Shown here one piece after another: positions 1 through 64,000 of a stretch of DNA of 64,000 bases. This DNA is from Anaerolineaceae bacterium (GTDB lineage: Bacteria; Chloroflexota; Anaerolineae; Anaerolineales; UBA11657): contig BGOS01000027.1 of the NCBI GenBank assembly GCA_003569365.1, positions 1 through 64,000 of the forward strand. The letters run 5' to 3'. Made by a program: the position numbers and the translations under genes. Numbering within the stretch: the stretch's first letter is position 1; each line of letters starts with the position of its first letter. The notes below the pieces were generated by a model. The model was not told the origin of the DNA. It saw only the letters and a program-made list of their open reading frames with translations, and did no database searches.

Positions 1-472
1 GGTGTACGGCTATCGCGAAGATGCCGCGCGCAAAGCGGACCAGCCGCCATTTAAAATCCTGAGCGACCAGCTGCTGCTGGCGCTGGCGCAGCAGGCGCCG
101 CGCAATCCCGGCCAGCTGCGCAGCGTTGGCCTGGCCGGCTCACAGCAGCAGCAGCACGGGCGCCAGCTGCTGGAGGCCATCGAGCACGGGCGCAGCGCAA
201 AGCCGCCGGAGCTGCCGGCGCAGCCGCGCACCGATCCGCGCGTGCTGGCGCGCTATGATGCGCTGCACAACTGGCGCAAGGCGCGCGCCAAAACGCGCGG
301 CGTCGAGTCGGATGTGATTGTGGCGCGCGAGGCGCTGTGGGAAATTGCGGTCAACAACCCCGCCGCCGAAGCGGACCTGGAAGCCGTGGTGGAGATGGGG
401 CCGTGGCGCCGCGCGGCGTATGCCAGCGAGCTGCTGGGCGTGGTGCAGCGCGCCAACGCAGCGCCGCAGTAA
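1..472 (+). CDS. rnd: Ribonuclease D-like protein, C-terminal part (HRDC domain)
   Basis: This is the last ~156 codons of a gene that begins before the window. The visible part has the RNase D/HRDC pattern: an RxxAAR-x-D-x-PPFKI segment, a run of LLLALAQ, then a GLAGSQ-type turn and LLEAI. In RNase D this helical region binds RNA, and the missing N-terminal part would hold the DEDD 3'-5' exonuclease that trims tRNA and other small RNAs. The stop is 4 bases before the ATG of the beta-CASP gene, so the two are probably co-transcribed as an RNA-processing pair. A RecQ-type HRDC protein is the alternative, but the PPFKI segment favours RNase D. Confidence 0.75.
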   Translation, partial: VYGYREDAARKADQPPFKILSDQLLLALAQQAPRNPGQLRSVGLAGSQQQQHGRQLLEAIEHGRSAKPPELPAQPRTDPRVLARYDALHNWRKARAKTRGVESDVIVAREALWEIAVNNPAAEADLEAVVEMGPWRRAAYASELLGVVQRANAAPQ

Positions 473-476
473 AGCC

Positions 477-1880
477 ATGCTGCAAGTAACCTTTCACGGT
501 GCGGCCGAAACCGTCACCGGCTCGCAGCATTTGGTAGATGTGGACGGCGCGCAGCTGCTGCTGGACTGCGGGCTGTTTCAGGGCCGGCGCTCGGAGAGCT
601 ACGAACGCAATCGCCTGCCGCCCTATGATGTGCAGCAAGTGCAGGCGGTGCTGCTCTCGCACGCGCACACCGACCATTCTGCAAATCTGCCCTCCCTGGC
701 GCGCCTTGGCTTCGCCGGCAAAGTGCACTGCACGCACGCCACCAAAGACCTCGCCGCGCTAATGCTGCGCGACTCTGCAAAAATTCAAGTCTCCGATACC
801 GAGTTTATAAACAAGATCCGCCGCCGCCACCACGAGCCGCCGGTGGAACCGCTGTACCTGCCCGAGCATGCGGAGGCGGTGCTCGGCAGCCTGCAGGGGC
901 AGGCTTATAACGAAAAATTTTCCGTGCTGCCGTATGTAGCAGCCACCTACTACGACGCCGGCCACATTCTCGGTTCCGCATCCATTGTGTGCGAGCTGGA
1001 CACAGTTGCCGGCTTGCGCACCATCGGCTTCAGCGGCGACCTGGGCCGCAACGACATGCCGATTCTGCGCGACCCGGTGGAGCTGGACACCGAGCTGGAT
1101 CTGCTGATCATGGAAGGCACCTATGGCAACCGCCAGCATGAAACGCCGGCGGACGCCGTGGAGGCGCTGGCTGCCGTGGTGCGGCGCGTGTGCGAAAGCG
1201 GCGGCAAGCTCATCATTCCAGCCTTTGCTGTTGGCCGCGCGCAAGAGCTTACGTATTGGCTGCACCGGTTGATGGAAGCCGGGCGTGTGCCGCGCATCCC
1301 GGTGTTTGTGGACAGCCCGCTGGCCAGCGGCGTCTCCAAAGTGTTTGGCGACCACAGCGCCATCTTTGACGAAGAGACACTCGCCTTCATTGGCACGCAT
1401 CCGCAAGGTGCGCTGCGCTTCAAAGAGCTTACCTACGTGGCCTCCGCCGACGAGTCGCGCGCGCTCAACGAGCGCAGCGGCCCGTACATTGTCATCAGTG
1501 CCTCGGGCATGTGCGAGGCCGGCCGCATCCTGCATCACTTGCGCAACAACATCGGCGACCCGCGCAACATCATTTTGATTGTGTCGTGGCAGGCGGAGCA
1601 TACGCTGGGGCGCCGGCTGGTGGAAAGGCAGCCGCGCGTGCGCATCTTTGGCGAGGAGTTTGCAGTGCATGCACAGGTGCAGGTCATCAACGGCCTGTCG
1701 GCGCATGCCGACCAGGCTGGCTTGCTGCGCTGGGCCGGCGCACTGCGCGGGCGCGTAAAGCAGGTGGCGCTGGTGCACGGCGAGCCGGATGCGCTGCAGG
1801 CGCTGCGCGCGCAAATGCTGGCCGCCGGCTTCCCCAGCGTGCACATCCCCAAAATGCACGAGACGCTGCAAATCCCCTGA
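477..1880 (+). CDS. Beta-CASP metallo-beta-lactamase-fold RNA hydrolase (CPSF73-like)
   Basis: A 467-residue protein of the MBL/beta-CASP family, whose members are zinc-dependent endo- or 5'-exoribonucleases. The signature HAHTDH lies at residues 62-67, an FSGDLG motif near 185, and the late GLSAHAD motif near 406. The ATG at 477 was chosen because it follows the upstream stop by 4 bases and starts with the family's usual LQVTFHGAAETVTGS sequence; a longer open frame upstream has no homologous character. The lack of an RNase J-type extension makes it closer to the YSH1/CPSF73-like group. The substrate cannot be told from sequence, but pairing with RNase D supports RNA processing. Confidence 0.88.
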   Translation: MLQVTFHGAAETVTGSQHLVDVDGAQLLLDCGLFQGRRSESYERNRLPPYDVQQVQAVLLSHAHTDHSANLPSLARLGFAGKVHCTHATKDLAALMLRDSAKIQVSDTEFINKIRRRHHEPPVEPLYLPEHAEAVLGSLQGQAYNEKFSVLPYVAATYYDAGHILGSASIVCELDTVAGLRTIGFSGDLGRNDMPILRDPVELDTELDLLIMEGTYGNRQHETPADAVEALAAVVRRVCESGGKLIIPAFAVGRAQELTYWLHRLMEAGRVPRIPVFVDSPLASGVSKVFGDHSAIFDEETLAFIGTHPQGALRFKELTYVASADESRALNERSGPYIVISASGMCEAGRILHHLRNNIGDPRNIILIVSWQAEHTLGRRLVERQPRVRIFGEEFAVHAQVQVINGLSAHADQAGLLRWAGALRGRVKQVALVHGEPDALQALRAQMLAAGFPSVHIPKMHETLQIP

Positions 1881-1892
1881 GGCGCGCAGCGC

Positions 1893-2255
1893 ATGCAGTT
1901 TGATGCGGCGCAGCTGGAGCGCCTGGAGCACGAGCGCAACATCTGGCTGGCCACCGCGCGCGCGGACGGCCGCGCGCATCTGGTGCCGGTCTGGTTTGTG
2001 TACTGGCAGGCGGCGGTTTACATTTGCGTGGAGCCGCACAGCGTGAAGGCGCGCAACCTGGCGCGCGACCCGCGCACAACCGTGGCGCTGGAGGATGGCG
2101 ATCGCGCGCTGGTGCTGGCCGGCAAAGCCGCGCCCGTGACTGCGCCGCCGGAAGTGGCAGCGCGCTTCAAAGCCAAGTACAACTGGGAGCTGGGCAGCGA
2201 TGCGCAATATACCAGTGTGCTGTGCATCACATTGCTGCAGCGCGTGATGGGCTGA
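1893..2255 (+). CDS. Pyridoxamine 5'-phosphate oxidase-family (flavin split-barrel) protein
   Basis: A 120-residue protein with the small split-barrel pattern: an N-terminal helix, a 'WLATARADGRAHLVPVWF' first strand pair, then a KARNLARDPRTTVALE segment typical of F420/FMN-dependent members. Such proteins bind FMN or F420 and reduce or oxidise small molecules; the substrate cannot be inferred. It starts 12 bases after the beta-CASP gene. The C-terminus is short and lacks the second half of the longer PNPOx proteins, which fits the F420-dependent class common in Actinobacteria and Chloroflexota. Confidence 0.75.
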   Translation: MQFDAAQLERLEHERNIWLATARADGRAHLVPVWFVYWQAAVYICVEPHSVKARNLARDPRTTVALEDGDRALVLAGKAAPVTAPPEVAARFKAKYNWELGSDAQYTSVLCITLLQRVMG

Positions 2256-2278
2256 AGGCGGCTGCTAAAATCGGCAGT

Positions 2279-2369
<91 letters not shown>

Positions 2370-2473
2370 CTGGAAGTTATTGAGCTGGCGGAAGCTGCCG
2401 CGCCCGGCGGCTGATTTACCCGCATTTTTTGCGATAACGAAAAGGTTTCATCCGACAGGGCCAACAGGAGTTT

Positions 2474-3142
2474 TTGATTCCCGTGGATCCAGAACAACAA
2501 AAGATCATTGAAATAATTGCCGGCGCGGTAGAACAAAAACTTGCCGGCGAGGGCTCCGGACACGATTGGTGGCATATCGTTCGGGTGCGGAAGATGGCGA
2601 AACACATCGCCAAAAGCGAAGGCGCCAATAATTTTGTAGTAGAACTTGCAGCGCTGCTCCACGATATTGCAGATTGGAAATTCCACGCCGGGGACGATAC
2701 TGTTGGCCCCCAAATAGCCCGGGACATCTTGGAAAAACACTCTGCTCCCGCAGAAACTATTGGCCATGTCTGCGACATCATCGCCAAAATGTCTTTCAAG
2801 GGTGCGGGCGTAAAGACCGGGATGAAAACGCTTGAGGGAAAAGTTGTGCAGGACGCTGACCGGCTTGACGCCATCGGAGCGATAGGCGTTGCCCGCACAT
2901 TCGCTTATGGCGGGCACAAAAATCGTTTAATGTATGACCCGAACAAACAGCCAGCTATGCACCAATCGCAAGAAGAATATTTTGAGAGTGAAAGCCCGAC
3001 TATTAATCACTTTTACGAAAAGCTTTTGCTTCTGAAAGACAGAATGAATACAAAAGCGGCGCAAGAACTTGCCGAAGGACGGCATCAGTTTATGGAAGAA
3101 TACCTGGCCAGATTTTTACAGGAATGGGACGGGAAGATCTGA
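2474..3142 (+). CDS. HD-domain phosphohydrolase, YedJ-like
   Basis: A 222-residue metal-dependent HD-superfamily protein. Visible motifs are GHDWWH (H34), LLHDIAD (HD at 63-64) and a later DADRLDAIGAIG-type segment, the pattern of E. coli YedJ and related predicted phosphohydrolases. The substrate is unknown for most of the group. The start is uncertain: TTG 2474 sits only 3 bases after an AGGAG, while in-frame GTG 2483 is 12 bases after it. Base and codon use differ from the neighbours (many AAA, ATT, GAA codons), which together with the adjacent tRNA-Ser suggests acquisition by transfer. Confidence 0.8.
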   Translation: MIPVDPEQQKIIEIIAGAVEQKLAGEGSGHDWWHIVRVRKMAKHIAKSEGANNFVVELAALLHDIADWKFHAGDDTVGPQIARDILEKHSAPAETIGHVCDIIAKMSFKGAGVKTGMKTLEGKVVQDADRLDAIGAIGVARTFAYGGHKNRLMYDPNKQPAMHQSQEEYFESESPTINHFYEKLLLLKDRMNTKAAQELAEGRHQFMEEYLARFLQEWDGKI

Positions 3143-3303
3143 TTGAAAGTTGTTGTCTTTAGTGTTTGCAATTGAGGGCCCACAAAGAAAAACTTGGAAT
3201 TGTCCCAACCGAAAGGATCGCGGCTTCGTTAGAGGCGGAGTTGCGCGAACGGATGGAAGGGCGTGCGGTAGGAATCTGCTTGCCCTTCAAACTTTTGGCG
3301 TAA
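3143..3303 (+). pseudogene. Short remnant of an unidentified gene, apparently frameshifted
   Basis: Directly after the HD-gene stop a TTG opens a frame reading MKVVVFSVCN before a stop. The next frame then continues with protein-like sequence (LRAHKEKLGIVPTERIAAS, then ELRERMEGRAVG) to a TAA at 3301-3303. The two parts together look like the beginning of a translated protein with a one-base shift near 3172. I do not recognise the family. The composition matches the HD gene, so both may have arrived together. This may be chance. Confidence 0.3.
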
Positions 3304-3535
3304 TCAGTTCGAATGATTTCGGGAGCACACTGCCACTAACGAGAAGCTGGGTTGCCCACGATAACTGGTCCAAAATCACGCTCCCACTTTTCTTTAGAAA
3401 AAACAAGGCGCACGCGGCTGCTTTTTGTAAGCGGGTGCGGCTAGCAGGGTGAGGCGCGCTGCAAAGCTGCAGCATTCGCGTTGCCGGACATGGATCGCTC
3501 CAATGCGCGGGCTGGCCGGCGGTCCCGCGGCGCAA
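3304..3535. other. Intergenic, AT-richer, no gene seen
   Basis: No convincing coding frame, RNA gene or strong hairpin was found here. A 100-codon open frame beginning at 3150 runs into this stretch but has no protein-like pattern. With the remnant upstream it may be the decayed end of the block inserted after tRNA-Ser. Confidence 0.4.
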
Positions 3536-4853
3536 TTACTCTGCGGTGACCAATTCGTTTGATTCAGCGCTGCTTGCGCTGGCCCGCGGCTCGGCGCGCA
3601 TCTCGGCCAGAAACAGCAGCCAGGCCACGAACACCGTAATCAGCGGCAGGAAGTCAAGCGCAATTTTTGCCAGGCGCGCAATGGGCAGCGGCAGGGCACT
3701 CTCTGAGTAGTGCGGGATCAGTGCCAGCCCAGCAGCAGCCCAAGCTGCGCTGCATCGCGCCGGCGATAGTAAATGTAAACCAGCGGTGCAATTGCAATCA
3801 CCAGGCCGTACGGCTTCAGCCGCGGCACAAGCAGCGCAAATACCAGGCACAGAAAAAGGATCACCAAGCGCGGCTCGAAGGTTGCCGGGCGCTGCCGGTA
3901 GCGCAAAAGGTGAAACAAGCTGGTGCCGGCAATTGCCGCGCAGCCCAGCAGATAAAACAGTTCATCACTGTAGGGCCCCGGCTGGCCGAAGCCGCCGGCT
4001 TTCTCCGCCACCCAGCCGCCCACCGCCGGCAGGGCCGCGCGCCAGAAGAACAGCGCAGACTTGTTGTCGGCACCAGAGTCGCGCTCGTACTGAAACAGAT
4101 TCGCATCCAAAACCTGCTGCCACCCGCGCGTGCCTGTTATGGCACCACCCGCGGACAGGCTGCGAAATTGCTGCCACTCTGCAGGAAACAAAATGGGATT
4201 AGCGCAAAGATGACAACCAGGCTAATGACGCCCCAGCCAAATGCGCGCCAGCGCGGCTGCGGGAATGCCGCGAGCGGTGCCAGTACAAAGAATGCGGGCA
4301 GCACCTTCAGGATTGAAGCCATTGCAATCAGAAGACCGAATCTTTTGTCATGTCCGTTTACCAGCGCCGCCAGTGCCAGCCACAGCAGCACCGCCTCAAC
4401 CATGCCAACATTGCCGGTGGTGAGCAGCCACAAGAGTGTGCCGTTCAGGCCAAAACATACAATGAGCATGGCGGCCGGATGCATTAGCAGATCAAACTTC
4501 CAGAAATCCCTGGCCCAGACCCAGGCCAGCAGCGCGGCTCCCGCCAGCTCAAGCCCAAGCCACAAATATATTGCCGCCGGATACGACAGCAGCGTGAAGG
4601 GCAGAAAGAGACGCAGCCCAAGTGGCGGATACACCCAGGCAATCACGTGGCCCGCGGGATAGTCGAGCAGCGGCTCCAGCGCGTAGGGGCTCATGCCTGC
4701 CCGCAGCAGCAAGGCGCCGTTGTAGCTTGCAGCAAAGTCCCACATGTAGCGCCCAACCCACACCCCAAGCAAGAGCCCGCTGCCCAGAATCAACCATGCG
4801 CTCCGGGGCACGCGCAGCTTGGCGGGGGGCGCTGGTGGTTGGGCGTGCGTCAT
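3536..4853 (-). pseudogene. GT87-type membrane mannosyl/glycosyltransferase, two frameshifts
   Basis: This is a full-length paralogue of the intact gene at 4991-6301, now split over three frames. Codons from ATG 4853 match the paralogue up to about 4200. There the sequence lacks one base against the paralogue (CTAATCCC where the paralogue has CTAAATCC), and the frame moves. A second one-base loss lies near 3720-3728, after which the ending (IPHYSESALPLPIARL) resumes. Without these shifts it would encode a ~435-residue multi-span GT-C/DUF2029 enzyme using polyprenyl-phosphate sugars. Sequencing error is possible, but the long genes elsewhere in the window are mostly intact. Confidence 0.75.
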
Positions 4854-4990
4854 TTAGCAGCTTGCCCGGGAAAGGTTAGATTTCACGAAGCGCAGACTGT
4901 GGGGACGAATGGTTGTAGCTGGCGCGTGAGCAGTCCCGGGAAGGTGAAGCACAGCTGGAAGTTTCATTAGGAGTAGAAGTAGCGCAGAAC

Positions 4991-6301
4991 CTATGCAGCG
5001 CCGCCAATTTTGGAGATCGCATGCGGCTCTGTGCGCAGCTCCGCCAGAAAGAGCAGCCATGCGACGAACACTGTCAGCAACGGCAGAAAATCGATGCTGA
5101 TGGTTGCCAGGCGCGCGATGGGGAGCGGGAGTGCACCGTCTATATAATGCGGGATTAAGGTCAGGCCCAGCAGCAATCCAAATTGCGGTGCGGCTAGCCG
5201 TCGATAGTAAATGAATACCACTGGTGCGATCGCAATCACCAGACTGTACGGTTTCAGCCGTGGCACAAGCAGCACAAACACCAGGCACAGGAACAGAATT
5301 ATCAGGCGCGGCTCAAAGGCTGCTGTGCGCTGCCGGTAGCGCAATAGGTGAAACAAGCTGCTGGCTGCAATCGCAGCAGCGCCGGCCAGATAGATGAGCT
5401 CATCACTGTAGGTGGCGGCGTTTGCGGGCCAGACACCCATGCCGGCTTTCTCGGCAACCCAGCCGCCCACCGCCGGCAAGGCCGCGCGCCAGAAGAACAA
5501 AGCTGAGGTGTTTGCTGCGCCGCCGGCTTCACGCTCGTACTGAAATAAATTTGCATCCAGCGCGCGCTGCCACCAGTTTGAGCCGGTGGTCGCTGCGCCC
5601 AGCGTAGTGGCGCGAAATTGCTGAAACTCTTGTGGAAACAAAAGCGGATTTAGTGCAAACAGGAAAGCCGTGCACGCCAATCCCCACGCAAAAGCACGCC
5701 AGCGCGGGCGCGCAAAGGCAAGCACGGGCAACAAGAGAAAGAAAGCGGGCAGCACCTTGAAGAGTGCAGCCATTGCAATCAAGACCCCGTATCTTTTGTC
5801 ATGTCCACTTAGCAGTGCCGCGAGCGCCAGCCACAACAGCACTTGTTCCAGCAGGGCGGGATTGCCGGAAGAGAGATCCCAAATCAGCGTGGCGTTGAGT
5901 CCGAAGCACAGGATTAGCAGCGCCGCCGGCCGCATCAACAGGTCAAACTTCCAGAAATGCTGCGCCCACAACTGTGCCAGCAGTACTGTGCCCAGCAGCT
6001 TCACGCCAAACCATGCGGTTGCGGCTGCCGGGTATGCCAGTAAAGTGAATGGCAACGGCAATAACAGTGCCAGAGGCAGATACATAAAGCCGATCAAATG
6101 CGTACCCGGATAGTAAGCAAGCGCCTCGATTGAGTATGGGTTTAGGCCGGCGCGCAGCAGTAAAGCCGCGTTGTAAAGAACTGGAAAATCCCACTGGTAG
6201 CGGCCGACCCACAGCACAATCAGCAGCCAGATGCCGAGCAGCCAAAAAGTACTGCGCGGTACGCGCTGCGCACCATCCGGTCGCATAAAGAAGTTGCGCA
6301 T
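4991..6301 (-). CDS. GT87 (DUF2029) integral-membrane glycosyltransferase
   Basis: A polytopic membrane protein of ~436 residues with about ten hydrophobic spans. It has the GT87/PimE-like pattern: an early 'GRYQWDFPVLYNAALLLRAG' segment with the conserved acidic residue in the first loop, and a GNPALLEQ loop. The family transfers sugars from a polyprenyl-phosphate donor on the outer membrane face, usually to glycolipids or polysaccharides. ATG 6301 was chosen; a TTG lies one codon upstream. It is the middle of three minus-strand glycosyltransferase genes and the only one with an unbroken frame. The acceptor is unknown. Confidence 0.8.
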   Translation of the reverse strand: MRNFFMRPDGAQRVPRSTFWLLGIWLLIVLWVGRYQWDFPVLYNAALLLRAGLNPYSIEALAYYPGTHLIGFMYLPLALLLPLPFTLLAYPAAATAWFGVKLLGTVLLAQLWAQHFWKFDLLMRPAALLILCFGLNATLIWDLSSGNPALLEQVLLWLALAALLSGHDKRYGVLIAMAALFKVLPAFFLLLPVLAFARPRWRAFAWGLACTAFLFALNPLLFPQEFQQFRATTLGAATTGSNWWQRALDANLFQYEREAGGAANTSALFFWRAALPAVGGWVAEKAGMGVWPANAATYSDELIYLAGAAAIAASSLFHLLRYRQRTAAFEPRLIILFLCLVFVLLVPRLKPYSLVIAIAPVVFIYYRRLAAPQFGLLLGLTLIPHYIDGALPLPIARLATISIDFLPLLTVFVAWLLFLAELRTEPHAISKIGGAA

Positions 6302-6469
6302 CAATCAGGCGCTAAGTGCCCGCAGGTTGCTTGTGCAGCGCCAAGCCCGCAAAGTTTTGGGGTTGATCACAGGATGCGGGTTACACGGCTTTTCAGTGTA
6401 AACACTTGGGTGCTCTGCCGCGCGGTTGCTGCAAGTGCGCTGCATTGTAATGCCGGGTCACGAACGCAA

Positions 6470-7805
6470 CTACAAACCCGGCTGACAACCAAACGCCACG
6501 TCATAATCTGCGCCGGGTGCCCCGCAGTTCACATGAATGTAGTAGAGGAAGGCTGCTGTCACCACAACTTGGGCGCACCACATTCCAAGCAGCAGCTTCT
6601 CGCCATATTTTGAATCGCGCAATGCCAGGTTTGCCAGGCAGACATACGGCAGCGGGAACGCCACAATCAAGTAATGCCGGTGCACCCAAAAACCAGCCGG
6701 CAAGTATGGGTTTAGCATGTGCCCAAGTGTGAACAAGAGACCCATGCCGATCAATCCGGATTGGATAAGAAACACACTCGGCGGAGTTTGGGCTGACGGC
6801 AAGAACTTTGGCCACTTGATGAGCGCAAAGCTTTTGTTGGTTTGGTACACACCTTAAGCCGGCAACGTACAACAGCCGCCCGCCAATATACACAAAGGCC
6901 GCCAACAGAAGTGTTCGGGCCGCAAAAACCAGATAGGTTTCATAGCCGCCAACAATTGGATACCGGGCAAATTCCGCCTCGTGGTTTCCGATTGAGGATA
7001 CCCAAGATGTTCCAAGCGCATACTCAAACCAATCGCGTCCGTAGCGCATAAAGTGCCAGAGGTACCCAAAATATTCGCCGATGGGCGGCGCGTGGAAATT
7101 CCAGTCGATGCCGCGTTGGCCGGATTCGCCGGCCGCAATGTATGCCAGCCAGGGTATGAGCGGCAGCGCCCCAATTGCGGACCCAAGCACCCAAGCTGGC
7201 CAGCGCACGGCCTTGCGGTTGAACAAGGCTGTCCACAGAAAGAGCGCAGCCGCATAAAAAAATCCACTCATTTGAATTTGGCCCAGCAGCGCGCCCAGCA
7301 AACCCCAGAAAAATGCGCCCCAAAAATTGCGGCGCTGCCACCAAGCCATCAGAAAGAAGATTGAGAAGATGGGCAGCAGCTCGACCGGCCAGAGCTTGCG
7401 CGAAAAAAGAACGGCGGTGAAATTGACGCTGGCAAGTGCGCCGCCCCAATACCATTGCTGGCGCTCGGCGCCGGAGAGGCGCTGGCGCGCAAAAAGAAAC
7501 AAGACAACCAGAGCCAGTATGGCGCCAACTTGAATGGCGCGCACAAAACTCGTTGGTGTGTCGAGCCCAAAGCCCTGCGCCAAGGCTGCCATGATCCAAA
7601 GCGACATGCCGGGATTGTCAACGCCGCTTGCGGAGATCAACCCGCGCATTGGAATGGGTTCGGTCCGGCCGATGACCTGGGACTTGTGGAACCACCAGGC
7701 TTCGTCCCCTTTATATTCCATATCCTGCACCCAAATCAGGCGGAAGACACTGCCCAGGCACAGGCAGAGCAATATGAACATGTTCCAGTTGCGGGAGTTA
7801 CTCAT
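6470..7805 (-). pseudogene. PMT/ArnT-like GT-C glycosyltransferase, one frameshift
   Basis: From ATG 7805 the frame encodes a dolichyl-mannosyltransferase-like protein: an N-terminal span, a YKGDEAWWFHK loop with the family's catalytic Asp position, then eight or more spans ending GGRLLYVAGL. Near 6850 the homologous membrane sequence passes to another frame (YQTNKSFALIKWPK to the stop at 6470), where further spans follow (PYLPAGFWVHRHYLIVAF). The total would be ~445 residues. The shift is a one-base gain or two-base loss around the AGGTGTGTAC stretch. If real, the enzyme loses its last three spans. Confidence 0.7.
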
Positions 7806-8141
7806 TGGCTGCGGGGCTGCTGAAGTGTTACGAGCGCTCAGGAAAGCCAGTGGCAATAACGCGCGGTGGCTGCGGATGGCTCTCCGCGCGCCGCGGACAA
7901 TCGACAACAATGCACTGGGACTGAATGAGCATCATACTGCAGGGGAGGTGCGCGGTAGTGGTGGGCAGGCGCCTGGCACGGATGCTTTTTACGTTCAAAT
8001 GTACGCAAGCGCGCAACCGACTCCGCTTTGCGATTAGTAGGCGCTCCCCACTGCGCTAATCATAATCTCTGTTGAGTGGCGGGGCAAATCTGCATGCTGA
8101 CATCCACCACAAAACAGCACCGCCGCCAGCGCAGCATAATT
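7806..8141. other. Intergenic, nothing recognised
   Basis: About 335 bases between the minus-strand glycosyltransferase and the terminator of the SPFH gene. It should contain the promoter for the glycosyltransferase cluster, but no clear -35/-10 pair was found. Open frames here lack protein-like pattern. Confidence 0.4.
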
Positions 8142-8174
8142 AAAAACAAACGGGCCTGCACTGCAAGCCCGTTT
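8142..8174 (-). terminator. Intrinsic terminator of the SPFH gene
   Basis: An 8-base stem AAACGGGC/GCCCGTTT with an 11-base loop, followed on the minus strand by a T-rich run (GTTTTTA). It lies 28 bases past the SPFH-gene stop. Confidence 0.8.
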
Positions 8175-8201
8175 GGCGTTCAATAGGTTGAAGGCGCTTG
8201 G

Positions 8202-9248
8202 CTACGGAGCTGGCGCAGCGGGCGCAGCCGGCATGGCCAGGTCTTCTTGTGGCAGTGGGAACAGGTACGGGCTGTTGGCCGGCACCAGCATAATCTTTAC
8301 GTTGTCGCTCAGGTTCTGCACGTAGGTGTACTGCAGCAAGTCGGGGCTGCTCTTCAGAGCATCGCCAATTTCGCGCAGCGCCTTGGCCTGCGCCAGCGCT
8401 TCAATCAAGTTGGCATCCGCCTTGCCTTGCGCGGAAATTACCGCCGCGTCAGCCAGCCCTTGGGCCTGTTCACGCGCCTGGTTGGCCTCCTGCTTGCGCT
8501 GCTGCACCACGAAGCTCTGCTTCTCAACTTCCTGCTGCGCAATTTGTTTTTGCTCAATCGAAGCCGCATACTCCTTGCTGAAGGTGATATTGCGCAGTAC
8601 GAAGCTGTCGAGCTGCAGGCCATTCTTGGTCAGCAGCGATGCCAGCCGCTCGTTAATCTGGCCGGCCAGCTTGTCGCGCTCGCCACTGTACACATCTTCC
8701 ACCTTGTACTGGGAGATCACATCGCGGATGGTGCCGCGGGTAAGCGGGCGCACCAAGCCGTCGGTATATCGATTCTGCCAGCGCACGTGCACATCCACCA
8801 CCTGGCTGGGATCAATGTAGAAAATAACAGTTGCGTCAATGTTTACTTCCTGCCCGTTGGCAGTGCGCGCGCTAACGGCGTCATCGCCTTGCACGGTGCC
8901 TTCGTTGGAAACCGCGGACATCGTGTAGGTTTGCTTGGAAATGCTGTACGTGACCACGTTCTCAAAAAACGGAACGACGAAGCGCAGGCCAGGCTCCAGC
9001 GGCAGGGCGCGATAGCCCTTGGGTTCGATGGCGCTAATTACCACGCCACGCTCTGTGGGCTGCACAAATATCAAGCCTTGGCTGACGGTGGACAAGCCAA
9101 ACGCCAATGCCAGTGCGCCAATTACCAGGCCCACCACAGTGGACACGGATCCGCCACGCAGTGCGGTATAGGCGGCAAACACCACGCTGGCCACAACCAG
9201 CAGCCACGAGAAGCTAGCCAACGCATTAATCAATACTGCTACATTCAT
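8202..9248 (-). CDS. SPFH/band-7 (prohibitin-like) membrane protein
   Basis: A 348-residue protein with two hydrophobic segments at about 10-60, then an SPFH domain (ERGVVISAIEPKGYR, then a PGLRFVVPFFE strand) and a coiled coil of Glu/Gln/Ala-rich heptads at about 215-290. Prohibitin and stomatin homologues form ring-like oligomers that organise membrane microdomains and attend membrane proteases. The C-terminus is Pro/Ala-rich. The start is set by a GAGGAG 7 bases before the ATG. It stands alone between an upstream ANTAR gene on the same strand and its own terminator. Confidence 0.85.
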   Translation of the reverse strand: MNVAVLINALASFSWLLVVASVVFAAYTALRGGSVSTVVGLVIGALALAFGLSTVSQGLIFVQPTERGVVISAIEPKGYRALPLEPGLRFVVPFFENVVTYSISKQTYTMSAVSNEGTVQGDDAVSARTANGQEVNIDATVIFYIDPSQVVDVHVRWQNRYTDGLVRPLTRGTIRDVISQYKVEDVYSGERDKLAGQINERLASLLTKNGLQLDSFVLRNITFSKEYAASIEQKQIAQQEVEKQSFVVQQRKQEANQAREQAQGLADAAVISAQGKADANLIEALAQAKALREIGDALKSSPDLLQYTYVQNLSDNVKIMLVPANSPYLFPLPQEDLAMPAAPAAPAP

Positions 9249-9371
9249 GATTTACTCCTCAACTCTATCTCAATTGGGAAATGCGCAACACAGCGCAAAT
9301 TACCCGGGCAGATGCATTTAAGTTTTTGACCGCGCCCGAGTATAGCGCCGTTTGGCGGCGCAGACTAAACG

Positions 9372-9923
9372 CTAGCTGCGCAGGATTGCCCGGGCCACTG
9401 CCTTGATGGACTGGCGCGTGTCGCGGGCACGTTGTTGCAATGCGCGGAAAGCCGCTTCTTCAGACATTCCCAGCTGCATCAGGCGCCCCTTGGCGCGGTC
9501 CAGTAGTTTGCGGGTTTCAAGCGCTTCATCCAGTTCGGCGCAGCGCACCTTCAGCGCCTGCAGTTCGGCAAAGCGCGCAACGGCAGTGGCCAGCGCCCCG
9601 GCCAAGGCCGCAGCCGGCACGGGCCGCGGCAGCACCGCAAACACGGGCAGATCCGCCACGCTCGCCAGCACATTTTCTTCATTGATGTCCGTCACCAGCA
9701 GAATTGGGAGCGCGGCGTTTTGGGAAAACGCGCGCAGTTCCGTGCTGTGCTGCGGGCGTGTCCACTCAGCTGCCAGCACGGCAGCATCCGCAGCCGGCTG
9801 CTGCGCCAGGCCGGCCGGCGGGCGCAGCTGCGCGGCCGGCAGCGGCTCATGGCCAATTGTGCGCAGCAGGGAGCAAAGCGCAGCGCGCGCATCCGGGTCA
9901 GGGTCAACCACGAGCACGCGCAT
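9372..9923 (-). CDS. ANTAR-domain response regulator with degenerate receiver
   Basis: A 183-residue protein with an N-terminal receiver-like domain and a C-terminal ANTAR domain at about 130-183 (ETRKLLDRAKGRLMQ, then EEAAFRALQQRARD). ANTAR proteins bind paired hairpins in leader RNA and prevent terminator formation, often for nitrogen genes. The receiver keeps the acidic pocket (D7, D9), but the phospho-acceptor position is Glu53 (EWTRP) and the usual KP Lys is Arg (LPRP). It may therefore be locked in an active-like state or regulated without phosphorylation. It is divergent from glnE, 24 bases between ATGs, and the glnA leader has a terminator-like hairpin. Confidence 0.85.
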   Translation of the reverse strand: MRVLVVDPDPDARAALCSLLRTIGHEPLPAAQLRPPAGLAQQPAADAAVLAAEWTRPQHSTELRAFSQNAALPILLVTDINEENVLASVADLPVFAVLPRPVPAAALAGALATAVARFAELQALKVRCAELDEALETRKLLDRAKGRLMQLGMSEEAAFRALQQRARDTRQSIKAVARAILRS

Positions 9924-9930
9924 GCGCCTG

Positions 9931-9938
9931 ATTATAAT
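9931..9938. promoter_or_regulatory. Palindromic ATTATAAT shared by the divergent ANTAR and glnE genes
   Basis: ATTATAAT is its own reverse complement, so it provides a TATAAT -10 box on both strands. It sits 9 bases before the glnE ATG and 7 bases before the ANTAR ATG. The predicted start points fall at or next to both ATGs, so both mRNAs may be leaderless. No good -35 box is visible on either side. Confidence 0.6.
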
Positions 9939-9947
9939 CGGCGCACG

Positions 9948-12900
9948 ATGCTAAACAGTGCTGTGGAGACGCAGCTGCAGGCGGTTGGCTTCGCGGATTA
10001 TGAAACTGCCATGCGCAGTGCGCAGCGCTTGCAGGCGCTGCCCGCCGCCGCCGGCTTGCTGCCGGCGCTGCTGGCGGTGCTGGCGCGCGCAGCCAATCCG
10101 GACCGCGCGCTGCTCAACTTTGAGCGCTTCATAGAGTGCTGCGCAGCGGCCAGCCCGCCGCTGGCTGCGCCCGGCAGTGATGTGCGCACGCTGGAAAAAC
10201 TGGTGCGCCTGTTTGCCGGCAGCCAATACCTCACAGAAATTATGCTGCGCGACCCTGCGCAAGCTGCGCTGCTGGCTGACCATGCCGGCCTGGCGCGCGT
10301 GCCGGCTGCGGCTGCGCTGCAGGCTGGCGCATTGCAGGCTTGCCGGGCTGCTGCGCCGGAAGACGCGCTGCGGCGCTGGCAGCACGGCGAGCTGCTGCGC
10401 ATCGGCGCAGCTGATCTGCTGGGCCTGCTGGATCTGGCAACCGTAACTGCGCAGCTGACGGCGGTGGCAGACAGCGTGATTGCGCAGTGCCTGCGCCTGG
10501 CCGGCGACGGCAGCGCGCTGCCCGCCGGCTTTGCAGTAGTGGCACTGGGCAAGCTGGGTGGCAGCGAGCTGAACTACTCGTCAGACATCGACCTGTTGTT
10601 TGTGGCGCATGCGGATGCGCAGCACCAGCACGCGGTGGGGCAGGCGCTGATCGGGCTGCTCACGCGCACAACCAGCGCCGGCTTCCTGTATCGCGTGGAC
10701 ATGCGCTTGCGGCCCCTCGGGCGTGCCGGGGCGCTGGTTTGTTCGCTGGCTGCGCACGCGGCGTATTTGCAGCAGCACGCGCGCCAATGGGAACTGCAGG
10801 CGCTGCTCAAGGCGCGTTTGGCTGCGGGTGACGAATCCGTGTTTGCGCAATTTCAGCAGCAGGCTGCGGCTGCCATCTTTAATATTGAAGCGCCCAAACT
10901 GCGCAGTGCCATGCACGCCATGAAGCAGCGCACCGAAGCGCAGCTGCAGCGCCAGGGCCGCGCGTGGGGCGAGGTCAAGCTGGGCACGGGCTCCATCCGC
11001 GATGTGGAATTTGTGGTGCAATACCTGCAGCGCCTGCATGGTGCTGCGCTGGATGTGCGCAGCCCGAACACGCTGCTGGCCTTGCAGCAGCTGGCGCAGC
11101 ACGGCCTGCTGCCGCCAGCTGCGCAGCACACGCTGGCCGATGGCTATCGCTTCTTGCGCACCATCGAGCATCATCTGCAGCTGCTGGATTACCGCCAGAC
11201 GCACACACTGCCCGCGGACGAAGCGGCACTCACAGCGCTGGCGCAGCGCCTGGGCTTCCGCGGCGGGCAGGCGCGCACCGACTTTGTGGAGCGCTATGAG
11301 CAGCACAGCGCTGCCATTCGCGCCGTGTACTGGGGCTACTTTGATGCGCCGGCGGAGGCAGTGCCGCAAGTGCAGCGCCATGTGCTGCGCATGGCCCCGT
11401 CTTACGCGCAGATTTTTAGCGCTGCAGAAGTAGCGCGCCATGCGGCGCTGGCCGCAACGCTGGATGGCGAAACGCTGGCAGCGGTGGAGGGCGAGGCGCT
11501 GCCCGGCGGGCAGTGGCGCGTCACAATTGTTGCCAACGATTACCTGGGCGAGCTCACAATCATCTGCGGGCTGCTGTTTGTGCACGGGTGGAACATTGTG
11601 GACGGGCATGTGTTCACCTACGAGCCGGCTGCTGCCGGCGATGCGGCAGGGGACCGGCAGCGCAAGATTGTGGATGTGTTCACGGTGCAGCCGGTGGCGC
11701 GGGCTGCTGCGCTGCCAGCTGCGGTGCAATTGGCGGAGTACGCGCGGGAGCTGCAAACTCTGCTGGCACTGCTGCAAGCCGGCGAACGCCGCACGGCGCG
11801 CGGGCAGCTGGCGCGGCGCGTGGCAGCAGCGGTGGAGCCGGCAGCCGCCACCGCACCGCTGCCGCCGCTGGAGATTGAGATCGACAACACGGCTGACCCG
11901 CGCTACACGGTGCTGCGCCTTGGCGCACCGGACACCGTGGGCTTCCTGTATGAGTTCACCAATGCGCTGGCAATGCAGCGCGTGCACATTGCGCGCGTGG
12001 AGGTGCAGACCAGCGGGGCGCGCGTGCAAGACACGCTGTACGTTACCGATGCAGCAGGCGCGCGCATTACCGCGCCGGCGCGCCAGCAGGAGCTGCGCGC
12101 TGCGTGCACGCTCGTGAAGCACTTTACGCATTTGCTGCCGCACTCGCCGGACCCGGCGGCCGCGCTGCTGCACTTTCACCAGTTTCTGGGGCAGCTGTTT
12201 GCGCGTCCAAACTGGCCGCGTGAGCTGGCCACGCTGGACCGCCCGCCGGTGCTGGATGCATTGGTGCGGCTGTTGGGCGTGAGCGACTTTTTGTGGGAGG
12301 ACTTTTTGCGCCTGCAATACGACAACCTGCTGCCGCTGGTGGCCGACGAGCAGGCGCTGGCAGCAGCCCGCCCGCGCGCCGAACTGGCCGCCGAGCTGGC
12401 TGCCGGCCTGCAAGCGCTGCCGGACAGCGCCGCGCAGCGCACCGCCCTGAATGCCTTCAAGGACCGCGAGATGTTCCGCATCGACATGCGCTACATTCAA
12501 GGGCGCATCACAGAGTTTGGGCAGTTCTCCGGCGAGCTGGGCGATGTGGCCGAGGAGGTAGTGGCGGCCGCGCTCGGCATTTGTGCGGCGGCGCTGGCGG
12601 CGGTGCATGGCGCGCCGCTGCTGGCGGATGGCAGCGCATGTGCGCTGGCGGTGTGTGCGCTGGGCAAGTGCGGCGGCCGCGAGCTTGGCTTTGCATCGGA
12701 CATCGAGTTGATGTTTGTTTACACCGGGCCGGGGCAGACGCGCGGGCCGCGCGTGCTTAGCAATGCGGACTACCACGAGCGCCTGGTGGAAAATTTTGTG
12801 GCGTTGATTGCCGCGCGCCGCAATGGCGTGTTTGAAGTGGACCTGCAGCTGCGCCCGTATGGCGCAGCCGGGCGCATGGCAGTGTCGCTTGAATCATTCG

Positions 12901-13490
12901 CCACATATTTTGCGCCGGCTGGCGGGGCCTGGGATTACGAGCGCCAGGCGCTTGTGAAGCTGCGCCCGGTGGCAGGGGATGCCGCACTGGGCGCACAGCT
13001 GCTCGCACTGCGCGATGAATTTGTTTACACCGGCGTGCGCTTTGACGCGGGTGCAATGCGCGCGATGCGCGAGCGCCAGCTGCGCCATCTGGTTACGGCC
13101 GGCACGCTCAATGCCAAATTCAGCAGCGGCATGCTGGTGGATGTTGAATATCTGGTGCAGGCCCTGCAAATAACGCATGGCGCACACGCGCCGGCGCTGC
13201 GCGTGTCGAATACGCGCGCGGCACTGGCTGCGCTGCGCGCGGCCGGCGTGCTGGATGCACCGGCGCACAGCGCGCTGCTCGATGCCTACAACTTTGCGCG
13301 CCGGCTGATCAATGCGCTGCGCATGGTGCGCGGCAATGCGCGCGACCTTACTGTGCCGCCCGCAGACAGCGATGAGTTTGCGTTTTTGGCGCGGCGCCTG
13401 GGCTTTGGCAGCCGCCAGCCCGAGCTGGCTGCGCAGCTGGCGCAGCACGGGCAGTCCGTGCAGCAAATAAGTGCGCGCTTGATGCCCTGA
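9948..13490 (+). CDS. glnE: GlnE glutamine synthetase adenylyltransferase/deadenylylase with inserted GlnD-type ACT pair
   Basis: A 1180-residue GlnE, about 235 residues longer than E. coli GlnE (946). The N-terminal nucleotidyltransferase half has GGSELNYSSDIDLLF near 204, and the C-terminal half has GGRELGFASDIELMF near 908. Between them, at about 520-720, lie two ACT-like modules (WRVTIVANDYLGELTI, then YTVLRLGAPDTVGFLYEF and DTLYVTD) that resemble the glutamine-sensing end of GlnD, including the intervening linker. GlnE adds AMP to, or removes it from, glutamine synthetase; the Tyr target is present in the adjacent GlnA. The second NT motif reads D-x-E instead of D-x-D. ATG 9948 fits the leaderless promoter. 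Confidence 0.9.
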   Translation: MLNSAVETQLQAVGFADYETAMRSAQRLQALPAAAGLLPALLAVLARAANPDRALLNFERFIECCAAASPPLAAPGSDVRTLEKLVRLFAGSQYLTEIMLRDPAQAALLADHAGLARVPAAAALQAGALQACRAAAPEDALRRWQHGELLRIGAADLLGLLDLATVTAQLTAVADSVIAQCLRLAGDGSALPAGFAVVALGKLGGSELNYSSDIDLLFVAHADAQHQHAVGQALIGLLTRTTSAGFLYRVDMRLRPLGRAGALVCSLAAHAAYLQQHARQWELQALLKARLAAGDESVFAQFQQQAAAAIFNIEAPKLRSAMHAMKQRTEAQLQRQGRAWGEVKLGTGSIRDVEFVVQYLQRLHGAALDVRSPNTLLALQQLAQHGLLPPAAQHTLADGYRFLRTIEHHLQLLDYRQTHTLPADEAALTALAQRLGFRGGQARTDFVERYEQHSAAIRAVYWGYFDAPAEAVPQVQRHVLRMAPSYAQIFSAAEVARHAALAATLDGETLAAVEGEALPGGQWRVTIVANDYLGELTIICGLLFVHGWNIVDGHVFTYEPAAAGDAAGDRQRKIVDVFTVQPVARAAALPAAVQLAEYARELQTLLALLQAGERRTARGQLARRVAAAVEPAAATAPLPPLEIEIDNTADPRYTVLRLGAPDTVGFLYEFTNALAMQRVHIARVEVQTSGARVQDTLYVTDAAGARITAPARQQELRAACTLVKHFTHLLPHSPDPAAALLHFHQFLGQLFARPNWPRELATLDRPPVLDALVRLLGVSDFLWEDFLRLQYDNLLPLVADEQALAAARPRAELAAELAAGLQALPDSAAQRTALNAFKDREMFRIDMRYIQGRITEFGQFSGELGDVAEEVVAAALGICAAALAAVHGAPLLADGSACALAVCALGKCGGRELGFASDIELMFVYTGPGQTRGPRVLSNADYHERLVENFVALIAARRNGVFEVDLQLRPYGAAGRMAVSLESFATYFAPAGGAWDYERQALVKLRPVAGDAALGAQLLALRDEFVYTGVRFDAGAMRAMRERQLRHLVTAGTLNAKFSSGMLVDVEYLVQALQITHGAHAPALRVSNTRAALAALRAAGVLDAPAHSALLDAYNFARRLINALRMVRGNARDLTVPPADSDEFAFLARRLGFGSRQPELAAQLAQHGQSVQQISARLMP

Positions 13491-13519
13491 GGCTGCTGCG
13501 CCCGGCAATATTTAAAATA

Positions 13520-13550
13520 AAAACTCCGCACCGGCTGGTGCGGAGTTTTT
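13520..13550. terminator. Bidirectional terminator between glnE and glnA
   Basis: A 12-base stem beginning AAACTCCGCACC with a four-base loop, flanked by an A-rich run on the left and TTTTT on the right. It can stop both the plus-strand glnE and the minus-strand glnA transcripts. Confidence 0.9.
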
Positions 13551-13571
13551 ATTCTTGATGGCTGGCGCCCG

Positions 13572-15011
13572 CTACACGTCAAAGTACATGGTGAACTCAT
13601 GCGGATGCGGGCGCAGGCGCACCGCATCCACTTCGTTCACGCGTTTGTACGCAATGTACGATTCAATCAGGTCGGGCGTAAACACATCGCCCTTCAGCAG
13701 GAACTCATGGTCGGCTTCCAGGGCGTCAAGCACCTTGTCCAAAGAGTCCGGCACTTGCGGAATGTTCGCCAGTTCCTCAGGCGGCAGCTCGTACAGGTCT
13801 TTGTCTGCCGGCGCACCCGGGTCAATGCGGTTTTGGATGCCGTCGAGGCCCGCCATTAGCAGCGCAGCCAGCGTCAGGTATGGGTTGGCGGCGGGGTCGG
13901 GTGCGCGGAACTCAATGCGCTTGGACTTTTCCGATTTGGAGTAAACCGGGATGCGGCAGATGGCGGAGCGGTTGCGCTGCGAGTACGCCAGATTCACCGG
14001 CGCCTCATAGCCCGGCACCAGGCGCCGGAAAGAGTTGGTGGTGGGCGCGGCGATCGCCAGCAGTGCCGGCGCGTGCTTCAGCAGGCCGCCAATATAAAAG
14101 CGCGCATTGTCGGACAGGCCGGCATAGCCGGCTTCACTGAAGAACACATTCTTCTTGCCCTTCCAGATGCTTTGGTGCACGTGCATGCCGCTGCCGTTGT
14201 CCGCATATAGCGGCTTGGGCATGAAGGTGGCAGTCAGCCCGTTTTGGCGCGCCACCTGCTTGACGATGTACTTGTACACCATCATGCGGTCGGCCATGGT
14301 CAGCAGCGGTGCGTAGCGCAGATCAATTTCGCACTGGCCGGCAGTGGCCACCTCATGGTGATGCACCTCCACCTCGACGCCGGCGTTTTGCAGCTCAATC
14401 ATCATCTTGCTGCGCACGTCCTGCAGTGTGTCGGCTGGCGGGCAGGGATAGTAGCCGCGCTTGGCCGGGATTTGCCCGCCGAAGTTGGGCCGCGCGGGGC
14501 GCTGGTCGCGGCCGCTGTTCCACCAGCCTTCGGGGCTGTCCAGCTTGTAGCCGGAGCTGTAGGGCGTGCTCTCGTATTGCACATCGCTGAACAAAAAGAA
14601 CTCTGCCTCCGGCCCCCAGTAACTTTCGTCGCCGATGCCGGTCTGCTTCAAGTAAGCGGCGGCTTTTTTGGCCACGTAGCGCGGGTCGCGCGAGTATGGC
14701 TGGCGTGTGATCGGGTCGTGCACATCGCAGATGATGGCCATAGTTGGCACGCTCAGCACTGGATCCACAAATACGGTTGCCGGATCGGCAATCAGCAGCA
14801 TGTCTGACTCGTGAATTTCCTGAAAGCCGCGGATCGATGAGCCATCAAAGCCGATGCCCTCCTCAAAGAACTCCTCGTCGAAGTCTTCCGCCATCATGCT
14901 GAAGTGCTGCCAGGTGCCAAACAGGTCGGTGAAGCGAATGTCGATGATCTTTATTTCTTTGCGCTTGGCCAGCGCAATCGCTTCCTTCGCGGTCTTGATT
15001 GTCTCGGGCAT
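13572..15011 (-). CDS. glnA: Type I glutamine synthetase
   Basis: A 479-residue GlnA catalysing ATP-dependent glutamine formation from glutamate and ammonia. Visible are the N-terminal beta-grasp domain (DLFGTWQHFSM), the EAEFFLF metal-site segment, NGSGMHVHQSIW near 270, and DKDLYELPPEE near 405. The last carries the Tyr that GlnE adenylylates in enteric bacteria. ATG 15011 was chosen: GGAGA lies upstream at a usual distance and the protein starts like its family. A longer frame upstream would run through the leader hairpins. It converges on glnE. Confidence 0.97.
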   Translation of the reverse strand: MPETIKTAKEAIALAKRKEIKIIDIRFTDLFGTWQHFSMMAEDFDEEFFEEGIGFDGSSIRGFQEIHESDMLLIADPATVFVDPVLSVPTMAIICDVHDPITRQPYSRDPRYVAKKAAAYLKQTGIGDESYWGPEAEFFLFSDVQYESTPYSSGYKLDSPEGWWNSGRDQRPARPNFGGQIPAKRGYYPCPPADTLQDVRSKMMIELQNAGVEVEVHHHEVATAGQCEIDLRYAPLLTMADRMMVYKYIVKQVARQNGLTATFMPKPLYADNGSGMHVHQSIWKGKKNVFFSEAGYAGLSDNARFYIGGLLKHAPALLAIAAPTTNSFRRLVPGYEAPVNLAYSQRNRSAICRIPVYSKSEKSKRIEFRAPDPAANPYLTLAALLMAGLDGIQNRIDPGAPADKDLYELPPEELANIPQVPDSLDKVLDALEADHEFLLKGDVFTPDLIESYIAYKRVNEVDAVRLRPHPHEFTMYFDV

Positions 15012-15028
15012 GGGGTGTGTCTCCTTTC

Positions 15029-15045
15029 CGTCAAATTTTTTGACG
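15029..15045 (-). promoter_or_regulatory. Hairpin next to the glnA ribosome site
   Basis: CGTCAAA and TTTGACG pair over 7 bases around a three-base AAA loop, ending a few bases before the AAGGAGA ribosome site. It could stabilise the processed mRNA end or affect ribosome access. Confidence 0.45.
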
Positions 15046-15059
15046 CGGGCCGGGGGCTT

Positions 15060-15100
15060 AAAACAAAACACCTCCGCTGCGACTGCTTGCCGCACGGAGG
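15060..15100 (-). terminator. Terminator-like hairpin in the glnA leader (candidate attenuator)
   Basis: On the minus strand CCTCCG and CGGAGG close a stem that continues inside with TGCG/CGCA, followed by TGTTTTGTTTT. It lies between the glnA promoter and the glnA start, so it should reduce read-through unless opposed. A short alternative hairpin CACG/CGTG overlaps its 5' arm. An ANTAR protein, a family that acts on such terminators, is encoded 5 kb away. The exact ANTAR two-hairpin consensus was not recognised. Confidence 0.6.
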
Positions 15101-15155
15101 CGTCGTGGCCTCTCGCGAAAGATTTGGTTTTTTGCCGCCAAGTGCGCGACGCCTT

Positions 15156-15185
15156 AATATAGCATGCGCCGTGCGATTGTGTCAA
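15156..15185 (-). promoter_or_regulatory. glnA promoter
   Basis: On the minus strand TTGACA (15185-15180), an 18-base spacer and TATATT (15161-15156) form a near-consensus sigma-70 promoter. The predicted start near 15149 gives a leader of about 138 bases. Confidence 0.75.
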
Positions 15186-15223
15186 GGAAAACTTAGAGCC
15201 GCTTTTTGCGTCTAATCACTGCC

Positions 15224-15991
15224 TCAACCTGAGCGCCGCAGGCTGCCGGAGTGCAGAGTGAGTATTTGCCCGCCGTCCGTGCGCAGTTGCAGCGCGCCAT
15301 CCGGTGCCAGACCCAGCAGTACGCCGGCTGCTGGCGCTGGGCCCTCCACTTCCACGCGCTGGTCGCGCCACGCCAGCACGGCATTGCATGCGTCACTGAG
15401 GTCGGCGCTGCCCAGCAGCGGCAGCAGCGCAGAGAGTTGCTCTAGCAATGCATGCAGCAGCTGCAGGCGGCTTACTGGTATGCCCGCTTCAACGGCGACG
15501 GCAGTTGCGGGCAGCACTGTGGCGGGCAGCTGTGGCGCTGCGTTTACATTAACGCCAAAGCCAAGCACCACCCACTCGCAGCAGTCGCCGGCGAAGCTGC
15601 TTTCTGCCAGCACGCCGCAAACTTTGCGGCCGCCAAACAGCACATCGTTGGGCCACTTTAGCAGCGCAGCTACTTTGGCGCAGGCCGTAATGGCACGCTG
15701 CGCAGCCAGACCGCCCAGCAGTGCCAACTGCGCGGTTTGGGCTGCTGCCAGCGCCGGCCGCAGAATGATCGATGCGGTGAGTGCGCTGCCTGGCTGCGCC
15801 AGCCATTGATTGCCGGCCCGGCCGCGGCCGGCAGTTTGCGCAGCGGTCACCACCAGTGTTCCAGCCGGGGAGCCGGCAGCTGCCAGCTGCTTGGCAACAT
15901 CGTTTGTGGAGCCGCAGCTTTCAAACCAGTGCAGTGGGTGGCCCAGTGCAAGGCCGGCCAGTGCTGCGTTAATCCCGGCTTCAGTTAGCAC
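15224..15991 (-). CDS. birA: Biotin--protein ligase BirA, without N-terminal DNA-binding domain
   Basis: A 255-residue group I biotin protein ligase that makes biotinyl-AMP and attaches biotin to the acetyl-CoA carboxylase carrier protein. The biotin-AMP loop GRGRAGNQW is at 55-63, KWPNDV at 112-117, followed by GRKVCGVLAE, and the small C-terminal SH3-like domain ends the protein. There is no helix-turn-helix domain, so it should not repress biotin genes. It is transcribed away from the glnA promoter region on the same strand; no operon partner is obvious. Confidence 0.93.
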   Translation of the reverse strand: MLTEAGINAALAGLALGHPLHWFESCGSTNDVAKQLAAAGSPAGTLVVTAAQTAGRGRAGNQWLAQPGSALTASIILRPALAAAQTAQLALLGGLAAQRAITACAKVAALLKWPNDVLFGGRKVCGVLAESSFAGDCCEWVVLGFGVNVNAAPQLPATVLPATAVAVEAGIPVSRLQLLHALLEQLSALLPLLGSADLSDACNAVLAWRDQRVEVEGPAPAAGVLLGLAPDGALQLRTDGGQILTLHSGSLRRSG

Positions 15992-16054
15992 GCAAGACTA
16001 CCGCCAGCAAATATACGGTGATGGCAGGAATGCAGTGGCGCTGCCGGCGCAGCC

Positions 16055-16507
16055 CTAAGTGCCGCGGGCCATCACCACGATGCGGCCGCGTTTGATGGCG
16101 CGCGGTGCCACAAGCGCCAGCACGCGCATCAGCCGCTTAAAGTAAGGTGGCAGATCCGGCAGCGCCACCACTGCGAAGCCCAGGCGCAGGTAGTAGGCCA
16201 CAAGCTTGTGCGTGCACATCAAGTGCAGCGCAGCCGGGTGGCGGGCGATGCAATCTGCAACCAGCTGGGCGCCAATGGCGCGGCCGCGCCAGTCTCGTTC
16301 AACTGCCAGTGAGGCCAGTTCCACCGTCCCATCCCGGTGCACTTTGAGTTGGACGCAGCCGATAATTTTTGAATTAGCGACTGCAACTGTAAACCGGCGC
16401 CAGCGCAGCCCCAGGCGGTTTATGCGCGCACGCCGAATAATGGCGCGAATACGGCGCATGTCCCGCGGCTGCGCCGCGCGCAGCTCAATTTGCGGTTCGG
16501 CATTCAT
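16055..16507 (-). CDS. GNAT-family N-acetyltransferase
   Basis: A 150-residue single-domain GNAT protein. The acetyl-CoA binding motif A is visible as LASLAVERDWRGRAIGAQLVAD (R/Q-x-x-G-x-A/G region at about 69-84), and motif B as YYLRLGF. The protein is very Arg-rich. The N-terminal segment 'AQPRDMRRIRAIIRRA' resembles the ArgA-like/unspecified acyltransferase group. The substrate is unknown. Its stop is 63 bases before the birA start on the same strand. Confidence 0.8.
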   Translation of the reverse strand: MNAEPQIELRAAQPRDMRRIRAIIRRARINRLGLRWRRFTVAVANSKIIGCVQLKVHRDGTVELASLAVERDWRGRAIGAQLVADCIARHPAALHLMCTHKLVAYYLRLGFAVVALPDLPPYFKRLMRVLALVAPRAIKRGRIVVMARGT

Positions 16508-16552
16508 CGCCCTAGTTTACAGGTGTTGCGGGCTGCGCCGGCCACGGTGGTT

Positions 16553-16585
16553 AAAACAAAAACGGACCACGCAATTGCAGTCCGT
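16553..16585 (-). terminator. Terminator of the HU-like gene
   Basis: On the minus strand ACGGAC/GTCCGT form a 6-base stem followed by TTTTTGTTTT. It lies 29 bases past the HU-like stop. Confidence 0.75.
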
Positions 16586-16613
16586 CTTTGTGCAGGGTTG
16601 CAGCGTTCGTCTT

Positions 16614-16931
16614 TTAGACGGCGTCTTTCAATACCTTGAGCACGCGCGCCTTCACAACGTTGCGCGCGGGCTTTGCCTTCACTTCCATCATTTCACCCGG
16701 CTTGAAGGGATTTGCGCGGGTGCCGGCCGGGCTGGCCGCCTTGACGGTCACGCTCAACTTGACCATACCGGGAACCACAAACAAGCCCGGTCCCTTCTTT
16801 CCCAGTTCCTGGTGGGCAAGTTCGCCAAGCGCACCCATTACATGGGTCACCTGTGATTTGCTCAGGCCCGTCTTTTCTGCGACGAGCGCAGTAAGCTGGG
16901 ATTTGTTCAACGGTTTCTTTGCATCTGCCAT
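16614..16931 (-). CDS. HU/IHF-like DNA-binding protein
   Basis: A 105-residue nucleoid protein of the HU-like branch that carries a short Lys-rich start (MADAKKPLNKSQLTAL). It has an N-terminal helical dimerisation part (EKTGLSKSQVTHVMGALGEL), a GPGLFVVPGMVKL strand and a C-terminal KPARNVVKARVLKVLK region. The classic beta-arm Pro motif of HU is replaced by GTRANPFKPGEMMEVKAKPAR, as in other members of this branch. ATG 16931 was chosen because AAGGAG precedes it by 7 bases; a longer frame upstream has no such site. Confidence 0.88.
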   Translation of the reverse strand: MADAKKPLNKSQLTALVAEKTGLSKSQVTHVMGALGELAHQELGKKGPGLFVVPGMVKLSVTVKAASPAGTRANPFKPGEMMEVKAKPARNVVKARVLKVLKDAV

Positions 16932-17101
16932 GATTTTCTCCTTGGACTGAATCTGCCTAGATTCTTGCACATTTCGGATTTTTGCGCAAGGGGTAATTTG
17001 TGAAATTTGAGGGGCGGGCTGCCCCCTAAAAAGCAGGGCTGCCAGCCAGAAACTGCAGCCGCATCCGGCGCAGTGCCCGTGCGCGCGCCCAAACCCCCTG
17101 T

Positions 17102-17533
17102 TTAATTGGGGATTGCAGAACGCGCCAGGCGGTCTACCCGTTCATTGCGCGCATCGCCATTGTGCCCGCGCACCCACAGCCATTGCACGGTATGGCGTTT
17201 TTCCGCGTCTAACAGCTGTTCCCACAGGTCGCGGTTGGCAACTGGTTTGCGCGCCTGCGTGCGCCAGTTTTTCTGCTGCCATTTTGCCAGCCATTCTGTA
17301 ATGCCGCGCTGCAAGTATTCTGAGTCCGTGCTGACGCAAACGGCGCTTGGCGCCGGCAGGGCGCGCAGCGCTTCAATTACCGCGGTCAGCTCCATGCGGT
17401 TGTTGGTGGTTTGGCGTTCGCCGCCGTATACCGTGCGGGCATTGCCATCGCCTTCAATCAGCGCGGCCCAGCCGCCCGGGCCGGGGTTCGGGTCGCAGGC
17501 GCCATCGCTATAAATTGTCACCGCGGGCAGCAT
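17102..17533 (-). CDS. rnhA: Ribonuclease HI
   Basis: A 143-residue RNase H1 that cuts RNA in RNA:DNA hybrids. The four catalytic acids fall at the positions known from E. coli: D10 (YSDGACDPNPG), E48 (NRMEL), D70 (STDSEY) and D134 (ERVDRLA), with the RGHNG histidine loop before it. ATG 17533 was chosen; the longer open frame would overlap the upstream gene. It is the last gene of the minus-strand run that includes the two helix-hairpin-helix membrane proteins, 19 bases after the stop of the first. Confidence 0.95.
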   Translation of the reverse strand: MLPAVTIYSDGACDPNPGPGGWAALIEGDGNARTVYGGERQTTNNRMELTAVIEALRALPAPSAVCVSTDSEYLQRGITEWLAKWQQKNWRTQARKPVANRDLWEQLLDAEKRHTVQWLWVRGHNGDARNERVDRLARSAIPN

Positions 17534-17552
17534 CGTGTGGCGCGCGTTGCGC

Positions 17553-19685
17553 TTAGGGCAGCACAGTTGTTGCGGCCATGTTATCCCACGCCACAACCAG
17601 GTCCGTCGTTTCCACGGCGCGCGCGTAAACGCCAAAGTTGCCAAGCGGTGCGATGGAGAGATTGCGCACGATCATCTCGTCCACGCGGTTGCCGTTCACA
17701 TAGAGCGCGTAAGAGTCGCCCACCAGCAGCACGCCCACGCGGAATGTGCCAGAGCCGGCGGGCACTAATGGGGATTGCTTGGCGCGCAGGAGTTGATCCT
17801 CGCCCTTAACGCGCACAAAGAATCGGTAGCCGCCTTCGCAGGTGATGGTCACTGCGAAGAAGCTGTTTTTGTCAGATTGAAAGACAAGCCCATAGTTGTC
17901 TTTGGACCGGCAAGGGCCAACACGGATGTCGCTGTCATAATAAAAGTTGCGGCCGCTCACGGTGTATTTCGGGCCGGCTGACCAGTAGTGCGCACTTTTC
18001 TCAATAAACTTAACCTGCAGTGCACCATCCACATAACCGGACTCGGCAAAAGTACGCGGCCCCTTGCCCCATGTGAAGTTAGCTGGATCAAAGTTCTCGG
18101 TCCACAGGGATGCGCCCAGCGCAAACGGCAACTGTGGTGTTGCAAATGCTGTGGGCACTGCGGTGGGTAACGGTGTTGCAGTGGGCAGCGCCGTTGGCAC
18201 CAAAGTTGCGGTGGGAATTTCGGTTGGCGCAAGCGTGGCCGTGGGCAGTGGCAGCGCGGTTGCGGTGGGAATCTCAGTTGGCGCAAGCGTGGCCGCGGGC
18301 AGTGGCAGCGCAGTCGCAGGCGGTGCGTCGGTTGCGGGCGGCTGCACAACCGTGGCGGTGATGGCGGGCGCGGCAGCAACCGCCGTGGCAGGCGCCGCTG
18401 CAGTTGGCACACTTGTACTAGCGGCTTGTGTTGAGGCCGCGCTGGCGGGCTCGCGGGTGAAAAACCACGCTGCGCCCCCGCCCACAATTACCGCCAATAA
18501 AATAGTTGCGCCCGCAGCCCACGCCATGGGAAGGCCGCGTTTGCGCCGGCGTGTGCCCGGCAGCGGGCGCGTCTCGGAAACTGGCTCGTCGGCATTTACC
18601 ATGCGCACTGTGCGCGGTCCAGTCTGCGCTTGTGGTTCAACCAAAACAGCGGCTGTGTCAGCCACCTCTTCAGTCTCAAAAGTAGTGACCACCGGCTCCG
18701 CGCGTTTCAGCCGATTGCGCAGCGCCCATTCCGGCAGCGCACGCTTGTCGCTGGCAGCGCGCAGAAACTGCGGCAGCTCGCCATCGTCAGTTGCTGCCGG
18801 GTCCGGCTGCAGGCCGGGAGCCGCCGCGGTTACTGCAACGGGCGAAAGATAATCCGGAAAGTCGGGGCTCCTTTTCGTATCGGCAGCGGGCGTGGTTTCA
18901 GCTGCTGTTGTGGCAGGCTTTGCCGGCATTGCATCCAGCCACATCGGCATCAGCGGTATCTCCGGTGTCTCCCGCAGCGTATCCGCCGGCGTGCTGGCCG
19001 CAGCTGCCGCCGGCGCAACGGGCGCAGCAGCAGCCACAAAAACATAATCGAAGAGCAGCTGGTACTGCGCGCTTGTGATTGCGGACAGGCGGCGCAGGTC
19101 CGCCACAGAATCAAAAGGGCGCCCGTCCAAGATGGCAAGCGCCAGGTCAGCCGTCATGCCGGGCAGTTCCAGCAGTGCGTGCGCGCCGCCGGTGTTGAGG
19201 TCAAAGTGCGCCGTGTGCCCGGCAGGCGCTGCTTTTGCAACGCGTAAATAATCGCGCAGCTGGTGGTAAAGCTTTTCGCCAATGCCCGGCAGCGCAAGCA
19301 GCTCCGTCAGATTTTGAAATGGACGCGCCAGCAGAATCTGCTCGGCCAGTGCCAAACGCATTATGGGCAGGCGCATCAGCTCGGCCATGGTTGCAGAGTT
19401 CACATCCAGCCGGCCACTGCGGTCGGCTGCGCCGAAGTCCACTGCCGCCGGTGTTGCGGTGTGCCCCTCCGCCTCGGTTTCCGGCTGCTGCCCCACTTGC
19501 ACCAGCGGGCGCAATACATGAAAGAGCTTCTCGCCCACACCGGGCACGTTGCGCAGCGCACGCACACTGCGGTAGGGGCGCGCGCGCACAATGTCGGATG
19601 CCAACGCTTCACCCACGCGCGGCAGCCGCACCAGCTCGGCCATTGTCGCCGTGTTCAAGTCTATGCGCGGCCCGCGTGGCTTCAT
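17553..19685 (-). CDS. Membrane protein with three N-terminal ComEA-like HhH repeats, Thr/Pro stalk and external beta-sandwich
   Basis: A 710-residue protein. Three helix-hairpin-helix repeats of ComEA type occupy about 1-215 (DLNTATMAELVRLPRVG; PGVGEKLFHVLRPL; DVNSATMAELMRLP; PGIGEKLYHQLRDYL). A disordered acidic/Ala linker follows, then RRRKRG and one membrane span at about 384-404, a Thr/Pro-rich stalk to about 510, and a beta-rich C-terminal domain (520-710) that resembles a LamG/ConA-like sandwich. By the positive-inside rule the HhH part is cytoplasmic and the sandwich outside, the reverse of ComEA. ATG overlaps the stop of the upstream paralogue (ATGA), so the pair is translationally coupled. 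Function unknown. Confidence 0.8.
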   Translation of the reverse strand: MKPRGPRIDLNTATMAELVRLPRVGEALASDIVRARPYRSVRALRNVPGVGEKLFHVLRPLVQVGQQPETEAEGHTATPAAVDFGAADRSGRLDVNSATMAELMRLPIMRLALAEQILLARPFQNLTELLALPGIGEKLYHQLRDYLRVAKAAPAGHTAHFDLNTGGAHALLELPGMTADLALAILDGRPFDSVADLRRLSAITSAQYQLLFDYVFVAAAAPVAPAAAAASTPADTLRETPEIPLMPMWLDAMPAKPATTAAETTPAADTKRSPDFPDYLSPVAVTAAAPGLQPDPAATDDGELPQFLRAASDKRALPEWALRNRLKRAEPVVTTFETEEVADTAAVLVEPQAQTGPRTVRMVNADEPVSETRPLPGTRRRKRGLPMAWAAGATILLAVIVGGGAAWFFTREPASAASTQAASTSVPTAAAPATAVAAAPAITATVVQPPATDAPPATALPLPAATLAPTEIPTATALPLPTATLAPTEIPTATLVPTALPTATPLPTAVPTAFATPQLPFALGASLWTENFDPANFTWGKGPRTFAESGYVDGALQVKFIEKSAHYWSAGPKYTVSGRNFYYDSDIRVGPCRSKDNYGLVFQSDKNSFFAVTITCEGGYRFFVRVKGEDQLLRAKQSPLVPAGSGTFRVGVLLVGDSYALYVNGNRVDEMIVRNLSIAPLGNFGVYARAVETTDLVVAWDNMAATTVLP
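18211..18318 (-). repeat. Two 54-base tandem units in the stalk of the HhH membrane protein
   Basis: Units 18211-18264 and 18265-18318 are nearly identical and add 18 residues each to the Thr/Pro-rich stalk (ATALPLPTATLAPTEIPT pattern). The repeat is in frame and lies inside the coding region. Confidence 0.85.
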
Positions 19686-21334
19686 GATGCTTTAAGTTCC
19701 CACGCGCCTGCGTCATCAAAGTAAACCTGCAGCCCGGGGTTGCCTTCCGTCTTGGCAAAGAAGCCAAAGAAGCCCTCGGCTGTTGCCCCGTCGTTTATGC
19801 TGCCCACGCGTATGTCATTCACGTAAAACTTAAGATCTGCGCCCTGTGCATGCACGCCCAGCAAGTTTTGCTTGTTGCCGGTTAATACCGCGGCATTGGC
19901 GGTGAAGTCCGCCAGCACCGAATAGTCCCCGTTGTTGCGCCGCAACACGCGGTATTCGCCACTGCATGAAACGCCAAACAGATAGAGGTTGGCATCATCT
20001 TTATAGCGGAACACCAGGCCATAGTAATCGCCGGGGATGCAGTTGCGCGGCTCTGCCGTCCCCTGAAAATAAAAATTTGCGCTGCGAAACGCGTTCACGC
20101 TCCAGCTGATGGCTGGTGCTTGTGTCAGGCTGATCTGCAGCCGGTCCTGCGTAATCTCAATTATTGAAGTATTGTTTGTGCCGGTTTGGTTCCAAAAGTC
20201 GCCCGGTGCAAAGATCTCGGTGAACACCAGTTTGCCGATGTCGGCTTGGGAAAGCGGAGTTGAGTCGGCCGGCTGCACAACCACCAGTGCGGTGCTTGTG
20301 GGCGCCACGGTCACCGGCGTGGCCGGCGCGTTGGCGGTTTCTGCCGGCTTGACATCAACTGCCGGCGCGGGCGGGGGCGCAGCTGTTGGCGCGGCTGCCG
20401 GCAGCGCAGCAATTGGCACGGCTTCAATTGCCGGCCCAAATTGCAGCCAGTCCAAATAGTGCAGCCCAAGTATTGCAGCAAGCAGCAGCGCAGCAAACGC
20501 CCAGCCGGAGAAGAACACCGGCAGCCGGCGGCGGATCTCCCGCCGCACCTCCATCTGATGCTCGGCCAGCGAGAACTGCGGGTCCTGCACTTGCAGCGCG
20601 CCGGGCGCGCCGACTATGACCTCCGGGTAATCCTGCAGCGACACCCATTCTTCCTCTGTGAGCACATCCACAGCGGGCGCTTCCGGGCGCGCACCAGCGG
20701 GCGCAGCGGACGCAGCGGACGGGCTTTGTGCCGGGGGAGTTGAAGCGCGCAGCCGTTGCGCACGTTGCTGGGCGGCATGCAGTGCATCGAACACGGGATG
20801 CGCCACACGCTCGGGCGCTTGTGCTGCCGGCGCCGGCTGTACCTCTGGCGCGGGCGGTGGTGGGGCAGCTTGCGCAGCGCTTGCAGCGGCCGCCGGGCTT
20901 GGCAGCGCAATGTCTGGCGGAGGCGGTGGCACTATTTTGACGCGCGGCGCCACGCCTTCCATGCTCAGCAACGTGCGCTTTTGCAGCGCGATCAATACGG
21001 CGGCGTTGACCCCTCTCACGAGCGACACCTCGGAAAAATTTTCGAACGGGCGCTCCGCCACCAGGCGCTCGGCCAGCTTGTGGCCCACACCGGGCACAGC
21101 TTGCAACGCACGCAGGCCGCACGTGTTCAGGTTTACGCGTGCAGGCGGCACCACCTCCGCCACCGCGCGCAACTCGCGCAGCGTTTTGGCGCCAAACCCC
21201 GCTAGCATCTTAAGCTCAGCAAAGTCCCAAAACGGGCGTGCTTGCATAATTTGATCCGCTTTGCTCGCATCCAAGTCTGCTGCGCTCAGCAGCGTTGCAA
21301 GATCAGCGGTGTTTAAATCAACCAAGGGAGGCAT
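19682..21334 (-). CDS. Second HhH membrane protein with external beta-sandwich (paralogue)
   Basis: A 550-residue protein with the same architecture as the gene downstream. Two ComEA-like HhH units lie at about 1-125 (DLNTADLATLLSAADLD; NLNTCGLRALQAVPGVG), then a Pro/Ala-rich linker, the basic EVRREIRRR stop-transfer flank, one span at about 275-295, a Pro/Ala/Thr stalk and a beta-rich domain from about 362 to the end (GDYYGLVFRYKDDANLYLF). It is 38% shorter in its linker regions than a simple duplicate would be, so the two have diverged considerably. Four-base overlap with the next gene. The topology predicts HhH inside, sandwich outside. Function unknown. Confidence 0.8.
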   Translation of the reverse strand: MPPLVDLNTADLATLLSAADLDASKADQIMQARPFWDFAELKMLAGFGAKTLRELRAVAEVVPPARVNLNTCGLRALQAVPGVGHKLAERLVAERPFENFSEVSLVRGVNAAVLIALQKRTLLSMEGVAPRVKIVPPPPPDIALPSPAAAASAAQAAPPPPAPEVQPAPAAQAPERVAHPVFDALHAAQQRAQRLRASTPPAQSPSAASAAPAGARPEAPAVDVLTEEEWVSLQDYPEVIVGAPGALQVQDPQFSLAEHQMEVRREIRRRLPVFFSGWAFAALLLAAILGLHYLDWLQFGPAIEAVPIAALPAAAPTAAPPPAPAVDVKPAETANAPATPVTVAPTSTALVVVQPADSTPLSQADIGKLVFTEIFAPGDFWNQTGTNNTSIIEITQDRLQISLTQAPAISWSVNAFRSANFYFQGTAEPRNCIPGDYYGLVFRYKDDANLYLFGVSCSGEYRVLRRNNGDYSVLADFTANAAVLTGNKQNLLGVHAQGADLKFYVNDIRVGSINDGATAEGFFGFFAKTEGNPGLQVYFDDAGAWELKAS

Positions 21335-21374
21335 AAATTTTCAGAATTTTAGCACCCGCAACGGGCTGCAGGGC

Positions 21375-22637
21375 TTACGGGGTCACGCCGAGCCGGGTCA
21401 ATGCCTCGCGCGGCGGTTCATAGTTTGCGTTCAATTCGGCTGCTGCTTTGTAATCGCTGATCGCATCCTTCTGGTTGGCCAGCGCCTCGTTGGCGCGCCC
21501 GCGCCAAAAAAACGCCTCCTCGGAGCTTTGGTTTGTGCCCAGCGCAAAATCCGCCAGCTGAATCACCTCATTGAATTCTTGCGCCGCAAAATATACGGCG
21601 TAGATTTCCGGCTGGTACCACAGCATGCGAAAGGGAATGCCCAATGTGCGCGCCTGGTCAAAACTATTGCGCGCGCCACGGATATCGCCAACTGCATTCA
21701 AGTTGATGCCAAGATTGTAGTACGTCAGGGCCTGCGCGGTGCCGTCAGTCTGCCGGATTTCTTTCAGGGCGCGCTGCGCCGCGCGGCTGAACGCAATCTC
21801 GGTGTCCGCCTCCGCACCCAGCAGCGCCAGCAGCTCTGCATGGCGGGTGGCCGGCACCACCATCAAGTACGCGTAATTAAACGGGCGCCAGATGTTCAGC
21901 AGTTGTGCATCGGTGATGGGCACATTCGGCCCCTGGTATGTGTCTTGCGTGATGAAGCGCTGCGCGGCAGTGTCGTAGCCAATCAGCAGCGCGTAATGGC
22001 CGGCCCAGCCTTCCTGGCGCAGCTCCAGATCGCGCTCAAAAATTACCGGGAAGCCGGCTGCCAGCAGCCGGCGCACACCGTCAAGCGTGCCGTTGGGGCG
22101 CTGCTCGGCCGCGAAACCAATGCTCTGCGCAAACGCTGCCATCTCAGCAACGGACACATTGCGGTCAAGCCGGTTTGGTTTAAGGGCGGCGGCCGTGTTG
22201 GCTTGCGTGCCGTTCCAGCCCCAAAAATTTAACAGCATGGCAAGCGTGGCGGGGCCGCAGTTGTTCCAGTGCTGCCAGACATGCGTTGTGCCGGAGATCA
22301 TTGCGCGGGGTGGCAGTGGCGCTTGCACGATTGGTGTGGGGAAGGGCTGCAGTTTTCCGCCGGGCTCCACCTCCACAACTTTTCCCGTTGCGGGATCAGC
22401 CGCTGCAGCTGGCTCGGGCGCGGTGCCTGCAGGCCGGGCTGCGGGCAGCGGCACGGTTTGCTGCGGCGGGCTGAACAAATTCTGCACGCGCACCCGCAGC
22501 GTCTCCACGCGCCAATACAGATGTTCGTTTACAAAAGGAATTTGATAAGCGGCCAGCAACAACAGCAAACTCAGCAGCAGCCACAATGCGGACAAAACCA
22601 GCCGCATGCTTCGCGGCCGGGCAGAGGCGCTATTCAT
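21375..22637 (-). CDS. Membrane-anchored C39-like cysteine peptidase with TPR repeats
   Basis: A 420-residue protein. An N-terminal span lies at about 10-31, then a coiled and Pro/Ala-rich linker, and a Peptidase_C39_2 fold at about 110-260 with NNCGPATLAM (Cys near 127) and GHYALLIGYD (His near 214). TPR-like helical repeats follow to the end (YYNLGINLNAVGDIRGARNS; FFWRGRANEALANQKDAI). C39-like proteases cut leader peptides at Gly-Gly sites or act on the cell surface. The stop is 41 bases before the HhH gene start, so it is probably in the same operon and could process or dock to the exposed beta-sandwich domains. That link is inference. Confidence 0.82.
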   Translation of the reverse strand: MNSASARPRSMRLVLSALWLLLSLLLLLAAYQIPFVNEHLYWRVETLRVRVQNLFSPPQQTVPLPAARPAGTAPEPAAAADPATGKVVEVEPGGKLQPFPTPIVQAPLPPRAMISGTTHVWQHWNNCGPATLAMLLNFWGWNGTQANTAAALKPNRLDRNVSVAEMAAFAQSIGFAAEQRPNGTLDGVRRLLAAGFPVIFERDLELRQEGWAGHYALLIGYDTAAQRFITQDTYQGPNVPITDAQLLNIWRPFNYAYLMVVPATRHAELLALLGAEADTEIAFSRAAQRALKEIRQTDGTAQALTYYNLGINLNAVGDIRGARNSFDQARTLGIPFRMLWYQPEIYAVYFAAQEFNEVIQLADFALGTNQSSEEAFFWRGRANEALANQKDAISDYKAAAELNANYEPPREALTRLGVTP

Positions 22638-22658
22638 GTTGGCGGGCGGGCCGCCGGC

Positions 22659-23009
22659 TTAGAACTGAAAGTGGTCCCGCAGCGGGACGCGCCGGCATGA
22701 GTAATTGGAGACGAACTCCTGCAGTTTTTCTTCAAGCTCGGAAAACTCCTCGCTTTGCATTACACGGTCGGCGGTGTCCCGGTTTTCAGCCACAAACGCA
22801 ACCAGGCGGTTGGGATATTCGCCCCAGCCGGTGTGCCATGCTTCCACCATGGATAGCCCCAGCTTCTCAAGATCCGGCACCATCTTCTTGAGCATGTACT
22901 TATAGTACTCACTGGAAGACTCCGGGTTAATGTCATAGTTCATTAGAACTTTTACATAGCCCTGCAAGTGGTCCATTGGGCGCCCGTTTCCGCCACCACG
23001 CGAATTCAT
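22659..23009 (-). CDS. Small protein of unknown function, possible dimeric alpha/beta barrel
   Basis: A 116-residue protein. The alternation of VKVLMNYDINPES, a helix with Lys/Glu, WHTGWGEYPNRLVAFVAEN and a long C-terminal helix is like the ferredoxin-like dimeric barrels (NIPSNAP/ABM type), but I do not recognise a named family. ATG 23009 was chosen because a TATACT box lies 6 bases before it, the distance of a leaderless start; a second ATG lies at codon 12. It heads the minus-strand run of the C39 and HhH genes, 21 bases upstream of the C39 start. Confidence 0.65.
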   Translation of the reverse strand: MNSRGGGNGRPMDHLQGYVKVLMNYDINPESSSEYYKYMLKKMVPDLEKLGLSMVEAWHTGWGEYPNRLVAFVAENRDTADRVMQSEEFSELEEKLQEFVSNYSCRRVPLRDHFQF

Positions 23010-23070
23010 AGCCTTAGTATATCATCGGGCCGGGCGCCCCATGCGCCAAATTTTTTTGAACGGAGCAAAC

Positions 23071-24348
23071 ATGTTAAATCTGCCGCGCATTCGCGCCAAC
23101 TTCCCCGCGCTCAGCCTGCTGGATGCGGGCCAGGCCCGCGTCTACCTCGACAACCCGGGCGGGACACAGGTGGCGCAGCAAGTAGTGGACCGCATGACGC
23201 ACTATCTGGTGCACAACAATGCCAACCATGACGGCGCCTTCCGCACCTCGCGCGAGTCGGATGTGATTCAGGCCGCGGCGCACAGTGCCATGGCAGACCT
23301 GTTGAACGCTGCTGCGCCGGCGGAAATCATCTTTGGGCAAAATATGACCAGCCTGACGTTTGCGATGTCGCGCTCGCTGGCGCAGGGCTGGCAAGCCGGT
23401 GACGAACTGGTGGTGACGCGGCTGGACCACGACGGCAATATTGCGCCGTGGCTGGCGGTGGCCGCCGACCGCGGCATGACGGTGAAGTGGCTGGATGTGG
23501 ACGTGGAAGATTGCACGCTGCAAACGGAGCAGCTGCAGCAACTACTGACGCCGCGCACAAGGCTGGTGGCGGTGGGCTATGCATCTAACGCCGTTGGCAC
23601 GGTGAACCCAATTGCGCAGATTGCAGCCCAGGTGCATGCGGCCGGGGCACTGCTCTTTGTGGACGCGGTGCAATGGGTGGCGCACGGCCCCACTGATGTG
23701 CAGGCGCTGGGCGCCGACTTGCTGGCTTGCAGCGCATATAAATTTTTCGGCCCGCACCAGGGTGTGCTGTGGGGCCGGCAAGCCTTGCTGGAACAGCTGC
23801 CCGCCTACAAGGTGCGGCCGGCTTCCGCCAAGCCGCCCGGAAAATTTGAAACGGGCACGCAGAGCCATGAAGGCCTGGCCGGCGTACTGGGCGCGGTGGA
23901 TTATTTTGAGTGGCTCGGCGCGCAAGAGGGCGGCGCGCATGCTGCGCAGTTCAAGCAGCTGCACGGGCGCCGGCACACACTGTGCTGCGGGCTGGCTGCC
24001 ATTCAGGCATATGAGCGCACACTCAGCCACCAGCTGATTGAAGGTTTGCAGCGCATTCGCGGCGTGCATGTCTACGGCATCACAGATGCGCAGCAGTTTG
24101 CGGAGCGCGTGGCCACGGTGTCATTCACACTTGCGGGCTATACGCCGCGGCAGGTGGCAGAGGCACTGGGCGCGCAAAATATTTTTGTGTGGGATGGCAA
24201 TTACTATGCGGTGGAGGTTGTGGAGCGGCTTGGCCTGTCGCAAAGCGGCGGCATGGTGCGGGTGGGAGCGGTGCACTACAACACACCGCAGGAGATTGAG
24301 CGCGTCTTGCAGGCGGTTGAAGATCTGGCTGCAGCCCGCAAGCCGTAG
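23071..24348 (+). CDS. Cysteine desulfurase-like PLP enzyme, VC1184 family
   Basis: A 425-residue class V aminotransferase-fold protein. It starts with the family's YLDNPGGTQVAQQV and HDGAFRTSRESD segments, has the DHDGN cofactor region, a FVDAVQW Asp and the SAYKFFGPHQG loop with the PLP Lys. VC1184-type proteins resemble cysteine desulfurases and are often called desulfurase-like without a proven substrate. The conserved mobile Cys loop of SufS is not obvious, so sulfur transfer is uncertain. The start ATG 23071 has a GGAG 7 bases before it; an upstream ATG at 23041 lacks one. It is divergent from the 116-residue gene. Confidence 0.85.
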   Translation: MLNLPRIRANFPALSLLDAGQARVYLDNPGGTQVAQQVVDRMTHYLVHNNANHDGAFRTSRESDVIQAAAHSAMADLLNAAAPAEIIFGQNMTSLTFAMSRSLAQGWQAGDELVVTRLDHDGNIAPWLAVAADRGMTVKWLDVDVEDCTLQTEQLQQLLTPRTRLVAVGYASNAVGTVNPIAQIAAQVHAAGALLFVDAVQWVAHGPTDVQALGADLLACSAYKFFGPHQGVLWGRQALLEQLPAYKVRPASAKPPGKFETGTQSHEGLAGVLGAVDYFEWLGAQEGGAHAAQFKQLHGRRHTLCCGLAAIQAYERTLSHQLIEGLQRIRGVHVYGITDAQQFAERVATVSFTLAGYTPRQVAEALGAQNIFVWDGNYYAVEVVERLGLSQSGGMVRVGAVHYNTPQEIERVLQAVEDLAAARKP

Positions 24349-24372
24349 GCTAATGCCGGCGTAAAAGAGTTG

Positions 24373-24446
24373 TGCCCCGGGAGGGATTCGAACCCCCGGC
24401 CTAGGCGTTAGGAGTGCCTCGCTCTATCCAACTGAGCTACCGGGGC
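24373..24446 (-). tRNA. tRNA-Arg (anticodon CCT)
   Basis: The minus strand folds as GCCCCGG/CCGGGGC acceptor, GCTC..GAGC D arm, T arm with TTCGAAT, and anticodon stem AGGC/GCCT enclosing CTCCTAA (anticodon CCT, reads AGG). The fifth anticodon-stem pair would be an A-C mismatch. CCA is not encoded. It lies after the sdhB stop and between the two convergent genes. Confidence 0.93.
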
Positions 24447-24507
24447 GCGGCAGCGCTGCGCGGATATTGTAGTGGGCGCGCAGCAGACCCGCAAGGCGCG
24501 GCCGCTG

Positions 24508-25212
<705 letters not shown>

Positions 25213-25250
25213 GTGGGTTTTGGTTGTGGGTTGGAATGCAAATTGCGGTG

Positions 25251-27050
25251 CTAGTACTTGCGCTCTTTGGGCTCGAAGCGCCCGAGGCGCACCGGCCGGT
25301 CTCCAAAGTTCAACGTGGCGCCGGCGGGCGTGGGCTGGGCGCTGCTGCCCGCGCTGCGCGACACCAGTGTGTGCTTCAACCATTGCGCATCGCTGCGCGC
25401 GGGGAAGTCCTCGCGCGAGTGGCCGCCGCGCGACTCAGTGCGCCGCAGCGCAGACGCTGCCGTGGCCTCAGCCACATCAAGCAGGCAGCCCACTTCAAAT
25501 GTCTCCAATAGCTCGGAGTTGAAGATCTTGCCGCGGTCGTCAATGCGCACATCGCGGTAGCGCCGCTTCAATTCGGCAATCTTGTCCAGCGCCGCCTGCA
25601 TGTCTTTGGCATTGCGGAAGACGCCCACCAGGTCGGTCATTGTTTGCTGCAGCTCGGCGCGCAGCTGCGCCGGGCGCTCGCTGCCGCTGGCATTGCGCAG
25701 CTGCTCCAGCTCGGCGGTTACTTCTGCGTGCGGCTCGGCGGGCAGGCTGCCAAACGCCGCGGACTTTGCGTACTCGGCAGCGGCGCGTCCGCCGCGCCGC
25801 CCAAACACCACCAGATCCACCAGCGAGTTGGTGCCGAGGCGGTTGGCGCCGTGCACCGAAACACAGGCGCACTCGCCGGCCGCATACAGGCCCGGCACCA
25901 CGCGCCCGTTTGCGTCCAGCACGCGCGTATCGTTGTCCGTGGGGATGCCGCCCATGGCGTAGTGCGCCGTGGGCTGGATCGGCACCGGCTCGTGCAGCGG
26001 GTCGATGCCCATGTACACGCGCACAAAATCTGTGATGTCCGGCAGGGTTTTGGAGATGTGCTCCGCGGTTACCGTGCGGCCACCCGGCCCGCTAAGATAG
26101 CGGTTGATGGTATCCGGCCGGAAATCCATATGCACATAGTCTGATCCGTTGATGCCGCGCCCGGCGCGGATTTCTTTTTGGATGTACTGCGAGATCATGT
26201 CGCGCGGCGCCAGGTCTTTTACGGTGGGGGCGTAGTGCTCCATAAAGCGCTCGCCCTTGCCGTTGATCAGCACAGCGCCTTCGCCGCGCGCGGCTTCGGA
26301 AAGCAGAATGCCCATCTTGTAAATGCCAGTGGGATGAAATTGATAGAACTCCATGTCTTGCAGCGGCAGCCCACGCCGCCACACTGCCGCCACCGCGTCG
26401 CCGGTAAGCGTATGCGCGTTGGAAGTCACTTTGAAGATTTTGCCAAACCCGCCTGACGCCACCACCACGGACTTTGCGTGGAAGATGTGCATCTCGCCGG
26501 TGGCAATTTCAATTGCGACGCAGCCCACGCATGCGCCCGCATCCATGATCAGATCCGCCACAAAAAACTCGTCATAAAAATTGACGTTGTTTTTGATGCA
26601 CTGCTGGTACAGTGTTTGCAAAATCATGTGGCCGGTGCGGTCGGCCGCTTTGCAAGAACGCATCACCGGGCGCTCGCCAAAGTTGGCGGTGTGCCCGCCA
26701 AAGCGACGCTGCTCGATGCGCCCTTCGGGCGTGCGGTCAAACGGCAGGCCCATGTGTTCCAGCTCCAGCACGGCTTCAATCGCATCGCGCGCCAGCACTT
26801 CCGCTGCGTCTTGATCCACCAGGTAATCGCCACCTTTGATGGTGTCAAACATGTGCCATTCCCAGCTGTCCGGCTCCATGTTGGCAAGCGCGGCTGCAAT
26901 GCCGCCCTGCGCCGCGCCGGTGTGCGAGCGCGTGGGGTAGAGCTTGGAAACCACGGCGGTGTTCACGGAGCGGCTGGCGTGCAGCGCAGCCATCAGGCCC
27001 GCGCCGCCCGCGCCAATAATCACTGTGTCAAATTGATGAATGGTTGGCAT
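25251..27050 (-). CDS. sdhA: Succinate dehydrogenase flavoprotein subunit
   Basis: A 599-residue FAD-containing SdhA. The FAD-binding GAGGAGL is at 13-19 and the covalent flavin His at 43 ([11 protein letters not shown]). A FHPTGI segment and the Arg/His substrate residues (HYAMGGIPT) follow, with the [20 protein letters not shown] motif late. The C-terminal helical domain ends with a Lys/Glu tail ([10 protein letters not shown]). ATG 27050 was chosen over an upstream in-frame ATG because it starts the family sequence and sits 7 bases after the sdhCD stop. Confidence 0.97.
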
Positions 27051-27057
27051 GGTTTTC

Positions 27058-27960
27058 TCAACTAAGCGTGGCGCCAACACCGCCTACAAGCGCAATTGCG
27101 CCCATCGCAGTGATGATTAGCCACGCGGCCAGGATTGCATACTTGGTGAAGCGCAGGCGCAGTGGCGCATGCACATAATCTTCTGAAACCTGCTTCAGCC
27201 CGTACGCGCCGTGCGCCAGCGCAAATGAAAGCAGCGCCGCATCGTAAATGCGCCAGCCCAAAAACCGCCAGTACAAATCGACGTAGGCGAGGTTTATCAA
27301 GTGCACTCCATGCAGGATGTCCTTGATCATGACATGGCCATACGCCAGCGGAATTAGCAGCACGCCGGAGTAGCGCATGAACATCCACATGCGCGTCTCA
27401 AGCGTGGGCTTGATGGCCGCCTGCCGGCCGCTGCCGGGGCGGGCGCTGGCGGCAAAGGCCACAATCAAGCCCGCGGCCACAAGTAAAATCACGGCCACGT
27501 TGGCCCAGCCGGTGCCCACCTGTTCTGGTGTAACTGCCGCTGGCGCTGGCTCCATCAATATGGAGTGCAGGTACAAACTGCGCCCCATCACAAATGCAGC
27601 CGGCAGCCACAGCGCAAACGTTGCGCCAAAAACCACCAGCGACCAGAGCTGCTCGCGCTCCGGCGACCACAAGTCCGGCTTCCAATCGAAGGCGATTATC
27701 TTGAGGCCGTTCAGCCCGTGAAAGAGCACGGCTGCCACCAGGCCAATTTCGCCCAGCATAAAGACGGGGTGTTGGTAACGCGCCACAACATCCGCATAGA
27801 ACTGCGGATTGAAGTACACCGCTGAGGTCTCGGTGACATGAATGATCAGGAAGAGCAGCGTGCCCAGGCCCGCCAGGCGGTGGCCGATGAATGCCAGATG
27901 CCCGGTGCCACCCCGGTACTTGATGCCCTGCCACAAACCGTCGACAACACCTGTCTTCAT
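27058..27960 (-). CDS. sdhC: Fused SdhC-SdhD succinate dehydrogenase membrane anchor
   Basis: A 300-residue membrane protein with about seven to eight spans, more than twice the length of a usual SdhC or SdhD (~120 each). The first half carries SdhC features ([22 protein letters not shown], with the haem-ligand-type His, and [10 protein letters not shown]). The second half has SdhD features ([31 protein letters not shown]). It looks like the two anchors joined into one chain, with an extra linker at about 150-180. ATG 27960 was chosen for its GGAG site. The start overlaps the stop of a 39-codon frame (ATGA). Confidence 0.82.
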
Positions 27961-28076
27961 TGTGAGCTCCGGCACCCGGTGGGCAAATTGAAAGAAGGTG
28001 GCAACGGCCGGCTGCCAGCCACGGAATGCGCCAGCGAATTGACTAATGCGCGTGCAAACATTGTTGATGTACTCAT
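27957..28076 (-). CDS. Candidate 39-residue leader peptide before sdhCD
   Basis: A short frame from ATG 28076 encodes MSTSTMFARALVNSLAHSV, then a Pro/Ser-rich end. A GGTGG ribosome site lies 5 bases before the ATG, and the stop overlaps the sdhCD ATG as ATGA. It starts 26 bases after the icd stop. The position and overlap suggest a translated peptide that couples ribosomes to sdhCD. The sequence itself is not informative and the frame could be chance, so confidence is moderate. Confidence 0.45.
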   Translation of the reverse strand: MSTSTMFARALVNSLAHSVAGSRPLPPSFNLPTGCRSSQ

Positions 28077-28101
28077 ATTTCCACCAGTTTGGCAGATTGA
28101 A

Positions 28102-29730
28102 CTAGCGGCGCGTCCGCCGCGCTGCAGTTTTGCCGCGCGCAGCACTGCGTGCGGATGGCCGGGTTGCAGCGCGCGTCTGTTGCGCAGACTTGGCAGCGCG
28201 CTTGGCGCGCGCGCGACCCTTTGCTGCCGGGCGCGGTTTGGGTGAGGATCTAGTGCGCTTGGCTGGCTTGCGTTTGGCCGCGCCGGCGGTGCGCTTGGCT
28301 GGCTTGCGTTTGGCCGCGCCGGCGGTGCGCTTGGCTGGCTTGCGTTTGGCCGCGCCTGTGGTGCGGCGGGCTGGGTGGCGGGCAGCCGGCTTGGCAGCTG
28401 CAACCTGAGTCGTCACAATTGTTGCTGTGCCATCCGTCATTGCGCGGATTACCGCGTCGCCAAACTCGCTGCACTTTACTTCCTTTGAGCCGGGCAGCAT
28501 GCGCGCAAAATCGTAAGTGACAGTGCCCGCCGCCACAGCGCCTTCCACGCCCCGGATGATGAGGTCGGCGGCTTCCTTCCAGCCCATGTAGCGCAGCATC
28601 ATTTCGCCAGAAAGAATTACCGAGCCGGGATTCACGCGGTCGAGGCCCGCATATTTTGGCGCGGTGCCGTGCGTGGCTTCGAATACAGCATGGCCTGTTT
28701 CGTAGTTGATGTTGCCGCCCGGCGCAATGCCGATGCCGCCCACTTGCGCCGCCAGCGCGTCCGAGAGGTAGTCGCCGTTCAGGTTCATTGTGGCAATCAC
28801 ATCAAACTCGCGCGCGCGTGTGATGGTCTGTTGAAAGACGATATCGGCAATCACATCCTTCACAATAATTTTGCCGGCCGCCAGTGCGGACTTCTGCTCT
28901 GCATTGGCTGCGTCTTCGCCCTTGGTGGCCTTGGTGTTTTCCCACTGATCCCACGTATAGACGCGCCCGCTAAATTCGCGCTCGGCCAAGGCGTAGCCCC
29001 AGTTTCGGAATGCACCCTCGGTGTACTTCATAATGTTGCCCTTGTGGGCAAACGTCACGCTGTTGCGCCGGTTGTCCAGCGCGTAGCGGATGGCAGCGCG
29101 CACAAGGCGCTCCGTGCCCTGCTTCGAAATTGGCTTGACGCCAAAGCCGGAAGTGTCCGGGAAGCGGATTTTGCTGTACTCCTGCGGCAGGTGCTGCTGC
29201 AGCAGCGCCTTGAACTTGATGTTGCTTTCCGAGCCCTGCTCCAAGTCAATGCCGGTATAAATGTCTTCGGTGTTCTCGCGGAAGATCACCATGTCCACAT
29301 CTTCCGGGCGCTTTACGGGCGAGGGCACGCCGGGAAAGTAGCGCACCGGGCGCAGGCACACATACAAGTCCAGTTGCTTGCGCAGCTCCACGTTCAGGCT
29401 GCGAATGCCGCCGCCAATCGGCGTTGTGAGCGGGCCCTTGATGCCCACTTTAAATTCCCGGAATGCCGTGACGGTCTCGTCCAGCAGCCATGTGCCCCAG
29501 CGGTCGAAGCACTTTTGGCCGGCGTACACCTCCATCCATTCAATGTGGCGCTGGTTGTCATAAGCCTGCGCAACAGCCGCGTTAATGACGCGCACCGAAG
29601 CAGCCCAAATGTCCGGGCCGGTGCCATCCCCCTCAATGAACGGCACGATGGGCCGGCTGGGCACGTGCAGCTTGCCGCTTGAAGCTGTGATCATTTCGCC
29701 GGTTGGTACAGCAACTTTTGTGTAAGACAT
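28102..29730 (-). CDS. icd: NADP-type isocitrate dehydrogenase with histone H1-like basic tail
   Basis: A 542-residue protein. Residues 1-430 form a complete NADP-dependent isocitrate dehydrogenase ([24 protein letters not shown] with the Ser of the E. coli kinase site, [13 protein letters not shown], ending [15 protein letters not shown]). That is about where the E. coli enzyme stops. About 112 further residues, rich in Lys, Arg, Ala and Pro, follow with no stop, including three perfect [11 protein letters not shown]-type units. The tail looks like histone H1 and could bind nucleic acid or acidic partners; no function is known to me. The gene lies upstream of sdh on the same strand. Confidence 0.92.
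28253..28360 (-). repeat. Three 36-base tandem units in the icd tail
   Basis: Units start at 28253, 28289 and 28325. The first two are identical over 36 bases and the third differs only in its last few bases. Each encodes 12 residues ([12 protein letters not shown] pattern). The near-identity suggests recent expansion or conversion. Confidence 0.95.
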
Positions 29731-29761
29731 CTTGGCCCCCGCGTTCTCTAAATGTTTTGGT

Positions 29762-30457
29762 CTAGCTTGGGATTTCTTTGAGCTTGCGCTCAATCAATTC
29801 TTGAAACGTGGCAAAGTCGCGCGCGCCGCTGATCATCTCGCCATTCACCACAATCGACGGCGTGGACTCAATCTTGAGCTCGGTGGCGCGCGCCATGTCC
29901 GCTTCAATCACATCAATTGGCGTTGTGCTTGCCATGCAAGCGCGAAAGGTATCCCCCTGCAACTGCAGCTTGTCTGCAAAACCCAGCAGCCGCGGCTGCG
30001 AGAATTGGTCTGCAGCGCCGGTTTCGTTTGCAAAAAGTATGTCGTGATACGGCCAGAACTGGCCCTGCTGGCCGGCGCACTCGGCCGCGATGGCAGCCTC
30101 CCGCGAGGCGCCCGGAAATGCAATGTAGCGGTACTGCACGCGCACCTTGCCCTGATTTACATAACTTTCAAAAATCTGACGCCCGGCATTTTTTGCGTAA
30201 GTGCCGCAGTGGGGACAGGTGAAGTTGGAAAATACTTCCACGGTTACCTTGGCATCGGCCGGCCCCGCGGAGCGCCCGTCTGCCTGCGCCGGCTGCACCT
30301 TGGGCACCTCCACAATTTCACCAATGGGCTGGTTGGTGCGCCAGATGAGGAACCCGCCAACTGCCAAAGCCACTAGGGTGACGGCACCCGCTGCAAGAAA
30401 GCGCTGGCGCATGCGATCGCGCTCCTGCAGGCCTCGTGTTTCTGCGCGTTTACTCAT
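29762..30457 (-). CDS. Membrane-anchored DsbA-like thiol:disulfide oxidoreductase
   Basis: A 231-residue protein with an N-terminal basic segment, one span at about 20-38, a Pro-rich linker and a Thioredoxin_4/DsbA domain. The redox motif CPHC is in [13 protein letters not shown], and a cis-Pro segment appears as STPSIVVNG. Such proteins make or isomerise disulfides in exported proteins. A GGAGG site precedes the ATG by 7 bases. The stop is 31 bases before the icd start, so it may be transcribed with icd, though the functional link is not obvious. Confidence 0.88.
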
Positions 30458-30660
30458 CGCAAATGCCTCCGCATTTTGTGTTTCGTGAACACTAGAATGA
30501 GAGTTTACTTTTTGCGACGGCTTCTGTCTACAACCTTATTAAAACCTCGGAAAATGGTACAAAACCGCGGAGCAGGGCGCGCCGCAACTGCGGGCGGCGG
30601 CTGAGTTGTGGGGGTACTGCCGGATTGGCGGAGGCTAAGGCGAAAGCCTGATGCTCGTCT

Positions 30661-31521
30661 TCACGCCAGCCAGCGCTGCCATACTTGGTAGCCTTCGCCG
30701 GTAAGCTTAAAGCCGAGGGCGCGGTACAAAGCCAGCGAAGCAGCGTTGTTGGATTGTGTGTTTACACCCACCGGGCTTACGCCACTCTCTGCGTAGTGGC
30801 GCAGCATGTGGTCCACAAGCGCCCGCCCGATGTGTTTGCCCTGCCAATTGGGGTGCACGGCGAGGCGCGCCATGTGTGCCCCGCTGCGGCCTTCGGTTGT
30901 AAATTGGTGGCCTACAATTGTGCGATCCACCAACGCAACGGTGACGAAGCTGGCCTGCGCCATTGCGGCTGCTACCATGCCCGGCGAGTGGCGCCACGGT
31001 GTTTCGAACGCCGTCCAATCCACGGCTGCCACGGCATCGCAGTCCTCGGGGCGTGCCCGCCGGATGAGCGCAGCACTTTTGAGCGGCGGCTCATGCACTT
31101 TGGTGTTGTGCGTGAGCACCAATACTTCCTCGCTGGCGGCAAAGCCCCATTGCGGCAGCAGCTCATCCAGATGAGAGTTGGTGGTTAAGATTGCACTGCG
31201 CTGCACACCGGCAGCCAGCAGTTCTTTGCGGCAGGCAGCCCACAATTCGCCAAGAACCTTGGGGCCGGAAAATCCCGCGGCGACACCTGCAAAACGCAGC
31301 CAGGCCACATCCGGCGGATCCGGCGGTGCAGCTAATATTCCGGCGAGGCGGCCACCGCTCCACGCCAGCATAAACGGGTGGCGCAGCAGCCACGCGCGTG
31401 GCTTGTGCCAGTCAGAGTGTGTGTGCAGGTAGCCAGCATCCGTGAGCAGTGGCTGAATGGCGTCCCAGTCTGCCAGCGTGGCCGGCCGGATAGCCGTGAG
31501 CGGGGCAGCCATGGCTGCCAT
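30661..31521 (-). CDS. Double GNAT-fold acetyltransferase
   Basis: A 286-residue protein with two GNAT-like halves. The first (about 1-135) is weakly conserved. The second has a clear acetyl-CoA site (MARLAVHPNWQGKHIGRALVD) and a C-terminal NNAASLALYRALGF motif, like RimI-related and mycothiol-synthase-type tandem GNATs. The start is ATG 31521 or 31512, 8 bases after the gltA stop, so it is probably expressed with gltA. The substrate is unknown. Confidence 0.78.
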   Translation of the reverse strand: MAAMAAPLTAIRPATLADWDAIQPLLTDAGYLHTHSDWHKPRAWLLRHPFMLAWSGGRLAGILAAPPDPPDVAWLRFAGVAAGFSGPKVLGELWAACRKELLAAGVQRSAILTTNSHLDELLPQWGFAASEEVLVLTHNTKVHEPPLKSAALIRRARPEDCDAVAAVDWTAFETPWRHSPGMVAAAMAQASFVTVALVDRTIVGHQFTTEGRSGAHMARLAVHPNWQGKHIGRALVDHMLRHYAESGVSPVGVNTQSNNAASLALYRALGFKLTGEGYQVWQRWLA

Positions 31522-31529
31522 TGCGGGCG

Positions 31530-32816
31530 CTAGCGCTTGGACTGCGGCACGAAGTCGCGCCGCTGCGGGCCAAGGTAAACCTGGCGCGGCCGCGCAATTC
31601 GCAAGTCCGGGTCGTTGATCATCTCCAGCCATTGCGCCAGCCAGCCCACGGTGCGCGGGATTGCAAACAGCACCGGGAACATGGCTACCGGCAGGCCCAG
31701 CGCCTGATAGATGATGCCTGAATAAAAATCGACGTTGGGGTACAGCTTGCGCTGCACGAAGTAGTCGTCCGCCAGTGCAATGCGCTCCAGCTCCAGCGCA
31801 ATGTCAATCAGCGGACTGCGCCCGACTGCGTCAAAGACCTCGTCTGCAGTGCGCTTGATGAGCTTGGCGCGCGGGTCGTAGTTGCGGTAGACGCGGTGGC
31901 CAAAGCCCATCAAGCGGAACTCGCCGGCCTTGACGCGCTTGATGTACTCGGGCACGCGCGCCACGCTGCCAATCTCGGTGAGGGTGCGCAGCACTTCCTC
32001 GTTGGCGCCGCCGTGCAGCGGGCCGTAGAGGGCTGCGGCTGCGCCCGCCACGGCGCTGTAAGGGTCGGACAAGCTGCTGCCAATGCCGCGCAGCACGCTG
32101 GTGCTGCAGTTCTGCTCATGGTCGGCGTGCAAAATAAACAGCACGTCCAGCGCGCGTTCCAGCGCCGGCTGCGGATGGTAGTCACGGTCGGTCATGTGAA
32201 ACATCATTTGCAAAAAGTTGCCGCTGTAGCTGAGGCGGTTGTCCGGGTAGTTGTAGCGCTGCCCCATGGCGTGGCGGAAGCTGAAAGCCGCGATGGTCGG
32301 TGCTTTGGCAATCAGGCGGTAGACCTGGAGCATGCGCGCCTCTGCGCTGGCATCGCGGCGCGCGTCCGGGTAGAAGCTGGAGAGGGCGGCGACGGTGCTG
32401 ATCCACATTGCCATGGGATGCGCGTCGTAGCGAAAGGCATCCAGCAGCGACTTAATGTTTTCGTGGATGAGCGTGTGGTGCGTGATATTCTCCACCCAGT
32501 TGCGCATCTGGTCCGCTGTGGGCAGCTCTCCATGCACCAGCAGGTAGCCCACCTCCAAAAAGTTTGAGTGTTCCGCCAACTGCTCGATGGGATAGCCGCG
32601 ATACTCCAAAAGGCCGGCGTCACCATCCACAAAAGTAATGCGGCTTTTGCACGCGGCGGTGTTGCCATAGCCCGGATCGTAGGTCATCAAGCCAAAGTCT
32701 TTGTCATCCACTTTGATCTGGCGCAGATCGAGCGCACGCACGGCGCCGTCCTCGATCGGAATCTCGTAAGATTTACCGGTGCGATTGTCGGTTAGCGAAA
32801 GTGAATTTTTGGGCAT
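31530..32816 (-). CDS. gltA: Citrate synthase
   Basis: A 428-residue citrate synthase joining oxaloacetate and acetyl-CoA. Visible are EYRGYPIEQLAEHSNF, FLQMMFHMTDRDYHPQPALERALDVLFILHADHE (active-site His), GPLHGGANEEVL (second His), GFGHRVYRNYDPRAK and the IALDDYFVQRKLYPNVDFYSG segment with the catalytic Asp. The length fits the type II hexameric form. ATG 32816 was chosen for its family start; it has no good ribosome site but a promoter lies about 50 bases upstream. It is divergent from recA. Confidence 0.96.
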   Translation of the reverse strand: MPKNSLSLTDNRTGKSYEIPIEDGAVRALDLRQIKVDDKDFGLMTYDPGYGNTAACKSRITFVDGDAGLLEYRGYPIEQLAEHSNFLEVGYLLVHGELPTADQMRNWVENITHHTLIHENIKSLLDAFRYDAHPMAMWISTVAALSSFYPDARRDASAEARMLQVYRLIAKAPTIAAFSFRHAMGQRYNYPDNRLSYSGNFLQMMFHMTDRDYHPQPALERALDVLFILHADHEQNCSTSVLRGIGSSLSDPYSAVAGAAAALYGPLHGGANEEVLRTLTEIGSVARVPEYIKRVKAGEFRLMGFGHRVYRNYDPRAKLIKRTADEVFDAVGRSPLIDIALELERIALADDYFVQRKLYPNVDFYSGIIYQALGLPVAMFPVLFAIPRTVGWLAQWLEMINDPDLRIARPRQVYLGPQRRDFVPQSKR

Positions 32817-32864
32817 GAAGGATCGGGCTCCGGCTGCGAATCTCTCGCGGACGTTGGAAGCCGG

Positions 32865-32893
32865 ATTATACCTGCCTCGTTTGCGCATCCAAA
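32865..32893 (-). promoter_or_regulatory. gltA promoter
   Basis: On the minus strand TATAAT (32870-32865) lies 17 bases after TTTGGA (32893-32888), a poor -35 box. The predicted start gives a leader of about 40 bases. Confidence 0.55.
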
Positions 32894-32916
32894 GTTTCTG
32901 CAGTAAACTGTGCGCA

Positions 32917-32935
32917 CAGCGGTTGCATACCGCTG
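32917..32935. promoter_or_regulatory. Perfect dyad in the recA promoter (candidate SOS operator)
   Basis: CAGCGGT and ACCGCTG form a 7-base perfect inverted repeat around a 5-base TGCAT centre. It covers the expected -35 region of recA, whose -10-like TAATTA is at 32952-32957. The position suits a LexA-type repressor. The sequence is unlike the known Gram-positive and proteobacterial LexA boxes, so this is inference. Confidence 0.5.
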
Positions 32936-32951
32936 CTTATCTCTGCAGCAC

Positions 32952-32958
32952 TAATTAT
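32952..32958 (+). promoter_or_regulatory. Likely recA -10 element
   Basis: TAATTAT ends 4 bases before the recA ATG (32963). If used as the -10 box, transcription would start at or near the ATG, a leaderless arrangement as for glnE and tsaE. Confidence 0.4.
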
Positions 32959-32962
32959 CCCA

Positions 32963-34006
32963 ATGGCACAATCCGGTCGCGACAAGGCGTTTGAAACAGC
33001 GCTGGCGCAAATAAAGAAGCAGTACGGCGATGGCGCGCTAATGCGCCTGGGCGATGCGCCGCGCATGGCAGTCGAGGCGATTTCCACCGGATCGCTGGCG
33101 CTGGATTTGGCGCTGGGCATCGGCGGTGTTCCCAAGGGGCGGGTGACGGAAATCTACGGCCCCGAGTCCGCCGGCAAGACAACTTTGTGCATGCACATTG
33201 TGGCTGAGGCGCAGCGCTTGGGCGGCCTGTGCGCCTTTATCGATATGGAGCATGCGCTGGACCCAACCTATGCAGAGCGGGTCGGCGTCAACATTGGCGA
33301 GCTGTATATTTCGCAGCCGGACACCGGCGAGCAGGCACTGGAGATTGCGGAGGCGCTGGTGCGCTCCGGCGCAGTTGCGGTGGTGGTGGTGGACTCTGTG
33401 GCGGCGCTTGTGCCGCGCGCGGAAATTGAGGGCGACATGGGCGACCCCACCATGGGCCAGCAGGCGCGCTTGATGAGCCAGGCGCTGCGCAAACTGTCCG
33501 GTGCCATTAAGCAATCCGGCACAACCATGATTTTTACCAACCAGCTGCGCCTGAAGATTGGCGTGATGTTTGGCAGCCCCGAAACTACAACCGGCGGGCA
33601 GGCGCTAAAGTATTACGCCAGCGTGCGCATGGATGTACGCCGCTTGGAATCGATTAAAGACGGCCAGACTGTGACTGGCAACCGCGTGCGCGTGCGCGTC
33701 ACCAAAAACAAAGTGGCGCCGCCTTTCCGGCAGGCGGAGTTCGACATTATGTTTAGCGAGGGCATTAGCAAGACGGGTGATATTGTTGACCTCGGAACCG
33801 CGCAGGAAATCATCACCAAGCGTGGCGCGTTTTATACCTATAAAGATACCCGCCTGGGGCAGGGACGCGAGAATGTGAAGCGCTATCTGAAGGAGAACCC
33901 GGCGATGGCACAGGAGTTGGAGCGTGTCATTCGCGCCCAGTCCGCTGTGGCTGCGGGCGGCGCAATAGCAACTGATGCCGAAAGCGAAGAGGATGAAGAT
34001 GAGTAA
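32963..34006 (+). CDS. recA: Recombinase RecA
   Basis: A 347-residue RecA. The Walker [10 protein letters not shown] is at about 66-74, [12 protein letters not shown] forms the Walker B strand, [26 protein letters not shown] includes the loop L2/Gln region, and [15 protein letters not shown] is loop L1. The acidic C-terminus ([12 protein letters not shown]) is typical and modulates DNA binding. RecA pairs homologous DNA and stimulates LexA self-cleavage. It is followed by a terminator and then recX. Confidence 0.98.
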
Positions 34007-34013
34007 TTTTTCT

Positions 34014-34049
34014 GGGGCGGCAGCTGTTTGCAGCGCTGCCCCGCTTTTT
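34014..34049 (+). terminator. recA terminator
   Basis: GGGGCGGC and GCTGCCCC pair over 8 bases (one G-T), followed by GCTTTTT. It begins 8 bases past the recA stop. Partial read-through to recX remains possible. Confidence 0.7.
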
Positions 34050-34365
34050 ACGCCGGCCTCGGGCCGGCAAGTGCGGTCATCACGACCTGCCTCAGATTTA
34101 GAGAGCTTGCGCTATAGCGCACCCGATCGAATGCCGAACAGAACCGGAAAATTGATGCTGCCGTTTGCGCCCAGGGCTGCGTGTTCGCCGTCCCAAGGCA
34201 CGCAGCGGGTCTGTTTGGGTTGATGCGTGCAGTTTAGCTGATCGGCGAGCGGGCAGCGCAGCAGCGTGCCCGTCTGCAAAAAAATCTGAAGCAAAGCCGG
34301 CTGCCAGCCGGCACCAGTGATGGCCGCAACGTGATGTTGTGGCCTTTTTTGATTCTGGAGGTGGC
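34050..34365. other. Spacer between recA and recX, nothing firm
   Basis: Two GCCGGC-containing inverted repeats are visible (near 34052-34069 and 34300-34316), with no T runs. A minus-strand open frame (34112-34393) has a lipoprotein-like beginning but overlaps the recX start and is not accepted. Confidence 0.4.
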
Positions 34366-35013
34366 ATGCCGACAGTGACAGCATTACAGCCACAGGCGGG
34401 CAACTTGGCGCGCATCAATGTGCACCTCGATGGCGAGTTTGCACTGGGGCTGTCTGGCGGGCGCGCAGCCGAGTGGCACGTGGGGCAGGTGCTGACGGAA
34501 TCGCAAGTGGAGCTTGCGCGCACGGCGGAAGCGGTTGACAGCGGCGTAAAGGCAGTGCGCCGCCTGCTGGATGTGCGCCCGCGCACCGACGGGGAGATGC
34601 GCTCGCGCCTGATGCGCAAAGGCTTTTCTGCGGCCGAGATTGAGCAGATTATGCAGCGCGTGGAACAGGCGGGCGAAGTAAATGATGCGCGCTTTGCGAC
34701 GCAATGGGTGGAGACGCAAACGACATTCCGGCCGCGCGGCGCCCGCGCTCTGGTTTCAGAGTTGCGCCGGCGCGGGTTGGATCCGGAGACGATCGCCGCT
34801 GCAACAGCCGGCGTGGATGAGCTGGCTGCTGCGCGCACGGCTGCAGCCGCACGGATGCGGCGCCTGGCGGCGCTGCCGGCTGCGGCCGTGCGCCGCAAGC
34901 TGGGCGACTTTTTGCAGCGCCGCGGATTTGCGTACGATGTGGTGCGCAGTGTGGTGACTGAATGCCTGGCGGAGCAAGGCGCTCCGGCAGATGATTTACA
35001 AAGCGAGGACTAA
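34366..35013 (+). CDS. recX: Regulatory protein RecX
   Basis: A 215-residue RecX, an inhibitor and modulator of RecA filaments. The three-helix repeats are visible as ALRRLLDVRPRTDGEMRSRLMRKGFS, INDARFATQWVE and RRRGLDPETI-type segments. The protein has an N-terminal extension (VTALQPQAGNLARINVHLDGEF) found in several phyla. ATG 34366 has a GGAGGTGG just upstream. The stop is 2 bases before the rny ATG, so the two are co-transcribed. Confidence 0.9.
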   Translation: MPTVTALQPQAGNLARINVHLDGEFALGLSGGRAAEWHVGQVLTESQVELARTAEAVDSGVKAVRRLLDVRPRTDGEMRSRLMRKGFSAAEIEQIMQRVEQAGEVNDARFATQWVETQTTFRPRGARALVSELRRRGLDPETIAAATAGVDELAAARTAAAARMRRLAALPAAAVRRKLGDFLQRRGFAYDVVRSVVTECLAEQGAPADDLQSED

Positions 35014-35015
35014 AC

Positions 35016-36542
35016 ATGTTTGGATATATTTTTGTGGCGGCGCTGGTGGCAGCGGTTGCCGGGGCCGGCGCGGGTTACTGGTGGCGGCAGCGCAACATTG
35101 ATGAAGACTTGAAGGACCTGAACCTCACGCGGGAGCGCCTCGCAGCGCAGGCGCGCGAGCAGGAAAGCAAACTGGAAGCCAAGGCCAACAAGGATTTGCT
35201 GAACCGGCGCGATGAGCTGGAGAAAGAACAGCAGCAGCGGCGCAAGGAATTTCAGCAAGAAGAGGCGCGCGTGGACAAGCGCCGCACGGAGCTTGAGCAG
35301 CGTGCCGAAAAGTTAGAGGGGCGCGAGCGCGAGATTGGCAAGCGCCAAAGCACTTTGGACAAGCAGGCCAATGACCTGGAGAAGCGCAAGCTGGACCAGA
35401 TTGCCGAGCTGGAGCGCGTTTCCGGCTTGACGCGCGAGGAAGCCGTGGCGCAGCTGATTGCCGCAGTGGAAACCAGCGCGCGTGCAGACATGGCGCGCAC
35501 CATTCGCCAGATTGAAGATGAAGCGCGCGAGGAAGGCGAGGCGCGTGCGCGCAAGCTGCTCGTGGTTGCCATGCAGCGCGTGGCGGGCGACCAGGTGTCA
35601 ACGCACGCCGTATCCATTGTGCCCATTCCATCTGAAGAGATGAAAGGGCGCATCATTGGCCGCGCCGGCCGCAACATTCGCGCGTTCGAGCAGGCAGCCG
35701 GTGTGGATGTGGTGGTGGATGACACGCCCGAGGCCATCACGGTGGCTTCATTCGACCCGATGCGGCGCGAGGTGGCGCGCCGCGCGCTCACCAAGCTGAT
35801 TTCGGACGGGCGCATTCAGCCGGCGCACATTGAGAAGCTGGTTCAAGACGCGCGCCGCGAGGTAGATGTGATTGTAAAAGAAGAGGGCGAGCGCGCTGCG
35901 TATGAGGCGGGAGTGCCGGGCCTGAACCCCGAAATTTTGCGGCTGCTGGGGCGCCTAAAATTCCGCACCTCCTACGGCCAGGACCAGCACGCGCATGCGG
36001 TGGAAACCGCGCTGCTCTCCGGCGTGATTGCGGCGGAGATTGGCGCAAATGTGGCGCTGGCCAAAGCGGGCGGCTTGCTGCACGACCTGGGCAAAGCGGT
36101 TGACCATGAGATTGAAGGCACGCATGCTGCGATTGGCGCCGAGATTGCCAAGCGCTACGGCGTGGGCCCGAAGATTTGCAACGCAATTGCAGCCCATCAT
36201 CACGAAGTTGACCAGGAGACGCTTGAGGCTGTGATTGTGGAAGTGGCGGATGCGATGTCCGGCGCCCGGCCCGGCGCGCGCCGTGAAAATCTGGAGCAGT
36301 ATGTGAAACGCATTCGCGCGCTGGAAGACATTGGCAACTCGTTCCCCGGGGTTGAGGAGACATTTGCGCTGCAGGCCGGGCGCGAGGTGCGCGTGGTGGT
36401 GCGGCCGGACAACGTCGATGACCTTGCTGCGCTGAAGCTGGCCAAGGATGTGGCGCGCAAGATTGAGGAAACGATGCAGTACCCCGGCCAAATCAAGGTC
36501 ACAATTATTCGCGAGACGCGTGTAATCGAATATGCCAAGTAA
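35016..36542 (+). CDS. rny: Ribonuclease Y
   Basis: A 508-residue RNase Y that begins mRNA decay at the membrane. One N-terminal span is at about 4-20, then a long Glu/Lys/Arg coiled coil at about 25-160, a KH domain near 200-260 (MKGRIIGRAGRNIRAFE) and an HD domain near 340-440 (HDLGKAVDHE near 355, then AHHHEVD). The order and length match Bacillus RNase Y. It follows recX by 2 bases. Confidence 0.97.
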   Translation: MFGYIFVAALVAAVAGAGAGYWWRQRNIDEDLKDLNLTRERLAAQAREQESKLEAKANKDLLNRRDELEKEQQQRRKEFQQEEARVDKRRTELEQRAEKLEGREREIGKRQSTLDKQANDLEKRKLDQIAELERVSGLTREEAVAQLIAAVETSARADMARTIRQIEDEAREEGEARARKLLVVAMQRVAGDQVSTHAVSIVPIPSEEMKGRIIGRAGRNIRAFEQAAGVDVVVDDTPEAITVASFDPMRREVARRALTKLISDGRIQPAHIEKLVQDARREVDVIVKEEGERAAYEAGVPGLNPEILRLLGRLKFRTSYGQDQHAHAVETALLSGVIAAEIGANVALAKAGGLLHDLGKAVDHEIEGTHAAIGAEIAKRYGVGPKICNAIAAHHHEVDQETLEAVIVEVADAMSGARPGARRENLEQYVKRIRALEDIGNSFPGVEETFALQAGREVRVVVRPDNVDDLAALKLAKDVARKIEETMQYPGQIKVTIIRETRVIEYAK

Positions 36543-36623
36543 CGCGGGCGGTGCTGCTTAGCCAAAGTAGTGTGCACGGTGGTGCCGGCGCGGGGATTTG
36601 GCGCGCGGCGCGGCAGCTGAGAG

Positions 36624-37175
36624 ATGGCGCTGGCGCTGCCCGCCCGCACCAAGCGGCTGGTGCTGCGGCGCTTTGAGCCGCAAGATGCGGATATATTTTT
36701 TGGCTACCGCAACGACCCGGCGGTAGCCAGATTGCAGAGCTGGGACGGCATCACGCGCAGTGCTGCGCTGCAGTTTGTGCGCGTGCACGGTGCAGTTCAA
36801 GCCGCTGCGCCCGGCGAGTGGTTTCAAATTGCGCTCGCGCTGGCACACTCCAATCAGCTGGTGGGTGATGTGGGTGTTTGCATCAGCAAAGACGGCCGGA
36901 CAGCCGAGTTGGGATTCACGCTGGCACGCGCACACCAGAAATCTGGCTACGCAGCAGAAGGCGTGCGCTGCGTGGTGGGTCTTTTGTTTGGGGAGCCCGC
37001 AATGGGCTGCGTGATTGCGGTGACCGACGCGCGCAACCTAAGCGCCTGCAAGCTGCTGCACCGGTTGGGGTTTCAAAATACCGCAACTGCGCACCGGTTG
37101 TTTAAGGGTGCGCAGTGTGCTGAACATACTTTTGAGATCATGCGCGCAGTGTGGCATAGGCTGCCGGCCGGCTGA
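36624..37175 (+). CDS. RimJ/RimL-type GNAT acetyltransferase
   Basis: A 183-residue protein. It begins TKRLVLRRFEPQDAD and carries the RimJ/RimL pattern: GDVGVCISKDGRTAELGFTLARAHQKSGYAAEGVR (acetyl-CoA site) and NLSACKLLHRLGF. Members acetylate ribosomal protein N-termini or small amines. The target cannot be told. It follows rny by about 80 bases with no terminator seen, so it may be a read-through gene. Confidence 0.82.
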   Translation: MALALPARTKRLVLRRFEPQDADIFFGYRNDPAVARLQSWDGITRSAALQFVRVHGAVQAAAPGEWFQIALALAHSNQLVGDVGVCISKDGRTAELGFTLARAHQKSGYAAEGVRCVVGLLFGEPAMGCVIAVTDARNLSACKLLHRLGFQNTATAHRLFKGAQCAEHTFEIMRAVWHRLPAG

Positions 37176-37195
37176 AATCCAGCGCGCCCGCTAAA

Positions 37196-37795
37196 CTAAA
37201 GTTTGGGCGCGTCTGCGTCCGGCACCCCGTATAAAAACCAGAAAACATCGGCGGGAAAGGCGGGCTGCAGCTGTGCGTCCCAAACAAAGCGGGCCGGCGC
37301 CCACACACTGCGCAGCCGCACATCACAACTGGCAACTTGCGCAGCCAGTGCCGCATGCGTGCTGTGGTTTTGCAGCAACTCAAGCAGCAAGTGCAAATAG
37401 GTGCGCCCGTAGGCTTCCTGCGCGTAGTGGCGCACAGCGGCTTTTTGTTCCAAGCCGGCCTCATCCACAAACCAGCTCCATGAGCGCAGGCGCCCCGCAA
37501 ACTCACGCACCGCTTTGCGTTCGATGTTGGCGCGCCAAGCCGAAATATTTTCGCGCACTGTGCTGATTTGCGCAGCGCAGCGCGCGTGCTGCGCCGGCGC
37601 CAGCAGCTCAGGCAGCAGTTGCAGTTTGTGCATGCAAAACAACACGCCGGCCACCGTCAGCTTTGGGTAGCGGTTCAGCAGCGGCCCGTCATCCGTCAGC
37701 TGCCAAAACACAACATCAGATTTTATAAATTCATCAAAATCGCCCGCCATCGATGCGAGCACGGCGAGATCATGCGCCGCTGAGTACCCGGCCAT
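37196..37795 (-). CDS. Protein of unknown function (199 residues), paired with the next gene
   Basis: A mostly helical protein beginning MAGYSAAHDLAVLASMAGDF. It has a Trp-rich centre (LRSWSWFVDEAGLE) and an aromatic end (FPADVFWFLYGVPD). I do not recognise a family. ATG 37795 was chosen because it lies 11 bases after the stop of the upstream gene; the longer frame would overlap that gene. The compact spacing suggests the two work together. Confidence 0.6.
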   Translation of the reverse strand: MAGYSAAHDLAVLASMAGDFDEFIKSDVVFWQLTDDGPLLNRYPKLTVAGVLFCMHKLQLLPELLAPAQHARCAAQISTVRENISAWRANIERKAVREFAGRLRSWSWFVDEAGLEQKAAVRHYAQEAYGRTYLHLLLELLQNHSTHAALAAQVASCDVRLRSVWAPARFVWDAQLQPAFPADVFWFLYGVPDADAPKL

Positions 37796-37806
37796 GGATG
37801 CGCCGG

Positions 37807-38208
37807 TTACTTTACAGGCAGGCGCGCTGGAGATAGGTAAGTGGGGTTGCCGGAAATTTCCATCCAGCGCGCGGTGTTGTCGCCGCGCACCCATTCCCAC
37901 ACTTGGTGGCCGCTGTTGTCTGTGTAATGAATGCCGGGCTTGAAGCCGAGCATCCAGCTCATTTGCGCGATCAGCCGCGGCGGTGCGCTTTGCGCACGCA
38001 TGCGCAGCCACTCGGTGGGCGTCCAATCCAGCTCAAGCATGCGCCCCTCGTAGTTGCCGGTCAGTTTATACGGCGCGCTGGTGCTGGTGCCATCCAGCCA
38101 CAGGTCGGTCAGCCCTGAAGTCCACAGTGCCTGCCGGACGCGTTCGGCCACGCGGTGCGCGTTGTCGCCGGGCGATGTGTAAAACCAGCTTATCGACAGC
38201 TTGCTCAT
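37807..38208 (-). CDS. Protein of unknown function (133 residues)
   Basis: A soluble protein beginning MSKLSISWFYTSPGDNAHRVAERVR and rich in Trp and Tyr (LWLDGTSTSAPYKLTGN, LDWTPTEWLRMR, WVRGDNTARWMEIS). I do not recognise a family. A GGGAG site lies about 12 bases before the ATG and a TATAAT (38253-38248) about 40 bases upstream, so a promoter is plausible. It is followed by the 199-residue gene. Confidence 0.6.
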   Translation of the reverse strand: MSKLSISWFYTSPGDNAHRVAERVRQALWTSGLTDLWLDGTSTSAPYKLTGNYEGRMLELDWTPTEWLRMRAQSAPPRLIAQMSWMLGFKPGIHYTDNSGHQVWEWVRGDNTARWMEISGNPTYLSPARLPVK

Positions 38209-38274
38209 TGTTCAGGTGTCTCCCGTGTTTTCATTCTGAATAAATTTATTATACGGAGTTGCGCGGCAATGTGT

Positions 38275-39378
38275 TTAGGCGACGGCGCTCTTGAGCCCGT
38301 GCCCCGTAAGAATTGCCACCACCGGCTGGGCTGCGCTGCTTGCCAGCAGCTGCCGCAGTGCGGGCCACACCAGCGCCGAGGTGGGCTCCACAAAAAATCC
38401 AAGCTGCGCAAGCATGCGCCGCCCCGTTTCGATTTGTGCTTCGGTGGCGGCAAGCACCTGCCCGCCCGAGGCGTGCACAGCGGCCAGCACGGCATCGCCG
38501 CGCAGCGGATGGCGAATGCGCACACCCTCGGCCAGGGTTTCACCCTCGCTCACAAACCCAAGGCCTTCCGGTCCGTGGTGAAAGCAGGCCCACAGCGGCG
38601 CGCAGGCCTCGGCTTGAACGCCAACGAGTTGCGGCAGCTGCGCGATGCAGCCGGCAGCTTGCAGTGCAAGAAAGCCGCGCTGCAGCGCCAGCAGCAGCGA
38701 GCCCTGGCCGATGGGCATCAGCACCGTGCCCGGCGCGCCGCCCAGCTGCTCCACCAGCTCGTAAGCGATGGTGGCCAACCCGGCGAGCCCCACGGGGTTG
38801 AAGACATGGCTGGCGTAATATGCTCCCGCGCGCGCGGCTTGCACCACGGCTTCTGACGCCTGCGAACGCGGCCCCGGCACGCGCACCACCTCGGCACCGT
38901 ACATTTCCATTTGGGCCAGCTTGGCAGCGGCCGCATAGGCCGGCGCAAATATACGCGCATGCACGCCGGCGCGCGCTGCGTATGCAGCAAATGAGGCGCC
39001 CGCATTGCCGGAAGAATCTTCAACTGCGGCCGTGATGCCTTGCGATTGCAGCCAGCTGAGCAGCACTGCGGTGCCGCGGTCTTTGTAGGAGCCGGTTGGA
39101 TTCAAACTCTCCAGCTTGAAGTGCACCGTTGGTCCGCCCGCATCCAGCTGCGCGGCCACAAGTGGCGTGCCGCCTTCACCAAGGGTGACCGGCTGCGCAG
39201 CGGGCGGCAGCGGGAACGTGTGGCGATAGCGCCACAGCCCATGCCCGCTCGCTGTTACCTGGCTGGGATCAAAGTGCAGCGGGCCGGCCAGATCGAGCAT
39301 GCTGCCACACACCGCGCAGCGGTAGTCGCGCGTGTTAGCTTCAGGCGCGCGCCCGCAGTTGGTGCACTTTAGGGACAT
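38275..39378 (-). CDS. thrC: Threonine synthase-like PLP enzyme with N-terminal zinc ribbon
   Basis: A 367-residue fold-type II PLP enzyme. A zinc ribbon is formed by C5, C8, C21 and C24 at the start. The PLP Lys is K99 (NPTGSYKDRGT), the phosphate loop GNAGA follows, and IGQGSLLLALQRG with the C-terminal EPTSALVWPALRQL completes the family. It would convert O-phosphohomoserine to threonine. Cysteate synthase and diaminopropionate-type relatives are alternatives. It is separate from other threonine genes here. Confidence 0.85.
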   Translation of the reverse strand: MSLKCTNCGRAPEANTRDYRCAVCGSMLDLAGPLHFDPSQVTASGHGLWRYRHTFPLPPAAQPVTLGEGGTPLVAAQLDAGGPTVHFKLESLNPTGSYKDRGTAVLLSWLQSQGITAAVEDSSGNAGASFAAYAARAGVHARIFAPAYAAAAKLAQMEMYGAEVVRVPGPRSQASEAVVQAARAGAYYASHVFNPVGLAGLATIAYELVEQLGGAPGTVLMPIGQGSLLLALQRGFLALQAAGCIAQLPQLVGVQAEACAPLWACFHHGPEGLGFVSEGETLAEGVRIRHPLRGDAVLAAVHASGGQVLAATEAQIETGRRMLAQLGFFVEPTSALVWPALRQLLASSAAQPVVAILTGHGLKSAVA

Positions 39379-39441
39379 GGGCTTGGAAGAAACATTGCGA
39401 GTGACGGGCGCGGTTGCGCTGCCCGCCCGGGGCGTCGCAGC

Positions 39442-40163
39442 TCAGTCGGCGCGCACCGGAACGTACGAGCCCTCAAGCCACTGCTCGCCGTCCGGCCCCA
39501 CTTCTTTTTTCCACACGGGCACAATCTCTTTCAGCCGGTCTATGCCGTAGCGCGCTGCCTCAAACACGCCGGTGTCCCGGTGTGCTGCGGAACACGCAAT
39601 CAGCACCGTTGGCGTACCGGGCAGCAGCGTGCCCACGCGCTGCACAATTGCAATGCCTTCCACCGCCGGCCAGCGCGCGCGAATTTCATCCGCAACCTGC
39701 CGCATTTTTTCTTCGGCCATTTGCGTGTAAGCCTCGTAGTGCAGGTGGGCCGTGGTGTGCGGGGCGTTCCGCGCTGCGTGGATGCGCGCACAATACCGGT
39801 GAACAGGCAGACTGCGCCGGTGCTGGGCAGCGTGACGCTGGCAGTCAGTGCATCGAGATCGATCGGCGCTGCAGTGATGTGCAAATGCGTGGGCAGTGCA
39901 TCCGGCTGTGCGCCTGTCCCGCCGCCGGACACCGGCGGAAATAAGCCAACTTCTGCGCCCGCCGGTACAGCGTCGGTTGCAAACGCAAACTCGCGGTTGA
40001 TGGACACCAGTGCGCTGGGCAGCGCGGGCTGTAGTTCCGGCAGGCGCACGGCCAGCAAATCTTTTAGCTCGCTCACGCTGGCGCCATCTTTTAGATCCAG
40101 CTCCAGGCGCTCGCAGCCGGCGCGCTGCTTGAGCGTGGCGAAAAACAAGATCGTGACGGCCAT
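39442..40163 (-). pseudogene. moaDE: MoaD-MoaE fusion (molybdopterin synthase), one-base frameshift
   Basis: From ATG 40163 the first ~80 residues are MoaD (MAVTILFFATLKQRAGCERL, ending PPVSGG, where the sulfur is carried). MoaE then begins in the same frame (THLHITAAPIDLDALTAS; GAVCLFTGIVRAST). Near 39767 the frame moves and MoaE continues in another one (HLHYEAYTQMAEEKM, then VGTLLPG and VWKKEVGPDGEQWLEGSY) to a TGA at 39442. A run of three A's on the coding strand appears as two (GGAACGCC for expected GGAAACGCC). Fused MoaD-MoaE exists as mycobacterial MoaX. It is joined to moaC, so an error in the reading is as likely as true decay. Confidence 0.75.
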
Positions 40164-40165
40164 AG

Positions 40166-40666
40166 CTACTCGTTGTGCACGCCGGAGGCGCCGCCGCGCT
40201 TATGCACCAAACGCACATTGGTAATGCGCAGCGTTTTCTCCGCAGACTTTGTCATGTCATAAACCGTGAGCGCCGCCACGGCCACTGCCGTCAGCGCTTC
40301 CATCTCCACGCCGGTTTGGGCGGTGGTGCGGGCTGTGGCCGTAATGAGCACGCCCGTGCCACCGCCAGGCAGCGAGTCTTCAGCGCTAAGCTGCACATCC
40401 ACCTGGGTGAGCGGCAGCGGGTGGCAAAGCGGAATCAAATCTGCTGTGCGCTTGGCCGCAAGCACGCCAGCCACTTGTGCCACAGAGAAGACGTCGCCTT
40501 TTTTAAGATTGCCGGCGCGCAGCAATGCCAGCGTGGCGGGCAGCATGTGCACTTCGCCTTTTGCAATGGCCACGCGCTCGGTGGCCGGCTTGGCGCCCAC
40601 ATCCACCATGCGCGCATTGCCGCGCTGGTCGATGTGGGTGAGTTTGCGCTTGGCAGCGGGCGCCAT
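40166..40666 (-). CDS. moaC: Cyclic pyranopterin monophosphate synthase MoaC
   Basis: A 166-residue MoaC, the second step of molybdenum cofactor synthesis. Segments seen are [16 protein letters not shown], the [32 protein letters not shown] active-site stretch and [23 protein letters not shown] 40666 overlaps the stop of the upstream DUF4349 gene (TAATG), and the stop is 2 bases before moaDE. All three genes form one transcript. Confidence 0.95.
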
Positions 40667-41637
40667 TATTTGGCAGCGGCTTGGCGGCGGCTGCGCCAGC
40701 GGCGCACAATCAGCCACACGGGCAGCGCCACAAGCAGCACCAGCGGCAGCACGGCTATCAAAATGTAAATGATCCAGTTGGCCAGGCCCTGCAGTCCGTT
40801 GAGCAGCGCAGCCAGCGACTGCTTCAGCACCAGCAGCGGCTGCCACGCATCCACATCCACCGGTTGTGCGCCCGCACTCGGCAGCAGTTCCACGCTGATG
40901 AGCGACATCTTTGCGGATTGCTCAAGGTATTGTTTCTGTCCGCGGATAACTTCAAGCTGCTCACGGATGAGGACCAGCTCGCGGTAAACCGCAAGCACAT
41001 CAGCTGTGGTGGCTGCGCCTTCCATGATCGCCATCAGCCGCGTCTCGGCTGCTTCCAGATTGCGCAAACGCGCGGAGAGATCGGAAAACTCCTGCGTGAT
41101 GTCCTGGCCGGAGAGCGACTCGCTGCGCACCTCCAGTGCCAGCTGGTGCAGGCGCTCGGTGGCTTGCGGGCGGCGCTCGGCCGGCACGCGCATGGTGATG
41201 CTGGCTTGCTGTGGGCCACGCGCAAAAGTTGGTTGCGCGCGGCTGTCTTCGAACGGCGTGCGGGGCTGCGGTATGTCCGGCGGCAACTCGTAAATATTGG
41301 ATGACACCACAAAGCCGCCAACTTCCGCAGCAATCGCGGCCGCTTGCTGCATGCTAGCCACGGGGTCTTCCACCACCAGCGTGAGCGAGGCGTTGTAGGT
41401 TACAAGTCGGTCGGTGAGCTGCGCATTAGTAGTGTAAGAGTCCACCGCCATTGCAGCTGCGTCGGGCGCGGCAAGCTTCTCGCTGCCGTCCGTGCGCGCC
41501 ATTGGCGCCGAAGCTGGCATGCCGACCATTGCGTCTGCAGTGATAGCGTCGGGCGGCCGGCTGCCACAGGCAAAAAGCAGCAGCGCAATGCTAATGAATA
41601 TGACGCTGCGGCTGGGCTTGATGGCGAACGCAATCAT
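40666..41637 (-). CDS. DUF4349 lipoprotein
   Basis: A 323-residue predicted lipoprotein. The signal ends in a LLFACGS lipobox near 21-25. The DUF4349 body carries a strand-rich segment ([17 protein letters not shown]), a [20 protein letters not shown] helix, a coiled coil ([32 protein letters not shown]) and a C-terminal membrane span near 290-315 with a basic tail (VRRWRSRRQ). The role is unknown. It overlaps moaC by one base. Confidence 0.82.
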
Positions 41638-41642
41638 GGCGG

Positions 41643-42374
41643 CTAGCGGCCGGCGGCGAGGCGCTCAATCAGCGGGGCGGGCAGCTGCGCGGCGCGCATT
41701 TGAGTTTGCGTATCAGCAATCGGGTACACAACGCGGCGCGCTTCCCACGTGCTGGCTGCTTCGTCCAATAATGCATAGGCAGCCTCCGGGTTGCGGTCGC
41801 GCGGCTGCCCCACACTGCCGGGATTCAGCAGCCGGCGCTGGCCGGTGAGCGGCAGCGCCCGCCCGTACTCCGGAATTTTCTCGGTGCACTGGCCGGTATC
41901 ATCCATAACATAGCCCATGGCTCTGTGCGTGTGCCCAAAGAGGCAGGTTGGCGTGTTGAACGATGAAAAATTAGCGTGGGCCACGGCTGCTGAGTCGATG
42001 TACTCCCACACCGGATCGCGCGGGCTGGCGTGCACCAGTGTGAAGCCGGCATTCTCCGTGCGCGGGCTCAGCCCCGACAGAAATTCGCGCGTGCCGGCTG
42101 AAAGTTCAGCGCGGGTCCAAAGCGCTGCCGTCTTGGCGTAAGAGTTGAAGTCGTTGATTACGCTGCCGCCCAGCGCGGCCAAATCATGGTTGCCACGCAG
42201 GCAAGTGAGATTGGGCAGCGCCCGCACCGTATCCGCGCACTGATTGGGATTGGGGCCGTAACCCACCACGTCGCCCAGGCACCAAACGGCATCGTACGCG
42301 CCGTGCGCGTCCGCCAGCACGGCTTGCAGCGCGGGAAGGTTGGCGTGAATGTCAGACATTACCAGCACGCGCAT
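41643..42374 (-). CDS. Calcineurin-like metallophosphoesterase (YfcE/diadenosine type)
   Basis: A 243-residue protein with the calcineurin motifs: MSDIHANLPAL, WCLGDVVGYGPNP, LRGNHD and GHTHRAMG, with the late LLNPGSVGQPRD. These place it with bacterial phosphodiesterases of the PrpE/YfcE group. The substrate is not known. ATG 42374 gives the family start. It is divergent from tsaE and heads the moaC transcript. Confidence 0.88.
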   Translation of the reverse strand: MRVLVMSDIHANLPALQAVLADAHGAYDAVWCLGDVVGYGPNPNQCADTVRALPNLTCLRGNHDLAALGGSVINDFNSYAKTAALWTRAELSAGTREFLSGLSPRTENAGFTLVHASPRDPVWEYIDSAAVAHANFSSFNTPTCLFGHTHRAMGYVMDDTGQCTEKIPEYGRALPLTGQRRLLNPGSVGQPRDRNPEAAYALLDEAASTWEARRVVYPIADTQTQMRAAQLPAPLIERLAAGR

Positions 42375-42424
42375 CAGCGCGCACGCTGCCACAACGGTAA
42401 ACTGCTAATGCAATTCATGCAGAG

Positions 42425-42432
42425 ATTATAAT
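42425..42432 (+). promoter_or_regulatory. ATTATAAT -10 element of tsaE, leaderless
   Basis: The TATAAT at 42427-42432 ends 8 bases before the tsaE ATG (42441), so the mRNA would start at or within a base or two of the ATG. The site and the following CG-rich bases closely repeat the glnE promoter (ATTATAATCG in both). It is also palindromic and could serve the divergent phosphoesterase gene. Confidence 0.6.
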
Positions 42433-42440
42433 CGCGGCGC

Positions 42441-42935
42441 ATGCCAATTCTGAATGCAGATGCGGTTGAGGTGATCAGCAATAGTGCCGACCAAACGGGG
42501 CGTTTTGGCGTGCGCCTGGGTCAGCTGCTGCGCGCCGGCGATTTGCTTTGCCTGAGCGGCGAACTGGGCGCTGGCAAAACTGTGTTTGCCAGCGGGGTTG
42601 CGCGCGGCTGGGGCGCGCTCGAAAATGCCACCAGCCCCACCTACATTCTTGCGCATGAGTACCATCGTGCGGATGGCGCGCAGCTGCACCATCTGGATTG
42701 TTACCGGCTGCGCGGACCGCAGGATGCGGAGAGCGTGGGCTTAACGGAGCGCTATGAAGCCGGCGTGGCGCTAATGATTGAGTGGCCCGAGAATGTGCGC
42801 CCGTGGCTGCCCGAGGACGGTGTGTGGGCGGCGCTGCGCTACATTGATGAAGACAAGCGCAGCCTGCGCCTGCACGGTGGCGGTGTGCGCGGCGCGCAGC
42901 TGCTCGCGGACTTTCGCGAGCTGATCCGCGCCTGA
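42441..42935 (+). CDS. tsaE: tRNA threonylcarbamoyladenosine synthesis ATPase TsaE
   Basis: A 164-residue TsaE. The P-loop GELGAGKTVFASG is at about 37-49, SPTYILAHEY follows, and HLDCYRL and EWPENVRPWLP mark the C-terminal family motifs. With TsaB, TsaC and TsaD it makes t6A in tRNAs reading ANN codons. The stop is 7 bases before tsaB. Confidence 0.95.
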   Translation: MPILNADAVEVISNSADQTGRFGVRLGQLLRAGDLLCLSGELGAGKTVFASGVARGWGALENATSPTYILAHEYHRADGAQLHHLDCYRLRGPQDAESVGLTERYEAGVALMIEWPENVRPWLPEDGVWAALRYIDEDKRSLRLHGGGVRGAQLLADFRELIRA

Positions 42936-42942
42936 GGCTGGC

Positions 42943-43596
42943 ATGCTGCTCGCAATTGACACAGCATCGGAGCAGATGAGCGTGGCGCTAGCCAGCGCCA
43001 CCGAAATTCTGGCAGAGCACAGCTGGCGCAGTGCCAACCATCACACGGCAGAGCTGGCGCCCATGGCGGCGCGCATGCTGCAAAGCTCGGGCGTCACGAC
43101 GGCGGATCTTTCGGCGGTGGCGGTTGCCATCGGGCCGGGCTCGTACACCGGTTTGCGCATCGGGCTGGCGTTTGCCAAAGGGCTGGCGCTGGCGCAGGCG
43201 CTGCCACTCATCGGCGTGCCCACGCTGGATATCATCGCGTACGCGCAGCCGCCATCACACCGCATCTTGCTGGCGGTGGTGCGGGCCGGGCGCGGGCGGA
43301 TTGTGGTGGGTGAATATGAAAGCCGCGCGGGCAGCTGGGAGCCCACCGGCGTACCGGTGCTGACCAACTGGCTGGATGTGCTGGAGAATCTACCGGACGG
43401 CCATTGGCTGTGCGGCGAGATCGATCGCGATACGCGGGCGCAGCTAGAGGGGCGCGCCTGGGTATGCACGCCGAGCCAGGCGCTGCGGCGCGCGGCATGC
43501 CTGGCAGAGCTGGCACGCATGCGCCTGAGTGCCGGCCACGTGGCAGATGCTGCCACGCTTGAACCTATGTACATGCAAGCGCCGCTGGGAGCCTAA
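42943..43596 (+). CDS. tsaB: TsaB, t6A synthesis partner of TsaD
   Basis: A 217-residue inactive glycoprotease-like protein. It begins LLAIDTASEQMSVALA, with SANHHTAELAPM and GPGSYTGLRIGLAFAKGLALA. TsaB stabilises TsaD for t6A formation. It lies between tsaE and rimI, the common bacterial order. Confidence 0.94.
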   Translation: MLLAIDTASEQMSVALASATEILAEHSWRSANHHTAELAPMAARMLQSSGVTTADLSAVAVAIGPGSYTGLRIGLAFAKGLALAQALPLIGVPTLDIIAYAQPPSHRILLAVVRAGRGRIVVGEYESRAGSWEPTGVPVLTNWLDVLENLPDGHWLCGEIDRDTRAQLEGRAWVCTPSQALRRAACLAELARMRLSAGHVADAATLEPMYMQAPLGA

Positions 43597-43600
43597 GCGC

Positions 43601-44110
43601 GTGGCTGTGCAAATTCTGCCGCTGGTTGCCATCACGCCCATGGGTGCGGCGGATGTGACGCAGGTGACGGCGCTGGATGCCGCTGCATTCTCACTGCCGT
43701 GGCCGCGCCAGGCTTTTGAGGCGCAGCTCAAGGGTAATCCGGCCGCGCATTTTTTTGTGCTGCGGCCACTGGCCGAGCCGGAGGCATTGTGGGGCAGCGC
43801 CGGCTACTGGCTGGTGGCGGGCGAGGCGCACATTGCCACGCTGGCAGTGGACCCGCAACAGCGCAACCGCGGCTTCGGCAAGCTGCTGCTGCAGACCATG
43901 CTGTCTGATGCGCAGGCGCATGGCGGCTGCAGCGCCACCTTGGAAGTGCGCGCAAGCAACCTGGTGGCACAGCGCCTTTACACCGGTTTTGGCTTTGCGC
44001 TGGTGGGGCGCCGCAAAAACTATTACACCGACAATCATGAAGACGCGCTGCTGATGACGGCCAGCAGCCTTGACAGCGTTTTGCCAACGCAACTTGAGGT
44101 ACATACATGA
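43601..44110 (+). CDS. rimI: Ribosomal protein S18 alanine N-acetyltransferase RimI
   Basis: A 169-residue GNAT protein. The acetyl-CoA site is IATLAVDPQQRNRGFGKLLLQ and the C-terminal ASNLVAQRLYTGFGF motif follows. GTG 43601 was chosen because it is 4 bases after the tsaB stop. RimI acetylates the N-terminus of ribosomal S18 in E. coli. It overlaps the epimerase ATG by 4 bases (ATGA). Confidence 0.88.
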   Translation: MAVQILPLVAITPMGAADVTQVTALDAAAFSLPWPRQAFEAQLKGNPAAHFFVLRPLAEPEALWGSAGYWLVAGEAHIATLAVDPQQRNRGFGKLLLQTMLSDAQAHGGCSATLEVRASNLVAQRLYTGFGFALVGRRKNYYTDNHEDALLMTASSLDSVLPTQLEVHT

Positions 44111-45135
44111 CGAACGTGCTCATCACCGGCGGTGCCGGATTCATTGGCTGCAACTATGCTGCGCGCCTGCTGAAGGCGGGCCATACGGTGACGCTGCTGG
44201 ACAACCTTTCGCGCAAAGGCGCGGCAGCCAACTTGCGCTGGCTGCAGGCGCACGCGCAGGCTGCCGCGGGCCTGCGCTTTATTGAAGCCGATGTGCGCGA
44301 TGCGGGCGCGGTGCAGGCAGCTGCGGCCGGGCAGGCCGCCATCTTCCACCTTGCAGCGCAGGTGGCCGTTACCACATCCGTGCGTGAGCCACGCGCAGAC
44401 TTTGAGGTGAACGCGTTGGGCAGCTTCAATGTGCTTGAGGCTGCGCGCCATCACGGCCACAAACCGCTGGTGCTGTACGCCTCCACAAACAAGGTGTACG
44501 GCGGCATGGAAAACGTGGAAGTGCTGGAGGGCGAGCTGCGCTACAGCTACGCAGCATTGCCAGAGGGCCTGCCCGAGTCGCAAGCGCTCGACTTTCACTC
44601 GCCGTATGGCTGCAGCAAGGGCGCGGGCGACCAGTACACGCGCGACTACGCGCGCATCTATGACCTGCCAACCGTTGTCTTTCGCCAGTCTTGCATTTAC
44701 GGGCTGCGCCAGTTTGGGGTTGAAGACCAGGGCTGGCTCGCGCATTTTGTGATCGCAGCCAGCAAGCGCCAGCCCATCAACATCTACGGCAATGGCAAGC
44801 AGGTGCGCGACATGCTTTGGATCGATGACCTGCTCGATGCGTATGACTGCGCGCTTGCTGATCCAGCGCGCGTGAAAGGCCGCGTCTTCAACATCGGCGG
44901 CGGGCCGCGCTTCACGCTTTCCATTTGGAAGGATGTGGAGCCGCTGCTGACGCGCCTTGCGGGCCGGGCGCTGCAAGTGCAATACGGTGAGTGGCGCCCC
45001 GGCGACCAGCCGATTTACGTCAGCGACATTCGCAAAGCCGCGCAAGAGCTGCGTTGGTCTCCAAAAGTGGCGCCGCAAGATGGCGTTGAGAAATTATGGA
45101 AATGGGTCAACGCCAATTTGGCGCTCTTCGAATAA
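44107..45135 (+). CDS. NAD-dependent sugar epimerase, CDP-paratose 2-epimerase-like
   Basis: A 342-residue extended SDR enzyme. The NAD site is ITGGAGFIGCN and the YxxxK is YGCSK. The family marks are STNKVYG, GCSKGAGDQYTRDY and RQSCIYGLRQFGVEDQGWLAHF, which match RfbE-type CDP-paratose 2-epimerase and its relatives. These interconvert nucleotide sugars for surface glycans. It is coupled to rimI by overlap, yet the pathway partners are not in view. Confidence 0.82.
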   Translation: MTNVLITGGAGFIGCNYAARLLKAGHTVTLLDNLSRKGAAANLRWLQAHAQAAAGLRFIEADVRDAGAVQAAAAGQAAIFHLAAQVAVTTSVREPRADFEVNALGSFNVLEAARHHGHKPLVLYASTNKVYGGMENVEVLEGELRYSYAALPEGLPESQALDFHSPYGCSKGAGDQYTRDYARIYDLPTVVFRQSCIYGLRQFGVEDQGWLAHFVIAASKRQPINIYGNGKQVRDMLWIDDLLDAYDCALADPARVKGRVFNIGGGPRFTLSIWKDVEPLLTRLAGRALQVQYGEWRPGDQPIYVSDIRKAAQELRWSPKVAPQDGVEKLWKWVNANLALFE

Positions 45136-45238
45136 TGGGCGGGCTGCCGGCGCGGCTAAGTCGGCTGGCAGCGATTGCCGGCTGTGAAAGCAGCTGCCCG
45201 CACCGGAGGCGTAATCACCGCAGAGCAACGGCACTGGC

Positions 45239-45865
45239 GTGAGCAACAGCACATCTGATCGGGTCATTTTGGAGGAGCAAGTGCGGGCGTGCATGCTGTG
45301 CACGCTGGCGCACACCCGCAAGCTTGCGGTGCCGGGCGAGGGGCCGGCGCCCGCGCCGGTGATGCTGATCGGCGAAGGGCCGGGCCGCAACGAAGATGAA
45401 CAAGGCCGGCCGTTTGTGGGTGCATCCGGTAAATTTCTGGAAGAGCTGCTGGCCGCTGCCGGATTGCAGCGCGCGCAGGTTTACATTACAAACGTGGTCA
45501 AGTGCCGCCCGCCCGAAAACCGCGATCCGCTGCCGGCGGAGGTTGCGGCTTGTGCCGGCTACCTGGAGCGCCAGATTGAACTGGTTGACCCGCGCGTGAT
45601 CGTTACGCTGGGGCGCTTCTCGATGGCGCGCTGGTTTCCAGTTGAGCGCATCTCCGCCATCCACGGGCAGGCGCGCCAGTTCGGTGCGCGTTTGGTGGTG
45701 CCCATGTTCCATCCGGCGGCTGCGCTGCACCAGCCCAAGATCCGGCCGCAGCTGCTGGAAGACTTTGCCAAACTGCCGCAGCTAATCGCTCAAGCTGCGC
45801 CCGCCACACCGCGCAGCGCTGCCAACGTTGGTGGAAGTACTGACCAGCAGCTTGATCTTTTTTAA
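45239..45865 (+). CDS. udg: Family 4 uracil-DNA glycosylase with C-terminal clamp-binding motif
   Basis: A 208-residue type 4 UDG that removes uracil from DNA. Fe-S ligands are C18, C21, C89 and C105; the GEGPGRNED motif lies at about 45-53, NVVKCRPPENRDP follows, and the HPAAAL active-site segment is late. The last residues are QLDLF (204-208), an exact match to the bacterial sliding-clamp motif QL(S/D)LF. The GTG at 45239 was chosen; a GGAGG about 30 bases upstream is too far to be its ribosome site. It converges on the mevalonate cluster. Confidence 0.92.
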   Translation: MSNSTSDRVILEEQVRACMLCTLAHTRKLAVPGEGPAPAPVMLIGEGPGRNEDEQGRPFVGASGKFLEELLAAAGLQRAQVYITNVVKCRPPENRDPLPAEVAACAGYLERQIELVDPRVIVTLGRFSMARWFPVERISAIHGQARQFGARLVVPMFHPAAALHQPKIRPQLLEDFAKLPQLIAQAAPATPRSAANVGGSTDQQLDLF

Positions 45866-45980
45866 ATTGTTGGCTGCTGCGCGCTGCAATGGCAGCGGCG
45901 TGAAAATTTGTACGGCTTCAGCTCCAGGCCAATCTGATTAGAAACAACAAGCTGCTGCGCGCAACTTGCGCACCAGAATC

Positions 45981-46020
45981 AAAAGCGGGCCGCCCGTTTG
46001 TACTGTGCGGCCCGCTTTTA
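45981..46020. terminator. Bidirectional terminator between udg and the DUF35 gene
   Basis: GCGGGCCGC and GCGGCCCGC pair over 9 bases, extended by an AAAA/TTTT pair, with T-rich flanks on both strands. Confidence 0.9.
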
Positions 46021-46045
46021 TTTTTGGCCCGGTGGCTGCGGAGTG

Positions 46046-46513
46046 CTACGCCGCAACCGCCTCCGTTGCAGGCACGCGCACGCGGGCGGGTAGTGCCACC
46101 GCCTCGTCCGGCCGGCGCTGGCGCAGCAGCGGCCGGAATTTATAGCCATACACCAGCATGCCGCGCTCGCCGTCTTCGCGCAGCTTGCGCGTCACCATCT
46201 CCACCGGCATGCCAATGTGCACAGTTTCGCGCTCCACGTCAGTGAGCTGTGCGGTAACCAGCGGGCCTTCGTCCAGCCGCACAAGCGCCAGAAAAAACGG
46301 CGCATCGTGTTCAAATCCAGCCGGCGCATCATGCACCTGTGTAAAAGAGTAGACCTCGCCCAGGCCGCGCAACGCCAGCGAAGCAAATGATTCGCCAGCG
46401 CACTGCGGGCAATGTGCGCGCGCGGGGAATATAACTGTGCCGCACTGCTCGCAGCGCAAGCCTTCCATGCGGTAGCGCTGTGACTGCAGGCGCCAGTTTC
46501 GGGATACTTCCAT
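46046..46513 (-). CDS. Zn-ribbon/OB-fold DUF35 acyl-CoA-associated protein
   Basis: A 155-residue protein with a rubredoxin-like zinc ribbon (CEQCGTVIFPARAHCPQC) and an OB-fold (GLGEVYSFTQVHDAPAGF, PFFLALVRLDEGPLVTAQLT). In archaea DUF35 bridges acetoacetyl-CoA thiolase and HMG-CoA synthase and forms a shared CoA site. The neighbours here are exactly those enzymes, so the role is well supported. Confidence 0.9.
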   Translation of the reverse strand: MEVSRNWRLQSQRYRMEGLRCEQCGTVIFPARAHCPQCAGESFASLALRGLGEVYSFTQVHDAPAGFEHDAPFFLALVRLDEGPLVTAQLTDVERETVHIGMPVEMVTRKLREDGERGMLVYGYKFRPLLRQRRPDEAVALPARVRVPATEAVAA

Positions 46514-46565
46514 GAGGGGATCTCCTGTGCTTAGTCTTGCGCGCAGAAATTCTGCGGCGCTGGAT

Positions 46566-47720
46566 TTAATTTAAACATTCAAAAATATGCGTGACGGCGG
46601 TGGCGCCGTTGCCGCCCAGCCCTTGCAGCATGCCGCGCCGCGCGCGCTGCACCTGGTTGGCGCCGGCAGCGCCGCGCAGTTGCTGCTCAACTTCAACCGC
46701 CTGATACACGCCGGTGGCGCCACCCGGGTTGCCGCGCGCCTTCAAGCCGCCAAAAGTGGAAATGGGAATTTCGCCCTGCAGCCCGATTTTGCCGGCGTGA
46801 GCCAGCTGCCAGCCACTGCCGGGTTGTGCGTATCCAGCCGCTTCCAGCGCCAGCGCTGCCAGAATGGTGAAGCCATCGTGCAGTTCAAACAGGTCAATGT
46901 CTGCTGCGCCGCAGCTGGCTTGCGCCTGCGCCTGTTGCACCGACTGTTGCGCGGCGCGCAGCTGCAGCACGTCGGCGCGGTCCGCAAGCGCAAATGCATC
47001 GGTGCAGAGCGCGGAGGCTGCCACGCGAATGCGCGCGGCAGCGGGGGCCAGCATGTGGGCCGCGCCCAGCACCAGCGCAGCTGCGCCGTCGGCTTCGGGC
47101 GCGGTGTCAAACATGTTTACCGGCTCAGCCACCATGGCGGCACTGGCAAAGCTCTCAGCTTTTAAGTTGTTGCGGAACATTGCATTGGGGTTGGTGCGCC
47201 CGTTGCTGTGCGCGTTTACAGAGAAACCCGCAAATTGCTGCAGTGACAAATGCTGTTCGTGCATGTAGCGCTGCATGATGAGCGCTGCAAGCGCCGGCTG
47301 CGTGGCGCCGTGCGCCGCTTCCCAGTCTGCGTCGGCGGCACTGCCGAGTGCCGCTGCCACGCTGGAGCCCACCTTGTCGGTCAGCTTCTCCACGCCCAGC
47401 ACCAGCGCCGTGTCCACGACGCCGCTGGCTACGGCTATGTATGCCTGGCGCAGAGCAGCCCCGCCCGAGGCGCCGGCAGCCTCTACCCGGATTGCTTCGA
47501 TGCCGCGCAGGCCGCAATAATCTGCCAGCAGCGCGCCCAGCTGCCGTTGGCCGCTGAGCTGGCCGGCCAGCATGTTGGCTACAAATAAAGCTTGCGGGCG
47601 GGCGGGGAGGGCGGCGTTAAGCGCGGCGCTCACGGCTGTGCGCGCCAGCTGGCGCAGCGAAAGATCCCAGTGTTCGCCCACTGCAGTCTGCCCGCTCCCT
47701 AAAATAAAAACGTCGCGCAT
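46566..47720 (-). CDS. Archaeal-type thiolase homologue lacking catalytic residues
   Basis: A 384-residue thiolase of the archaeal acetoacetyl-CoA/SCPx branch. The start RDVFILGSGQTAVGEHW, the KLTDKVGSSVAA region and ELHDGFTILAAL are conserved. The nucleophilic Cys position reads AAGASGG where archaeal enzymes have AACASGG. The GHPxGATG histidine is Asn (ARGNPGGATG), and the late catalytic Cys near the C-terminus appears as Ala (GGNGATAVTHIF). By comparison it should not perform Claisen condensation. It may be structural or do other C-C chemistry, as DUF35-bound aldolases do. ATG 47720 was chosen; it is 13 bases after the HMG-CoA synthase stop. Confidence 0.85.
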   Translation of the reverse strand: MRDVFILGSGQTAVGEHWDLSLRQLARTAVSAALNAALPARPQALFVANMLAGQLSGQRQLGALLADYCGLRGIEAIRVEAAGASGGAALRQAYIAVASGVVDTALVLGVEKLTDKVGSSVAAALGSAADADWEAAHGATQPALAALIMQRYMHEQHLSLQQFAGFSVNAHSNGRTNPNAMFRNNLKAESFASAAMVAEPVNMFDTAPEADGAAALVLGAAHMLAPAAARIRVAASALCTDAFALADRADVLQLRAAQQSVQQAQAQASCGAADIDLFELHDGFTILAALALEAAGYAQPGSGWQLAHAGKIGLQGEIPISTFGGLKARGNPGGATGVYQAVEVEQQLRGAAGANQVQRARRGMLQGLGGNGATAVTHIFECLN

Positions 47721-47733
47721 CGTCAGGGCGGTG

Positions 47734-48822
47734 TTATTGCAGCGCCAGCTTGCCGCGATAGCGCGCGTACAGCGCATAATCGATCTGCGTGCGCCTTGCA
47801 ATGTAAGTTGCCGTGCTCGGCGCCAGATCGCGCTGCGCTTGCATGCGCGCAGTCACTCGAAACGCAATTGCGTCCGAGCCGGCGCCCGAGCCAAATGAAA
47901 CCAGCAGCACGCGCTCGCCCGCAGCAGCCTTGTCAAACACGGCTGTGAGGCCGAGCAGTGCAGAGCCGGCGTATGTGTTGCCAATGAACGGAGCCAGCAG
48001 GCCGGCTTCAAGTTGTTCTGGTTTAAAGCCAAGCAGTTGCCCCGCACGCTGCGGGAATTTTGCGTTCGGTTGATGAAAAACCACGTGCGCATAATCACCG
48101 GCAGTGGTGCCCAGTCCTTGCATCAATTCGCTTGCTGCAGTTGTGACGTGGCGGAAGTAAGCCGGCTCGCCGGTGAAGCGCTGGCCATGCTCGGGGTAGC
48201 GCTCGTGCTGGCGGCGCCAGAAGTCCGGCGTATCGGTTACCACGGAGTGCGAACCTTCAATCACCGCCAAAGACTCGGCCGCGGGCCCCAGCAGAATGGC
48301 AGCGCCGCCGGCGCCCGCGGTGTACTCAAGCGCATCGCCCGGCCGGCCCTGCGCAGTGTCCATTCCAATTGCAACCACGTAGCGCGCCATGCCGGAGCCA
48401 ACCAAGCCGATGCCGGCTTGAATTGCCTCCGTGCCGGCCTTGCACGCAAACTGCCAGTCCGCCGCCTGCGTGTGCGGTACCGCGCCAATTGCCTCGGCCA
48501 CAATTGTGGCTGTGGGCTTCACTGCATACGGATGGGACTCGGAGCCCACCCACACCGCGCGAATATCCACCGGATCGATTTCGGCGCGCGCAATCGCATT
48601 GCGGGCTGCTTCGATGCTCATCGTGACCACATCCTCGTCGAGGCCGGCCACTGCTTTTTCTGTGACCGCAAGGCTATTGCCAGTGTTGCCGGTCCACACG
48701 CGCGCAACTTCTGCTGCCGGCAGCCGGAAGCGCGGCACGTACGCGCCATAGCCGGCCACGCCCACGGGCAGCACGGGCAGCATTGGTTTGATTTCAGCTT
48801 GCGTTGGCATGGGCTGGTTCAT
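47734..48822 (-). CDS. Archaeal-type hydroxymethylglutaryl-CoA synthase
   Basis: A 362-residue HMG-CoA synthase of the archaeal type. The nucleophilic Cys is in [25 protein letters not shown] gives the acidic-site region, FHQPNAKFP contains the catalytic His, and [10 protein letters not shown] is late. It condenses acetyl-CoA with acetoacetyl-CoA. The ATG overlaps the HMG-CoA reductase stop (TAATG). Unlike the neighbouring thiolase, its active site looks complete. Confidence 0.92.
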
Positions 48823-50108
48823 TAATTTGCCTGAAGAATTTCAAGCGCGCGGTCGGTGCGTACTGCACGCTCGCGCACCAACTGGTTGGCCACGGCTTCC
48901 ACCTGGTCAGCGCGCGCGCCGGCAGCAATCGCAACCTGGCGGGCGTGCAGCCCCATGTGTCCGCGCTGAATCCCTTCGGTGGCCAGCGCCCGCAGCGCCG
49001 CCAGATTTTGCGCCAGCCCCACGCTCACAATAATTTGCGCCAGCTCTGCAGCGCTGCTCACACCCAGCACTTGCAGCGCGGCGCGGGCGGTGGGATGGGC
49101 ACGGGTAGCGCCGCCCACAATGCCAACCGCCAGCGGCATCTCAAGTGTGCCCGTCAAATCTCCGTCAGCATTGCACGCCCAAGTGGAAAGGCTGGTGTAG
49201 CGTCCGCTGCGCGCCGCGTAAGCATGCGCACCGGCCTCAATTGCGCGCCAGTCATTGCCGGTGGCCAGCACCACGGCATCCACGCCGTTCATGATGCCCT
49301 TGTTGTGGGTGGCTGCGCGATAAGGATCTGCAACAGCGAAAGCCCACGCGGCGATCACGCCGTCGCGCACTTGCGCGCCGCTGAATTCGCCGAACGCAAG
49401 GTCGGCTGCCCGAAAGGTGGCGCTTGCCGTTGCCAGGCGCCGGTCTGCGAGGTTGGAGAGAATGCGCAAGTGCACGCGCCCGCCGCTGATCTCGGCCACC
49501 AGCGGGGCAATTGTTTCGAGTGCGGTGTTGACGGCGTTTGCGCCCATCGCATCGCGCGTGTCGTAAATGAGATGCAGCACCAGCAGCAGCCCGATCGGCG
49601 ACTCGGCGAGTACACGCACTTCAATGTCGCGCGCGCCGCCGCCCAGCCGCGCCAGCACTGGATCCACGGCGGTGGCCATTTGCAAGATGCGCGCCTTGGC
49701 TGCGAGCAGCGCAGTGCGCGCCTGTTCCGCGTCTGGTACATCTAAAATCAGCAGCTGCCCGATCATCTCCGGGGCGCTGGCAGTGGCGCGAAAGCCGCCA
49801 GTGTTACGGGCCAGACGCGCCATAAAGCTAGCGCCGGCAACCACGGATGGCTCTTCCACCGCCATGGGAACCAGCACATCGCGGCCATTCACCACAAAGT
49901 TTGCAGCCACGCCCAGCGGCAGCGAAAAAACGCCCACCACATTTTCGATCATGTGGTCAGCTTGCGCAGTGGATAGTGCATCAGTGCCGCCAAACGCAGC
50001 TTGTGCCTCCGGCGAGAGTCCGGCCCACTCGGCCACAACGGCGGCACGTTGCCCAAGACTTTGGTCGTAAAACCCGGAGAGGCGGGATGATCGTTGAGCT
50101 TGCCCCAC
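48822..50108 (-). CDS. mvaA: Class II hydroxymethylglutaryl-CoA reductase
   Basis: A 428-residue class II reductase making mevalonate. The motifs are [27 protein letters not shown] (catalytic Glu), [19 protein letters not shown] (catalytic Lys) and GHMGLHAR (His). The start is uncertain: GTG 50108 gives the same length as the Pseudomonas mevalonii enzyme, while TTG 50171 would add 21 unusual residues. It is the first gene of the reductase-synthase-thiolase-DUF35 transcript. Confidence 0.93.
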
Positions 50109-50272
50109 AAACGGGGAGTATGCCCAGTGCGGGCTGGCAATCGCTGTCAGGCCAGAGCTGCAAGCTTGCAAAAGCTATCAACTTGCCTGGGGCAGTCTTG
50201 ATGGATTGTCAGAAAAATCAGTAAAACGCGCCTTATTCCAGGAACTCATCAGCGCGTGCCGCGCCGGAGTGA

Positions 50273-51268
50273 TTACGAAGCGGGGGTTGGGGAGGCAGTG
50301 GGCAATGGTTCTGCAAGATAGAGGGCGAAGTCCCGCAGGGTCTCTTGGCCCGTGACACGCACGCGCCCCCACTTGTACGCATCTTTGAGTTGATGGTCAA
50401 TTGCGAATCTCGTAGTGACCGCGCCCCAATAGCCGATCTCTTTCAGCAAGCCAATCACCTCTGCATCGTACTCGCCCCCGGGGTAGCAAAAGTAACGCGG
50501 CTGATAACCCACGTGCGCGCGAATTGTTTCCATTGAGCCAAGTACTTGATAAAGAATGTACTTGTGCGGTTGCCCCGGCAGTTCCACGTGCGATTTTGTG
50601 TGTGGCTCAATCTTCCAGCCCGCCCGCGCCAGCTCTTCGGCCATTTGCCAGTTGATGTAGTCCGGCTGCTGCTTGTCAATCAGCTCGGTGGGCACAAAGA
50701 GCGTGCCGGTGTAGCCATGCGCACGCATCACTGGATATGCAAAATCGTACACGCCGCGATAACCATCATCAAAGCTAATCACGATGGGCTTGTCCGGCAG
50801 CGGCTGGCCGAGCGCGAGGTGATTTTGCATGTCGTACAGGCTTATGGATTCAAAGCCGCGTTCGCGCAGCCAGTCCATTTGAATTTGGAAGTCTTGTGGA
50901 ATCACCGTCAGCCCGGCCCGCAGCAGGCCGCTTTTGGCCGGGAGCGGCTCTACGCGGTGGTACATGAGGATGGGGACACGCACAATGCGTTTGCGCGCGG
51001 CGGCGTCCGGAGTTGGCCATGGGCTGGCGGTTAATGTTGCGGTGGGCGTTGCTGTTGGCGAGGCGGTGGGGGTAGCTGTTGAGGGTGGGGTATGGGTGGG
51101 TGTGGCGGTGGGAGTTGCAGAAGGAGCTGCAATGTTTGTACGCACTTCAGTGGCCATAACGGCCGCTGCGGTGGGAGCGGCGGCGGATGTGATGCCGCAA
51201 GCACTGCACAGCAGTGCAGCGCTGCACACAGCCAGCAACTGGCGCGGCGCCAGCCGGATCGGAAACAT
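50273..51268 (-). CDS. Polysaccharide deacetylase lipoprotein
   Basis: A 331-residue predicted lipoprotein. The lipobox LLCSACG follows the signal, then a Thr/Pro/Ala-rich stalk (SATPTATPTHTPPSTAT) and an NodB-like deacetylase domain: ILMYHRV, SFDDGYRGVYDFA (metal Asp), TKSHVELPG and YPGGEYDAE. Such enzymes remove acetyl groups from cell-surface polysaccharides or peptidoglycan. ATG 51268 was chosen for its lipoprotein start; ATG 51283 is an alternative. It is divergent from the secreted beta-sandwich gene. Confidence 0.87.
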   Translation of the reverse strand: MFPIRLAPRQLLAVCSAALLCSACGITSAAAPTAAAVMATEVRTNIAAPSATPTATPTHTPPSTATPTASPTATPTATLTASPWPTPDAAARKRIVRVPILMYHRVEPLPAKSGLLRAGLTVIPQDFQIQMDWLRERGFESISLYDMQNHLALGQPLPDKPIVISFDDGYRGVYDFAYPVMRAHGYTGTLFVPTELIDKQQPDYINWQMAEELARAGWKIEPHTKSHVELPGQPHKYILYQVLGSMETIRAHVGYQPRYFCYPGGEYDAEVIGLLKEIGYWGAVTTRFAIDHQLKDAYKWGRVRVTGQETLRDFALYLAEPLPTASPTPAS

Positions 51269-51304
51269 TACAAACGCAAGCATGCGATGGCTAGAATACT
51301 GGAG

Positions 51305-51973
51305 ATGCGTACAGCTCAAACACCGCGCTGGATCCGAAGGGTCGTGGGCACTGGTTTTGCAGCATTGCTAATTTTAATTGCCGGCACTGCGGCTGCGCTG
51401 CGCGCCGGCGCTGCGGACGAGCGCGGATTGGGCGCGCCGGTTTGGCGGACGGATTTCGCGCCGGACCGCGCAAGCGACTGGCAGATTATCGCTGACGCCA
51501 GCGCCACGCCGGACTTTGGCGCCAGCGGCTTAGTGCTGGCAATGCCCAACGCTGATGCGCACGCAGTGTTGTTGCGCGCGGGCGCCGCCGGCGCCTGGGC
51601 ACTGGCGGTGGATGCTGCGCAATCGGCGGGTGCGCCGGGCGCAATGCATGGCGTTGCATTCAATTGCGTTTCTAAAGCGGAATGCAGTTTCGTCTTGCTA
51701 AACAATAATGGCTACGTGCAAGTGTTTCGTGAGGCAGGCAGTGAGCGCACGGTTTGGTATGAGCTGCAGCAGTGGCCGCATGTGCTCCGCGGTGCTGCGG
51801 CCAACCGCGTGCAGCTGGCTGGCAACGCGGAGGCCGTGGAGGTGCGCGTGAACAATGAACTGTTGTTGCGCGTACCCGCACGAACGGGCGGTATGGTGGG
51901 TGTGGCGGCGCGCGCGAGTGCAGCCAGCCAGCAGGTTACATTTACCTTTGCAGAGCTACGTGCAGGCCCCTAA
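51305..51973 (+). CDS. Secreted/membrane-anchored beta-sandwich protein
   Basis: A 222-residue protein with a basic N-terminus and one span at about 14-33, then a beta-rich domain from about 42 (APVWRTDFAPDRASDWQII, VAFNCVSKAECSFVLLNNNGY, EVRVNNELLLRV). The domain resembles the external sandwich of the two HhH membrane proteins at 17.5-21.3 kb, but here it stands alone without HhH or stalk. The start ATG 51305 is supported by a TAGAAT box ending 7 bases upstream, again a leaderless distance. The function is unknown. Confidence 0.72.
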   Translation: MRTAQTPRWIRRVVGTGFAALLILIAGTAAALRAGAADERGLGAPVWRTDFAPDRASDWQIIADASATPDFGASGLVLAMPNADAHAVLLRAGAAGAWALAVDAAQSAGAPGAMHGVAFNCVSKAECSFVLLNNNGYVQVFREAGSERTVWYELQQWPHVLRGAAANRVQLAGNAEAVEVRVNNELLLRVPARTGGMVGVAARASAASQQVTFTFAELRAGP

Positions 51974-51993
51974 TCCGCGCCCGGCTGGCAGGA

Positions 51994-52224
51994 TTATTCC
52001 GGAATTATCTTGGTGCCGAGGAAATAGTCCAGCCAGATCCACACAAACGCAGCGTACGCCAGGCACAGAAAAAAGAGGTTGTTAATTACGAGATCCACGA
52101 CGCCAAAGTTCAGGGCCACGGCGTATTTTTGCACCGTTGTGCCCAGTGCAAACACAGTTCCAAACCCAGCCACCAAACCAAAGGCGGCGGAACCACCCCA
52201 AACGATAATTTTCTTCGCAAGCAT
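51994..52224 (-). CDS. Small membrane protein of unknown function
   Basis: A 76-residue protein with two hydrophobic spans (KIIVWGGSAAFGLVAGFGTV, and LVINNLFFLCLAYAAFVWIW) and a charged end. I do not recognise a family. ATG 52224 has an AGGAG 6 bases upstream. The longer frame upstream lacks such a site. It is divergent from the rpoC promoter. Confidence 0.7.
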   Translation of the reverse strand: MLAKKIIVWGGSAAFGLVAGFGTVFALGTTVQKYAVALNFGVVDLVINNLFFLCLAYAAFVWIWLDYFLGTKIIPE

Positions 52225-52393
52225 TAGTTGCTCCTGTTTCGTCGAATTGTAACGCCGTATTGTATTGGGGGGGTGGCGGAGCGTCAAGCAGATGGGCGCA
52301 GCGCTATTTTTAGCTGCGCACCGGCTTGGGCAGGTGCCTGATTTTCAGGCTGCCCGCCGGGCCGGGCGGAGGATTGGCCCCGCCCAACTTTGC

Positions 52394-52422
52394 TTGACAC
52401 TGCGTTACTTTCCGCCTACAAT
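52394..52422 (+). promoter_or_regulatory. rpoC promoter
   Basis: A consensus TTGACA (52394-52399), a 17-base spacer and TACAAT (52417-52422). It is the best sigma-70 promoter seen in the window. The expected start is near 52429, giving a leader of about 160 bases before rpoC. Confidence 0.85.
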
Positions 52423-52453
52423 ACAGATCAAATTGAATAATGCAGTGTCTCAT

Positions 52454-52490
52454 GGGCGTTCCAAGTTTGCAATTTTGGGACGCCCTTTTT
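52454..52490 (+). terminator. Intrinsic terminator in the rpoC leader (candidate attenuator)
   Basis: GGGCGTTCC and GGGACGCCC form a 9-base stem (one T-G) around a 14-base loop, directly followed by TTTTT (52486-52490). It is about 25 bases after the expected start and 100 bases before rpoC. A short transcript of about 60 bases would result unless the terminator is bypassed. Confidence 0.75.
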
Positions 52491-52587
52491 ACGCTTATTA
52501 GCCAGTTCATGGTTTGAGGCGCCTGCTTTGCGGGCATCGCAAGCCAGCATTCCGTATCACCGAACCAATCAACATTAGGAGGGTCAT

Positions 52588-55500
52588 TTGGAAGCAAAGG
52601 GTCTGAGATCACTCCGCATCCGTCTCGCTTCGCCCGAACAGATCTATTCATGGTCTTACGGCGAGGTTACAAAGCCCGAGACGATCAACTACCGCCGCCT
52701 GCGGCCTGAAAAGGACGGGCTGTTCTGCGAGGCCATCTTTGGCCCGCAGAAAGACTGGCAGTGCTACTGCGGCAAGTACAAGAACATCCGCTACAAGGGC
52801 ATCAAGTGCGACAAGTGCGGCGTTGAAGTGACGCGCGCCTCCGTGCGCCGCGAACGCATGGGCCACATTATTTTGGCCGCGCCGGTTGCGCACGTCTGGT
52901 ACACGCGCCGCGTGCCATCCTTCATGGGCATTCTGCTGGATGTGTCACGCCGCAATCTGGATCGGGTGCTGTATTTTGCGCAGTTTGTGGTCACCAATGT
53001 GGATGAGGATGCGCGCAAGAAGGCGCTGGACCGGTTGGACAAAGAAGTAGGCATTGCGGATCAGCGGCTGCGCGCCGAGATCCACGCCAAGATGGATGCG
53101 GCCAAGACGTTTCGTGACAAGCGCACGGCTGTAGCCAAGCAGCGCATTGAGGTGGTGAACGAGCGCTACGACGCCGACCTTACCAAGCGCATCGAGCCAT
53201 TGCTGAGCGAAGGCAAGCTGCTGCAGCAAACCGTGGCTGATGAGCGCGGCAATGTTGCGCGCACTGCCGTGCGCCTTAAGACGGCGGGGGTTGTTATCGT
53301 GCCCGCCGGCGAGACTTACGCGGTGAAGCATCAGACCGCGCTCAAGGCTGCCCTGCGCGAGCACCTCAATGTTGTGGAAGGCGCGCTAAAAGCCAAGCGC
53401 GATGAAAAGATTGCCGGTTTGAAAATGGATCTTGAGGCTGCGAAAGCCGAAGCTGCGCTCGAAATTAACTTGCAGCAGGGCAAGCTGGATCAACTGGTGG
53501 ACGAGCAGCGCAAGCGCGTGGCAGATGACCGCGCGGAACTGCAGGGCTTGCAGCAGCTGATGTTTCTGCCTGAGCCGAAGTACCGCGAGCTGAAGCAGAA
53601 GTACGGCCAGGTATTCAAGGCCGGCATGGGTGCGGAGGCGTTTCGCGACATTCTCTCCACACTCGATTTGAACAAGCTATCGAAAGAGCTCTGGCATGAG
53701 ATGCGCACCACCAAGAGCAAGCAGAAAAAGAAGAAGGCCACCAAGCGCATCAAGGTTGTTGAAGCGCTGCGCAGCTCCGGCAACAAACCGGAGTGGATGG
53801 TATTGACGGTGCTGCCGGTAATTCCGCCAGACCTGCGCCCGATGGTGCAGCTCGATGGTGGCCGCTTTGCCACCTCCGACTTGAACGACCTTTACCGGCG
53901 CGTGATCAACCGCAACAACCGGCTCAAGCGCCTGCTGGATCTTGGCGCGCCGGACGTGATTGTGCGCAATGAAAAGCGCATGCTGCAAGAAGCAGTCGAC
54001 TCGCTTGTTGACAATGCACAGCGCGGCAAGGCACTCAGCCGCCGCGGGCGGCGTGAGTTGAAGTCTTTGAGCGACATGCTGAAGGGCAAGAAGGGGCGCT
54101 TCCGCCGCAACTTGCTGGGCAAGCGGGTGGATTACTCCGGGCGCTCGGTGATTGTGGTCGGCCCCAAGCTCAAGCTGCATCAGTGCGGCTTGCCGTACGT
54201 GATGGCAAAGGAGCTCTTCCGGCCATTCATTATCGCCAAGCTGGTGCAATACGATTACTGCTCCAATGTAAAGGGTGCAAAGCGCCTCATGGATCGCGAC
54301 ACGCCGGAAGTGCGCGAGGTGGTTGATGAAGTAACCAAGGACCGCCCAGTGCTGCTGAACCGTGCGCCAACCCTGCACCGCCTCGGCATTCAGGCCTTCG
54401 AGCCGTTGGTGGTGCCCGGCAAGGCGCTGCTGCTCCATCCGCTGGTGTGCGCTGCATTCAATGCGGATTTTGACGGCGACCAGATGGCGGTGCACGTCCC
54501 GCTTTCTTCCAAGTCTGTGGAAGAGGCGCGCCGCTTGATGCTCTCAACAAAGAATTTGCTCAAGCCCGCGGATGGCGAGCCGATTGTGGGGCCATCCAAA
54601 GACATGGTGCTGGGCGTGTACTACCTGACCATGATTGTGGGCGGCAAGAAGGGCGAGGGGCGCATGTTCGGGAGCTTGGATGAAGTAAGCCTGGCGTATG
54701 CGCTCGATCAGGTGCATTTGCATGCCAAGATCAAGCTGCTGGTTCACAACTACTACGAGAAAACAGACCAGCGCTATGCGGATGGCTTGCCGCGCACGGA
54801 AATTATCGACACTTCCGTTGGCCGGGCGCTCTTCAACCGGGTGCTGCCCGATGAAATGCACTTTGTGAATGAGCTGCTCGACAAATCCAGCGTGCAGCGT
54901 GTGGTTGCGCGCTGCTACCAGGTGGTGGGCGCCGAGCGCACAACCGATGTGGTGGATGACATCAAGAACATCGGTTTTAAATATGCAACGCGCTCAGGCG
55001 TGACGATTGCGGTTTCGGACATCACCGTGCCGCCGCTGAAAGCGCAAATTGTGGATGACACCGAGGAAGAAGTGGTTGACCTCGGGCGCCAGTACAAGCG
55101 TGGCCTGCTGACAGAACAAGAGCTTACTGATCGTACCGTTGAGCTATGGCAGGCAGCGCGCGTCAAAGTTGAGCAGGAGGTGCGCAAGCATCTTGATCCC
55201 AATGGCAACTTGAGTGTTATGGCGCTCTCTGGCGCCACCAAGGGCGGCTTCACGCCCATCACGCAGCTGGCCGGCATGCGCGGCTTGATGGCCGACCCGT
55301 CCGGGCGCATCATCCCGCTGCCCATTCGCTCAAACTTCCGTGAGGGCCTGCGCGCGCTCGAGTATTTCATTTCCACGCACGGTTCGCGCAAGGGTTTGGC
55401 AGACACCGCGCTGCGCACGGCCGATGCCGGCTACCTGACGCGCCGCCTGTGCGACATTGCGCAGGACGTGATCATCAACAGAACTGATTGTGGCACCGAA

Positions 55501-56883
55501 GATGGCACACCCGTGCGGCGCCGTAACGATGTGGCCGGACAGAAGTTTTCAGAGCGCATCAAGGGGCGTTGGGTGGCCAGTGATGTGGTGCATCCCAAGA
55601 CCGGCGAAGTGCTTGCGGCACGCAACGAGGAGATTACGGACGAGCTGGCCAAGATTCTAGACTTGTCACAAGTTGAGGAAGTGCTGGCGCGTTCGCCACT
55701 CACCTGTTCAGCTTCCACCGGATTGTGCGCCATGTGCTACGGCCGGGATCTGGGCCGTGGCGCGCTGGTGGAGATTGGCGTTGCTGTGGGCATCATTGCC
55801 GCGCAATCCATTGGTGAGCCGGGCACACAGCTCACGCTGCGCACCTTTCACACCGGTGGTGTGGCAGCGGGCGGCGACATCACCAGCGGTTTGCCGCGCG
55901 TGGAAGAGCTTTTTGAGGCGCGCAAGCAGCCCAAGGGTGAAGCGGAGATTGCCGAGATTGAAGGCACCATCGAGCTCGAGAAGGGCGATGGCTATCTGCG
56001 CACCGTCAAGATAATTAACAACCAGACAATCGTCGACGAGTACGAGGTGCCGGGCAACTGGTCCCTGAAGGTTTCTGACGGCGAGGACATTTCGGAAGGG
56101 CAGCTGCTGGCAGCGCGCGGTGACAGCCAGATGCTTGCAATCAACAAAGGCAAGGCGCGCCTGACGAAGGACAAGCTGCTGGTTGCGCGCCAGCTTTATG
56201 AAGAGGCGATTGTGGAGCTGCCGCCGGCCGCGCGCCTGCTGGTAACCAACGGGCAGAAGGTGAATGCGGGCGACCGCTTGACCGAGGGCTCGTTCAATCC
56301 GCACCGCATCCTGCGCATTTTAGGACGCAACGCGTGCGAGTTGTATCTACTGACTGAGATCCAAAAGGTTTACCGCTCGCAGGGCCAGAACATTCACGAC
56401 AAGCACTTTGAGGTCATCATCCGCAAGATGATGAGCAAGGTGCAGGTGGTGCGGGCCGGTGACAGTGGCTTGGTGCCGGGCGAACTGATGGACCGCTACG
56501 CAATGCAAATGCGCAACGAGCAGCTGCTGACCGAAGGCAAAGCGGGCGCAACAGTTGTGCCGATGCTGCTGGGAATTACCAAGGGCTCGCTCGAAACCAA
56601 CTCTTGGCTGTCGGCGTCTTCCTTCCAGCACACCATCAAGGTACTGGCTGGTGCAGCAATGGAAGCGAAAGAAGATCCGCTTGCGGGCCTGAAAGAAAAT
56701 GTGATCATCGGCAAGTTGATACCGGCCGGCTCCGGCTTTGGCTCCAACCTGCCGAAGCTGCCGGAAGTAGCAGAAGACGCAGGCGAAACTGAAACGCCAG
56801 ACGCGCTGCTGGGCGAGCTTATGCTGGAGGGTGTGGATGCCCCGCCTGCCGGCATGGATAACTTGCCGCTGGCTCCAATCTGA
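52588..56883 (+). CDS. rpoC: RNA polymerase subunit beta-prime
   Basis: A 1431-residue RpoC. The N-terminal zinc site is C59, C61, C74 and C77, NADFDGDQM with the catalytic Mg ligands is at 625-633, and the trigger-loop region ([20 protein letters not shown]) and the C-terminal conserved segments are intact. Between about 130 and 340 lies a long coiled-coil insert not present in E. coli. The TTG start at 52588 was chosen for the AGGAGG 5 bases upstream. rpoB is not upstream, which is uncommon in bacteria. Confidence 0.98.
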
Positions 56884-56904
56884 TTGCTGCGCAGCCAACA
56901 ATTA

Positions 56905-56940
56905 AAAACACCCCGGCCCTTGCGCCGGGGTGTTTTTTTT
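56905..56940 (+). terminator. rpoC terminator
   Basis: ACACCCCGGC and GCCGGGGTGT form a 10-base stem with a six-base loop, followed by a run of seven T's. It lies 25 bases past the rpoC stop. Confidence 0.92.
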
Positions 56941-56954
56941 GTGCGCAGCACGGG

Positions 56955-56960
56955 TATAAT
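56955..56960 (+). promoter_or_regulatory. -10 element of the DEAD-like gene
   Basis: TATAAT ends 26 bases before the ATG at 56987. No good -35 box is seen upstream; the rpoC terminator occupies that region. Confidence 0.45.
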
Positions 56961-56986
56961 TTTTCACAGCGCATACTGCTCCTCTG

Positions 56987-58348
56987 ATGACGTTTACCCA
57001 ATTTGGATTAGATCCCGCTTTGCTTGCACGGCTGGCGGCGCGTGGTTACCGCCAGGCAACTGCGCTGCAGCTGGCCGCATTGCCCGTGCTGCTGCAAGGC
57101 TTGCCGTTGCTGGCATGCGGCCGGCCCGGCAGCGGGCATAGCGAGGCGTTCTTGCTGGCTGCCTTGCAGCGCAACGCTGCGCAGCCGGTGGCCGGCTTGC
57201 AAATGGTTGTGGTGGCTGCAAGTGTGCACCGCGCGCAGATGTATGCCCGCCAGCTGCTGGCGCTGGGCGGCGACTCGCTGCGCGCTGCAATATTGGAGGA
57301 TGACAGCGCGGGTGCGGATGCCGGGCTGCTGATTGTTGCCCCGGCCCAGTTGCAGCAGGTGGTGCAACTATTGCCCGCAGCGCCGCAGCTGCGCATGCTG
57401 GTGGTGGATGGGATGGATGCCCTGCTGCGCAGCGATGCTGCGCCGGTGCTGCGCACTTTGCTGTCGCAGCTGCCCGCAGGTTTGCAAACGGCATTGTTCT
57501 GCGATGAGCCGGTTGAGGTGGCGCTGGCGCTGGCGCGCACAGTGCATGCCGGCGCTGCGCTGCTGCCAGTTGCCAGCGACGGCCCGGGCAGCTGCACGCA
57601 GCGCGCCTGGCCGGTGCCGCGCCCGCTTAAGATGCGCCTGTTGATGCGCATGCTAAAAGAGCTGGATGCAGCGCGCATGGTGTTGATTGCACCGGGCGGA
57701 CATATGGGCGTGCAGTTTGCGCGCAAACTGCGTACGCGCAATGTGCGCGCCAGCTATCTTGCATCTGATACCAGCGCGGCAGCCGCCGGCGAGATGCTGC
57801 GCAGTTTTCAAAACGGGCGCCTGCCGGTTTTAATTGTGCCGGATCAACTGCCGGCTGAACTGGATGCTTCCACCATCACCCATCTTGTGAATTTTGACCT
57901 GCCGCGCCAACCCGCTTATCTGGCACGGCTGCAGGCGGTGCCAGATGCGGTTGTGTGCTCGCTGGTTACACCCATGGAGGAGCAATCCCTGCTGGACCTT
58001 GAAGACAAGCTTGGGCACCCGCTGTGGCGCGATTTGGTTTCGGACTTTGATTACACATCGGAGACGCCGGCGGAAGCTGCGCGTGGCGGTGGGTCGAAGG
58101 TTGCCGGCACTGTGGCGGAATGGGATCCGGAGATACCGCGCACATGGGGTGAGCGCGGTGCGCCGCGCGTTGACCCGCCCAAGATGCCGCTTGAGGACTG
58201 GCAGCCGGAACCGCTGCCTGCAATTTGGTCAGAACCGGCCAAGCCGCGCCGGCCAGCCGCGGTAGTCGCTGCGCCAGCCACGGAAAAAAGGGCACCCAGC
58301 CGCGGCCGCTCACGCAGCCGGCGGCAGCGCAGTTCCAAAACCAAGTAA
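56987..58348 (+). CDS. Degenerate DEAD-box helicase-like protein
   Basis: A 453-residue protein related to DEAD-box RNA helicases but without working motifs. The Q-motif-like FTQFGLDPALLARLAARGY starts it. Walker A reads ACGRPGSGHS (residues 43-52) where active enzymes have GSGKT, and the DEAD box appears as VDGMDALL near 139. The motif VI arginines (HRxGRxGR) are missing. The second domain is recognisable (HMGVQFARKLRTRNV; THLVNFDLPRQP). The C-terminus is disordered with a basic end (RGRSRSRRQRSSKTK). It likely binds RNA or protein without ATP-driven unwinding. Confidence 0.72.
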   Translation: MTFTQFGLDPALLARLAARGYRQATALQLAALPVLLQGLPLLACGRPGSGHSEAFLLAALQRNAAQPVAGLQMVVVAASVHRAQMYARQLLALGGDSLRAAILEDDSAGADAGLLIVAPAQLQQVVQLLPAAPQLRMLVVDGMDALLRSDAAPVLRTLLSQLPAGLQTALFCDEPVEVALALARTVHAGAALLPVASDGPGSCTQRAWPVPRPLKMRLLMRMLKELDAARMVLIAPGGHMGVQFARKLRTRNVRASYLASDTSAAAAGEMLRSFQNGRLPVLIVPDQLPAELDASTITHLVNFDLPRQPAYLARLQAVPDAVVCSLVTPMEEQSLLDLEDKLGHPLWRDLVSDFDYTSETPAEAARGGGSKVAGTVAEWDPEIPRTWGERGAPRVDPPKMPLEDWQPEPLPAIWSEPAKPRRPAAVVAAPATEKRAPSRGRSRSRRQRSSKTK

Positions 58349-58416
58349 AGCCGCCAGCGCCCACAACGCGGCGCCCGGCATCCTGCAATTGTTATCGGTC
58401 AGGCAGCATTTAACCA

Positions 58417-61023
58417 ATGGAAATCGGACTCGTTAAAAAAATCAGCATCGACAATGAGATGCAGGCTGCATACCTCTCGTATGCAATGAGCGTAATCGTG
58501 GCGCGGGCACTGCCGGATGCGCGCGATGGCCTCAAGCCCGTGCACCGGCGCATCCTTTACGCGATGCACGACATCCGTGTGCGGCCGGGCACGCCTTATA
58601 AAAAGTCGGCGCGCATTGTGGGCGAGGTGCTGGGCAAGTACCACCCGCACGGCGACAGCGCCGTGTACGACGCAATGGCGCGCATGGCCCAGGACTTTTC
58701 GCTGCGCTATTTGCTGGTGGACGGGCAGGGGAACTTTGGCTCGATTGACGGCGATGCGCCGGCTGCCATGCGCTACACCGAGGCGCGCTTGCATGCAATC
58801 AGCGACCCGCTGCTGGCCGACCTCGAAAAGAACACCGTCGACTTTGCGGGGAATTTTGACGACACATTAATGGAGCCGCTGGTGTTGCCAGCTGCCATCC
58901 CCAATTTACTCATCAACGGCGGCACTGGCATTGCGGTGGGCATGTCCACCTCTGTGCCGCCGCACAACCTGAACGAAGTTGTAGACGCGCTGTGCTTCAT
59001 GCTGGAGCGCTGGGACAAGCTGGCCAGTGTGCAGGTGGAAGACCTGATGCGCTTCATCAAGGGCCCGGATTTTCCGACTGGCGGCATCATCATCACCAAG
59101 AAGGATGAAGAGGGACTCCCCGCAGCGTACGGCTCCGGGCGCGGCAAGGTGCTGGTGCGCGCCAAGTCACATGTGGAGGAGATGGGCCGTGGGCGCAGCC
59201 GCCTGATTGTGACCGAGCTGCCGTATCAGGTGAACAAGTCCGGCTTGATTGAGCGCATTGCCGAGGCAGTGCGTGAAGGCCGGCTGGAAGGCATCAGCGA
59301 TTTGCGCGACGAGTCTGACCGGCAGGGCATGCGCATTGTGATTGAGCTGTCCAAGACTGCGGAGGCAGAGCATGTGCTGCAGCAGCTGTACCGCACCACG
59401 CAGCTGCAAACCACCTTTAGCATAATCATGCTGGCACTGGTGGGCGGCGAGCCGCGCATGCTGAGCCTCAAGCAGGCGCTGCGCGTGTTCCTTGACCACC
59501 GCGTGGAGGTGGTGCGCCGGCGCTCAGACTTTGATTTGTTGCGCGCGCGCGAACGCGCGCATATTGTGGAAGGCCTGCTGACCGCGCTGCGCCACCTGGA
59601 TGAAATCATCAAGATCATCCGCAACTCCAATGACGGGGACGACGCGCGCCAGCGCATCATGAAGCGCTTCCGCCTTAGCGAGCTGCAGGCCAGCGCAATC
59701 CTGGAAATGCCGCTGCGCCGCCTGGCCAAGCTGGAGGTGAAGAAACTGCAGGATGAGTTCAAGCAGCTGCAGGCAACCATCAAGCAGCTGGAGGCGCTGC
59801 TGGCTGCGCCGCGCAAGATGCGGGCATTGATCATTGAAGAGCTGCAGGCAGTGAAGAACACGTACGGCGACCGGCGCCGCACTGATATTGTGTCGGCGCA
59901 GGGCGCCAAGAAAACCGGTGCTACCAGCGAGCTGGTGGCGGCAGCGGATGTTTGGGTGGTGGTAACGCGCGATGGCAAAATTGCGCGGCTGCAGGGCGCG
60001 CGCCGCCCCGGTCTGGGGCGCGCCACGCCGCTGCTGGTGGTGCGTGCCAGCACGCGCGACACACTCTTCCTGATCACTGCGCAAGGGCGCGCGGCAGCCG
60101 TGCAAGTGCAAACTGTGCCGGTGGCAGAAGAGGTTGGGCAGGGCGTGCCGTGGAGTTCGGTTTGCGCGCTGGAAGCGGGCGCACGCGTTGTGGGCGGCGT
60201 TGCTTTCCCGGCAGCGGCGCGCACGGGCAGCGGCAGCCTGCTGCTGGCTGCGCGCAGCGGCATGCTGAAGAAAATTGCGCTTGCGGATCTGCCAATGCCG
60301 GCGTCGCAAACCGCGCGCGTAATGACCGTGGGCGAAGGCGATCAGTTGATTTGCGCGCGGCTGGCCGGGCCGGAAAGCGAAATTGTTCTGGCAACCACTG
60401 CCGGGCTTGCAATTCGTTTCCGCTCCGAGCAGGTGCGCGCGATGGGTTTGGCAGCAGCCGGCGTGCAGGGCATCAAGCTGGGCGGTGCGCATGACCGCGT
60501 GGTGGGCATGGATGTGGCGCGCGCGCGCGGTGACGTGCTGCTGGTGACTACAAGCGGCGAAGGCAAGCGCATTGCGGTGGAAGATCTGCCGCTGCAAGGG
60601 CGCAACGGCAAAGGCGTGACCGCGCTAAAGCTGGCTGGCGGCGGGTTGCTGGCCGGCGCAGTGGTGGGCATGGCGGATGATGATGTGGCCGTGGTAACTG
60701 CAGCCGGCAAAGCCAAAGTGGTGAAGCTGGATAAACTCCCGCGCCGCACGCGCGCTGCGCGCACGATTGCGCTTGGGTTATTTGGGGAGAAGGAGCAGGT
60801 TGCGCAGCTGGTGCACTTTTATGAAGCGCCCGCCCCGGCAAGCGCTGTCCCGCCGGCAGCAGCCACACGCACTGCAAAGCAGCCGCCGCTCAAAGCATCA
60901 GCCCGCCAGCGCCAGCTTTGGCCGGACAAGCCCGGTGCAAAGTCCGCAGCAAAAGCTGCGGGTGGCAAGCCGCGTCCCGCAGCCAAAAAGAAAACCAGCC
61001 GCAAGCGCGGCGCCAAAAAGTAA
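58417..61023 (+). CDS. gyrA: DNA gyrase subunit A (or ParC-like), with basic tail
   Basis: An 868-residue type IIA topoisomerase A subunit. The catalytic Tyr is Y120 ([10 protein letters not shown]), and the quinolone region reads [12 protein letters not shown] with the wild-type Ser. The C-terminal beta-pinwheel is present (about 500-820). The GyrA box region near 524 reads [14 protein letters not shown] and does not match QRRGGKG, so wrapping or supercoiling may be altered, and ParC is possible. The last ~30 residues are Lys/Arg/Ala-rich. gyrB is not in view. Confidence 0.93.
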
Positions 61024-61027
61024 CCGG

Positions 61028-62242
61028 CTACTTGGGCATGTCGCGCAGGGCGCGGTAGGCCGGCCGCAATCCCGGCAGCGGCTCGCCGGGCGTGGTGATT
61101 GCCCACCAGTATTGCTCTTGCTCTGGCACCCATTGCGGGTCCGCAATGTAGATTGTGTTCATGATGCCAACCCACGGGCGCCAGTGCTCACGCGCCCACT
61201 TGTAGGCGCCTGCCAGGTATTCGGCCTGCTGCGCTTCGCTAACTGCAAACCATGAGTAATCCGGATGCACCGGATCAGTTGTCCAGCCCGTCTCCAGAAT
61301 GGCCACCTGCTTTTGCGGGTCGTCATACTCCAGCATCAGCGCCCGCATGTCCTCCACGTGCCGAAACGCCATCCAGCGGTTGCCGCCCAGAGGCAGCTCG
61401 GCCTGCACCTGCTCAGAGCTCACCCATGGTGGCGCCCGATAACCGGGCGCATGCACGCCGAGCATGTCAAAGTAAGGTTGGGCTCCCGCAGCGTACATTG
61501 CGCGCAGGAATGCATCATGCGGCATGGCAATTGGCGGCTCCGTGCCTGTGGGCGCCAGCCCGGCTGAGATAACTATGGCTGCCGGATCCGCGGACTTAAT
61601 GCCCGTGTAACACGCGCGCAGCAGGCGCACATACGCTGCCGGGTCCGGCGGACGCCCGCCCCATTCGCGCGCAAGATTTGGCTCATTCCAAACCTGATAG
61701 GCGGCCACCTTGCCCTTAAAGTGCTGCGCAAAGGCTGCGCAAAAATCCCCAAAGGTTGCGTAGTCCGCCGGCGGACCGGTGTCTGCGGTGCTGGCCGGGT
61801 CCAGCGGCATCGCCCAATATGGCGGGTAGTCCAGCAGCGCAATCAATTTCAGGTTGCGGTCCTGCACCAGCTGCACCAGCTGCTCGGGCCGCGCCCAATT
61901 GAACACACCCGGCGCTGTCTCTTCAATATCGCGCCAGGCAAAGCGCTGCTTTACCCAGCCGAAGCCCATGTCTTGCACCAGCCCCAGATCGCGCTCGCCC
62001 AAATCCGGGCGCCACCACATGAACACTTGAATGCTATACGACGGCGACGCCACTTGTGGCCATGCGCGTACAACGGGGGTAGGCACCGGGATCGCAGTTG
62101 CGGTGGGCACCGGCAGCGGCGTGGGTGTGGGGCGCGCAAGCCACGGCGCTGAGCAGGCTGCAAGTATTGCGGCGAGCACACCAGCAGCCATAAAACTACT
62201 GCGGCGCCAGAGCACGCTTAAGCGAGGGGCAAGGCGCTGCAT
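61028..62242 (-). CDS. Exported clan-A glycoside hydrolase-like lipoprotein
   Basis: A 404-residue protein. A signal with an AAILAACSAP lipobox starts it, then a short Thr/Pro linker (ARPTPTPLPVPTATAIPVPTP) and a TIM-barrel domain. The acid/base Glu lies in QVWNEPN near 186 and the likely nucleophile Glu in ILETGW near 316. This is the clan GH-A pattern (GH5/39/53-like), but the exact family and substrate cannot be told. ATG 62242 was chosen. It is one of three tandem homologues. Confidence 0.75.
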   Translation of the reverse strand: MQRLAPRLSVLWRRSSFMAAGVLAAILAACSAPWLARPTPTPLPVPTATAIPVPTPVVRAWPQVASPSYSIQVFMWWRPDLGERDLGLVQDMGFGWVKQRFAWRDIEETAPGVFNWARPEQLVQLVQDRNLKLIALLDYPPYWAMPLDPASTADTGPPADYATFGDFCAAFAQHFKGKVAAYQVWNEPNLAREWGGRPPDPAAYVRLLRACYTGIKSADPAAIVISAGLAPTGTEPPIAMPHDAFLRAMYAAGAQPYFDMLGVHAPGYRAPPWVSSEQVQAELPLGGNRWMAFRHVEDMRALMLEYDDPQKQVAILETGWTTDPVHPDYSWFAVSEAQQAEYLAGAYKWAREHWRPWVGIMNTIYIADPQWVPEQEQYWWAITTPGEPLPGLRPAYRALRDMPK

Positions 62243-62353
62243 CAAAATGTGTCCATCGCTGCCGAGTGCGGGCGGCTGGTCAGCTGCAATGGCAGAGTTG
62301 TTCCGGTGCGCGCTGCGGTTGGCGCTAATGCGCAGGCGCACCAGTCGCGGCCG

Positions 62354-63631
62354 TTAGCCGGGCTGCATCGCAGCGCGCAGCGTATCGCAGGCCGGGCAGC
62401 TTTCATTAGGCCGGATGATCGAGTAGCCCGCCTGCGGATCATCCGCGAGATCTTTTTTCAAGACGGCGAAGTCCATGTTGAACACAATGATCATGCGAAT
62501 ATTGCCAGCGCTGCGCGCGAGCTTGACCGCAGCTCCCAGATACTCCGCCTGCTGCGCCACCTTCATGTTGATGGGCGGGTTCCATCTAAAGTTGGCCGGA
62601 AGTGTGCCCCACTCTTCACCGCTCAGGTAACCCAGCTCGGTGAAGCAAAGCGGCTTGGTGCCGCCCAGAATTCCAAGGTACGTATCGAGCATGCCTTTGA
62701 AGTAGCGTGTGTAATGTTGGGAGTTTCCGCGCGGGTCGCCGGAAGTGGCGCTGGGCGGCAGCAGCCCTTCGTTGTAGTGGATGCCGACGCAATCCAAATA
62801 GTCGAGCGCACCGGACGCAACCATCTTCTCCAAAAACGGCTTGTCATCGCAGCCCAAAACGTCGCCGATTGAGCCGCAACCGCCGTTGAATGCGCCGGTG
62901 GGTGAAAGCGCCGCGCTAATGACGAGTGTGTTGGGGTTGGCAGCCTTGATTCGCGTGTACGCCTTTTTCAGCAACTCTGTGTAGTAGGCGCCGCCCATTT
63001 TGTTGGGGGGCCACTCGCGGCTAAGGTTTGGCTCATTCCAAACTTCGATGGCGTCGGCGCCCTTGGTCGCCAGGCCTTCCAGAAACTTCAACAATTGTTC
63101 CTGGTAGTCCGGGTCAGTTACACGCATGTGGTTTGCGTTATCTTTAACGCTCAGCAAAATGCGGAAGTTGTTGCGGTGGGCGTTCTCGATGTCTGGCTTA
63201 AAGTCTTGCGTGATGTCGTAGGCCTGCAACTTCGCCCAAGTCATGCCGATGTTGTGCATTTTGTCTTGCGCCAACAGGCCACCATGAATGACCTGCCCGC
63301 CCAGCCCGAACACTTCTGCCACGGGCGCGAGAGTGGGCGTAACTTCCGGAATTGCGGTGGGCGCGATTGGTTCAATCAGCGGCAGCACATCCGGCGTTAC
63401 TTGTTGCGGCTCGGCAGCAGCGGTGGCGTCAGCTGCGGCTGCGGCCGCCACTTCCGGCATTGCGGTCGGTGCCGTGGCGGGCACGTCCATTCCGCCCAGC
63501 GCCCAGAAAAGCGTGGCAAATGTGCCCAATCCCACCACCAGCGTGAGCGACACCCAGGCTGTGATGAACATGCGCACATTTGGTGTATTTGGCTGCTTTT
63601 CGGCGGGCGGTTCAAAGTTCGGTTCTTGCAT
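62354..63631 (-). CDS. Membrane-anchored glycoside hydrolase-like protein
   Basis: A 425-residue protein with one N-terminal span at about 22-45, an Ala/Pro/Thr stalk and a TIM-barrel-like domain. The acid/base Glu is in IEVWNEPNLSREWPP near 199 and the second Glu in CFTELGYLSGEEWG near 330. The end carries a Cys pair (SCPACDTLRAAMQ). The third tandem copy shares this ending but the lipoprotein copy does not. It probably acts at the cell surface on a glycan; the substrate is unknown. Confidence 0.75.
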   Translation of the reverse strand: MQEPNFEPPAEKQPNTPNVRMFITAWVSLTLVVGLGTFATLFWALGGMDVPATAPTAMPEVAAAAAADATAAAEPQQVTPDVLPLIEPIAPTAIPEVTPTLAPVAEVFGLGGQVIHGGLLAQDKMHNIGMTWAKLQAYDITQDFKPDIENAHRNNFRILLSVKDNANHMRVTDPDYQEQLLKFLEGLATKGADAIEVWNEPNLSREWPPNKMGGAYYTELLKKAYTRIKAANPNTLVISAALSPTGAFNGGCGSIGDVLGCDDKPFLEKMVASGALDYLDCVGIHYNEGLLPPSATSGDPRGNSQHYTRYFKGMLDTYLGILGGTKPLCFTELGYLSGEEWGTLPANFRWNPPINMKVAQQAEYLGAAVKLARSAGNIRMIIVFNMDFAVLKKDLADDPQAGYSIIRPNESCPACDTLRAAMQPG

Positions 63632-63708
63632 TTAGTCTCCAGTATTCGGCAACTGCCGGCAAATTGCGTGTTGAACGGTGCATATGCTGTGCCAGCGGGG
63701 CGCCCGTA

Positions 63709-64000
63709 TCATTGCATGCTGGCAGCCAGTGCGCCGCACGCGGGGCAGCTGCCATCGGGCCGGATTATGGCGTAGCCCGCCATCGGGTCATCGCCATAGT
63801 TGGCGTAATCCACGTTAAACACCATGATCATGCGCACGCGGCTGTTGGACCGCGCAAGGCGCACAGCCTCGCCAAGATACGCCGCCTGCTCAGCCACCGT
63901 GTTGTTAATGGGCGGCTTCCACAGGTAATGTTTGGGGACGTAGCCCCACTCCTGGCCGCTGAGGTAGCCGAGCTCGGTAAAGCACATTTGGCGGTTGCCG
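63709..64000 (-). CDS. Third glycoside hydrolase-like paralogue, partial
   Basis: The C-terminal ~97 codons of a gene that continues past the window end. The visible part (CFTELGYLSGQEWGYVP, ARSNSRVRMIMVFNVDY, SCPACGALAASMQ) is close to the end of the neighbouring 425-residue protein. It is the third member of the tandem array. The N-terminal part is not seen. Confidence 0.75.
   Translation of the reverse strand, partial: GNRQMCFTELGYLSGQEWGYVPKHYLWKPPINNTVAEQAAYLGEAVRLARSNSRVRMIMVFNVDYANYGDDPMAGYAIIRPDGSCPACGALAASMQ

Follow-up and report, generated by a model that had tools for sequence, protein, structure and literature searches.

Can one protein both sense glutamine and adjust the adenylylation of glutamine synthetase (GS)? 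The question is raised by a glnE gene on a contig of an Anaerolineaceae bacterium, in the 64,000-nucleotide stretch of DNA analysed here (the window). In the textbook relay, GlnD senses glutamine through its ACT pair (PMC3173338, PMC4285133) and modifies PII, and PII or PII-UMP balances the activities of GlnE (PMC12409994, PMC4285133, PMC3173338), whose C-terminal half adenylylates and whose N-terminal half deadenylylates (PMC12409994). The GlnE of the window has 1180 aa and that of E. coli 946, a difference of 234 that agrees with the approximately 235 extra residues noted in an earlier, sequence-only reading of the locus. That reading placed a GlnD-type tandem ACT sensor at about residues 520–720, between the two GlnE halves, and proposed that it could bypass the GlnD/PII relay. 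The gene, its parts and its neighbours are as follows.

9948 to 13490, plus strand: ACT-containing GlnE (glutamine synthetase adenylyltransferase/deadenylylase), 1180 aa, assigned with Pfam, NCBIfam and the full-length model.
9948 to 11360, plus strand: GlnE N-terminal half, aa ~1–471, homologue of the E. coli deadenylylating half, with D213, D215 and D251 invariant.
11367 to 11477, plus strand: helical pre-ACT segment, aa ~474–510, which precedes ACT1 in GlnD as well.
11478 to 11777, plus strand: ACT1, aa ~511–610, with the β1–α1 loop DxxGxL at 531–536.
11871 to 12143, plus strand: ACT2, aa ~642–732, with the β1–α1 loop DTxGFLY at 662–668; its last helix enters the C-terminal half.
12144 to 13487, plus strand: GlnE C-terminal half, aa ~733–1180, homologue of the adenylylating half, with D918, E920 and D965 invariant.
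13572 to 15020, minus strand: glnA, encoding a type I glutamine synthetase and convergent with glnE, with a tyrosine in DLYELPPEE.
9372 to 9923, minus strand: ANTAR/AmiR-like antiterminator-type regulator, divergent neighbour of glnE.

The glnE frame begins with ATG and runs for 1180 codons. An in-frame TTG upstream of it, at 9720, was judged an unlikely start, because the gene would then overlap the ANTAR gene on the opposite strand.

The protein is already recognised as GlnE by curated models. It scored 529.7 bits against NF008292, the bifunctional GlnE equivalog (cut-off 487), and Pfam found in it two GlnE and two GlnD_UR_UTase (helical) stretches. It does not qualify as a GlnD by TIGR01693 (108 bits, below the cut-off of 519), and Pfam found no HD domain (uridylyl removal) in it. 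Its middle, residues 474–720, matched the GlnD models TIGR01693 (E=3.1e-31) and PRK05092 (E=4.7e-33, on positions 691–919 of 940), and the region of the GlnD model that was matched is the part holding both ACT domains. Pfam's own ACT match, at 654–705, was sub-threshold (E=2.9e-4). E. coli GlnE (MG1655), used as a control, matched the GlnD models in the nucleotidyltransferase region only and gave no ACT match. An ACT profile of the window-GlnE family matched E. coli GlnD, not E. coli GlnE, and a profile of the insert matched six GlnD-type proteins at their C-terminal end, E. coli GlnD among them (E=9.5e-9), the order pre-ACT segment, ACT1, ACT2 being collinear. The matches to the GlnD models, taken with the E. 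coli GlnE control, indicate that the insert between the catalytic halves is real and GlnD-like beyond chance; at the level of profile comparison, the homology of aa 474–722 to the tandem-ACT end of GlnD is confirmed. The proposed GlnD-type module is thus present between the halves, but its borders (~474–722) are wider than those first proposed, because the pre-ACT helical segment shared with GlnD belongs to it.

The earlier reading had also called for an AlphaFold check of the insert for ACT folds, and the prediction agreed with it. The model, built from 81 aligned homologues, had a mean pLDDT of 91.5 and consisted of helices, two ACT folds and then a long helix. Foldseek matched it to solved, ACT-containing proteins of the PDB: 180-kDa glutamate dehydrogenase in its ACT region (E=2.2e-5), GL3 in its ACT-like domain (TM 0.78 on the target), and the ACT domains of GcvR-type proteins and threonine dehydratase. 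When the PDB was searched by sequence with a profile of the insert, nothing significant and no GlnD ACT structure came up. In the model of full-length GlnE (pLDDT 85.5, pTM 0.60) both halves and both ACT domains were kept, and the last helix of ACT2 (710–732) is predicted to run straight into the C-terminal half; at this pTM the placement of the halves and the ACT pair relative to each other is of limited certainty, and less sure than the domains themselves. Profile homology, predicted fold and conservation in the family together give good support to the view that this GlnE contains a tandem ACT sensor of the GlnD type.

A scan of the genome collection returned 302 relatives. The best 80 of the 302 came nearly all from Anaerolineae or Ardenticatenia (Chloroflexota), Anaerolinea thermolimosa IMO-1 and Leptolinea sp. 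HRD-7 being among the carriers, and every complete gene in this set of 80 had the order nucleotidyltransferase–ACT–ACT–nucleotidyltransferase. GlnE was present in 38 genomes of a 150-genome sample of the class, and the ACT match was found in all 36 that were testable, the other two being contig-end fragments. In a 301-genome sample of the phylum it was present in nine, eight with the ACT pair and the ninth (G039) with a weak partial match only. Restriction to Chloroflexota was ruled out by the class of G350 (Thermoanaerobaculia-labelled, Acidobacteriota-type), where 13 of 61 genomes matched the insert, three strongly, their insert resembling that of Chloroflexota, and ten as more divergent forms. 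The proteins examined from this class have both GlnE halves with intact motifs; the N-half motif had only seemed to be missing from Acidobacteriota-type proteins, an artefact of the search expression. When a quick tree was drawn, entries carrying the labels of other phyla sat within the Chloroflexota set, so for these transfer or mislabelled bins are possible.

Several variants were seen. In a divergent Acidobacteriota-type subgroup of the class of G350 (L145-L149 and L151), the glycine of the ACT2 loop is replaced (DSFMFLFEF) and that of ACT1 is retained. Short forms with the GlnD-type ACT pair and the C-terminal (adenylylating) half only occur at L018:8180-10777, L019:9498-12131 and L020:7155-9169, in three genomes that belong to the phylum of the window genome but to other classes; one of them stops at a contig end, and no second, N-terminal GlnE half was found in these three genomes. 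In G520 (L134/L143/L152), a 2122-aa open frame around the ACT-containing gene was considered as a giant fusion and rejected: the DNA is GC-rich, and the frame is the shadow of a peptidase-like gene upstream.

Both GlnE-type nucleotidyltransferase halves of the window protein have their catalytic carboxylates intact, and D213, D215 and D251 in the N-terminal half, as well as D918, E920 and D965 in the C-terminal half, were invariant among 60 full-length relatives. The second active site does read D-x-E (D918, E920), as had been noticed before, where E. coli GlnE has D-L-D; the suggestion that this may make the two activities unequal, however, finds no support, given that E920 is invariant in all 60. 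D-x-E was read in 91 of the 91 matches to the C-half motif, among them those from the short forms and the Acidobacteriota-type proteins, and this invariance rules out decay of the second site and marks D-x-E as a family signature. The nucleotidyltransferase motif is known to accept either D or E at this place.

The neighbouring GlnA appears to be a suitable target. Its DLYELPPEE aligns with the E. coli adenylylation site NLYDLPPEE, tyrosine included, and glnA is the only GS gene found in the window genome. Among 48 eligible loci (a complete gene flanked by 2 kb or more on either side), glnA lay no more than 500 bp from the ACT-containing glnE in 23, in four different arrangements; such repeated adjacency in differing arrangements supports a functional link. 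The target tyrosine was found by regular expression in 34 of 38 GlnAs, a test that did not settle the other four.

We propose that the window protein is a bifunctional GS adenylyltransferase/deadenylylase with its own GlnD-type tandem ACT glutamine sensor between the halves. At high glutamine, glutamine would bind the ACT pair, and the resulting change of shape, passed through the ACT2 helix into the C-terminal half, would favour adenylylation of the neighbouring GlnA at the conserved tyrosine and so inactivate it; at low glutamine, the N-terminal half would take the AMP off GlnA. One protein would then stand in place of the GlnD–PII–GlnE relay. Such direct control of GS adenylylation by glutamine is the most likely mechanism, and we hold it with some confidence, since it is supported by the architecture, the homology to GlnD, the conservation, the intact active sites, the adjacent GlnA and the class-wide absence of GlnD described below. 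Glutamine as the ligand and the direction of control are what homology and context suggest.

The ACT pair could instead bind another small molecule, either another amino acid or 2-oxoglutarate/glutamate as a measure of nitrogen status, in which case the enzyme would be allosteric without sensing glutamine. The ligands of ACT domains are diverse, the structures matched by Foldseek include serine-, isoleucine- and other ACT proteins, and one subgroup has an altered ACT2 loop. Yet by far the closest homologues of the insert are the ACT pairs of GlnD, whose known effector is glutamine (PMC4285133), and the substrate of the enzyme is glutamine synthetase itself; we therefore consider another ligand unlikely.

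At 95.5% completeness, the window genome yielded neither a separate GlnD nor PII, whereas PII was found in 13 of 14 control genomes; the PII/GlnD control partner of the window GlnE thus seems, from these searches, to be absent. The survey of glnD that the sequence-only reading had suggested gave no GlnD above the cut-off in any of the 150 class genomes, and the sub-cut-off matches listed were either the ACT-containing GlnE itself or covered only a portion of the model, in most cases its HD part. GlnD is thus lacking class-wide. A canonical PII, taken as a match with E below 1e-19, was present in 24 of the 150 (7 of the 38 carriers, 17 of the 112 non-carriers), which excludes a carrier-specific loss; the rarity of PII is therefore also class-wide and unlinked to the ACT-containing gene. 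Among 50 carriers reached through their loci, canonical PII was found in eight and a full or near-full GlnD in two. As the genomes are mostly metagenome-assembled, single absences weigh little.

Two carriers, one Spirochaetales-labelled and one Thermoanaerobaculia-labelled, have both GlnD and PII. These two, together with the seven of 38 that have PII, show that the relay is not always replaced and that the ACT module is not strictly its substitute everywhere. The claim of a bypass thus fits the window genome, which lacks both proteins, and the 150 class genomes without GlnD, but not the two carriers with GlnD and PII, and the rarity of PII is not tied to the carriers. The Spirochaetales-labelled genome (G348) has a locus, L128, where ~12 kb hold all of glnD, PII, glnA and the ACT-containing glnE, so that built-in sensor and classical relay coexist there.

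Such a locus, like the canonical PII of the 7 of 38 and 8 of 50 carriers and the weak PII-like matches in further genomes, would be expected if the ACT module were an added input alongside PII or a PII-like protein and the enzyme still depended on PII. We regard this as improbable, because a canonical PII could be recognised neither in the window genome nor in most carriers, and carriers do not have PII more often than non-carriers. On the reading proposed here, the ACT-containing GlnE would act independently of PII. GlnD-like proteins were also seen at L022, L023 and L028, in large genomes of the phylum to which the window genome belongs; that of L022 matched TIGR01693 with E=2e-90, and in those of L022 and L023 Pfam finds ACT domains and no nucleotidyltransferase or HD domain. 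The PII-like matches in G134 and G150 were weak only.

Control by a bound ligand is consistent with the pattern of conservation within the insert. The β1–α1 loop is the classical effector-binding site of ACT domains. Among the 60 full-length relatives these loops were 85–86% conserved, against 60% for the whole of ACT1 and 72% for the whole of ACT2, and D662, G665, F666, L667, Y668, N672 and A673 in the region of the ACT2 loop were invariant. That the ACT pair is structural only, serving dimerisation or spacing with ligand control lost, is very improbable: ACT domains often dimerise and the insert outside its loops is less conserved than the GlnE catalytic halves, but the effector loops are among its most conserved parts.

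Compared with E. coli GlnE (NF008292), the window protein has the same two homologous nucleotidyltransferase halves in identical order, the same catalytic residues except one (D-x-E for D-x-D at the second site) and the same target tyrosine in GlnA, whereas the ~110-residue centre of the E. coli enzyme is replaced by ~250 residues with two GlnD-type ACT domains. With GlnD (TIGR01693, NF003467) it shares the pre-ACT segment, ACT1 and ACT2 in this order and a nucleotidyltransferase in the same protein; unlike GlnD, it has no HD (uridylyl-removing) domain, its ACT pair is internal rather than C-terminal and its catalytic halves belong to the GlnE family. Plant ACR11 and ACR12 also tie a GlnD-like tandem ACT to glutamine synthetase biology, but as free-standing chloroplast ACT proteins without catalytic domains (PMC3173338). 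No description of an ACT-containing GlnE was found in open-licence full-text literature, which leaves out most subscription papers, so novelty is not proven; the internal sensor and its association with missing GlnD seem undescribed.

More broadly, we lean towards the view that the two-cycle GlnD–PII–GlnE–GS cascade has collapsed, among Anaerolineae-class Chloroflexota and certain lineages of other phyla, into one glutamine-sensing bifunctional enzyme that sets GS activity with no GlnD and usually no PII, and that simplified relatives keep the sensor and the adenylylating half only. Both protein AMPylation and the two-cycle signalling cascade have GS adenylylation as their founding example. 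A version reduced to one protein by transplanting the sensor would reveal how a cascade of this sort can be shortened and by what means bacteria lacking GlnD or PII still control GS, and would offer a compact system for studying glutamine sensing and AMP transfer together. The presence of the gene in the cultured, named Anaerolinea thermolimosa IMO-1 makes the proposal directly testable.

On the other side of glnE in the window, the ANTAR/AmiR-like gene starts 24 bp from the glnE ATG, and a neighbour of the same kind stands beside glnE at three further loci (L044, L045 and L054).

Follow-up and report, generated by a model that had tools for sequence, protein, structure and literature searches.

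A three-gene locus of an Anaerolineales lake bacterium encodes a C39-like peptidase and two predicted one-pass membrane proteins with HhH and CBM66-like domains

Introduction

A lake bacterium of the order Anaerolineales carries three adjoining genes on the minus strand, in the order C39/TPR peptidase, paralogue A and paralogue B, followed by the gene for RNase HI. Each paralogue joins ComEA-type HhH units to a single TM span, a stalk and a CBM66-like sandwich. By computation, the peptidases adjoining such genes form one clade, and in related genomes the peptidase and the sandwich of A are absent together. The anatomy of the set is firm. What we infer is its function, namely the ligand, the cleavage of A, the binding of DNA or of a partner, and the direction of signalling. 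The reading that we favour, tentatively and at somewhat less than an even chance, is that the one-pass proteins serve as glycan receptors or tethers, that HhH provides their cytoplasmic output and that the peptidase acts on the ectodomain of A.

The window, i.e. the whole stretch of 64,000 nucleotides that was analysed, belongs to contig C27 of a 2.63-Mb genome (95.5% complete). Two public MAGs belong to the same genus, CANNEJ01 (ZE-17mar17-73) and QWRL01 (ZSMay80m-chloro-G1). Chloroflexi MAGs from freshwater have been described (PMC6169038).

Results

Organization of the locus

The original prediction had placed two paralogues and a peptidase gene at this position, and all three ORFs were recovered there, on the minus strand (Table 1). 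The peptidase gene and A are separated by 40 nt, and A and B overlap by 4 nt. A single hydrophobic span, preceded by basic residues on its N-side, and a stalk rich in Pro, Thr and Ala are present in each paralogue. Against the sister species G002, in which the genes are 77-88% identical, the dN/dS values of the peptidase, A and B were 0.13, 0.19 and 0.22, respectively, which shows that the three genes are real. In the same comparison, the linker and stalk were less constrained than HhH and sandwich.

Four neighbouring genes of the window were scanned with Pfam; they encode the NIPSNAP-like protein, RNase HI, an HU-like protein and an acetyltransferase. The own genus and one genome of a sister genus retain the first of these, the 116-aa protein upstream of the peptidase, which is a possible operon member. 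RNase HI is co-directional with B here and does not adjoin the HhH pair in the sister genera. Elsewhere in the window, a 293-aa ORF (51092-51973, plus strand) gave a marginal sandwich match with a very long tree branch and no Pfam family; the match is possibly due to chance.

Table 1. Coordinates of the genes and predicted domains in the window
Feature	Position	Strand	Basis
RNase HI, start 19 nt past B	17102..17533	-	Pfam
Paralogue B, HhH3-TM-Thr/Pro stalk-sandwich, 710 aa	17553..19685	-	ORF, Pfam, HMM
B: CBM66-like jelly-roll, residues 527-707	17565..18107	-	HMM match; shares its domain family with the sandwich of A
B: Thr/Pro/Ala-rich stalk, residues 403-526	18108..18479	-	Sequence
B: TM, residues 384-402, TRRRKRG directly before	18480..18536	-	HMM/hydropathy scan, sequence
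B: three HhH units, residues 7-217, net charges +5, +1 and -4	19035..19667	-	HMM matches, charge count
Paralogue A, HhH2-TM-stalk-sandwich, 550 aa	19682..21334	-	ORF, Pfam, HMM, AlphaFold
A: CBM66-like jelly-roll, residues 366-546, predicted extracytoplasmic	19697..20239	-	Fold match, profile, Cys alignment
A: TM, residues 273-291, EVRREIRRR directly before	20462..20518	-	Hydropathy, AlphaFold, flank counts
A: two ComEA-type HhH units, residues 5-121, predicted cytoplasmic	20972..21322	-	HMM matches, solved relatives
C39-like (Peptidase_C39_2) cysteine peptidase, N-terminal membrane anchor, C-terminal TPRs, 420 aa	21375..22637	-	Pfam PF13529, AlphaFold, fold search
C39-like catalytic domain	21936..22274	-	Pfam stretch 122-234, alignment
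Peptidase TM anchor, residues 13-31; K/R on the N-side, catalytic part predicted outside	22545..22601	-	Hydropathy, flank counts
116-aa protein lying 21 nt upstream of the peptidase gene; NIPSNAP match at no better than E 0.12	22659..23009	-	Pfam

Characteristics of the peptidase

The peptidase matched Pfam Peptidase_C39_2 with an E-value of 1.2e-12 (49.1 bits against a cut-off of 24), and its AlphaFold model had a pTM of 0.83. The top solved fold was PeiR (8z4h), a pseudomurein endoisopeptidase, followed by the C39 domain of PCAT (6mpz). As assigned from the alignment, Cys127, His214 and Asp232 were invariant in 30 relatives and Gln122 was kept in at least 90% of them, which strongly suggests that the catalytic residues are intact.

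Resemblance to the PCAT leader peptidase is what speaks for peptide export with leader processing of the C39 exporter kind, a possibility raised in the original prediction. In ABC exporters, the C39 domain that cleaves the leader is located in the cytoplasm, whereas the domain of the present peptidase is predicted to lie outside and its best fold match is the endoisopeptidase. Moreover, no ABC exporter was found within the peptidase protein (Pfam), in the cluster or among the own-genus genes called around the peptidase. Since the cluster lacks a transporter and the C39 domain is predicted on the opposite side of the membrane, the export reading was abandoned as extremely improbable.

The outer sandwich and the membrane topology

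The best solved fold for the sandwich of A was CBM66 of the Bacillus subtilis levanase (4azz), with a Z score of 21.3; 159 of 165 residues were superposed with an rmsd of 2.2 A, at 21% identity. The same likeness was obtained by Foldseek (E 5e-11) and by profile comparison (E 1.3e-12). All 101 genomes of the order that were searched contained matches to A, mainly via the sandwich and mainly in lipoproteins; a loose lipobox pattern was present in 40 of the 73 sandwich-related ORFs listed, a listing that includes duplicates. In two loci of the same order (L133 and L141), an N-terminal Ser/Thr kinase is followed by a TM and the same sandwich.

The positions of Cys432 and Cys457 (A numbering) are Cys in each of 41 aligned sandwich proteins, as expected for a disulphide, which supports an outside location of the sandwich. 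The K/R residues flanking the TM in 22 proteins numbered about 101 on the N-side against 14 on the C-side, with the TM of B assigned by hand. Taken with the lipoprotein and kinase-TM relatives, these features strongly suggest an N-in topology with HhH cytoplasmic and the sandwich extracytoplasmic. The orientation originally proposed, HhH inside and the sandwich outside, is therefore upheld by inference.

Characteristics of the HhH units

Pfam HHH_3 (PF12836) was matched by two units of A (E 3.8e-17) and three units of B (E 6.5e-33). The nearest solved sequences were the ComEA-related 2duy (E 2.6e-21), EEPD1 (9yi2) and ComEA (8dss, E 4e-13). The N-terminal parts of A and B contained only HhH-type families in Pfam, and no anti-sigma domain was among them. 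Structure prediction, which the original prediction had proposed as a check, gave a confident HhH array and a confident sandwich for A from a 50-row alignment: pLDDT was about 93 for the former, about 96 for the latter and up to 94 in the TM; the linkers were disordered. A fold search with A returned sandwich matches, and the HhH part was therefore judged from sequence alone.

HhH modules serve as DNA grips in uptake and repair, and the HhH parts of A and B are possible DNA binders. The net charges of the units span -6 to +6. B is more basic than A, and the first unit of B is its most basic (net +5). The HhH part of A is approximately neutral and several hairpins lack the canonical G-h-G, so HhH may be a protein-protein module. 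This would fit another explanation, in which HhH would mediate contacts between proteins, as it does in PsbU, and A, B and the peptidase would form an envelope structural or assembly complex that makes no contact with DNA. PsbU and GspK models match HhH, the net charge is zero or below in 19 of 45 sandwich-type units among those listed, and the tandem A-B order is retained in two families. However, the canonical G-h-G hairpin is still kept in 37 of 46 HhH units, and ComEA proteins are among the closest solved relatives by sequence. We regard this explanation as rather unlikely.

The ComEA-type units also raise the question of DNA uptake. A and B reached only 23.6 and 51.4 bits against the TIGR01259 ComEA cut-off of 152.35, and the own genome has an ordinary ComEA elsewhere (C7:18175-18360; N-terminal TM, SLBB-like part and C-terminal HhH) as well as a ComEC (C8:53003). 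Seven genomes of sister genera keep the HhH genes, and none of them has a ComEC match over the cut-off, although several of these genomes are incomplete; a function shared with uptake is accordingly improbable. In addition, the HhH units of A and B would be on the wrong side of the membrane for uptake. That the pair is a ComEA variant of an uptake apparatus is thus very unlikely. The label 'inside-out ComEA' serves as a description and no more, given the ordinary ComEA elsewhere in the genome.

Association of the peptidase with the HhH genes

The HhH-TM-sandwich order recurs in other families. In G056, the peptidase and an HhH-TM gene overlap by 4 nt, and the contig stops early in the sandwich. 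Upstream of two tandem HhH-TM-sandwich genes in G025 lie the final 83 codons of a peptidase of this kind; the remaining part ends on another contig beside an unrelated sequence that resembles restriction-modification genes by eye. Insertion of this restriction-modification-like element probably interrupted the G025 peptidase gene (L106:31-2922 and L113:1-1150). When 131 C39 rows were placed in a tree, the HhH-linked C39s of the three families grouped in a single clade (SH-aLRT 96). Of its six rows, L190 is a duplicate of the G025 gene, and the association covers five genomes of three families, with one gene broken.

C39 peptidases in general do not mark the system. The family was found in 93 of 101 genomes of the order, mostly distant from HhH, and an HhH-TM gene adjoined the peptidase only in the own genus and at L155 among 80 C39 loci scanned; C39 as a general marker was therefore rejected.

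In the sister genera g2 and g3, the HhH pair occurs in the same surroundings (sdhB-like gene and aminotransferase) with no adjoining peptidase. The g3 genomes lacked any C39 match; g2 has C39s, and these were placed outside the HhH-linked clade. Altogether, seven sister genomes retain the HhH genes with no peptidase beside them (G005 has only B, at a contig end). The A proteins of g2 and g3 keep HhH and the juxtamembrane EIRRR and end 6-13 residues past the TM in all six complete copies. In the sandwich tree, A of the own genus grouped with that of G025 (91/86), and the single genes of G019 and G066, which are devoid of the peptidase, joined the B-side gene of G025 (100/98). All HhH-bearing sandwiches fell into one group at a weak support of 58/69.

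Since the sandwich of A is absent where the peptidase is missing and the single genes are B-like, peptidase and A-type sandwich co-vary. Their co-variation, seen in five genomes with the peptidase, is the strongest functional clue. The proposed linkage thus stands in part: the peptidase is a conserved partner in one C39 clade and three families, and it is absent beside the pair in the seven sister genomes.

Wider occurrence of HhH-TM proteins

HhH searches of 400 genomes of the order showed that proteins with N-terminal HhH, an acidic linker, one TM and a coiled coil are common. In an operon of two or three genes, such a gene comes first, and the one or two others encode TM-coiled-coil proteins of no clear Pfam family; the arrangement occurs at L263-L300 and elsewhere, for instance at L284:1815-6071. 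The operon is sometimes found beside recN, a rhomboid, an SDH-type protease or Hsp20; recN adjoins the HhH-TM-coiled-coil genes in five loci of one family. N-terminal HhH with one TM is therefore not special to the present locus, and the outer part is usually a coiled coil in the order. When 400 genomes of the phylum were searched for HhH-TM-sandwich proteins, only the window's own genome aligned over both parts, and the other sandwich matches lacked HhH. Among 32 genomes checked, the coiled-coil partner was present in none of 15 sandwich-type genomes and in 9 of 17 others. This distribution is suggestive, yet confounded by phylogeny, and the idea that the A/B pair replaces the coiled-coil operon was set aside.

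Several further HhH genes were observed. A third one in the own genome (L036:4701-6640; G000 contig C3, about 94.7 kb) encodes HhH2 and an acidic linker and is followed by an overlapping out-of-frame ORF with a TM, a Pro/Thr stalk and a Cys-rich outer part; the arrangement may reflect two genes, a frameshift or a misassembly. L307 (G000 contig C3, about 254.2 kb) encodes a secreted-looking protein with a part that is HNH nuclease-like by eye and a C-terminal HhH. At L277:1786-3666, L278:2073-3632 and L296:3532-5199, proteins that are S1-repeat-like by eye have a C-terminal HhH and lie beside a long subtilase-like gene. A tail-anchored form is encoded at L302:3325-3750, an HhH protein of 141 aa whose TM lies at the extreme C-terminus.

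The core common to all variants is HhH plus TM, which is compatible with a static tether. HhH would then grip chromosomal DNA non-specifically, the sandwich would grip a cell-wall or surface glycan, and the nucleoid would be pinned to the envelope by a link that the peptidase trims or releases, with no signal passing. The net charge of +5 in the first HhH unit of B and the order-wide coiled-coil genes beside recN are also in favour. By contrast, Ser/Thr kinases carry the same sandwich outside, an indication of sensing, and the HhH units of A and of the coiled-coil proteins are neutral to acidic on average. A purely static link is a rather unlikely alternative.

Discussion

In the receptor or tether that we favour, the three genes would form one envelope system. 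Outside, the stalked CBM66-like jelly-roll of A and B would bind a glycan or a sugar-bearing ligand; inside, the ComEA-type (HhH)2 modules would contact DNA or a protein partner associated with nucleic acid. The mode of action of A and B would resemble that of RsgI and other one-pass glycan receptors, or that of the order's Ser/Thr kinases with the same sandwich, except that the output would be HhH. The membrane-anchored, extracytoplasmic C39-like peptidase may act on, or jointly with, the ectodomain of A, and the ligand state or clipping would be relayed across the membrane to alter what the HhH array holds there. B would be the better candidate for DNA contact than A, because its first HhH unit is the most basic and because B survives without the peptidase. 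Among the adjoining genes, neither a sigma factor nor any other obvious partner for the output was recognised.

A bolder version, which we consider doubtful, is that the outer glycan-binding domain, under the control of the surface C39 peptidase, directly governs chromosomal DNA held by HhH at the membrane. Glycan sensing would then be wired to the nucleoid with no kinase, sigma factor or second messenger, and the order-wide HhH-TM-coiled-coil operon would be the commoner sister form.

If the proposal is true, one-pass envelope proteins of Chloroflexota have HhH for their inner half, combined with an outer half that can be exchanged: a carbohydrate-binding sandwich, a coiled coil or none. Tethering of the membrane to DNA or to a partner would become directly testable in a large uncultured group, and the peptidase-receptor pair, with its clear co-variation signature, would be testable in vitro.

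In the open-access literature, we found no described membrane protein with cytoplasmic HhH and no such combination with a peptidase partner, in agreement with the original view that no system like this set is known. Within that literature, the parts are already known, and what is new is their combination together with the peptidase partner.

RsgI of Clostridium thermocellum has an N-in output domain, one TM and an outer carbohydrate-binding sensor, and proteolysis is part of its signalling (PMC12203970). By fold and probable topology, A and B share the N-in orientation, the single TM and a carbohydrate-binding-type outer domain. Unlike RsgI, whose output is an anti-sigma domain, they have HhH as the output; RsgI has an autocleaving periplasmic domain, whereas the present locus encodes a separate C39 peptidase. 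No SigI/sigma-I gene was among the four neighbouring window genes scanned with Pfam. ComEA (PMC9747964; 8dss, 2duy) has (HhH)2 units of the HHH_3 family, as do A and B. However, its HhH lies outside, while that of A and B is probably inside, is joined to an unrelated outer domain and does not need ComEC.

PeiR and the PCAT C39 leader peptidases share the papain-like C39 fold and Cys-His-Asp with the present peptidase, which differs in being anchored in the membrane with its catalytic part predicted outside, in its TPRs and in having no exporter. The CBM66 of the B. subtilis levanase (4azz, 4b1l), a family characterised by binding of terminal fructose, resembles A in a jelly-roll that covers the whole sandwich domain, but the sandwich of A is only about 21% identical, has an invariant Cys pair and is not attached to a glycosidase. 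The Ser/Thr kinase-TM-sandwich proteins of L133 and L141 share the outer sandwich and the predicted N-in topology with A and B, and they differ in having a kinase inside where A and B have HhH.
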